A stretch of DNA of 32,474 nt from Candidatus Arcticimaribacter sp. (lineage in GTDB: Bacteria; Bacteroidota; Bacteroidia; Flavobacteriales; Flavobacteriaceae). The first letter of the stretch is position 1. Each line of letters opens with the position of its first letter. A model generated the notes under the pieces. The model was not told the DNA's origin and searched no databases. It saw only the letters and a program-made list of their open reading frames with translations. Shown one piece after another: positions 1 through 32,474 of the stretch. Where the stretch lies: contig WTJU01000068.1 in the NCBI GenBank assembly GCA_011526285.1, positions 1 through 32,474 on the forward strand, written 5' to 3'. Both the position numbers and the translations under genes were made by a program.

Positions 1-1616
1 AGACGTTCTGAATCTTCTTTTACAACTACCTCAACACTAGAACCATCTTCTTCTGGTGCTAAGTAGCCATTGTCTTCAACATCAAAACCTTTTGGAGGTA
101 ATTCCATGCCAGTTGGTGGATCAAGGGTTACCTCTTCACCCTTCTGATTGATAAGTTTGTCTGTTAACGGGTTAAAATCTAAACGTCCAGCTATTGCTAC
201 GGCTGCAACCATTTCTGGAGAAGCAACAAAGGCATGGGTATTTGGATTTCCGTCAGCTCGTTTTGAAAAGTTTCGGTTAAAGGAGTGAACAATCGAATTT
301 TTCTCTTCTTTTTCAGCACCTTCACGTGCCCACTGCCCGATACATGGACCACAAGCATTGGTGAATATTTTTGCATCTAAGTCTTCAAAGACACTTAATA
401 ATCCGTCACGCTCAGCAGTATAACGCACTTGTTCGGAACCCGGGTTGATTCCAAATTCTGCTTTGGTCACCAATCCTTTATCCACCGCCTGTTTTGCTAT
501 TGAAGCTGCACGGGACAAGTCTTCATAAGACGAGTTGGTACAAGAACCTATCAATCCCCATTCAACTTGCAAAGGCCAATCATTTTCTTTCGCAGTTTTT
601 GACATTTCAGCAATTGGAGTGGCTAAATCTGGTGTAAATGGACCGTTTAAGTGTGGACTTAAGGTGTCTAGATCAATTTCAATTACCTGATCAAAGTACT
701 GTTCAGGGTTGGCATAAACTTCTGGATCTGCAGTGAGATGTTGTTTTACTTCATTGGCAGCATCAGCCACATCATTACGACCAGTAGAACGCAAATAGCG
801 CTCCATTGAATCGTCGTAGCCAAAGGTAGAAGTGGTAGCTCCAACTTCTGCTCCCATGTTACAAATGGTTCCTTTTCCAGTACAGGACATTGACTCTGCT
901 CCTTCACCAAAGTACTCGATGATTGCGCCAGTACCGCCTTTAACGGTTAAAATTCCAGCAACTTTTAGAATGACATCTTTAGGGGCAGTCCAACCATTAA
1001 GTTTACCGGTTAGTTTTACTCCAATAAGTTTTGGGAACTTTAATTCCCAAGGCATATCAGCCATTACATCTACAGCATCAGCTCCACCTACTCCAATGGC
1101 CAACATTCCGAGACCACCTGCATTTACAGTATGAGAGTCGGTACCAATCATCATCCCTCCTGGGAAAGCATAATTCTCTAACACCACTTGGTGAATGATT
1201 CCTGCCCCAGGTTTCCAAAAACCAATTCCGTATTTGTTTGAAACTGATTCTAAAAAATTAAATACTTCTGCTGAAGTTGAGTTTGCAGATTTTAAATCTT
1301 CAATTGCACCAGATTTTGCCTGGATTAGGTGATCGCAATGCACAGTAGTTGGAACAGCTACTTTAGCTTTTCCTGCTTGCATAAATTGCAACAGAGCCAT
1401 TTGCGCCGTTGCATCTTGACAGGCTATCCGGTCTGGAGCAAAATCTACATAATCTGCTCCTCGGGTATAGGCACGATCAGAGGTGCCGTCCCATAAGTGA
1501 GAATATAAAATCTTTTCAGAAGCCGTTAGTGGCTTTCCAGTAAGTTTTCTTGCTTGTGTCACACGTTCCGTTAAACGTGCATAGACTGCTTTGATCATTT
1601 CAATGTCAAATGCCAT
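1..1616 (-). CDS. acnA: Aconitate hydratase (partial; C-terminus beyond left edge)
   Basis: Reverse-strand reading from ATG at 1616 gives [30 protein letters not shown]...; contains [38 protein letters not shown] and [11 protein letters not shown] aconitase motifs. Absent from the ORF track because it is open at the window edge. Confidence 0.95.
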
Positions 1617-1852
1617 AATCCTTTTATTTAAATTCGTGTAAAATTACGAAATAAAGTGTTTAGATTTTTTCTTGATTGATAGAATAAACCGATGAAATTG
1701 TAAATTAAACAAATACTTTCAAGCACGTTAATTTATGGTGAAAGAGATGCTTTTTTAAAAAAGCTTCTAGCATTCTTAACCTATTAATTTTCAAGAGATA
1801 AACATATTTAATTGATCAAATCCCCAATAAAAGCTTACATTGAAAAAAAAAC

Positions 1853-2056
1853 ATGATGCACTTCCTATCTAAATACAAAGGTTTAATTCTTATTGTTTTT
1901 CTTGGACTCTTTATCAGCACGATAGATAATTATGTGTTAAGTGGTCAATTTAAGGGAATTGAGGATCACAAACATTTTATCTACATTGGATGCCTAGTCT
2001 TGGGGCTTGCCGTTACACTTTCAATTTTATTGAAGGAAGATAAGCCCACGGAATAA
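1853..2056 (+). CDS. Small hypothetical membrane protein (67 aa, two hydrophobic segments)
   Basis: ORF with two predicted hydrophobic stretches (GLILIVFLGLFIST; FIYIGCLVLGLAVTLSILL); same strand and just upstream of the next gene. Confidence 0.6.
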   Translation: MMHFLSKYKGLILIVFLGLFISTIDNYVLSGQFKGIEDHKHFIYIGCLVLGLAVTLSILLKEDKPTE

Positions 2057-2077
2057 GCGTATCTTTGAGGAAAAAAG

Positions 2078-2698
2078 ATGCACTACTTTTCGAAAGCAAC
2101 TATTGCTGACTTAAACACGCGCTACCGAAATAATTTAATCAATAGTATCTCTGGCTATAAATCGGCAAACCTAATAGGAAGTATTTCCGAAAATGGAACA
2201 ACCAATTTAGCCGTATTTAACTCGATTATTCACCTTGGCAGCAATCCTGCGCTACTCGGTTTTATTTTACGTCCAACTACGGTACCTCGAAACAGTTTTT
2301 CAAACATGAAAAAAACAGGGGTGTTTACTGTAAATCATATCAATAAAAATCAAATAGAAGATGCCCATCATACTTCTGCCAAGTACCCTGAAACTATTTC
2401 GGAATTTGATCAGACCAATTTAAACCCAACATATAAAGGCGGCTTTTCTGCACCTTTTGTTGAGGGGGCACCTGTACAAATTGCTTGTCGTTATGTTAAT
2501 GATTACTTGATTAAAGAAAATGATACTCGCTTGGTGGTTGGCGCTATTGAAGGTGTCTACGTAGCCAATGAAATGATGCTTGATGATGGCTGGGTACAGC
2601 TTGACTTGGGAGAAGTCGTTACAATTAATGGCCTCGATGGTTATGCCTTACCTCAACTTCTTCAACGCTTTCCTTATGCAAGACCAAAAGAACACTAA
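2078..2698 (+). CDS. Flavin reductase family protein (FMN-binding split barrel)
   Basis: Motifs LIGSISENGTTNLAVFNSIIHLGSNPALLGFILRP, NSFSNMKKTGVFTVNHI, typical of flavin reductase-like proteins; ATG of next gene overlaps the stop. Confidence 0.8.
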   Translation: MHYFSKATIADLNTRYRNNLINSISGYKSANLIGSISENGTTNLAVFNSIIHLGSNPALLGFILRPTTVPRNSFSNMKKTGVFTVNHINKNQIEDAHHTSAKYPETISEFDQTNLNPTYKGGFSAPFVEGAPVQIACRYVNDYLIKENDTRLVVGAIEGVYVANEMMLDDGWVQLDLGEVVTINGLDGYALPQLLQRFPYARPKEH

Positions 2699-3339
2699 TG
2701 GAATTTATTGCTCCTTCACTTTTTGATTATGTAGTTCAACATTCCCAAGAGGAACCACAACTGCTAAAAGATTTAACCCGCGAAACGCATCTCAAAGTTT
2801 TGCAACCCCGTATGTTAAGTGGACCATTGCAAGGGCGTTTTTTAAGTTTACTCGCTAAATTACTCTCTCCCAAACGAATTTTAGAAGTGGGAACGTTTAC
2901 TGGTTATGCTACCTTGTGTTTGGCCGAAGGGTTACCCAAAGAGGGTATAATTGATACGCTAGACAAAAACGAAGAATTAGTAGATTTTCAACGCAGTTAT
3001 TTTGATCGCTCCCCTTGGGGAAATCAAATCCATCAGCATTTGGGGAATGCATTGGACATTATTCCTCAACTCAATAGCACCTATGACTTGATTTTCTTGG
3101 ACGCCGATAAAAAAAATTACCTCAACTACCTCCCGCTTCTACTCCCTAAATTAAATTCAGGAGGACTTCTCTTGTCCGACAATGTTTTGTGGAGCGGTAA
3201 GGTGCTTGAAGCAACTCAAAAGAATGACGAAGACACTAAAATACTAAAAGCTTTTAATCAGGAATTGGCTTCACACCCAGCGCTTGAAACTGTGCTCCTT
3301 CCGTTAAGGGATGGTCTCACTTTGAGTAGAAAGATTTAA
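2698..3339 (+). CDS. Class I SAM-dependent O-methyltransferase (COMT-like)
   Basis: ILEVGTFTGYATLCLAEGLP and YDLIFLDADKKNYLNYLPLLLPKLNSGGLLLSDNVLWSGKV motifs. Confidence 0.9.
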   Translation: MEFIAPSLFDYVVQHSQEEPQLLKDLTRETHLKVLQPRMLSGPLQGRFLSLLAKLLSPKRILEVGTFTGYATLCLAEGLPKEGIIDTLDKNEELVDFQRSYFDRSPWGNQIHQHLGNALDIIPQLNSTYDLIFLDADKKNYLNYLPLLLPKLNSGGLLLSDNVLWSGKVLEATQKNDEDTKILKAFNQELASHPALETVLLPLRDGLTLSRKI

Positions 3340-3345
3340 GACTAA

Positions 3346-3612
3346 TTATTTGTTGCGTTTAATGGAGTTGGTCAGTTGATCGAATCCGTCTTTAACCTCT
3401 TTTATTTCTTTTTGAATATCTCCGCCTATATTCTCAGTAGGATCAAGGTCTGCTGTTTTTTGTATTTCCGACTTGATATCGTTTGTAGCTTGTTTTACTT
3501 GTGTAATCCCTTTGGCCAAACCACGCGCAATGGTAGGGATTTTGTCTGCGCCAAATATTAGAAGCACCACAAAGAAAATAAACACTATTTCAGCACCACT
3601 GATGAATAACAT
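3346..3612 (-). CDS. tatA: Sec-independent protein translocase TatA/E family
   Basis: MLFISGAEIVFIFFVVLLIFGADKIPTIARGLAKGITQVKQA: N-terminal TM helix followed by FGADKIP.. amphipathic helix; internal Met at 3612 is the more likely start than 3630. Confidence 0.85.
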   Translation of the reverse strand: MLFISGAEIVFIFFVVLLIFGADKIPTIARGLAKGITQVKQATNDIKSEIQKTADLDPTENIGGDIQKEIKEVKDGFDQLTNSIKRNK

Positions 3613-3640
3613 GTTCTTGGTTTTTGTCAAAGATAATCGA

Positions 3641-3676
3641 AAAAAAAAGCAGCGAAAAATATCGCTGCTTTTTTGC
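3641..3676 (-). terminator. Putative intrinsic terminator downstream of the M1 peptidase gene
   Basis: Inverted repeat GCAGCGA(aaaata)TCGCTGC (3649-3668) flanked by A-tract and T-tract (aaaaaa...tttttt); gives a U-run in minus-strand RNA after the stop at 3694. Confidence 0.75.
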
Positions 3677-3693
3677 TATAATTGAATGGATGT

Positions 3694-5931
3694 TTATCCT
3701 TTTACTCTAGCTTTAAATTGATCAAAATCAGTGTCAGCTTCTTCTTTTGGCCAAGCATTATTGTTCAAATTAACATCTGCTGTTGCAGCATCTGGATCAA
3801 CAGTAACCCCTGTTAATTCTTTGTCTGAGGTTAGGAGTTTACGGACAGAGTTATCGTTTTTACGCCATACTTGTACAGGATAGGTCACACGCTCGGTTGA
3901 ACCGTCGGCATAGTTATACTCTACAATAATTGGCATTACAATACCACCTGGTTTTTCGAACTCAATTTCATAGAAATATTTTGGTAAGCTTTTCTCTTCA
4001 GGTAGATTGCTCGCCAATGCTTCAGAATGATCGGATGGGCTTCCTTCTGCCAAGTCAGCAGAAAAATCTTCGCTGTCATCAGCCACCATAAAGACAGAAG
4101 GACCTAAATCATCTGCTGTCATTCCATAATTGGCTAGAAGATCTACCACTTCTTGGCTAGGCTTTGGCGAAACGTAGTATTGTTTTACTGACTTAACACC
4201 TATATCGACCACGTCGGTTGAATAAAACCAACCTCTCCAAAACCAATCTAAATCTACAGCTGAAGCGTCTTCCATGGTACGGAAAAAGTCTTCAGGTGTT
4301 GGGTGCTTAAACATCCAACGTTGTGCATAGGTTTTAAAAGCAAAATCGAACAACTCTTTCCCCATTACTGTCTCACGTAAAATATTTAAAGCAGTAGCTG
4401 GCTTACCATAGGCATTGGGCCCAAGTTGATATACGTTTTCTGGATTAGACATTATAGGACTAATAAAGTCTTGGTCACCCGACATATAACGAACAATCTT
4501 TGCAGGGTCACCACGACGTGATGGATAGTCATCTTGAAATTCCTGCTCAGTTAAAAATTGCATGAATGTATCTAGACCTTCATCCATCCATCCCCACTGA
4601 CGTTCGTCAGAGTTTACAATCATCGGGAAGTAGTTGTGTCCAACTTCGTGGATGATTACACTTATCATTCCATATTTGGTGCGGTCAGAATAGGTGCCAT
4701 CTTCATTTGGGCGCCCATAGTTCCAGCAGATCATAGGGTACTCCATACCCTGATTTTTGGCATGAACTGAAACAGCTTTTGGGTATGGATAATCAAAGGT
4801 GAATTTAGAATACACTTCTAAAGTGTGTGCCACTACTTTGGTTGAATATTCTTCCCATAGTGGGTTTCCTTCTTTTGGATAGAGTGAAGCAGCAATTACG
4901 TTTTTACCACCCACTTTTACTGACATCATATCCCAAATAAAGCGACGTGAAGTAGCAAAACCGAAATCACGTACATTCTCTGCTACAAAACGCCAAGTCT
5001 TTTTCTTCTCCGACTTGACTTTTTCTTTTTCGATTACTTCATCTTGGGTTACAATCATCACAGGCTTGTCAAACGTATTCAGTGCTTTTTTGTAACGCTG
5101 ATACTCTGTTCTAGACAACACCTCTTTTGGGTTTTGTAAAGAACCTGTGGCTTCCATCACATGGTCTGCAGGAACAGTGATGTTCACTTCATAGTTTCCA
5201 AAGTTGAGCGCAAATTCTCCATTGCCCCAGAATTGATAATTTTGCCAACCTTCAACGTCATTGTAGACCGCTAATCGCGGGAAAAACTGTGCAATCACAT
5301 AGGCGCGATTATCGTCTTTTTCGAAGTACTCGTAACCAGAGCGGGCACGATCTGTAACGTGATTATTTACTTTGTACCACCACTTAATTGAAAAGGTGTA
5401 CTTCCCACCACTAGGTATGGGTGATGGTAAGTCTACACGCATCATGGTTTGATTGATGGTATGACGTAAAGGACGCCCATTGGCATCTTTTACTTCTTCT
5501 ATGTTAAAACCTCCTACAAATTTTTCTCCTGTAAACTCGTCTACAAACGATTCTACACGTCTAAATTTAGGGGCTCCTGAGGGGTTTTTAGCCCCTTCCA
5601 TGTCATTTTCATTTCTGATGTTCTGGTCTAACTGTACCCATAGATAAGGCAATGCATCAGGAGAGTTGTTGGTGTAGGTAATGGTTTCTTCACCATAGAG
5701 CTTGGTGTTTGCATCATCTAGCTCAATGTCCATTTTATAATCAACCTGTTGCTGATAATAATCTACACCTGGCGCACCAGAAGCAGTACGAAAACGGTTT
5801 GGTGTTGCAAACTCTTCATATAGCTGCTTGAACTTGTTGTTGTTCTTGTGCCCTTGAATAGCTGTTGAATCTTGTGCTAAAACAAAGCCAGCAACTAGCA
5901 AGAACATTGGGGTTAAAATGTACTTTTTCAT
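3694..5931 (-). CDS. M1 family metallopeptidase (exported)
   Basis: Signal peptide; zinc motif HEVGHNYFPMIVNSDERQWGWMDEG (HExxH-X18-E) and NQGMEYPMICWNYG (GxMEx-like). Confidence 0.92.
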   Translation of the reverse strand: MKKYILTPMFLLVAGFVLAQDSTAIQGHKNNNKFKQLYEEFATPNRFRTASGAPGVDYYQQQVDYKMDIELDDANTKLYGEETITYTNNSPDALPYLWVQLDQNIRNENDMEGAKNPSGAPKFRRVESFVDEFTGEKFVGGFNIEEVKDANGRPLRHTINQTMMRVDLPSPIPSGGKYTFSIKWWYKVNNHVTDRARSGYEYFEKDDNRAYVIAQFFPRLAVYNDVEGWQNYQFWGNGEFALNFGNYEVNITVPADHVMEATGSLQNPKEVLSRTEYQRYKKALNTFDKPVMIVTQDEVIEKEKVKSEKKKTWRFVAENVRDFGFATSRRFIWDMMSVKVGGKNVIAASLYPKEGNPLWEEYSTKVVAHTLEVYSKFTFDYPYPKAVSVHAKNQGMEYPMICWNYGRPNEDGTYSDRTKYGMISVIIHEVGHNYFPMIVNSDERQWGWMDEGLDTFMQFLTEQEFQDDYPSRRGDPAKIVRYMSGDQDFISPIMSNPENVYQLGPNAYGKPATALNILRETVMGKELFDFAFKTYAQRWMFKHPTPEDFFRTMEDASAVDLDWFWRGWFYSTDVVDIGVKSVKQYYVSPKPSQEVVDLLANYGMTADDLGPSVFMVADDSEDFSADLAEGSPSDHSEALASNLPEEKSLPKYFYEIEFEKPGGIVMPIIVEYNYADGSTERVTYPVQVWRKNDNSVRKLLTSDKELTGVTVDPDAATADVNLNNNAWPKEEADTDFDQFKARVKG

Positions 5932-5982
5932 TGTTTAATTTAAAATAAAATGAGCTTAAAGATAGCGGATTTTTTTTTGTAT

Positions 5983-6483
5983 TTACCGCAGGGAAAAGCG
6001 AATGGTGTTATTGTCTTTTGTGAGGAGAAAACTCTTCTTTTTTGTTGGGGAGGTGAGATGAAAAATATTTTGCTGGGTGGGTAAAAAATCTACCAAGAAG
6101 CGCGCATTGATTTGGAGATTATCTAATCTTTCGTTGTTGGGGTTTAGTTCTGCATAAACAACAAGTAAATCATCTTTATATTCACGGCCTAGATAGGTTA
6201 AAGAGTGCTGCTCACCCGCTAACATGATTGCAATATTTTTAGTGTAAAAATCGCTAACAAAAGCATCAATTGCCTTTTTTGAAGAATCTGGAGAAAACTG
6301 CACTTTGGGATCAACTTCTTCTTGCATTAAGGCTTCAATGTCTTCTAAAAAAAAGCGGCTTGTAAATTGTAGCTGATTTTTTTCAGGTACCCAACGTACT
6401 TTGGTTGTACTCAAATAATATTCGTGTGTTTTTGCAAAGGAAAAACTGATTAAAATGGCTAAGAATATGAATTTAATTCTCAT
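5983..6483 (-). CDS. DUF6702-like hypothetical exported protein
   Basis: MRIKFIFLAILISFSFAKTHEYYLSTTKVRW... signal peptide and HxYYxS..TxVxW pattern recognised for this family; start chosen at the internal Met 6483 that overlaps the upstream gene end. Confidence 0.7.
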   Translation of the reverse strand: MRIKFIFLAILISFSFAKTHEYYLSTTKVRWVPEKNQLQFTSRFFLEDIEALMQEEVDPKVQFSPDSSKKAIDAFVSDFYTKNIAIMLAGEQHSLTYLGREYKDDLLVVYAELNPNNERLDNLQINARFLVDFLPTQQNIFHLTSPTKKKSFLLTKDNNTIRFSLR

Positions 6484-7246
6484 TGTACTGGGTAGTATAA
6501 AATTGATCAAAAGCTTCTATTACCTCTTCGTGTCTATTTTTTTTAAATAAATCAATGAGTGCTGTGTTTTCAGAACAACCCAAAACAAAATCATAAACTT
6601 GTTCTTCTTCTAGGGCATAGTTTTCTAGAAAAAAGTACAACCCATAAAAACGGATTACTTGAAAAATTGCTTCAAATTGCGCATCTAATTTTCTTCTTTT
6701 TTTAAGCTTTTTATAATAACCCGATAGATGTTTATACAATGCATCAACATTAAGCCCACCAGAAATAGGAAGTAATAAAGTAGAAAGGATTAGATTTTGT
6801 GCAGAAACTATTTTTTCTTTTCGCACGCCTTTATACCCGGGTATGCCTACATCATCAAAATTAATTTTTTTGGGAACGTTTGAAACATCGTTACTCAAAC
6901 TACCACTCAATTGGTGCGGTTTCACCACTACTTCATCCAATTCATTGACAAAAGCTTCGAGGTAAATTTTGATGCCTTCTAGAGCAAATATTTCTTCCGA
7001 AATTAACAACTCTCTTTTTTTGTACTGTATACCAGAAAAAACCAAGCGTTCTCCCACAGCAACAGAGATTTGAAACCTCCCGTTTATATCAGTAATTTCT
7101 GCTAAACCACGATCAGCATTAATGACGTGAATCCCAGCTACCACTAATTCTGGATGGGCTACTTGCCCTTCGAGTAATTTATATTTTTGGGCAAACAGTA
7201 CTTGGGAACATATTAGAAGGCATAAAAAAGTATAAAAGTGTCTCAA
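6473..7246 (-). CDS. Carboxypeptidase-regulatory-like (CarboxypepD_reg-like) exported protein
   Basis: Signal peptide; LEGQVAHPELVVAGIHVINADRGLAEITDINGRFQISVAVGERLVFSGIQYKKRELLI.. followed by LDEVVV, as in the N-terminal domain of TonB-dependent receptors but without a barrel. Confidence 0.75.
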   Translation of the reverse strand: MRHFYTFLCLLICSQVLFAQKYKLLEGQVAHPELVVAGIHVINADRGLAEITDINGRFQISVAVGERLVFSGIQYKKRELLISEEIFALEGIKIYLEAFVNELDEVVVKPHQLSGSLSNDVSNVPKKINFDDVGIPGYKGVRKEKIVSAQNLILSTLLLPISGGLNVDALYKHLSGYYKKLKKRRKLDAQFEAIFQVIRFYGLYFFLENYALEEEQVYDFVLGCSENTALIDLFKKNRHEEVIEAFDQFYTTQYNEN

Positions 7247-7968
7247 CGGTTTTGCTTGAATTTTTCACTTTCTGTAAATAAGAATTCTATCAATTGAAAT
7301 TCTTTGTCCTTTTTCAATAATCGATCACTTGGTAGGTTTCGGTCCATCAACTCAAGAAAAGCCACAACTTCTTCTTGTTTGAGTCCTAGGTCATCGGTAA
7401 AAAATCGTTCCTCAAAAATAACAGGCAATACGTTTGAAGGAACTAGGGTACGCGTTTCATTTAAATTTTTTCCTTGAACTACTTTGGCCAAGAGTTTGGC
7501 TACATTAATAATGTTTAATCCGTTGACTAATTGCCCTTGACGTAAAATGACATTATCAACTTGGGAGGATTTATCTTGGGTGTAGTCAACACGAGAAAAT
7601 TCTTCTTTCTTTAAATCGAGAAATTTCTCGGTATTTTCGGGGCCAACAACAATTTCATCCAACACATTAAGTCGTTCATTTACTTCTACCACTAGTCGAT
7701 TTTTAGCGATAACCTCAGGGGTGACTTTCAAAGTTTTGATACGAAATTCAACTGAGGAGAAAATTAGTTCATCTCCAACTTTTGCTGGTATTGCAAACTC
7801 CCCTTCCCCATCTGTAATGGTGTTGGTTTGCGCTGTATTGTTCACAACGTTTGCTGCAATCACGTTCACATTGCGGTACAATAACTTCCCGCGGAGTAAG
7901 CCGCGTTTGTCTTGTGCTGATAGGGCAAAAAAACACAGGGAAAAGAGAAGAGAAAAGGTTGCTTTCAT
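7243..7968 (-). CDS. Carboxypeptidase-regulatory-like exported protein (paralogue-like neighbour)
   Basis: Signal peptide; LRGKLLYRNVNVIAANVVNNTAQTNTITDGEGEFAIPAKVGDELIFSSVEF.. LDEIVV; same architecture as 6473-7246; ATGA overlap with it. Confidence 0.75.
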   Translation of the reverse strand: MKATFSLLFSLCFFALSAQDKRGLLRGKLLYRNVNVIAANVVNNTAQTNTITDGEGEFAIPAKVGDELIFSSVEFRIKTLKVTPEVIAKNRLVVEVNERLNVLDEIVVGPENTEKFLDLKKEEFSRVDYTQDKSSQVDNVILRQGQLVNGLNIINVAKLLAKVVQGKNLNETRTLVPSNVLPVIFEERFFTDDLGLKQEEVVAFLELMDRNLPSDRLLKKDKEFQLIEFLFTESEKFKQNR

Positions 7969-8043
7969 TGCTTAAAATTAAGCATTAAAGCGCAAGCAAA
8001 AGCCATCGATTTGTTAATTGTTGTTAAAGTAAGTGGAAAGTTG

Positions 8044-8116
8044 AGCGGGAGACCGGGTTCGAACCGGCGACATTCAGCTTGGAAGGCTGACGCTCTACCA
8101 ACTGAGCTACTCCCGC
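8044..8116 (-). tRNA. tRNA-Gly (anticodon TCC)
   Basis: Reverse complement GCGGGAGTAGCTCAGTTGGTAGAGCGTCAGCCTTCCAAGCTGAATGTCGCCGGTTCGAACCCGGTCTCCCGCT folds as a cloverleaf; anticodon loop CTTCCAA; CCA not encoded. Confidence 0.97.
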
Positions 8117-8139
8117 ATTGGTACAAATATAAGCTACTT

Positions 8140-8571
8140 TTAGATTTCCTTCAAAAAATGAAAGCCTAAAATTTTAAAACCAAGGTTGTAATAAAACTTG
8201 TGCGAAGCAGTATTTTGAACGTAAGTGTTTAGTTCTATGGCTTCACATCCTTTCTTTTTTACATGGGCTTCAATAAATTCGAACAATTGTTTTCCAATTC
8301 CACCACTCCGATAATTTTGATCAATGTATACGTGATCTACTTCGCAACTTTGCCCAGAGTAATGGCGGGTTTGATACCACAGACCGGTTAAACCAATTAA
8401 GCGATCTCCATCAAAAACACCCACGCACTCGTAGTGTTGCTGAAACATAGCTTCAAATCGTTGGGTTAAAACTTCAGAAGAGAATTTGTTTTCATTAAAC
8501 TCCTGTATTAATGGAACAATATCAGGTATGTCTTTGGGTTCGAGTAAAGAGAATTGTACTGGCATTTTCAA
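8140..8571 (-). CDS. GNAT family N-acetyltransferase
   Basis: VDHVYIDQNYRSGGIGKQLFEFIEAHVKKKGCEAIELNTYVQNTASHKFYYNLGFK: acetyl-CoA binding R/QxxGxG/A region. Confidence 0.9.
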   Translation of the reverse strand: MKMPVQFSLLEPKDIPDIVPLIQEFNENKFSSEVLTQRFEAMFQQHYECVGVFDGDRLIGLTGLWYQTRHYSGQSCEVDHVYIDQNYRSGGIGKQLFEFIEAHVKKKGCEAIELNTYVQNTASHKFYYNLGFKILGFHFLKEI

Positions 8572-8606
8572 AATTACTAAAAAAGGAAAGTAGCTCTTTT
8601 ATCGTG

Positions 8607-9086
8607 ATGGAGAAAAATAATGTTTACTTTTCACGTATGAAATCAGCTTGGGAAATAAGACAAATAAAGGCTAAAACGACTTATCCCGTACGCCATATTG
8701 TTTTACGGAAAGGCAGGCCAATTGAAAGTTGTGTGTTTGAGGGCGATGCGTTGAAATCAAGCATCCACTTGGGGGCATATACAAATGAAACGCTTGTGGG
8801 AGTGCTTTCTGCCTATCACAAAAAACATCCTGATTTTAGTGAGACTAAATCATATCAAGTGCGAGGTGTTGCTGTCCTTGAAGCCCACCGCAAAAAGGGC
8901 ATTGGCAAACTTCTAATGGAAGAAATTGAAAGAAGATTGTCTCAAATGGAGGTTTCACTTTTATGGCTTAATGCAAGGCAAACTGCTGTGCCATTTTATC
9001 AACGATTGTCCTACAATGTTCATGGTGATGTTTTTAACATTCCACATATTGGCCCTCATTATTGCTATTACAAGTTTTTACTATGA
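8607..9086 (+). CDS. GNAT family N-acetyltransferase
   Basis: YQVRGVAVLEAHRKKGIGKLLMEEIERRLSQMEVSLLWLNARQTAVPFYQRLSY; start at internal Met (8607 or 8637) since the longer ORF overlaps the divergent gene. Confidence 0.85.
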   Translation: MEKNNVYFSRMKSAWEIRQIKAKTTYPVRHIVLRKGRPIESCVFEGDALKSSIHLGAYTNETLVGVLSAYHKKHPDFSETKSYQVRGVAVLEAHRKKGIGKLLMEEIERRLSQMEVSLLWLNARQTAVPFYQRLSYNVHGDVFNIPHIGPHYCYYKFLL

Positions 9087-9796
9087 AATATTTAACTCTC
9101 CTTTTTCTTTTTTTTGGAACTACTTTAGTCTTGGGACAAGACAATTTTACAGTAGCAGATAGTTTACTGCTTGGTCGCTACACTTTAGCCGCGCAGGGAG
9201 AAGACTTTAAACTTCAACCTGAGGCAGCAAAAGCTTTTACAGCGATGAGAAAAGCGGCATTAAATGATAGCATAAGAATTAACGTTGTCTCTAGTTTTCG
9301 AAGTTATTCTTCTCAAAAACGCATCTGGAATAGAAAATATAAGCGTTTCGTTGCAAGTGGAATGAGCCCAACGGCAGCCATTGAAAAAATAATTGAATAT
9401 TCTACACTTCCAGGCACCTCGCGTCACCATTGGGGAACAGATATCGATTTGGTTTTGGGGAATGTAGAGGTTGAAGGTGACATTTTATCTGAAACGCATT
9501 TTCATGATGGAGGAGCATTTGAAAAACTCCGGCTGTGGTTAGAAAAAAATGCTGTAACATATGGCTTTGTTTTGGTCTACACACGTGATAATTCTCGAAA
9601 AGGGTTCTTTTACGAACCTTGGCACTACAGCTATGCTCCTTTGTCTAAGGCCTATTTAAAGCAGTATCGAGAACGAAACCTTATACAAAAAATGGCGCAA
9701 GACACTTCAATTTTTGGTCATGAATATTTATCAAAAGCTTTTATGGAGAAGTATTACGCGGCCAATGTCTTAGGCATAAATCCCACGCTTAAGTAA
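9083..9796 (+). CDS. M15 family metallopeptidase (VanY-like D-Ala-D-Ala carboxypeptidase), exported
   Basis: Signal peptide MKYLTLLFLFFGTTLVLGQ; VVSSFRSYSSQKRIW, GTSRHHWGTDIDLV, FYEPWHYSY motifs; ATGA overlap with the upstream GNAT gene. Confidence 0.88.
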   Translation: MKYLTLLFLFFGTTLVLGQDNFTVADSLLLGRYTLAAQGEDFKLQPEAAKAFTAMRKAALNDSIRINVVSSFRSYSSQKRIWNRKYKRFVASGMSPTAAIEKIIEYSTLPGTSRHHWGTDIDLVLGNVEVEGDILSETHFHDGGAFEKLRLWLEKNAVTYGFVLVYTRDNSRKGFFYEPWHYSYAPLSKAYLKQYRERNLIQKMAQDTSIFGHEYLSKAFMEKYYAANVLGINPTLK

Positions 9797-9805
9797 CGTC
9801 AAATA

Positions 9806-9834
9806 TTGTCTATTTATTTAAAGTTATAAGTTTA
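9806..9834 (+). promoter_or_regulatory. Candidate Bacteroidota-type promoter upstream of the arsenosugar operon
   Basis: TTG (9806-9808), 18-nt spacer, TAAGTTTA (9827-9834), close to the TTTG-N19-TAnnTTTG consensus; by-eye match only. Confidence 0.3.
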
Positions 9835-9850
9835 TTTTGTATACAAAATA
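9833..9850. promoter_or_regulatory. Perfect 18-bp palindrome TATTTTGTATACAAAATA, possible operator
   Basis: Exact self-complementarity read from the sequence; overlaps the end of the candidate -7 element. Confidence 0.4.
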
Positions 9851-10049
9851 TTTAGAACACGAATCCGCGCTTCAACGGAAGAGAAAAACCTGTAATTTTT
9901 TTGTAGATTTTTACAAAATTATTGATTGACTTACAAGAAGTTAGTTTTTAATAAGGGTCATTTTTCATTGATTAGCGGGCTTTAAAAGTTCTACTAACAA
10001 GATAGTGATTCTTTGAATAATCTCAATACATTAGCCTAAACTAAACGCC

Positions 10050-10385
10050 ATGAAAAAATCCTATTATCAACCAGAAGACCTAAAAAAATTCAGTGCTATT
10101 ACAGAGTGGAATGAAACACTGGGAAAAAAGTTTTTTGACTACTACGCAGAGGTCTTTAAAGACGGTCATTTAAGTGCCCGAGAAAAGTCATTAATAGCAC
10201 TAGCAGTTTCGCATGTTGTTCAATGCCCCTATTGTATTGATGCCTACACAAAAGACGGTCTTGAAAAAGGCATTGAAAAAGAAGAAATGATGGAAGCTGT
10301 TCACGTTGGCGCAGCGATAAAAAGTGGAGCAGCACTAGTCCATGGGGTACAAATGATGAATCGTCACGACCAACTAAGCATGTAA
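10050..10385 (+). CDS. Arsenosugar biosynthesis-associated peroxidase-like protein (AhpD/carboxymuconolactone decarboxylase fold)
   Basis: SAREKSLIALAVSHVVQCPYCIDAYTKDGLEKGIEKEEMMEAVHVGAAIKSGAALVHG: CxxC AhpD-like core; directly upstream of arsS. Confidence 0.85.
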   Translation: MKKSYYQPEDLKKFSAITEWNETLGKKFFDYYAEVFKDGHLSAREKSLIALAVSHVVQCPYCIDAYTKDGLEKGIEKEEMMEAVHVGAAIKSGAALVHGVQMMNRHDQLSM

Positions 10386-10387
10386 TC

Positions 10388-11446
10388 ATGACCAAAAAAT
10401 CATTAAAAGCACGTGCAAGTAAACTATCTGACACGCAACACCAACTTGATTATTTATCAAATGGAATTTTTAAAGACGGTAGCCTCCCAACTTTCAAAGA
10501 AAAGCTAACACACTATGGGTTAGCGGAAATTCAGCCCAAAAAACTAAGCATTCTTCAAATAAATATTGGGTACATGTGCAATCAAGTTTGCGCACATTGC
10601 CACGTTGACGCTGGTCCAGATCGGAAAGAAATGATGGATCAAGTCACCTTGGAAGCTTGTCTTAAAGTAATGCGAGAAAATCAAGTTGAAACTGTTGATT
10701 TGACAGGGGGAGCCCCAGAAATGCATCCGCAATTTAGGTGGTTTGTAGCGCAAATACGTTCAACCACCACGGTAAAAGAAATAATTGTTCGCTCAAACTT
10801 GACCATAATCATGGCCAACAAAAAATACCATGATTTACCCACTTTTTTCAAGAATAATAACGTACATGTTATTTCATCACTTCCCTTTTATAAACGAAAT
10901 AAAACAGACAGACAACGAGGTTCTGGAGTGTTCGATCAATCCATTGCAGCTTTAAATAAACTTAATGAGGTAGGCTACGGAAAAAGCGATACAGCTTTAG
11001 AATTAGATCTGGTGTATAATCCATCTGGAGCCTTTTTACCTGGCGACCAAGCAGCACTTGAAAGCGATTTTAAACAAGCGCTAAAAGAAGATTTTGATAT
11101 AGATTTCAATCAATTGTTCACCATTACCAACCTACCCATTAGTCGATTTTTAGATTACCTCATCGCTTCAGAAAATTATGAAGAATACATGCACACCTTG
11201 GTAGATGCATTCAACCCTTCTGCTGCACAAAATGTTATGTGCACCAATACTCTTTCGGTAAGCTGGGAAGGTTATCTGTACGACTGTGACTTTAATCAAA
11301 TGCTAGGCCTTAAAGTTAAAGGAGGGAAAGACCACATTAGAGACTTTAATCTTGAAACCCTTCAAAAAAGAGAGATTCAGCTTTCTCAACATTGCTATGG
11401 CTGTACCGCAGGAGCGGGAAGCAGCTGTCAAGGTAGTATTGCATAA
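10388..11446 (+). CDS. arsS: Arsenosugar biosynthesis radical SAM protein ArsS
   Basis: CX3CX2C cluster motif MCNQVCAHCHVDAGPDR; VDLTGGAPEMHP; C-terminal HCYGCTAGAGSSCQG typical of the DUF3641 domain. Confidence 0.93.
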   Translation: MTKKSLKARASKLSDTQHQLDYLSNGIFKDGSLPTFKEKLTHYGLAEIQPKKLSILQINIGYMCNQVCAHCHVDAGPDRKEMMDQVTLEACLKVMRENQVETVDLTGGAPEMHPQFRWFVAQIRSTTTVKEIIVRSNLTIIMANKKYHDLPTFFKNNNVHVISSLPFYKRNKTDRQRGSGVFDQSIAALNKLNEVGYGKSDTALELDLVYNPSGAFLPGDQAALESDFKQALKEDFDIDFNQLFTITNLPISRFLDYLIASENYEEYMHTLVDAFNPSAAQNVMCTNTLSVSWEGYLYDCDFNQMLGLKVKGGKDHIRDFNLETLQKREIQLSQHCYGCTAGAGSSCQGSIA

Positions 11447-11452
11447 GTCACT

Positions 11453-12052
11453 ATGGCACAAAACCTATTACTCGTTTTTTGTAAAAATCCTCAATTAGGA
11501 AAGGTGAAAACGCGCTTGGCCAATGGTATTGGCGATAAAAATGCTTTAAAGATCTACCAAAGACTTTTAGAAAAAACAGCGGCTGTTTTAGCGCAATTAA
11601 ACTGTGATATTACAATATATTATTCACAGTCGATTATTGATGATGATGTGTTTAGCGCAACAGCCAAAGAGAAAAAAGTACAATACGGGGAAGACTTGGG
11701 AGCACGCATGGCAAATGCGTTTCAAAATGGCTTAGACACCCATGAAAAGGTAGTAATAATAGGTACAGATCTATGGACACTTGAAGCACAGGACATTGAA
11801 AAAGCGTTCGCTGCTCTGGAAAACTTTACCGCTGTACTCGGTCCGTCTCAAGACGGTGGTTACTATCTTTTAGGTTTAACTCGTTTTATCCCTGAATTAT
11901 TTCAGAAAAAAGCCTGGGGAACAGATGAAGTATTGTCAAAAACAAAAACCAATCTAAAGGCAGAAAAATTATTTTTATTGTCCGAAAAAAATGACATTGA
12001 CACCCTTGACGATTTAAAACAACATCCTGATTTAGCACTATGCATACATTAA
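11453..12052 (+). CDS. TIGR04282/DUF2064 family arsenosugar biosynthesis glycosyltransferase (nucleotidyltransferase-like fold)
   Basis: LLVFCKNPQLGKVKTRLA, GTDLWTL, VLGPSQDGGYYLLGL: characteristic DUF2064 motifs. Confidence 0.88.
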   Translation: MAQNLLLVFCKNPQLGKVKTRLANGIGDKNALKIYQRLLEKTAAVLAQLNCDITIYYSQSIIDDDVFSATAKEKKVQYGEDLGARMANAFQNGLDTHEKVVIIGTDLWTLEAQDIEKAFAALENFTAVLGPSQDGGYYLLGLTRFIPELFQKKAWGTDEVLSKTKTNLKAEKLFLLSEKNDIDTLDDLKQHPDLALCIH

Positions 12053-12864
12053 AACAACAAATAGATGAAAGTCAAGCTTTCCTGAATTCCAAAGGAATTG
12101 ATTCTATTGATTTTGGAATTATTTTAGGCACAGGCTTAGGCGATTTAGTGAACGAACTAGACGTTGAACAAGAAATTCCCTATGCTGCTATTCCTCATTT
12201 TCCCAATACGACCATGGAATTTCATCATGCTCGATTACTCTATGGGAATTTATGTGGGAAAAAAGTTTTGGTCTTTGAAGGACGTTTCCACGCCTACGAG
12301 GGTTTGAGTTATTTTCAAATAACCTACCCCATTCGCTTAATGCACAGTGTGGGAATTAAAAAAGTAATCATTAGTAATGCTGCAGGCGCAATTAACTTGA
12401 ATTTTAAAAAGGGAGAAGTAATGCTCATCGAAGACCACATTAATCTTCAAGGGGGATCGCCCTTAGCAGAAAAAGGTGTAGAGACTTTAGGCCCTCGTTT
12501 TGTAGACATGAGTGCACCTTACGCTAGCACTTTGTGCAAGCGTGTCAAAGAAATTGCTGCCAACAATGACATTACACTTCATGCGGGAGTTTATGCGGCT
12601 GTTGTTGGACCACAACTTGAAACCAAAGCAGAATATCGTTATTTGAGACAAATTGGGGCAGATGCTGTAGGAATGTCTACCGTACCAGAGGTTATTGTTG
12701 CCAATCAACTCAACATGGACTGTATCGCCTTTTCAGTGCTTACAGATGAGTGTGACCCCGCTAATTTAAAACCCATTGACATTGAAGACATCATGGCTTC
12801 TGCCAAAAAAGCGGAACAGTCTTTGATTATTTTAGTAAAAAACCTACTTTCTTCACAACAATAA
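12040..12864 (+). CDS. Purine nucleoside phosphorylase, trimeric PNP/MTAP family
   Basis: [72 protein letters not shown]; overlaps upstream gene by 13 nt. Confidence 0.93.
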   Translation: [274 protein letters not shown]

Positions 12865-12871
12865 AAAAACG

Positions 12872-13840
12872 ATGAATTACCTAGAAGTCACCAAAGATGT
12901 TTATAAAGAAGCAGCCTTAACTCCAGATGTGGGCTTGTGTTGTACCACAACTCCCATTTGGCAATTCCCAGGCTTATCCATCCCAACCATCATGCAAGAA
13001 ATGAACTACGGTTGTGGATCTACAGTTCACCCAAGAGATTTGATCAATAACCCAAAAATACTTTATGTTGGCGTAGGTGGCGGCATGGAGTTATTGCAGT
13101 TCGCTTATTTTTCCCGTCAAAAAGAAGGTGTAATTGGGGTTGATGTTGTTGACGAAATGCTTGAAGCGTCGCGTAAAAACTTTAAAGAAGCCGAAGAACA
13201 AAACGACTGGTTTCAGTCAGAATATGTCACGCTAAAAAAGGGAGATGCCTTGCAGTTGCCCGTTGAAGATGAAAGTATTGATGTTGCTGCACAAAACTGC
13301 TTATTCAATATTTTTAAAGTTGAAGAACTAAAAAAAGCACTAAAAGAGATGTATAGGGTACTTAAACCTCACGGACGTTTGGTGATGAGTGACCCCATCT
13401 GTGAGCAACCCATGAACGACACCCTTAGAGCAGATGAAAGACTTCGCGCACTTTGCCTTTCAGGTTCAATTCCGCTAAATGAATACATAAAGCTTTTAAC
13501 TGACGTTGGTTTTGGCACCATTGAAGTTCGTGCAAAACGTCCGTATCGATTACTCTCCCCTGAACATTATCCTACAAACGAACTAATTTACATTGAAAGT
13601 GTAGAGGTGTGTGCGATAAAAGACCCGATGCCTAGTGACGGTCCTTGTGTTTTTACAGGGAAGACCGCTATCTATTTTGGTAACGATGATTTTTTTGATG
13701 ATAAAAAAGGACATGTTCTACTCCAAAACCAACCTTTAGCTGTTTGCGATAAAACTGCGGCTGCTTTAGCTGAACTTAATCGAAAAGACTTATACATAAC
13801 TGGTTCTACCTATCATTATGATGGTGGTGGCTGTTGCTAA
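12872..13840 (+). CDS. arsM: Arsenosugar biosynthesis arsenite methyltransferase ArsM-like
   Basis: SAM-binding ILYVGVGGGMELLQFA, AQNCLFNIF, MYRVLKPHGRLVMSDPICEQP, RALCLSGSIPL; Cys-rich GLCC, MNYGCGS and C-terminal GGGCC; located in the arsS operon. Confidence 0.9.
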   Translation: MNYLEVTKDVYKEAALTPDVGLCCTTTPIWQFPGLSIPTIMQEMNYGCGSTVHPRDLINNPKILYVGVGGGMELLQFAYFSRQKEGVIGVDVVDEMLEASRKNFKEAEEQNDWFQSEYVTLKKGDALQLPVEDESIDVAAQNCLFNIFKVEELKKALKEMYRVLKPHGRLVMSDPICEQPMNDTLRADERLRALCLSGSIPLNEYIKLLTDVGFGTIEVRAKRPYRLLSPEHYPTNELIYIESVEVCAIKDPMPSDGPCVFTGKTAIYFGNDDFFDDKKGHVLLQNQPLAVCDKTAAALAELNRKDLYITGSTYHYDGGGCC

Positions 13841-13851
13841 ATCAATTTCCC

Positions 13852-14550
13852 ATGCGCTTACTTTTATTCCTTCTCTTACTTTGTTTTAATGGCACGTTAA
13901 CAGCTCAAAAATCTATTCACTCGCTTTGGAGCACTGCGCTCAAAGAACATGTAGATGAAGCGGGACACGTTAATTATGCTAAATGGAAAGAAGACACCAC
14001 CCTGTTAGACGATTACATTACCAGTTTAGAAGAAAATCCTCCTGCTGAGTTTTGGAGTAGAAACGATTCTCTGGCCTATTTTATTAATGCCTACAATGCG
14101 GTTACTGTTAAACTAATTCTAGATCACTATCCGTTAAAAAGCATACGAAAGTTAATAACCCCTTGGCGTTTTAAACGCTTTGAATTAGAGGGAGAAAAAA
14201 TTTCCCTCAACCATATTGAACATCAAATCTTGCGTAAAATGAATGAACCACGAATTCATTTTGCCATAAACTGTGCTTCTGCTTCGTGTCCAAAATTATT
14301 CAATACTGCTTTTTATGCGCATACTATGGAAGAACAACTTGAAGAGGCAACTACGCTATTCATAAATGACCCATTGCGCAATCAATTAAGTAAAAAAGAA
14401 ATGGCAATTTCTCGAATTTTTCAGTGGTTTGCGAGCGACTTTGGCACTAAAAAAGAGCGACATGCTTTCGTTCGGAAATACGCCACACAACCGATAGATA
14501 AAAACGCAAAAGTTCGTTTTCTGAACTATGACTGGCAACTCAACGAATAA
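13852..14550 (+). CDS. DUF547 domain-containing exported protein
   Basis: Signal peptide MRLLLFLLLLCFNGTLTAQ; VNYAKWK, YFINAYNAVTVKLIL, HFAINCASASCPKL motifs; track start at 13834 is a TTG codon, ATG at 13852 preferred. Confidence 0.85.
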   Translation: MRLLLFLLLLCFNGTLTAQKSIHSLWSTALKEHVDEAGHVNYAKWKEDTTLLDDYITSLEENPPAEFWSRNDSLAYFINAYNAVTVKLILDHYPLKSIRKLITPWRFKRFELEGEKISLNHIEHQILRKMNEPRIHFAINCASASCPKLFNTAFYAHTMEEQLEEATTLFINDPLRNQLSKKEMAISRIFQWFASDFGTKKERHAFVRKYATQPIDKNAKVRFLNYDWQLNE

Positions 14551-15238
14551 AGAAGCGATAACAATTATTATCCCATTGCTCAATGAAGAAACCTATATTG
14601 AGGGTTGCATAAAAGTCTTGAATGAACGAATAAAACGAAGCGCTACTGAAGTTTTGTTTGTAGATGGCGGAAGTAAAGATAAAAGTGTTTCCGTGATAAA
14701 AGCTTTGTCAGATTTTACCGTCCTAAACAGCAAAGCCGGACGCGCAGTTCAAATGAATATGGGAGCAAAAGCTGCGCGCAATTCTATTTTATACTTTCTT
14801 CATATTGACAGTGTTCCTCCTGTAGGGTTTGATGAAATTATAGTTGCTGCAGTCAAGAAAAAAAATCGAGTGGGTTGCTTTAAAATGAAATTCGATGCTG
14901 AACATTGGGCATTAAAACTTGCAGGATACTTTACGCGCTTCAATCATCCGTTTTGTCGAGGAGGGGATCAATCCCTATTCATTGAAAAAAAATTATTTGA
15001 CCAAATGGGAGGGTTCAATGAAGACTATCCCATTTGTGAGGACAACGAATTTACTGATAGGTTATACCGCAATGTTAAATTCAAAGTCTTAGAACATGAA
15101 CTAATAACCTCTGCACGCCGATTTAAAAAAAATGGCATTCTAAGGTTACAATTCCTGCACAGTCTTATTCACTTTTTCCGTTTTCTTGGGGTCTCGCCAA
15201 AGTATCTTCATCGCTATTACAAGCGCTTTCTACAATAG
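14528..15238 (+). CDS. TIGR04283 family arsenosugar biosynthesis glycosyltransferase (GT2)
   Basis: IIIPLLNEE, EVLFVDGGSKDKS, KAGRAVQMNMGAKAA, YFLHIDSVPP, CRGGDQSLFI; overlaps the DUF547 gene end by 23 nt. Confidence 0.88.
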   Translation: MTGNSTNKEAITIIIPLLNEETYIEGCIKVLNERIKRSATEVLFVDGGSKDKSVSVIKALSDFTVLNSKAGRAVQMNMGAKAARNSILYFLHIDSVPPVGFDEIIVAAVKKKNRVGCFKMKFDAEHWALKLAGYFTRFNHPFCRGGDQSLFIEKKLFDQMGGFNEDYPICEDNEFTDRLYRNVKFKVLEHELITSARRFKKNGILRLQFLHSLIHFFRFLGVSPKYLHRYYKRFLQ

Positions 15239-15249
15239 GCATAGTGCTT

Positions 15250-15432
15250 TTATTGGAACCACAAATAATAAGGCGTAAAGACAATTACCCAAAAAAGAGT
15301 AGTGGTTACTACAAAAAGAATAAAGAATCCAGAAATAGAAAAAACATCATCTGCTCCTTTAAATAACGGATAGTAATGGCGTAAAAACAGCAAGGAACAA
15401 AGCCCAGTTAATAGTGCAAATAAGACAAACAT
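15250..15432 (-). CDS. Small hypothetical membrane protein
   Basis: MFVLFALLTGLCSLLFLRHYYPLFKGADDVFSISGFFILFVVTTTLFWVIVFTPYYLWFQ; start at internal Met avoids overlap with the upstream gene. Confidence 0.55.
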   Translation of the reverse strand: MFVLFALLTGLCSLLFLRHYYPLFKGADDVFSISGFFILFVVTTTLFWVIVFTPYYLWFQ

Positions 15433-15443
15433 AAGATGGTTAT

Positions 15444-15887
15444 TTAGGGGGTTAACAAGCAGGTTGATTTGAGGTCGTTTTGGATGTAATTCCAACTTTG
15501 AACGCACTCTGAATAAAATTCTTTGGCTTGAGGGAAAGATGAAAAATCACCTTGTTCTACAACTAAAAGCACACCAATTTCATGGTGTTGTAATGAAAAG
15601 CGGAGCTCAGAAACGTGGTTTTTTAGGATCTCCCGACTGTGAAAAATTTTGAAGCGTAAGCGTTCAAACGGTGTGTATTCTATCAGCTCTCCCTTTACAT
15701 GGGTTGTGGAGGTACCGTCTTTAAATACTTCTTCCCAATTGGCGGGGCTTCCTAAGCCCCAACTGCAGTTTAAACGACAATTGTACATGTACTTTTGGGT
15801 GAGTTCTGGTAATGTCAAAGCATTCCAAATATTTTCGCGTGAAGTGTTCAAAGGGATTTCCAGTCGTGCCCAGAGTGGTTCTTTCAT
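15444..15887 (-). CDS. SRPBCC/AHSA1-like domain protein
   Basis: RLEIPLNTSRENIWNALTLPELTQKYMYNC... NWEEV... VKGELIEYTPFERLRFKIFH: START-like pattern. Confidence 0.65.
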   Translation of the reverse strand: MKEPLWARLEIPLNTSRENIWNALTLPELTQKYMYNCRLNCSWGLGSPANWEEVFKDGTSTTHVKGELIEYTPFERLRFKIFHSREILKNHVSELRFSLQHHEIGVLLVVEQGDFSSFPQAKEFYSECVQSWNYIQNDLKSTCLLTP

Positions 15888-16031
15888 TCATTTCGATTTA
15901 GGACCTTCAACGGGCTGGCACAACGCTTTGTAGGCTAGTTCACGTATCAGGTAAGGTTAGGGTTATTTAAAATTACAGCTTTTTTTAAAAAGAACGAAAT
16001 CCCGTACCTTTAAGTCAAAGTTCAAACAACC

Positions 16032-17330
16032 ATGTCCCCTCCTCCAATCATTATTATTGGCAATGGAATTGCTGGCACTACCTTGGCAAGACAATTGCGA
16101 AAAAGAAGCCAACAACCCATACTAATCATATCAAAAGAAAGTGATTACTTTTTTTCACGTACAGCCTTAATGTACGTGTATATGGGGCACCTAAGTTGGG
16201 ATCAATTGGAACCTTACGAACAGGGATTCTGGAAAAAAAACAAAATCGATTTACTGCGAGCAGAAATCACTAGCATTCAGCAAAATGAAAAAACGATAGT
16301 GTTGAGCAATGGCGAACGTTTGGCCTATGATCGCTTGGTTCTTGCAACGGGTTCAACACCTAACAGGTTTGGATGGAAAGGGCAGGAACTAAAAGGTGTT
16401 CAAGGCTTATACACTAAACAAGACCTAGAGCAACTTGAAGCGATGACACCAAGAATAAAACGCGCGGTAATTGTAGGTGGAGGACTCATAGGAATTGAAT
16501 TGGCAGAAATGCTTCATTCCCGCGGAATTGAAGTGACCTTTTTAGTACGTGAAAAAAATTTCTGGAATACAGTCATCTCAGCCACAGAAGGTAGCATGAT
16601 TGAACAGCATATTGTTGAACATGGCATCAATTTGAAAACCAGCACTAGTTTAGTTGAAATATGTGGAGATGAAGAAGGGAACGCAGTAGCTGTGGTTACT
16701 GATAAAGGTGAAAAAATTCCATGTGAATTTGTAGGGCTAACCGCTGGAGTACGACCAAATATTGATTTTCTTAAAGGGAGTGACTTGAACATAAATCGCG
16801 GAATTTTGGTAGATGATTTCTTACAAACCAACTTAACTGATGTGTATGCTATTGGAGATTGTGCAGAGTTACGCCAACCAAAAAGTAATCGTCGTGCCAT
16901 TGAAGCAGTGTGGTATGTTGGACGAATGATGGGAGAAACCTTAGCCCTAACCCTTAGTGGTAAAAAGACAGCCTATCAGCCTAGTCACTGGTTCAACAGT
17001 GCAAAGTTTTTCGATATTGAATATCAAACCTATGGAGTAGTCGCTCCGGAAGAGCATGAGAACGAAGCACATTTTACCTGGCAAGATCCCACAAAACTTC
17101 GCTCTGTCCGATTTTCCTATAACCCCGAGACGGAACGCTTTTTAGGCATCAATAGTTTTGGCATTCGTTTAAGACACGAACGCTTTGAAAAATGGTTGAA
17201 TGATAAGGCGAACATCAACACAGTGATCAAGCAACTTAAAGAAGCGAATTTCGATCCTGAATTTTACACACATTACGAACAAAACATCCAAAACGCATGG
17301 CAAGCACAGCACAATTTAATCAATCTCTAG
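16032..17330 (+). CDS. NAD(P)/FAD-dependent pyridine nucleotide-disulfide oxidoreductase
   Basis: IIIGNGIAGTTLARQL, VLATGSTPNRF, AVIVGGGLIGIELAEML, VYAIGDCAEL motifs. Confidence 0.92.
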   Translation: MSPPPIIIIGNGIAGTTLARQLRKRSQQPILIISKESDYFFSRTALMYVYMGHLSWDQLEPYEQGFWKKNKIDLLRAEITSIQQNEKTIVLSNGERLAYDRLVLATGSTPNRFGWKGQELKGVQGLYTKQDLEQLEAMTPRIKRAVIVGGGLIGIELAEMLHSRGIEVTFLVREKNFWNTVISATEGSMIEQHIVEHGINLKTSTSLVEICGDEEGNAVAVVTDKGEKIPCEFVGLTAGVRPNIDFLKGSDLNINRGILVDDFLQTNLTDVYAIGDCAELRQPKSNRRAIEAVWYVGRMMGETLALTLSGKKTAYQPSHWFNSAKFFDIEYQTYGVVAPEEHENEAHFTWQDPTKLRSVRFSYNPETERFLGINSFGIRLRHERFEKWLNDKANINTVIKQLKEANFDPEFYTHYEQNIQNAWQAQHNLINL

Positions 17331-18829
17331 GCAAGAATAGTGGCTTAGTGCTAGGACTGTTAGGTCTAGCCTTGTTGTTTTTCCCCTTTTTTAATGAAGA
17401 GTTTTCTCATTCGTCATTGGGCCTAATCACAAGCTTATCATTAATTACCCTAGGGACACTACTCTACTCCGATTTTCTTTACCGTGGGCAGCCAGCAGGG
17501 GTAAAAAATAACGGGGTTTGGTTTGATGGGCTCTCCTCACGTGGACTATTGGGATGGTTTGTGGCCTTGGCATTAACAGGTTTTTATATCGCATTGTATT
17601 TTTATCCTGAACGCTTAGGATACAACGCACAAGGAAACACAGCTTTGGTTGCTTTTTTTGATCCGTTGAGCAAATTATTGAATGGCAATGCAGCCACACA
17701 ATGGTTTGTCTACGGCACGCTTTACACCTTGGCCATACTTCTCTTTGGTGTAAAATTTATCTATAAATATCGCCACAATCGTTACCAAATTATACGAACG
17801 GTATCGGTTATGTTTTTCCAATTGGGCTTCGCTTTTCTAATTCCAGAATTGCTTTCCCTTTTTAATCCTGAAACCCCTTACTTCGCTAAAGATTTAAAAA
17901 ACATGTGGCCCTTAAACTACTATTTCTTTGAGTCTTGGCACCTTAAAAACATGTTGAATGGAGGGAATTTAGGGCGCTTTATGCTTTTCTCAGGAATTGC
18001 AATGATCTTCATTGTATCTCCTGTATTAACCTATTTATATGGGAAACGCTGGTATTGTTCTTGGGTGTGTGGTTGCGGTGCTTTGGCAGAAACTGCTGGG
18101 GATCCCTTTAGGCAGCTTTCCAGTAAAAAAATAAGTGTTTGGAAATTTGAGCGATGGTCTATACATGCAGTTCTCGTTTTTGTTTTTTTAACCACTATTG
18201 CAGTAATATGGTCTTTCTTGAGTAGCAATCCTAACTTGAGTAGCTTTTCGCGCGAAACTTTTGTCATTGGCGTAGTTGCTTTTCTTTTGCTACTAATGGG
18301 GCTCATTTACGTTTACAAGCGCAAGGACTTAGATAAAGATGCGCTTTACAGCTTTATATCTATTGGCCTAATAATTATTGGCACCCTCTCCATTCAGGCT
18401 TTTTCAGGAGAAAAACACATTTTATTCATTAAGAGTTATACCCTTACCAAGTGGTATGGTTTCGGAATTGGCGCGGCCTTCTCTGGTGTTCTTGGGGTAG
18501 GATTCTATCCGCTACTAGGAAGTCGTGTGTGGTGTCGCTTTGGTTGTCCAATGGCGGCAATTTTAGGACTGCAACAGCGTTTACTCTCACGTTTTCGCAT
18601 TACCACCAACGGAGGGCAGTGCATTTCTTGTGGGAACTGTTCTGCTTATTGCGAAATGGGAATAGATGTTCGCGCCTATGCACAAAAAGGACAAAACATT
18701 GTCCGTTCTTCTTGCGTTGGTTGTGGCATCTGTTCTGCCGTATGTCCACGGGGAGTACTAAAGCTCGAAAATGGAAGTGTAAACCAACGTACAAATCTTC
18801 CTGAATTTCCACTTGGGAATAGTCTCTAA
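17297..18829 (+). CDS. NapH/NosR-like membrane Fe-S protein with C-terminal 2x[4Fe-4S] ferredoxin domain
   Basis: Multiple hydrophobic helices; WYCSWVCGCGALAE, VWCRFGCPMAAILG; CISCGNCSAYCEMGIDV and CVGCGICSAVCPRGVL ferredoxin motifs; overlaps upstream FAD gene by 34 nt. Confidence 0.9.
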   Translation: MASTAQFNQSLGKNSGLVLGLLGLALLFFPFFNEEFSHSSLGLITSLSLITLGTLLYSDFLYRGQPAGVKNNGVWFDGLSSRGLLGWFVALALTGFYIALYFYPERLGYNAQGNTALVAFFDPLSKLLNGNAATQWFVYGTLYTLAILLFGVKFIYKYRHNRYQIIRTVSVMFFQLGFAFLIPELLSLFNPETPYFAKDLKNMWPLNYYFFESWHLKNMLNGGNLGRFMLFSGIAMIFIVSPVLTYLYGKRWYCSWVCGCGALAETAGDPFRQLSSKKISVWKFERWSIHAVLVFVFLTTIAVIWSFLSSNPNLSSFSRETFVIGVVAFLLLLMGLIYVYKRKDLDKDALYSFISIGLIIIGTLSIQAFSGEKHILFIKSYTLTKWYGFGIGAAFSGVLGVGFYPLLGSRVWCRFGCPMAAILGLQQRLLSRFRITTNGGQCISCGNCSAYCEMGIDVRAYAQKGQNIVRSSCVGCGICSAVCPRGVLKLENGSVNQRTNLPEFPLGNSL

Positions 18830-18859
18830 AGAGTATCTTCGGCAAAAATTATCCTATTT

Positions 18860-19546
18860 ATGACCCGCATCAGTGTTGTCATTCCTGCTTATAATGAAGA
18901 AAATGCTATCGCTAATGTCATTGCAGAGATACCCACTATTGTTAACGAAATAGTGGTTGTGAATAACAATTCAACTGATGCTACAGTTGCGGTAGCACAA
19001 GCCGCAGGTGCAACTGTTTTAACCGAAAACAACAAAGGATATGGTTATGCTTGCCTCAAAGGTCTTGCCTACCTTAAGGCAGGAAATACCCCAGACATTG
19101 TAGTATTTCTCGATGGCGATTATTCTGATTTTCCAAAAGAATTAAATCTCTTAGTGCAACCCATAATCGACAATAAAGTGGACTTTGTGGTGGGAGCACG
19201 TGTAAAAGAAAAACGAGAAGAAGGGTCGTTAACACCACAACAAATTTTTGGAAATTGGCTAGCGTGTTATTTAATGCGTTTATTGTTTAAATCAGAGTTT
19301 ACAGATTTAGGTCCTTTTCGTGCCATTCGGTGGGAAACACTTGAAGCACTAGAAATGGGAGATAAAACCTATGGCTGGACAGTAGAAATGCAACTTAAGG
19401 CGCTACGGCAAAAAATTCCGTATCAAGAAATCCCTGTATCTTATAAGAAAAGAATTGGCGTTTCTAAGGTATCAGGTACAGTAAAAGGAACTATATTTGC
19501 AGGAGCAAAAATTATTGGGTGGATTTTCAAGCATTATTTATCCTAA
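18860..19546 (+). CDS. Glycosyltransferase family 2 (polyprenyl-phosphate sugar synthase-like)
   Basis: RISVVIPAYNEENAIANVI, IVVVNNNSTDAT, NKGYGYACLKGL, VVFLDGDYSDFPKEL. Confidence 0.85.
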   Translation: MTRISVVIPAYNEENAIANVIAEIPTIVNEIVVVNNNSTDATVAVAQAAGATVLTENNKGYGYACLKGLAYLKAGNTPDIVVFLDGDYSDFPKELNLLVQPIIDNKVDFVVGARVKEKREEGSLTPQQIFGNWLACYLMRLLFKSEFTDLGPFRAIRWETLEALEMGDKTYGWTVEMQLKALRQKIPYQEIPVSYKKRIGVSKVSGTVKGTIFAGAKIIGWIFKHYLS

Positions 19547-19556
19547 AGCGACAATT

Positions 19557-21059
19557 ATGGAACACTTTTGGCTAAACATTTCCTTCCTCGTGATGGGATT
19601 GTACGCCCTTTCCTTATTACTTGTCTTTTTCTACAGTTTGGCGCAACTCCATTTGCTATTCAACTACAAAAAAGCACAAAAAAATAAACCTGAACTTACG
19701 CCATTAGCTACTTCAGACCTAGCTAAAGTTCCCTATGTTACCATACAACTACCCGTCTTTAACGAACTTTATGTTATGGAGCGATTGCTTCATTGCATTA
19801 ATGAAATTGAATACCCAAGAGAACGACTTGAAGTTCAGGTGCTTGATGATTCTACTGACGAATCGGTTGAGCTCACACAATCTTTAGTGGCCAAGCTACA
19901 AAAAGGCGGTTTGGACATTGTTCAAATTCGTCGTAAAGACCGCGTTGGTTTCAAAGCAGGTGCATTAAAAGAAGGACTAAAAACTGCAAAAGGAGAATTC
20001 ATTGCCATTTTTGATGCCGATTTTCTTCCTCGACCAGATTGGTTACTTAAAACAGTACCCCACTTTGACAGCCCAGAAATTGGTGTGGTTCAAACCCGTT
20101 GGGAACACCTTAACCACGACTACTCTGTCTTAACCAAGGTACAAGCCTTTGCCCTAGATGCGCACTTTACCCTAGAACAAGTGGGGAGAAATAGCGAAGG
20201 ACACTTTATTAATTTTAATGGTACCGCAGGTATTTGGCGCAAAGAAACCATAATCGATGCAGGAAACTGGGAGGGAGATACGTTAACCGAAGATCTTGAC
20301 TTAAGTTACCGTGCACAACTAAAAAATTGGAAGTTCAAATATTTAGAAGATGTACATACACCTTCAGAACTTCCTGTGGTAATGAGTGCGATCAGATCGC
20401 AGCAATTTCGCTGGAATAAAGGCGGAGCAGAGAACTACCAAAAAATGATAAAACGTGTTATGGGAAAAGAAGGACTACCCCTTGCAACTCGTTTTCATTC
20501 TGTTCTTCATTTATTAAACAGCACTATGTTTTTGAATGTATTAGTGGTTGGTTTCTTAAGTATCCCAATGTTATACATCAAAAATGAATGGGGACATTTG
20601 GCCTGGTTTTTTAAAGTATCTTCTCTTTTTATTGTTAGCACAATGATCTTTTTCTACTGCTACTGGGAGTTGTATCGCCGACAATACGGTAGTGGTATCG
20701 TTCAGTTTTTTGAATACACCCGTACTTTTTTTACTTTTTATACCGTTGCTATGGGCTTCTCTTTCCACAATGCACTAGCAGTGTTAGAAGGTCATCGCGG
20801 GAAAAGAAGTGAATTTGTACGCACCCCAAAGTTCAATATCCAAACGCTTAAAGATTCTTGGAAAAACAACAAATACATTCCAAAAAAAGTACATAAAAAC
20901 ACCATAGTAGAAGGATTGCTGTCCCTGTACTTCCTATTTGGCATGTACAGTGCATTTGTGGTTGGTAAAGAAGGAGACTTTGGTTTATTCCCTTTTCATC
21001 TTCTTCTATTCCTTGGCTTCGGCTTTATCTTTGTGAGTTCGTTTAGAACCCAAGGATAA
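19557..21059 (+). CDS. Processive GT2 glycosyltransferase (cellulose synthase/CslA-like)
   Basis: VTIQLPVFNE, VQVLDDSTDES, FIAIFDADFLPRPDWL, LTEDLDLSYRAQLKNWKFKYLED, QQFRWNKGGAEN (D,D,D,QxxRW); several C-terminal TM helices; start at internal Met 19557. Confidence 0.88.
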   Translation: MEHFWLNISFLVMGLYALSLLLVFFYSLAQLHLLFNYKKAQKNKPELTPLATSDLAKVPYVTIQLPVFNELYVMERLLHCINEIEYPRERLEVQVLDDSTDESVELTQSLVAKLQKGGLDIVQIRRKDRVGFKAGALKEGLKTAKGEFIAIFDADFLPRPDWLLKTVPHFDSPEIGVVQTRWEHLNHDYSVLTKVQAFALDAHFTLEQVGRNSEGHFINFNGTAGIWRKETIIDAGNWEGDTLTEDLDLSYRAQLKNWKFKYLEDVHTPSELPVVMSAIRSQQFRWNKGGAENYQKMIKRVMGKEGLPLATRFHSVLHLLNSTMFLNVLVVGFLSIPMLYIKNEWGHLAWFFKVSSLFIVSTMIFFYCYWELYRRQYGSGIVQFFEYTRTFFTFYTVAMGFSFHNALAVLEGHRGKRSEFVRTPKFNIQTLKDSWKNNKYIPKKVHKNTIVEGLLSLYFLFGMYSAFVVGKEGDFGLFPFHLLLFLGFGFIFVSSFRTQG

Positions 21060-22384
21060 TGTTCAAGCAGCTATTTTCATTGCGTAGCCTTTTTCTCATT
21101 TTACCCATTTCCATTTGTTATTGGCTTTTAGCCCATACCCCTCGTGAGAATAGTAGTACTTTATTACTGTTCTTCTTTAGCAGCTGCCTATTGAGTTATT
21201 TCTCATTCAAGCAAAGCTCTGTTAATCAAATCTTTTTACAGGGATTGTTTTTTCGCTTCCTATTTATTGGAATCGTACCATGGCTCTCGCAAGATTTTTT
21301 CCGCTTTATATGGGATGGTTTATTGCTCTATAATCACATCAATCCTTACGCATATACCCCAGATATGTTAATGGGAATGGATATTCTATTTTCAACTGAA
21401 TTGAAGGAGGAACTATGGCGTGGTATGGGAACCTTAAGCGCAGGGCATTTTTCTAACTACCCACCCATAAATCAAATGGGCTTTTTATTTTCTGTCGCTT
21501 GGTTTCCCGAGCAGTTAGTTACTTCTATTATTGCGATGCGGCTTTTACTAATCGCTGCTGACGTAGGTGTGTTTTTAATTGGAAAACAATTATTATCCCA
21601 TTGGCAATTGCCCGAAAAAAGAATTGGTTGGTATTTCCTTAATCCTTTGGTGATCGTTGAGTTAACGGGAAATCTGCATTGGGAAGGAGTTTTACTTTTC
21701 TTCTTTGCGCTGGGGAGCTGGTGGTATGTAAAGCAAAAACACACACTAGCAGCTTTTGCATTTGCCCTGTCGGTTGCAACAAAACTTATTCCCCTTCTTA
21801 TTCTTCCTGTTTTTGCTCGTTTTCAATCCTTGAAAAAAACAGCACTAATGGTAGCCGTTGGCAGTGGGGTTTTATGCCTTCTTTTTTTACCTTTTTTCTG
21901 GTCTGTAGGGGTAGAAAACTACATGGCGACAATTCGTTTATGGTTCAAAAATTTTGAGTTTAACGGGAGCTTTTATTACATCATCCGCTGGATTGGATAT
22001 GAACTAAAAGGCTACAATATCATTCGTCAATGGGGTGAATTTTCTCCTTATTTAATTGTCTCACTTATCGCTTTTTTTAGCTTTTGGTCAAAGAAAACAA
22101 ACTATCAACAGCTATTTAATGGAATGTTGTTACTCTTGAGTTGCTATTACTTTATGTCCTCAATTGTGCACCCGTGGTATGTTGTCCCACTTGTTTTTTT
22201 AAGCTTGTTTAGTTCTTATAGCTATGCTGTGATTTGGAGTGTCTTGGTTTTCGTGAGCTATGTAACCTACGCCCACCCAAGTTTTCAAGAGAATTTTATT
22301 TTGATTGGGCTAGAATATGGTCTAGTACTGTCTGTCTTATTTTATGAATTAAATAAAGGACGCCCCTTACTTAAGCATTTTTAA
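21059..22384 (+). CDS. GT-C type mannosyltransferase-like membrane glycosyltransferase
   Basis: Multi-helix membrane protein; SQDFFRFIWDGLLLYNHINPYAYTP loop and LVIVELTGNLHWEGVLLFFFALG typical of lipid-linked-sugar-dependent GTs. Confidence 0.7.
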   Translation: MFKQLFSLRSLFLILPISICYWLLAHTPRENSSTLLLFFFSSCLLSYFSFKQSSVNQIFLQGLFFRFLFIGIVPWLSQDFFRFIWDGLLLYNHINPYAYTPDMLMGMDILFSTELKEELWRGMGTLSAGHFSNYPPINQMGFLFSVAWFPEQLVTSIIAMRLLLIAADVGVFLIGKQLLSHWQLPEKRIGWYFLNPLVIVELTGNLHWEGVLLFFFALGSWWYVKQKHTLAAFAFALSVATKLIPLLILPVFARFQSLKKTALMVAVGSGVLCLLFLPFFWSVGVENYMATIRLWFKNFEFNGSFYYIIRWIGYELKGYNIIRQWGEFSPYLIVSLIAFFSFWSKKTNYQQLFNGMLLLLSCYYFMSSIVHPWYVVPLVFLSLFSSYSYAVIWSVLVFVSYVTYAHPSFQENFILIGLEYGLVLSVLFYELNKGRPLLKHF

Positions 22385-23092
22385 TAGATTGATTTCCTGT
22401 TCAGTGAGTTGGCGCCATCTCCCACGGGGTAGATCTTTTTTTGTTAAATGCGCATAAGTAACCAAATCAAGTTGCTCAACAGTATAGCCAACAGCGTCAA
22501 AAATTTGATGCACTGCTTTATATGTTTGGTCGTGAATCTCAATTCCCACCACACGTTTTGGTTCTCCGTGAATGAAGCTTATTTCTTGTACTTCTAATCG
22601 TTTATTACGGTCAATAGCAATGCCCTTCTTGATTTTATCGAGTGCTTCACTGCTTAAGTTTTTATCTAAAACTACCTGATATATTTTCTTAACACGCGTG
22701 GAAAGGCTTCTTAATTTACTGGTCATTTCCTGATCGTTGGTAAACAAAAGTAAACCTGTAGAAGATCGATCCATTGCATGAATGGGATCAATGCGAAAAG
22801 GAGCGGCACGCTCGACCAGCTCCATTGCATCTTTCTTGTAGTTTCCTTTTTTTACCGCTGCTAAAAATCCTTTTGGTTTATTCAGAAGTACGTAAGTGGG
22901 TTTGTCAGAATTTATGCGCTGCCCATCAAAGCGAACATCGTCTCCAGGCTGTACTTGATAGCCCATTTCTGTTACAATCTTCCCGTTTACTTTAACGGTT
23001 CCTAATGAGATATGCAGGTCGGCTTCTCTTCGAGAACAAAGACCAGAATTTGCAATGAATTTATTTAATCGAATGGTTTTTTTATTTGCCAT
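22367..23092 (-). CDS. Pseudouridine synthase (RsuA/RluB/RluF family)
   Basis: S4 domain IRLNKFIANSGLCSRREADLHISLGTVKVNGKIV; IDPIHAMDRSSTGLLLFTND; LTKKDLPRGRWRQLT. Confidence 0.93.
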   Translation of the reverse strand: MANKKTIRLNKFIANSGLCSRREADLHISLGTVKVNGKIVTEMGYQVQPGDDVRFDGQRINSDKPTYVLLNKPKGFLAAVKKGNYKKDAMELVERAAPFRIDPIHAMDRSSTGLLLFTNDQEMTSKLRSLSTRVKKIYQVVLDKNLSSEALDKIKKGIAIDRNKRLEVQEISFIHGEPKRVVGIEIHDQTYKAVHQIFDAVGYTVEQLDLVTYAHLTKKDLPRGRWRQLTEQEINLLKMLK

Positions 23093-24051
23093 TAGGCTTG
23101 GGTATCGTTAATATTGAGTGTGCTTTGTCGGCTTCTATTAAGGGTAAGCTGGGTCACATCGGGGCGAGAATAGTGACCAACCGGATCGAAATTTTGGCGC
23201 TCTTGATATACGTTATTTAAATGTAAGGTATGATAGAAGATTCCTTCTTTATCACAAATGGGAGGTACTACCCATTCACCGTCGGGTCCCGCTATTGCAG
23301 AACCACCGTTAGCCAACACCTCTGGGGCAGCGGCTAAAAGTTGTTCAAGGTAAGGGGTGTTCCCTGGAAAATCAGTCTTACGCATTAAACTGGAAACAGA
23401 CACAACGTAAGATCGCGATTCACGAGCTATAAAGCGCGTAATGTCTTTTGTGTTGTGTTCTCCTCCTGGCCAAACTGCTACATGAAGGTTTTCCCCTTGC
23501 CCATAGAGTGCAGCTCTTGGTAGTGGCATCCAATTCTCCCAACAGTTTAGCCCGCCAAGTGTGAAGCCATTTAAAGGGTGAACCCGAAGTCCGTGTCCAT
23601 CACCAGGAGCCCATGTTAGTCGCTCGTCATAGGTTGGTTGTAACTTTCGATGAACCGACTGAATTGAACCTGTTTTATCTATATATACCAAGGAGCAGTA
23701 CAAACTGTGACCTCCGCGATTGTGAGCGCGTTCTATAATCCCCAAATAGAGGGCAAGTTTCAATTGTTTTGCAAGTGAACAAACCTCATCAAGATCACCT
23801 GCTTCTATTTGTATTGCATTTTCAGTATAATGTGCGTGGAGTGTTTTGTTGACTGGTAAATCCCATTTTGCTCCTTCAGTTAATGCCAACCAAAATGGAT
23901 AGCCCGGAAGAAAACCTTCTCCAAAAACCAATAAATCGGTTTTTTCTTGGGCGGCCTCTAGCATGGCTGCTTTTACTTTTTCTAAAGTGGCTTTACGATT
24001 CAACCATACGGGAGCCAATTGTGCCATACCCACTTTAATAGTTCCACTCAT
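23092..24051 (-). CDS. Nitrilase (carbon-nitrogen hydrolase)
   Basis: Glu region LLVFGEGFLPGYPFW, Lys region HRKLQPTYDERLTWAPGDG, Cys region GGLNCWENWMPLPRAALY; start at internal Met 24051 (MSGTIKVGMAQLAP). Confidence 0.9.
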   Translation of the reverse strand: MSGTIKVGMAQLAPVWLNRKATLEKVKAAMLEAAQEKTDLLVFGEGFLPGYPFWLALTEGAKWDLPVNKTLHAHYTENAIQIEAGDLDEVCSLAKQLKLALYLGIIERAHNRGGHSLYCSLVYIDKTGSIQSVHRKLQPTYDERLTWAPGDGHGLRVHPLNGFTLGGLNCWENWMPLPRAALYGQGENLHVAVWPGGEHNTKDITRFIARESRSYVVSVSSLMRKTDFPGNTPYLEQLLAAAPEVLANGGSAIAGPDGEWVVPPICDKEGIFYHTLHLNNVYQERQNFDPVGHYSRPDVTQLTLNRSRQSTLNINDTQA

Positions 24052-24062
24052 AAGTTTTTTTC

Positions 24063-24962
24063 TTAAATAGGATAACGTAGTAATACTATACTGGCAACGC
24101 CAGCAAGAATCAAGAGCTTTAATCCGTTGTGAAGCCAAAGATACATCTTTTGCGACTGGGCAACCCACAAGATGAATACTATTCCTAACAGAGCAGGTAA
24201 ACAAAATAGAAAATAATAATACATCCCGCCCAACTGACTTTTTTCTGACAGTAACAAGGAAACTGTTCCCATAGACAAGAGTATAAGAAAAGTCAAAATA
24301 ATTTTTGTGATACGTTCTCCAAAAACAACTGCGGTGGTTTGGTAGCCTCTAACCCAATCGCCTTTAAAGTTTTGTAGGTCTTTAACAAGGTCACGTATCA
24401 AAATAATTAAGAATAAATAACTAGCGTGATATAGCACCCAGGTTGAAAGATTATCAAAGTATAACCCCATGGCAAAAAAAGGCGTGATGGCAAGAAATGC
24501 AGCAAATAAATTACTTGCCCAAAAGGTTTTTTTTAACACATGACTGTAAAGCCATATACCACCAATGTAACCTAAGAAAAAAATACAAGCACGTGGACTA
24601 ACCAAAAGCGAAAAGAGCAGACTCAAAACATTAAAAAGTGCATAAAAACCCAACTGTTGTTTTGGCTTTAATAGTTGATTGAGTAGATATTGTTGCGGTC
24701 GGTTAATTCGGTCTTTTTCTGCATCGTAAAAATTATTGATTAGATATCCTCCTGCAATGGCTAGCGATGAAGCTAAAACTAAAAGAAATAATTGATGATC
24801 AAGTAAATGGTCAATCCAACTTCGATGTGGCGCTAAAATATAACGGGCACTCAAGTACTGTGCAAAAACCAAAACCAAGATCGTATACCCCCGTGTGGAT
24901 GAAAAAATGGCTAGCGTAGAAAGGAAAAAAGAGGTAAGCGTGGACTTGGGGATAAGTCGCAT
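24063..24962 (-). CDS. UbiA family prenyltransferase (geranylgeranylglycerol-phosphate geranylgeranyltransferase-like)
   Basis: AIAGGYLINNFYDAEKDRINRPQ Asp-rich motif; multiple TM helices; second Asp region IRDLVKDLQNFKGD. Confidence 0.85.
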   Translation of the reverse strand: MRLIPKSTLTSFFLSTLAIFSSTRGYTILVLVFAQYLSARYILAPHRSWIDHLLDHQLFLLVLASSLAIAGGYLINNFYDAEKDRINRPQQYLLNQLLKPKQQLGFYALFNVLSLLFSLLVSPRACIFFLGYIGGIWLYSHVLKKTFWASNLFAAFLAITPFFAMGLYFDNLSTWVLYHASYLFLIILIRDLVKDLQNFKGDWVRGYQTTAVVFGERITKIILTFLILLSMGTVSLLLSEKSQLGGMYYYFLFCLPALLGIVFILWVAQSQKMYLWLHNGLKLLILAGVASIVLLRYPI

Positions 24963-24965
24963 AAA

Positions 24966-25889
24966 TCAAAAATTATAGACTACTTGCAAACGATAATCTT
25001 TGAGTGCAATTTTGGCTTTCTCAAAATCTTCTGTAAACCCAAGAATATACCCTCCCCCACCAGAGCCACACAATTTCAAATAGTAGTCATTTGTCTCTAG
25101 TCCTTTTTTCCACAAAGCATGAAACTGAGGCGGAATCATTGGTTTAAAATTCTTTAGTACTAATTGAGAGAGTTTCTTTGTGTGCGTGAATAAAGAGCGA
25201 AGGTTCCCGTTTAAAAAATCTTCTACACATTGATCGGTATACCGAATAAACTCATCTTTCATCATTACACGAAAGGATTCTTGCTCCATGTTTTTTAAAA
25301 AAAGAGATACCATAGGAGCGGTTTCACCCACGATACCGCTGTCTAATAGAAAAACAGCACCTTTCCCCTCTGGGTTTTGTGAAGGAATTCCTGTAGGTTC
25401 AATTTTATCTTTTGAGTGAATTAATATTGGTAAACTCAAATAGCTGTTTAATGGGTCTAGTCCTGAGGAATTTCCATGAAAGAAAGATTCCATGGCTGCA
25501 AATGTTTGCTTTAAGGTTTGCAGTTTTTCTTTTGTGAGATTTTCGAGTACGGTTATTTTATCTTGGGCATATTGGTCATAAATTGCAGCCACCAAAGCAC
25601 CGCTACTACCAACGCCATAGCCTTGAGGGATGCTACTGTCAAAATACATTTTTTGACTTAAATCTCTCTCTAGTGCCTTCCAATCAAAATGTACTGTAGC
25701 TTTGGGTAATTTTTTAAGGTATGCGCAAAAGGCTACAAGTTTTTGGTGGGAATCTTCAAATTCTGCTGTTGCATTTAACTTTAGCGCTCCGCGATAAAAG
25801 TTATAGGGTATCGAGAGTCCTTTGGAGTCTTTTATTATCCCATATTCTCCAAAGAGTAAGATTTTCGCATAAAATAACGGACCTTTCAT
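24966..25889 (-). CDS. GHMP kinase, mevalonate kinase-like
   Basis: AKILLFGEYGII, PQGYGVGSSGALVAAIYDQYA, LCGSGGGGYILGF; next to mvaD. Confidence 0.85.
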   Translation of the reverse strand: MKGPLFYAKILLFGEYGIIKDSKGLSIPYNFYRGALKLNATAEFEDSHQKLVAFCAYLKKLPKATVHFDWKALERDLSQKMYFDSSIPQGYGVGSSGALVAAIYDQYAQDKITVLENLTKEKLQTLKQTFAAMESFFHGNSSGLDPLNSYLSLPILIHSKDKIEPTGIPSQNPEGKGAVFLLDSGIVGETAPMVSLFLKNMEQESFRVMMKDEFIRYTDQCVEDFLNGNLRSLFTHTKKLSQLVLKNFKPMIPPQFHALWKKGLETNDYYLKLCGSGGGGYILGFTEDFEKAKIALKDYRLQVVYNF

Positions 25890-25901
25890 AGCACAACAAA
25901 T

Positions 25902-26975
25902 TTACAACATTTTGGCGCCAGTACCAATTTGATCTTCAATGTATTGACCATTCTGACAGTAGTTAGCTAGGTCTGTTTGTATGAAACTGAGTATGGCTTT
26001 TTTATTGGCTTCTGGGTAGAGTAAATGCACATTTGCTCCCGCATCTAGCGTGAAACAAAGTGGAAGTTTAGTTGCTCTACGGAAATCCCACAACTTGTTT
26101 AAAACAGCTAGCGTGTTAGGTTGCATTAAAACAAAATAGGGATTAGATGCCATCATCAAGGCGTGTAATGTGAGGGCTTCTAATTCAACTAATTCCATAA
26201 AATCATCCAAATTACCTTCTGCCATGATTGCCAATAGTCGCTGCACATGTTGGTGTGCTTGCTCAAAACGGGCAGCAGCATAGGGATGGTTTTCCATTAA
26301 TTGATGCCCCAATGTGCTACTTACTTTTTTTTGCCCTTTGTCTATAATGAGAATGGTGTCTTGATAAGTTGTAAATACCGGATGAATGTTTTCTTGAATT
26401 ACTGTTCCAAAAGATTGAGAACTCCCTGAAATTGAAGCGGTTTTTCCCCAAGACATCATTGGACCTTGTATGCTACGTGCCGCACTACCTGAACCCAAGC
26501 GTGCTAAAAAAGAGGCTTTTTGATTGAATTTTTCTGGATGACCTAATTTACCTGCTTGTTGTTCTATTGAGAGTAAGGCCAAGGCCAAGGCACTCATGCT
26601 AGATGCGGAGGAAGCAATTCCACTACTATGGGGAAAGGAATTAGAAGACTCTATAGCTAACTCATGCGTCAATAAATAGGGACAATAATCTACAATACGC
26701 GAAAAAAAGGCTTCCATTTTTGGATGGAAGGCAGGCGCCTCTTCTCCTTCAAAAAGAAATGAAAAAGAAAAACCTTCACTAGTTTTTGGGCGAAACGCAA
26801 CACTAGTTGTCGTAACACAATTGGAGAGCGTAAAACTCAACGAAGGATTTTGTGGGAGTTGTACACCATATTTCCCCCAATATTTAACCAGTGCGATGTT
26901 AGACGGGGAAGCCCACGTCACTTTTCCCTCGATTGGTGGAAATTCCGAGGAAATAAATTCTTTTTCAAAGCTCAT
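25902..26975 (-). CDS. mvaD: Diphosphomevalonate decarboxylase
   Basis: SPSNIALVKYWGKYG, NSFPHSSGIASSASSMSALALAL, LARLGSGSAARSIQGPMMSWG; start at internal Met 26975 (MSFEKEFISSEF). Confidence 0.93.
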   Translation of the reverse strand: MSFEKEFISSEFPPIEGKVTWASPSNIALVKYWGKYGVQLPQNPSLSFTLSNCVTTTSVAFRPKTSEGFSFSFLFEGEEAPAFHPKMEAFFSRIVDYCPYLLTHELAIESSNSFPHSSGIASSASSMSALALALLSIEQQAGKLGHPEKFNQKASFLARLGSGSAARSIQGPMMSWGKTASISGSSQSFGTVIQENIHPVFTTYQDTILIIDKGQKKVSSTLGHQLMENHPYAAARFEQAHQHVQRLLAIMAEGNLDDFMELVELEALTLHALMMASNPYFVLMQPNTLAVLNKLWDFRRATKLPLCFTLDAGANVHLLYPEANKKAILSFIQTDLANYCQNGQYIEDQIGTGAKML

Positions 26976-27046
26976 GGCATAAAGATAGTACTTTCGAGCC
27001 CACCAAATGGTGAAAAATAATTTATTACCTTCCAAGAAAAAGTAGA

Positions 27047-27532
27047 ATGAAACCGTACGGGAAATTTATTTTAGGGAGTTTGGTCGCTGTGAGTCTTTGC
27101 CTTTTAATTGGAGGTGTGTCGGGTTATATTACCCGATTGGCTATTCCTGTATGGTATGCGGAATTAGAAAAACCATTTTTCACTCCTCCAAATTGGTTGT
27201 TCGCTCCTGTATGGACAACCCTTTATGTTTTAATGGGGATAGCTGCAGGTGGGATCTGGGCAAAAGGAATGCATCATCGTTGGGTAAAGACTGCTCTCTA
27301 TCATTTTGCAGCACAGTTAATCTTTAATGCACTGTGGACATTAACGTTTTTTGGATTGAAGAGACCTGAGCTTGCCTTGCTTATAATTGTGATCTTAGCT
27401 GTTCTAATTGAACGTTGTATCTATTGGTTTGCAATTGTACAACGCACTATGTCACTTTTACTTTACCCTTATTTGGCATGGGTTGTTTTCGCCACTTTTT
27501 TAAACCTAGGAATAGTTTATTTGAATCGTTAA
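27047..27532 (+). CDS. tspO: TspO/MBR family tryptophan-rich sensory protein
   Basis: WYAELEKPFFTPPNWLFAPVWTTLYVLMGIAAGGIW and AQLIFNALWTLTFFGLKRPELAL. Confidence 0.95.
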   Translation: MKPYGKFILGSLVAVSLCLLIGGVSGYITRLAIPVWYAELEKPFFTPPNWLFAPVWTTLYVLMGIAAGGIWAKGMHHRWVKTALYHFAAQLIFNALWTLTFFGLKRPELALLIIVILAVLIERCIYWFAIVQRTMSLLLYPYLAWVVFATFLNLGIVYLNR

Positions 27533-28285
27533 TTATTGCTGAGGATATACCCGTTCAGGATAATCGGTAATGATTGCATCTACCCCTAATTGCTTCATAT
27601 GCTCAATTTCCTCCTTCTCGTTAATGGTCCAAGGGTAAATCTTGAGTTCCTCCGCTTGAATTTTGCGCACATTTTTCTCATTGAGGCTTTTAAAATTGGG
27701 GTTAATTGCAAAAGCGTTGAGTTTTTTGGCAATCGGAATTGCGTCTACAGGATCATCTTCTGTTAAAACAGCAATGGCAACTTCTTTGGTCGCCTGATAA
27801 AATAATTCAAGTTCATTCCAATCGAAACTCGAAATAAAAACCTCTTCTGGTTTCAATGTTCCAGCTTTAAAATAGGTGTCCAACACAGCAGCTGTTGGCA
27901 CTGCTGTGCGGGTACCTTTTAATTCTATATTTAAGACCGTTTTTCCAGCTGTAATATCGAGTACTTCAGTAAGGGTAGGAATAGGCTCTCTACCTAAAAC
28001 AGTAATCGTTCGGATAGAGTCTAACGACAATTCTTCAATATAGCCTGTGGCGTTGGTTAGTTTCTCTAAGGTTTTATCATGAAAAACAACCAATTCACCA
28101 GAAGCACATAAAAACACATCGATTTCAATTCCATCAACCCCTAGTTCAAGGGCTTTTTTTACAGAGGCTACCGTATTTTCTGCCACATGCCCTCGTGCCC
28201 CGCGGTGACCAATTACTAGCGGGTCAGCTTTAGAAGTACAAGAGGTAATGGCGAAAATCATTAGTAATAAAACGGTATTTTTCAT
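27533..28285 (-). CDS. Glycerophosphodiester phosphodiesterase family lipoprotein
   Basis: Lipobox-like ITSC; VIGHRGARGHVAENTVASVKKALELGVDGIEIDVFLCASGELVVFHDKTLEKLT; GVDAIITDYPE. Confidence 0.93.
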   Translation of the reverse strand: MKNTVLLLMIFAITSCTSKADPLVIGHRGARGHVAENTVASVKKALELGVDGIEIDVFLCASGELVVFHDKTLEKLTNATGYIEELSLDSIRTITVLGREPIPTLTEVLDITAGKTVLNIELKGTRTAVPTAAVLDTYFKAGTLKPEEVFISSFDWNELELFYQATKEVAIAVLTEDDPVDAIPIAKKLNAFAINPNFKSLNEKNVRKIQAEELKIYPWTINEKEEIEHMKQLGVDAIITDYPERVYPQQ

Positions 28286-28289
28286 GAAG

Positions 28290-29672
28290 TTACTTTTTTA
28301 AAATCCAAAATTCCCATGGCTTCATTCGGTATTCATAGGAAAAGGATAAACGCTTTGGTTTGTTATCAAAAAAGCGCTTGAATTCTCCGTTGTAGGGTGA
28401 TGTAAACCCAATATGATCTTTAGACATATTGGCAATAAAGACAATAGTATCACCTGCTTTTGAGCGTTCAAAGGCGAGTACTTTATCTTCTAAAGAGGTT
28501 GCTATTGGTGTATATTTTCCTGCTTCAACCCCCGCATTTAATGCTGGATGCGTGCGTTTTAATTCCCCCAATTGTTTTAACAACTGAAAGGTTTCTCCTG
28601 CTACTCGAGGGAAGGAATCTTTTTCAAAAAACAAAAGACGTTTGTCTAAATCATACTCTACGCCACTGTATAAAAAGGGCAAGCCGGGAGCAGCGTAATT
28701 TAGGGCCATCATGGCATGTGCAGCTTTTCCATAAAGTTCATCTACTGTTCCTGCCCACGCATTTTCGTCATGCGAGCTAACAAAGTTAAGGAGTAAATGA
28801 GCTGGGTCGTGTTTTAAGATAAAGTTCTCACGATGAGCAGCATAATCTTTTACTGTTTTATGCCCGTGAACAATGTCTTTTGTTAGGTGGTGACCCGGAA
28901 AGTCATAAGAAGCATTAAAATTGGCTAAATGTTCCATTCCTCCGGGGTGATTGGCATCTGTTTCTCCAAGAAGAAAAACGGGTTTCAATGCACGCATAGC
29001 GGCGAAAGTATCTTCATAAAACTCCATTGGAACTGCATAGGCTTGGTCAACACGATAACCATCAATATCAACTTCTTTAATCCAATACAACATGGCTTCT
29101 TTCATCGCCTCACGCATATCGGGGTTGTCGTAGTCTAAGTCAGCAACATCTGTCCAGCCAAAAGATTGTCCGGTGCGTGGATCAATTGGATCGATAATTT
29201 CTCCTGCCTCATTTTTCAAATAATATTCTGGGTGTTGCTCAATCCAAACGTGATCCCAGCCTGTGTGACCTGGCACCCAATCAAAAATTACATACATGCC
29301 CAAAGCATGTGCTTGGTTAACGAGGGCTTTTAAATCTTCAAGTGTTCCGTATTCTGGATTCACACCCTTATAATCTGATACAGCATAATAACTCCCTAAA
29401 GGGCCTTTGCTTTTTGTTGTAGAAATAGGGTAAGTAGGCATTAACCACAATATATTGACGCCCAGTTCTTTTACTTTTGGCAATTCTTTTGCAAATGCAT
29501 TAAATGTACCTTCATTGGTAAACTGGCGAATATTAACCTCATAAAGTATCCCTTCGGCCATATCTTGAGCCGTAATTGGAGTCATGGGCTTTACCTCAAC
29601 AGTAGATTGATTTTGATTGGTTTGGCATGCGATAAAACCAATTGCCAAACATAAAGTAAGTAGTTTTTTCAT
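28290..29672 (-). CDS. GH13 alpha-amylase family lipoprotein
   Basis: Lipobox-like GFIAC; VIFDWVPGHTG, DGYRVDQAYAVP (nucleophile Asp), FLLGETD, FVSSHDENAW. Confidence 0.92.
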   Translation of the reverse strand: MKKLLTLCLAIGFIACQTNQNQSTVEVKPMTPITAQDMAEGILYEVNIRQFTNEGTFNAFAKELPKVKELGVNILWLMPTYPISTTKSKGPLGSYYAVSDYKGVNPEYGTLEDLKALVNQAHALGMYVIFDWVPGHTGWDHVWIEQHPEYYLKNEAGEIIDPIDPRTGQSFGWTDVADLDYDNPDMREAMKEAMLYWIKEVDIDGYRVDQAYAVPMEFYEDTFAAMRALKPVFLLGETDANHPGGMEHLANFNASYDFPGHHLTKDIVHGHKTVKDYAAHRENFILKHDPAHLLLNFVSSHDENAWAGTVDELYGKAAHAMMALNYAAPGLPFLYSGVEYDLDKRLLFFEKDSFPRVAGETFQLLKQLGELKRTHPALNAGVEAGKYTPIATSLEDKVLAFERSKAGDTIVFIANMSKDHIGFTSPYNGEFKRFFDNKPKRLSFSYEYRMKPWEFWILKK

Positions 29673-29712
29673 CTTTGATTTTCGTTGTAAAAAACCAAAG
29701 ATACAAAAGATG

Positions 29713-30036
29713 TTAGTCTTCTTCTGGAGCCAATTCTACTTGTAATCCCTCAAGGGATTTTGTTATGGGAATTTGACATCCCAAACGACTTGTTTCACGA
29801 ACGTTAAAGGCTTCAGCTAACATCGCTTCTTCATCATCAGAACGCTCGTTTAGCGAATGATTGGATAGAATGTAACACTGGCAAGAAGCACACAGTGCCA
29901 TCCCGCCACACGTTCCCTCAACGGGTAATTCATAGGCTTTACAAACCTCCATGAGGTTCATATTCATATCTGTGGGTGCATCAATTTGATGCTCAATCCC
30001 ATCACGGTCTATGACAGATATTTTAATGTCAGACAT
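29713..30036 (-). CDS. 2Fe-2S ferredoxin
   Basis: CGGMALCASCQCYI...LGCQIPIT: plant/adrenodoxin-type Cys spacing. Confidence 0.9.
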   Translation of the reverse strand: MSDIKISVIDRDGIEHQIDAPTDMNMNLMEVCKAYELPVEGTCGGMALCASCQCYILSNHSLNERSDDEEAMLAEAFNVRETSRLGCQIPITKSLEGLQVELAPEED

Positions 30037-30043
30037 CTACTTT

Positions 30044-30277
30044 CTATGCTTCTAGATTAATGACCTGCTCGATTTGAGGAGCGTGTTTTTTTATGGTCAT
30101 TTCTACCCCAGACTTTAACGTCATTTGGTTAACAGAACAACCAGCGCATGCACCTTGTAGTTGGACTTTTACTACTTTATCATTTTCAATATCGATGAGT
30201 GAAATGTCTCCTCCATCAGCTGCTAAAAAAGGGCGGATTTCATCGAGTGCGTTAAGAACCTTGTCTCTTAATTCCAT
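30044..30277 (-). CDS. NifU C-terminal domain family Fe-S scaffold
   Basis: IRPFLAADGGDISLIDI...VQLQGACAGCSVNQMTLKSGVEMTIKKHAPQI. Confidence 0.93.
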   Translation of the reverse strand: MELRDKVLNALDEIRPFLAADGGDISLIDIENDKVVKVQLQGACAGCSVNQMTLKSGVEMTIKKHAPQIEQVINLEA

Positions 30278-30288
30278 AGGGTTGAGAT

Positions 30289-31419
30289 TTACTTATTAAC
30301 AGCAGAACAACCTGCCATAGTGGTTATTTTAACCGCTTGTGTTGGCGGTAAATGGTCGTTTCGTTTTACTAATTCACTTACTGTGTTTCGCGTAATATTT
30401 TCAAAAGCTTCTGTAACTTTTGTCTTGTCTTGAAGTGCTGCTGGGCGTCCTACATCACCTGCTTCTCGGATGCTTTGTACTATTGGAACTTCCCCTAGAA
30501 AAGGCACTTGTTTGTCTTGGGCTAAATTTTTTGCTCCTTCTCTACCAAACAGATAGTATTTATTGTCGGGTAACTCCTCTGGGGTAAAATATGCCATGTT
30601 TTCTATGATTCCCAGTACTGGAACATTGATGTTTTCTTGTTGGAACATCGCAATTCCTTTTTTAGCGTCTGCCAAAGCAATGTTTTGTGGCGTTGAAACC
30701 ACCACTGCCCCATTGATGGGCAAAGATTGAACTATACTCAAATGAATGTCTCCTGTACCCGGAGGTAAATCAATGAGGAGAAAATCGAGTTGTCCCCAAG
30801 CAGCGTCAAAAATCATTTGGTTGAGGGCCTTAGCCGCCATCGGTCCGCGCCAAATAACAGCTTGGTTGGGCTGTGTAAAGAAACCTATAGACAGTACTTT
30901 TACACCGTAATTTTCAATAGGTTCCATTTTGGAACACCCATTGACATTCACTGAGAGGGGGCGTGCACCTTCCATATCCAACATGGTGGGTATTGAAGGT
31001 CCATAGATATCGGCATCGAGTACTCCTACACTAAATCCCATTTTGGCTAGGGCTACTGCCAAATTAGCAGTTACCGTAGATTTTCCAACTCCACCTTTAC
31101 CAGACGAGATGGCTATAATGTTATCTATGCCTGGAATGGGCTGACCTTTTATGGTCTCATTCTTTGGGGGAGCCTCAACCGTTATGTTGGTTTTTATTTT
31201 TGCTTTTGGATGCACTTCTTTGTGAATGCATTTCAATATTTCAACCTCAAGTTTTTTACGGGCTTGCAAGCTGGGGTTTTGTAACGTAATATCAATGACT
31301 ACTTCGTCACCAAAAACAACTATGTTTTTCACTGCACCACTTTCCATAAGTGGTTTACCATCTCCTGGAAGGGTTATGGTTGTCAATGCAGTTTGTATGT
31401 CTTGTTTGTTAAGGGTCAT
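30289..31419 (-). CDS. Mrp/NBP35 family ATP-binding Fe-S carrier protein
   Basis: N-terminal DUF59-like region; IAISSGKGGVGKSTVTANLAVALA deviant Walker A; LIDLPPGTGDIHLSIVQ; VLGIIENMAYF. Confidence 0.95.
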   Translation of the reverse strand: MTLNKQDIQTALTTITLPGDGKPLMESGAVKNIVVFGDEVVIDITLQNPSLQARKKLEVEILKCIHKEVHPKAKIKTNITVEAPPKNETIKGQPIPGIDNIIAISSGKGGVGKSTVTANLAVALAKMGFSVGVLDADIYGPSIPTMLDMEGARPLSVNVNGCSKMEPIENYGVKVLSIGFFTQPNQAVIWRGPMAAKALNQMIFDAAWGQLDFLLIDLPPGTGDIHLSIVQSLPINGAVVVSTPQNIALADAKKGIAMFQQENINVPVLGIIENMAYFTPEELPDNKYYLFGREGAKNLAQDKQVPFLGEVPIVQSIREAGDVGRPAALQDKTKVTEAFENITRNTVSELVKRNDHLPPTQAVKITTMAGCSAVNK

Positions 31420-31493
31420 TCCTTTTTTAAACTGATTCTAAATTGCAAATATACAGGGAAGATAGCGACAAAAAAAGTTTGAATCTTAAAGCT

Positions 31494-31820
31494 TTAGGAC
31501 AATTCTGTATTCGGATCCCAAAAGACACGATCAAAGTTTTGAACTTGATTGTTTTTTATCTCGACTCCCTCATTTTCGAGTAATTGTTGCATGAGGTTAA
31601 TTCCGTCAAAGTGGTGTTTGCCTGTAAGTAATCCCTGACGGTTTACTACACGGTGTGCTGGAACATCGTCACGCGTATGCGCTGCATTCATCGCCCAGCC
31701 CACCATACGGGCGCTTTGGGGTGATCCTATTTTTCTAGCAATAGCGCCATAGGCTGTAACACGTCCTTCGGGAATTTGACATACCACTGCATAAACTTTT
31801 TCAAAGAAATTAGTGTCCAT
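31494..31820 (-). CDS. MGMT family alkyltransferase-like (ATL) protein lacking the acceptor Cys
   Basis: VYAVVCQIPEGRVTAYGAIARKIGSPQSARMVGWAMNAAHTRDDVPAHRVVNRQG; PAHR in place of PCHR; start at internal Met 31820. Confidence 0.88.
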   Translation of the reverse strand: MDTNFFEKVYAVVCQIPEGRVTAYGAIARKIGSPQSARMVGWAMNAAHTRDDVPAHRVVNRQGLLTGKHHFDGINLMQQLLENEGVEIKNNQVQNFDRVFWDPNTELS

Positions 31821-32474
31821 TAGGAAATCTAAACGTGAGATAGGTAATGAGCTTATCCTTTTCGAGAAATAATTTCTCGTAATGTGTCTGTATGGCCGTA
31901 ACATGCTTTGGAGCATGTGGGTTTCCATAAACGTCATGGTGAGCATAATCTACTTCCCACCCTTTTCCTTCTAACAAACCAAGGGTGTATCCGTGTAAAA
32001 ACTCACTATCTGTTTTTAAATGAATTTTCCCATCTGATTTTAGAATGTTTTGGTAGCGTGCTAAAAATTGTGGGTTGGTTAATCGGTGTTTGGTGCGTTT
32101 AAATTTGATTTGTGGGTCGGGAAAGGTAATCCATATTTCATCTACCTCGTTTTGGGCAAAAACCGCTTCAATTAACTCAATCTGTGTGCGTAGAAAACCT
32201 ACATTGGGCAAGCCTAATTCAAGTGATTCTTTTGCTCCTGCCCAAAAACGCGCACCTTTGATATCCACACCAATAAAATTCTTCTCGGGATACTGTTGGG
32301 CTAAATAAACAGAGTATTCACCTTTGCCACAACCCAATTCTAAGACTAAAGGCTGTTCTTTATTGAAGAATTCACTGTTCCATTTCCCTTTGTACTTAAA
32401 GCTCCCAGAGGTCACTTCCTCCCGTTCGGGTTGAATAACATTGGTAAATGTTTTATTTTGATTGAATCGTTTAA
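31810..32474 (-). CDS. trmB: tRNA (guanosine(46)-N7)-methyltransferase TrmB (partial; N-terminus beyond right edge)
   Basis: LVLELGCGKGEYSVYLAQQYPEKNFIGVDIKGARFW, EIWITFPDPQIKFKRTKHRLTNPQFL. Frame stays open upstream of the track start: ...RFNQNKTFTNVIQPEREEVTSGSF to the window end. Confidence 0.93.
   Translation of the reverse strand, partial: KRFNQNKTFTNVIQPEREEVTSGSFKYKGKWNSEFFNKEQPLVLELGCGKGEYSVYLAQQYPEKNFIGVDIKGARFWAGAKESLELGLPNVGFLRTQIELIEAVFAQNEVDEIWITFPDPQIKFKRTKHRLTNPQFLARYQNILKSDGKIHLKTDSEFLHGYTLGLLEGKGWEVDYAHHDVYGNPHAPKHVTAIQTHYEKLFLEKDKLITYLTFRFPNGH

Follow-up and report, generated by a model that had tools for sequence, protein, structure and literature searches.

The window, a stretch of 32,474 nucleotides from Candidatus Arcticimaribacter sp. 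(contig WTJU01000068.1), carries an operon of the known bacterial arsenosugar type (10050-15238). This assignment follows from curated profile scores, as six of the seven encoded proteins exceed NCBI cut-offs and five of these match NCBIfam models with arsenosugar names (TIGR04169, TIGR04167, TIGR04282, NF038099 and TIGR04283). All five thus occur above cut-off within one operon, whereas the purine nucleoside phosphorylase (PNP), the DUF547 protein and a linked downstream gene pair, f-n, carry no such name. From the gene content we lean towards an arsenosugar pathway encoded here, which ArsM and ArsS would begin and the PNP, TIGR04282 and TIGR04283 proteins would continue. The initial annotation described seven co-directional genes with tiny gaps or overlaps, and ORF calling on the + strand reproduced the coordinates and all six gaps (in order 2, 6, -13, 7, 11 and -23 nt). 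Its family names were borne out by NCBIfam and Pfam matches, including TIGR04167, TIGR04282 and TIGR04283, all above cut-off, and DUF547 at 93 bits (Pfam cut-off 27). No promoter was found upstream of the operon with the Bacteroidota consensus, and sigma-70 and terminator scans gave no excess over shuffled sequences.

Table 1. Genes of the operon and of the region downstream of it
Gene product	Position	Strand	Evidence or occurrence
AhpD-like protein, TIGR04169	10050..10385	+	profile match, C59-P-Y-C62
ArsS, radical SAM enzyme, TIGR04167	10388..11446	+	profile match, invariant Cys columns
TIGR04282/DUF2064, probable nucleotidyltransferase (CofC/MobA-like)	11453..12052	+	CofC matches, motifs, solved structural relative 3cgx
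PNP, NF006054	12040..12864	+	profile match, subtype L200/E201/D243/I257 (human numbering)
ArsM, arsenosugar type, NF038099	12872..13840	+	profile match, alignment to 4kw7
DUF547 protein, signal-peptide-like N-terminus	13852..14550	+	Pfam match, structure model
TIGR04283 GT-A family-2 glycosyltransferase (GT2)	14528..15238	+	profile match, model, fold search
f: FAD/NAD(P)-dependent oxidoreductase, first gene of linked downstream unit	16032..17330	+	adjoins n in related loci
n: NapH/MauN-like membrane ferredoxin-type protein	17297..18829	+	co-occurs with D/I-type PNP
g: GT2	18860-19546	+	17/120 ArsS loci
c: cellulose-synthase-like GT2	about 19563-21059	+	16/120 ArsS loci
m: membrane protein	21059-22384	+	7/120 ArsS loci

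The assignments of ArsM and ArsS are supported by curated profile scores together with conserved cysteines. ArsM scores 578 bits against NF038099 (AsSugarArsM; NCBIfam cut-off 400), and its C48, C143 and C195 align with the As(III)-binding cysteines of the solved ArsM 4kw7 and are invariant in 60-61 of 61 homologues; the C-terminal tail GGGCC is likewise invariant. ArsS reaches 445 bits (NCBIfam cut-off 300), and both its radical SAM CxxxCxxC motif (C64/C68/C71) and the C-terminal C336, C339 and C347 are invariant among 14 homologues. By family membership, and as known in relatives, ArsM would methylate arsenite to dimethylarsenic, onto which ArsS would be expected to place a 5'-deoxyadenosyl group. 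The AhpD-like protein (186 bits, NCBIfam cut-off 120), in which C59, C62 and H55 are invariant across 112 homologues, is a probable thiol redox partner or reductant in the arsenic steps.

The function of ArsS derives from the cyanobacterial enzyme, as cited in PMC8552651 and PMC12159101, and ArsM and ArsS of Synechocystis are cited as the first steps of arsenosugar biosynthesis (Xue et al. 2019, cited in PMC8552651). The same two activities are expected here and the ArsS family is shared, but here both enzymes are encoded in one operon with PNP, TIGR04282, TIGR04283 and a predicted-exported DUF547 protein. A methyltransferase and a radical SAM enzyme acting on arsenic are also paired in the arsQML arsinothricin cluster (PMC8552651), a pairing in common with the operon, although ArsL of that cluster transfers a 3-amino-3-carboxypropyl group (PMC8552651) and the operon ArsM scores 95 bits against the arsinothricin ArsM model, below its NCBIfam cut-off of 500. 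In the literature searched we found no description of bacterial arsenosugar synthesis after ArsS, and searches on arsenosugars together with the TIGR families, PNP or a nucleotidyltransferase returned no pathway paper.

For these later steps, adenine removal, sugar activation and transfer, the initial annotation looked to the neighbouring genes, and suitable signatures are present in PNP, TIGR04282 and TIGR04283. PNP scores 314 bits against NF006054 (NCBIfam cut-off 218) and 83 bits against the MTAP equivalog, below the cut-off of 275; it is a PNP with MTAP-like residues at two specificity positions, and the residues it carries fit 6-aminopurine, 5'-substituted nucleosides. The enzyme would cleave a 5'-arsenic-substituted adenosine by phosphorolysis, giving adenine and 5-deoxy-5-dimethylarsinoyl-alpha-D-ribose 1-phosphate. 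The TIGR04282 protein (200 bits, NCBIfam family cut-off 134) also matches CofC in NCBIfam and Pfam searches and carries motifs of the CofC/MobA nucleotidyltransferase type (KNPQLGKVKTRL, DGGYYLLG and NDIDTLDDL). It shares sequence similarity and motifs with F420 CofC and MobA-type nucleotidyltransferases but differs from CofC itself, scoring 41 bits on the CofC equivalog model against a cut-off of 105. A PDB match to the repeat protein 3ugm was discarded as a spurious repeat match. Because the nucleotidyltransferase motif is retained in 72 of the 76 TIGR04282 copies that adjoin PNP, the NCBI name 'glycosyltransferase' is probably wrong, and the protein is probably a nucleotidyltransferase that would activate a sugar 1-phosphate by adding a nucleotidyl group, here to the dimethylarsinoyl ribose 1-phosphate; the motif occurs in just 17 of 47 copies adjoining neither PNP nor a glycosyltransferase.

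The TIGR04283 protein (228 bits, NCBIfam cut-off 182) gave a model with pLDDT 94.4 and a GT-A fold that matches GT2 structures in a fold search, and would be expected to pass the activated sugar on to an acceptor. PNP yields alpha-ribose 1-phosphate, GT2 enzymes invert, and natural arsenosugars are beta-ribofuranosides. PNP, a nucleotidyltransferase and an inverting GT2 would thus make a coherent route from the ArsS product to the beta-riboside typical of natural arsenosugars. With the synteny, these residues and motifs supply named, ordered candidates for all three steps, and the later half of the pathway is therefore testable gene by gene. The initial ArsM and ArsS assignments, and the proposal that the neighbours carry out the later steps, are supported, whereas TIGR04282 appears nucleotidyltransferase-like and DUF547 is unlikely to be part of the cytosolic chain, since its N-terminus resembles a signal peptide. 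The DUF547 protein is probably exported and would work outside the cytoplasm. Its confident structure model had no PDB fold match (best E 0.76), and a known hydrolase or protease fold, for which there was no sequence match either, was rejected. Its start was placed at the ATG at 13852, with a TTG at 13834 as an alternative.

The synteny of the operon spans many Flavobacteriia genera. Co-occurrence, named in the initial annotation as a check, bears out the clustering with ArsS: in 120 ArsS loci scanned with HMMs built in this analysis, AhpD was found in 107, TIGR04282 in 97, PNP in 75, ArsM in 62, DUF547 in 50 and TIGR04283 in 44. Chance does not account for the association, as the probability that any one 20-kb stretch of a 3-4 Mb genome contains a particular single-copy gene is below 1%. 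In a sample of 121 genomes (94 with ArsS, 27 without), every ArsM-bearing genome carries ArsS (74/74), 20 of the 94 ArsS genomes lack an arsenosugar-type ArsM, and D/I-type PNP is present in 93/94 ArsS genomes versus 11/27 ArsS-less ones. Of 92 PNP genes, 76 have TIGR04282 as their immediate upstream neighbour and 53 have ArsM as the next gene downstream. Loci without a nearby PNP (L144-L149) have the order AhpD-ArsS-TIGR04282-GT.

AhpD-ArsS and TIGR04282-PNP-GT are two separable modules. The second is found without ArsS or ArsM, as rhodanese-TIGR04282-PNP-(DUF547)-GT, in five genera (G182, G410, G427, G481 and G502; listed completeness 99-100%), with catalytic motifs intact and, in four of the five, f-n on the same contig. 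The presence of this module is therefore no proof of arsenic chemistry, and it probably has an additional, arsenic-independent role, perhaps on non-arsenic nucleosides. We tentatively suggest, at less than even probability, that TIGR04282-PNP-TIGR04283 is a general nucleoside-to-glycoside route, by phosphorolysis of 5'-modified adenosines, activation of the sugar 1-phosphate to an NDP-ribofuranose and transfer, which is selected without arsenic enzymes and yields arsenosugars when ArsM and ArsS supply an arsenic-bearing adenosine. That lineages lacking both ArsS and ArsM keep families annotated 'arsenosugar' points to such other use, in which case many database annotations would be over-specific.

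A rival reading holds that the module, with rhodanese, DUF547 and f-n, converts 5'-modified or plain purine nucleosides, such as 5'-deoxyadenosine or methylthioadenosine, into a non-arsenic ribosyl conjugate, and that ArsM and ArsS feed in an arsenic analogue. Besides the five genera, where pN/pS shows no rise for TIGR04282, PNP or GT (synonymous sites being saturated), a tree in which ArsS separated from the module once and was then lost at least twice (five losses in the best tree) speaks for it. We nevertheless regard it as rather unlikely, as ArsM lies between PNP and GT in many genomes, co-occurrence with ArsS is very strong, the link of TIGR04282 and GT to ArsS extends to further classes within the phylum, and the losses of ArsS could be recent.

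More doubtful still is that PNP is an ordinary salvage enzyme recycling adenine, co-transcribed for convenience, while another enzyme takes the ArsS product. D243 with I, V or L at 257 occurs in all 74 complete linked PNP copies, and was rejected as a mark of arsenosugar PNPs only, as a control set shows the subtype in unlinked Bacteroidota PNPs and in lone genes of ArsS-less genomes (L252-L255). It therefore backs substrate plausibility, not specificity. The operon PNP, which shares its subtype with these lone genes and is the only PF01048 (PNP_UDP_1) protein found in the 85%-complete genome, may accordingly just serve purine salvage. Against this, most loci have PNP flanked immediately by TIGR04282 and ArsM, and in 16 of the 17 genomes where ArsS is far from PNP, PNP stays within 10 kb of ArsM or GT.

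The cluster extends beyond 15238, because the f-n pair (16032-18829) both co-occurs and co-locates with the operon: n is confined to genomes with D/I-type PNP (93/93) and lies within 20 kb of PNP in 83. The pair belongs to the extended cluster, and in the favoured arsenosugar pathway it would be a probable electron supply. Linkage of g, c and m (18860..22384) to the operon is loose and their membership uncertain. Rhodanese accompanies about half of ArsS loci and is absent from the operon here; for this reason, and because the second operon half also occurs apart from ArsS and ArsM, the gene set is no more than a candidate for the complete pathway proposed initially.

NCBIfam and Pfam searches recognised no ArsR, ArsC, Acr3 or ArsB, the genes of a classical ars resistance operon, within or beside the operon, and no Acr3 above cut-off turned up in a search that covered parts of the rest of the genome. 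The absence of ars genes reported initially thus stands for the operon and its surroundings; the suggestion of a stand-alone unit is not established, given the linked f-n pair and a glutaredoxin-type arsenate reductase (ArsC) that a family search located elsewhere in the host genome. That ArsM and ArsS merely dispose of arsenic beside an unrelated envelope-glycan operon, as the probable export of DUF547 and the polysaccharide-type glycosyltransferase genes g, c, m downstream might suggest, is highly improbable, as the interdigitated, overlapping gene order is kept across many loci and the families are curated as arsenosugar.

The operon belongs to an already known kind. ArsM and ArsS perform the known first steps of arsenosugar synthesis (PMC8552651; PMC12159101), and a literature search, with key subscription papers outside its reach, found no paper assigning the steps after ArsS. 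The points of interest are a split into modules, retention of one module independently of ArsS, and the reassignment of TIGR04282 from glycosyltransferase to probable nucleotidyltransferase. The initial annotation gave the seven open reading frames exactly as found here, with the same strand and with gaps of 2, 6, -13, 7, 11 and -23 nt, and HMM searches placed six of the seven genes above curated NCBIfam cut-offs. The source genome, a 1.98-Mb draft in 136 contigs that is 85% complete, contains a single ArsS. Elsewhere in the source genome, Acr3 gave no match above cut-off (about 15% of the genome is missing, making the absence soft), and a glutaredoxin-type arsenate reductase is encoded on contig C62 (110.9 bits against a cut-off of 106).

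Genes of the operon and the neighboring pair, with family scores and cut-offs in bits
Feature	Position	Family	Score	Cut-off
Seven-gene operon	10050-15238 (+)
AhpD-like		TIGR04169	186	120 (NCBIfam)
ArsS		TIGR04167	445	300 (NCBIfam)
TIGR04282 protein		TIGR04282	200	134 (NCBIfam)
PNP		NF006054	314	218 (NCBIfam)
Arsenosugar ArsM		NF038099	578	400 (NCBIfam)
DUF547	13852-14550	DUF547	above Pfam gathering score
GT		TIGR04283	228	182 (NCBIfam)
FAD/NAD(P)-dependent oxidoreductase	16032-17330
NapH/MauN-like membrane protein	17297-18829

A phylum-wide sample of 396 genomes contained 157 with ArsS; the nearest loci are in Flavobacteriaceae and other Flavobacteriales. According to HMMs built in this analysis, 120 ArsS loci included AhpD (107), TIGR04282 (97), PNP (75), ArsM (62), rhodanese (59), DUF547 (50) and GT (44), most commonly ordered AhpD-ArsS-(rhodanese)-TIGR04282-PNP-ArsM-DUF547-GT. 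Unlike this usual order, the window operon lacks the rhodanese, an NF045521 (NCBIfam) protein with a signal-like N-terminus that lies mostly directly 5' of TIGR04282 (L042 12378-12887 and 58 further ArsS loci). Minimal loci from elsewhere in the phylum, beyond the class of the window (L144-L149), read AhpD-ArsS-TIGR04282-TIGR04283, with neither PNP nor ArsM near ArsS. A SusC/SusD-like pair accompanied by a sodium/solute symporter and a YfcE-like metallophosphoesterase occurs in around 18 ArsS loci (L100 11285-19949; L068, L072, L074, L101, L134 and L069 among them). This set may be a cassette that imports arsenosugars or other glycosyl phosphates, and it mostly adjoins a TIGR04282-like paralogue from which the KTRL motif has been lost. 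A sterol-desaturase/OlsE-like membrane hydroxylase (L063 12760-13644 and about 22 further loci), often between PNP or ArsM and DUF547, hints at a lipid acceptor.

Among 121 genomes of the family, almost every one from a different genus, ArsS occurred in 94, ArsM in 74, PNP of the D/I type (L200/E201/D243/I257, human numbering) in 104, GT in 87 and the NapH-like gene in 93. ArsM was never without ArsS (74/74), and D/I-type PNP was found in 93 of 94 ArsS genomes versus 11 of 27 ArsS-less ones (Fisher p 6e-12, ignoring phylogeny). Twenty of the 94 ArsS genomes have no arsenosugar-type ArsM (G400, G406, G407, G418, G428, G434 and 14 more). Of the 86 genomes with both PNP and GT, 83 have the two no more than 10 kb apart. 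None of these genomes has the NapH-like gene without D/I-type PNP (93/93), and in 83 the two are at most 20 kb apart. The flavoprotein/NapH-like pair is therefore part of an extended cluster, one that reaches beyond the seven genes of the initial annotation. Two minus-strand ORFs precede the pair, which is thus a separate transcription unit.

Where ArsS is far from PNP (17 genomes), PNP remains within 10 kb of ArsM or GT in 16, and the ArsS loci comprise (TIGR04282-like)-AhpD-ArsS alone (L249-L251). Five genera with listed completeness of 99-100% (G182, G410, G427, G481, G502) have rhodanese-TIGR04282-PNP-(DUF547)-GT, joined on its contig by the flavoprotein/NapH pair in four; neither ArsS nor arsenosugar ArsM was found in them. 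All five keep the nucleotidyltransferase motif, the two tested GT motifs and the PNP residues. By rough pN/pS estimates, with synonymous sites saturated, TIGR04282, PNP and GT show no rise relative to ArsS-bearing relatives, and the NapH-like gene is higher in the ArsS-less set. In the TIGR04282+PNP+GT tree the module separated from ArsS once and ArsS was then lost at least two times (starred branches); the best tree has five losses. The simplest reading is that the module also has a role of its own apart from ArsS/ArsM.

The window PNP has D and I in place of human N243 and H257, and L200, E201, D243 and I/V/L257 occur in 74/74 complete linked PNPs. D243 favors 6-aminopurines, and loss of H257 removes the 5'-OH contact, as in MTA phosphorylase; both would suit a 5'-arsenic adenosine. 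As unlinked and lone PNPs share the subtype, these residues are permissive rather than diagnostic. An MTAP identity was rejected (83 of 275 bits, below cut-off). No second PNP_UDP_1 protein was found in the source genome, so the enzyme may also serve salvage.

The window copy of TIGR04282 carries the motifs KNPQLGKVKTRL, DGGYYLLG and NDIDTLDDL and matches CofC weakly; a solved relative, 3cgx, was deposited as a putative nucleotide-diphospho-sugar transferase. K[TS]RL is retained in 72/76 copies adjoining PNP and in just 17/47 adjoining neither PNP nor GT. These motifs are most naturally read as those of a nucleotidyltransferase acting on the sugar 1-phosphate from PNP. PNP would yield the alpha-1-phosphate, nucleotidyl transfer would keep that configuration, and an inverting GT2 would give a beta-riboside. 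Natural arsenosugars are beta-ribosides, a stereochemistry for which we infer the three steps together could account.

The GT model (pLDDT 94.4) matches GT2 structures. ArsM keeps the three As(III) cysteines and AhpD its CxxC; an NCBI ArsM-AhpD fusion family supports a functional link between them. DUF547 is probably exported, since its N-terminus is hydrophobic in 61/69 homologues and the window copy. A PDB fold search with its model (pLDDT 94.7) gave no solved similar fold (best E 0.76), and the protein is a structural target. One locus has four tandem DUF547 genes (L083 16473-20435).

Follow-up and report, generated by a model that had tools for sequence, protein, structure and literature searches.

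Why a purine nucleoside phosphorylase (PNP) is encoded in an arsenosugar operon, and which nucleoside it cleaves there, is the question raised by the window, the whole 32,474-nucleotide stretch of DNA from Candidatus Arcticimaribacter sp. (contig WTJU01000068.1) analysed here. Arsenosugars are common marine arsenic compounds, and both ArsM and ArsS have been characterised. To our knowledge, no enzyme has been assigned to the replacement of adenine after ArsS; none is named in the papers found, and a search of the open-access literature found no paper naming a PNP in arsenosugar formation. The operon PNP provides a concrete, purifiable candidate for the adenine-removal step.

The operon and its phosphorylase

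The cluster is encoded on the forward strand in the order TIGR04169, ArsS, TIGR04282, PNP, AsSugarArsM, DUF547, and TIGR04283. The first gene (10050–10385) codes for an arsenosugar-associated peroxidase-like protein of TIGR04169 (186 bits, cut-off 120) and the second (10388–11446) for ArsS, a radical SAM enzyme recognised by TIGR04167 (445 bits, cut-off 300). They are followed by the gene of the TIGR04282 protein (11453–12052), named a glycosyltransferase in NCBIfam, whose end overlaps the start of the PNP gene (12040–12864) by 13 bases (12040–12052, from the open reading frame coordinates). Downstream of the PNP gene lie the genes for the arsenite methyltransferase AsSugarArsM (12872–13840; NF038099, 578 bits, cut-off 400), for a DUF547 protein (13834–14550, with a start possibly at 13852), which neighbourhood comparison identifies as a conserved cluster member, and for a family-2 glycosyltransferase assigned by NCBIfam to TIGR04283 (14528–15238). 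The DUF547 protein is encoded in 46 of 73 related loci. An FAD/NAD(P) oxidoreductase and a NapH-like 4Fe-4S membrane protein are encoded after the cluster, at 16032–18829, and their counterparts lie beside it in 15/73 and 11/73 related loci, respectively.

The gene at 12040–12864 codes for a protein of 274 amino acids, which is a PNP of the trimeric PNP-I family, belonging to a widespread Bacteroidota subtype termed TDEC. It scores above the NCBIfam cut-offs of NF006054 (314 vs. 218 bits) and TIGR01697 (267.5 vs. 197.1 bits), and below that of the inosine/guanosine-specific TIGR01700 (271.9 vs. 293.35 bits). In an alignment, all the phosphate- and ribose-binding residues of trimeric PNP-I enzymes are present (S/T33, R84, H86, Y88, A116, Y192, E201, M219, and S220). 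The AF2 model (pLDDT 93.8) has the PNP of Spirosoma linguale (PDB 4lna) as its top structural match, and other class I PNPs rank after it. The identification of the protein as a methylthioadenosine phosphorylase (MTAP) was rejected on the basis of its TIGR01694 score (83.2 bits, cut-off 274.85) and the retention of Glu201.

The base and 5' pockets

The sequences of human PNP and MTAP were matched letter for letter to PDB chains 7zsl and 1cb0, respectively, before being aligned with the window protein. In the multiple alignment Asp236 (codon 12745–12747) falls at Asn243 of human PNP and Asp220 of MTAP, and Glu194 (12619–12621) at human Glu201, both as placed by the initial annotation; the gapless alignment with the human segment described there extends up to and just beyond the Asp residue, where it is broken by a two-residue gap. 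The window PNP therefore has Asp236 in place of the Asn243 found in trimeric PNPs specific for 6-oxopurines. For the N243D variant of human PNP, activity on adenosine was reported to rise about 5000-fold, and the N256D variant of the Kluyveromyces lactis enzyme prefers adenosine, with a kcat/KM of 2.2e6 for this substrate (PMC5074518). Since such Asn-to-Asp mutants gain activity on adenosine, Asp236 predicts adenosine use, which lends support to the earlier statement that a PNP with Asp at this position should accept 6-aminopurine nucleosides. Judging from its residues, the base pocket formed by Glu194 and Asp236 should take 6-aminopurines.

The presence of Asp236 is in itself ordinary. Asp occupies position 243 in 48/48 ArsM-linked and in 74/80 other Bacteroidota PNPs, so the caveat that enzymes of this phylum may share the residue was correct. 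A Thr-Asp pair is also found at this site in 4lna, in 4m1e from Planctomyces limnophilus, and in 8swt from Bacteroides fragilis. Asp236 was rejected as a pathway marker because of its phylum-wide occurrence, and the suggestion that the residue itself points to arsenosugar formation was not supported.

The other position of interest is occupied by Ile248 (codon 12781–12783), aligned with His257 of human PNP and Val233 of MTAP. His257 of the human enzyme forms a hydrogen bond with the 5'-hydroxyl of the nucleoside (PMC3214022, PMC12648331). Bacteroidota PNPs are mainly of two types, Asp243/His257 and Asp243/Ile-Val-Leu257, the latter being the TDEC type, which is expected to tolerate 5'-modified nucleosides because the partner of the 5'-hydroxyl is replaced. 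By the same reasoning, the 5' pocket of the window PNP need not see the 5'-hydroxyl, and 5'-modified nucleosides are expected to be tolerated. The change from His257 to Ile248 is MTAP-like, yet it also defines a widespread PNP subtype. A TIGR04282 gene adjoins none of the 27 genes for His257-type PNPs, which are solitary, and 86 of the 115 for the Ile type; this association is confounded by ancestry, since on the tree position 257 requires three changes and the linkage 13. In another Bacteroidota family all 15 genomes sampled encode a TDEC PNP, ten of them together with ArsS and five without it. Ile248 was accordingly rejected as a pathway marker; the three tree steps and the equal presence with and without ArsS indicate that it denotes a subtype.

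Gene neighbourhood across genomes

The survey of gene neighbourhoods covered the window's family with 151 genomes, each genus being represented by roughly one. AsSugarArsM is encoded in 88 of them, and in 85 of these 88 the PNP gene lies directly upstream on the same strand, with a median gap of 41 bases. ArsS is encoded in 113 genomes, every one of which has a TDEC PNP, some being typed by similarity to the window PNP (54–70% identity) and not by residue 257. The 38 genomes without ArsS comprise 13 with a TDEC PNP, eight with the His257 type, one with an untyped fragment, and 16 with no PNP. The Fisher value for this comparison (2e-19 for 113/113 vs. 13/38) overstates independence, as the genomes are related and share ancestry. 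Phosphopentomutase DeoB, which bears on the fate of ribose-1-phosphate, is encoded in a single genome of the 151 and is absent from 150; other mutases could serve.

Among 73 loci with extended flanking sequence, a sample in which those lacking ArsM are over-represented, the TIGR04282 gene lies immediately upstream of the PNP gene in 55, as against 24 for ArsM and 35 for the presence of ArsS in the locus, making TIGR04282 at least as close a partner of PNP as ArsM. Where the two genes are neighbours, TIGR04282 overlaps the PNP start in 58 of 90 loci, as counted with a simple rule for the choice of start. Two Chitinophagales loci (L343 and L372) and one of Flavobacterium turcicum (L338) also place PNP close to ArsS, but with a different gene arrangement, which suggests that the association is a repeated one. 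In a further Flavobacteriales locus (L336), ArsS, TIGR04282, and PNP are followed by a second nucleoside-phosphorylase-like gene.

Conserved linkage or co-occurrence with ArsS/ArsM is found in the window's family and is rare in other families. Across the phylum, 5 of 78 ArsS loci contain PNP, all in the window's family, and no nucleoside phosphorylase was found near ArsS in the cyanobacterial, planctomycete, myxobacterial, and Rhodothermia loci sampled. Four near-complete genomes (G182, G214, G300, and G322; loci L192, L196, L203, and L200, respectively) contain PNP–TIGR04282 and TIGR04283 without ArsS or AsSugarArsM; these clusters are remnants or variants. The proposal that the PNP gene belongs to the ArsS/ArsM pathway is supported by adjacency, co-occurrence, and the overlap with TIGR04282, and its place in the arsenosugar pathway within the family is well supported.

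Proposed late reactions, alternatives, and known systems

The protein encoded by the overlapping gene, named an (arsenosugar) glycosyltransferase, is predicted from its model (pLDDT 96.3) to be a nucleotidyltransferase of the CofC/IspD type. Its first structural match is 3cgx, a structural-genomics entry of putative function (33% identity), after which come FbiD/CofC Rv2983, 3-phosphoglycerate guanylyltransferase, and IspD. Asp106, Asp181, and Asp183, candidate metal ligands invariant in 36 TIGR04282 sequences, form a D...DxD pattern corresponding to that of D116, D188, and D190, the three Asp residues that bind Mg in FbiD (PMC8764529), so that the predicted structure combines a CofC-like fold with the metal triad. 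A weak alignment (E 1.1) with 2i5e, a probable nucleotidyltransferase, likewise places the Asp triads together. The protein is a relative of CofC and not CofC itself, as it matches the CofC model TIGR03552 with an E value of 1.4e-10 and 41.1 bits against a cut-off of 105. Nucleotidyltransferases of the CofC kind would need a substrate that carries a phosphate, for instance a sugar-1-phosphate, and such a compound is the product of a phosphorylase but not of a nucleosidase. The presence of a phosphorylase, and not a nucleosidase, beside TIGR04282 would be accounted for in this way, as phosphorolysis would yield a sugar-1-phosphate for the nucleotidyltransferase.

ArsS adenosylates methylated arsenic in oxo-arsenosugar biosynthesis, according to work cited in PMC12159101. 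The most likely task of PNP in the operon would be the phosphorolysis of the ArsS product, 5'-deoxy-5'-dimethylarsinoyl-adenosine, to adenine and 5-deoxy-5-dimethylarsinoyl-ribose-1-phosphate; the TIGR04282 enzyme would then activate this arsenoribose-1-phosphate, and TIGR04283 would transfer the activated sugar to an acceptor. We infer all the substrates and products of this series, and consider that it has about an even chance of being correct. Its more detailed form, in which TIGR04282, then misnamed a glycosyltransferase, would make NDP-arsenoribose from the arsenoribose-1-phosphate released by PNP, and TIGR04283 would use a glycerol-type acceptor, is put forward as a tentative possibility. 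PNP is the best candidate for the removal of adenine from the arsenical nucleoside because its position in the cluster hardly varies and its gene overlaps that of TIGR04282, a likely sugar-activating enzyme, and the reaction itself is a reasoned prediction. If TIGR04282 is read as a nucleotidyltransferase, the late pathway resolves into three reactions that can each be assayed, which makes the prediction testable. Counted against the pathway reading are the four family genomes that have the module without ArsS, the small share of ArsS loci containing PNP phylum-wide (5/78), the lack of a nucleoside phosphorylase near ArsS in the sampled loci of other phyla, the finding of no PF01048 protein besides the operon PNP in its genus, and the occurrence of TDEC as the sole TIGR01697-type PNP in genomes of the other family that do not encode ArsS.

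A rather unlikely alternative, albeit one of some weight, is that PNP is the purine-salvage enzyme of the cell parked in the operon, where it would at most recycle the adenosine that derives from S-adenosylhomocysteine, a product of ArsM. In the window genome (84.8% complete) and in the same-genus genome G295 (95% complete), no PF01048 protein was found besides the operon PNP, which may therefore also serve purine salvage as a housekeeping enzyme; many genomes, both with and without ArsS, have no TIGR01697-type PNP other than this subtype, and operon and solitary copies are highly similar. The tie of PNP to TIGR04282 is, however, stronger than that to ArsM and is kept where ArsM is missing, solitary His257-type PNPs are never found beside TIGR04282 (0/27), and in two relatives (G228 and G084) a solitary PNP is encoded apart from the operon copy, DeoD being present too in three of the operon-bearing relatives checked. 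The refuting case named in the initial annotation, a sole housekeeping PNP, is half borne out: the window genome and G295 agree with it, and G228 and G084 do not.

It is improbable that PNP acts in the disposal of 5'-deoxyadenosine or 5'-methylthioadenosine (MTA) formed by radical SAM enzymes and in other reactions of SAM, in place of MTA/SAH nucleosidase or MTAP. The resemblance of Asp236 and Ile248 to MTAP would fit this role, as would the lack of MTAP from all 151 family genomes and the distribution of MTA/SAH nucleosidase, encoded in 2/125 genomes with TDEC alone and in 7/8 with the His257 type alone. The nucleosidase is nevertheless rare phylum-wide (7/198), which makes its absence unspecific and weakens it as evidence for MTA use, and disposal leaves the overlap with TIGR04282 unexplained.

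That PNP, TIGR04282, and TIGR04283 constitute a general ribose-activating module, not bound to arsenic and joined by ArsS/ArsM in most lineages, seems distinctly improbable: the four near-complete genomes encoding the module without ArsS or AsSugarArsM speak for it, but every one of the 113 family genomes with ArsS has the PNP subtype and NCBIfam links both TIGR04282 and TIGR04283 to ArsS. Participation of PNP in arsenate reduction through nucleoside arsenolysis, with arsenate replacing phosphate, can hardly be credited, since this reaction, although documented in the literature, is a general property of PNPs and would need neither a pocket tolerant of 6-amino and 5'-modified nucleosides nor TIGR04282.

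Compared with the ArsS/ArsM arsenosugar cluster, the window has TIGR04167, NF038099, TIGR04169, TIGR04282, and TIGR04283, all over their cut-offs, and adds PNP and DUF547, for which there is no NCBIfam arsenosugar model among the matches. The TIGR04282 protein shares its predicted fold and Asp triad pattern with the CofC/FbiD guanylyltransferases, but it is only 16–18% identical to them and stays below the CofC model cut-off. PNP resembles class I PNPs, such as 4lna and human PNP, in fold (TM 0.93 to 4lna), in sequence (50% identity to 4lna), and in its conserved active-site residues. In comparison with human PNP, Asn243 is replaced by Asp and His257 by Ile, both kinds of change being common to other Bacteroidota PNPs (4lna has Asp and Leu). 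With MTAP the window PNP shares Asp at position 243/220 and hydrophobic residues at the positions of V233, V236, and L237, but it keeps Glu201, where MTAP has Ser178.
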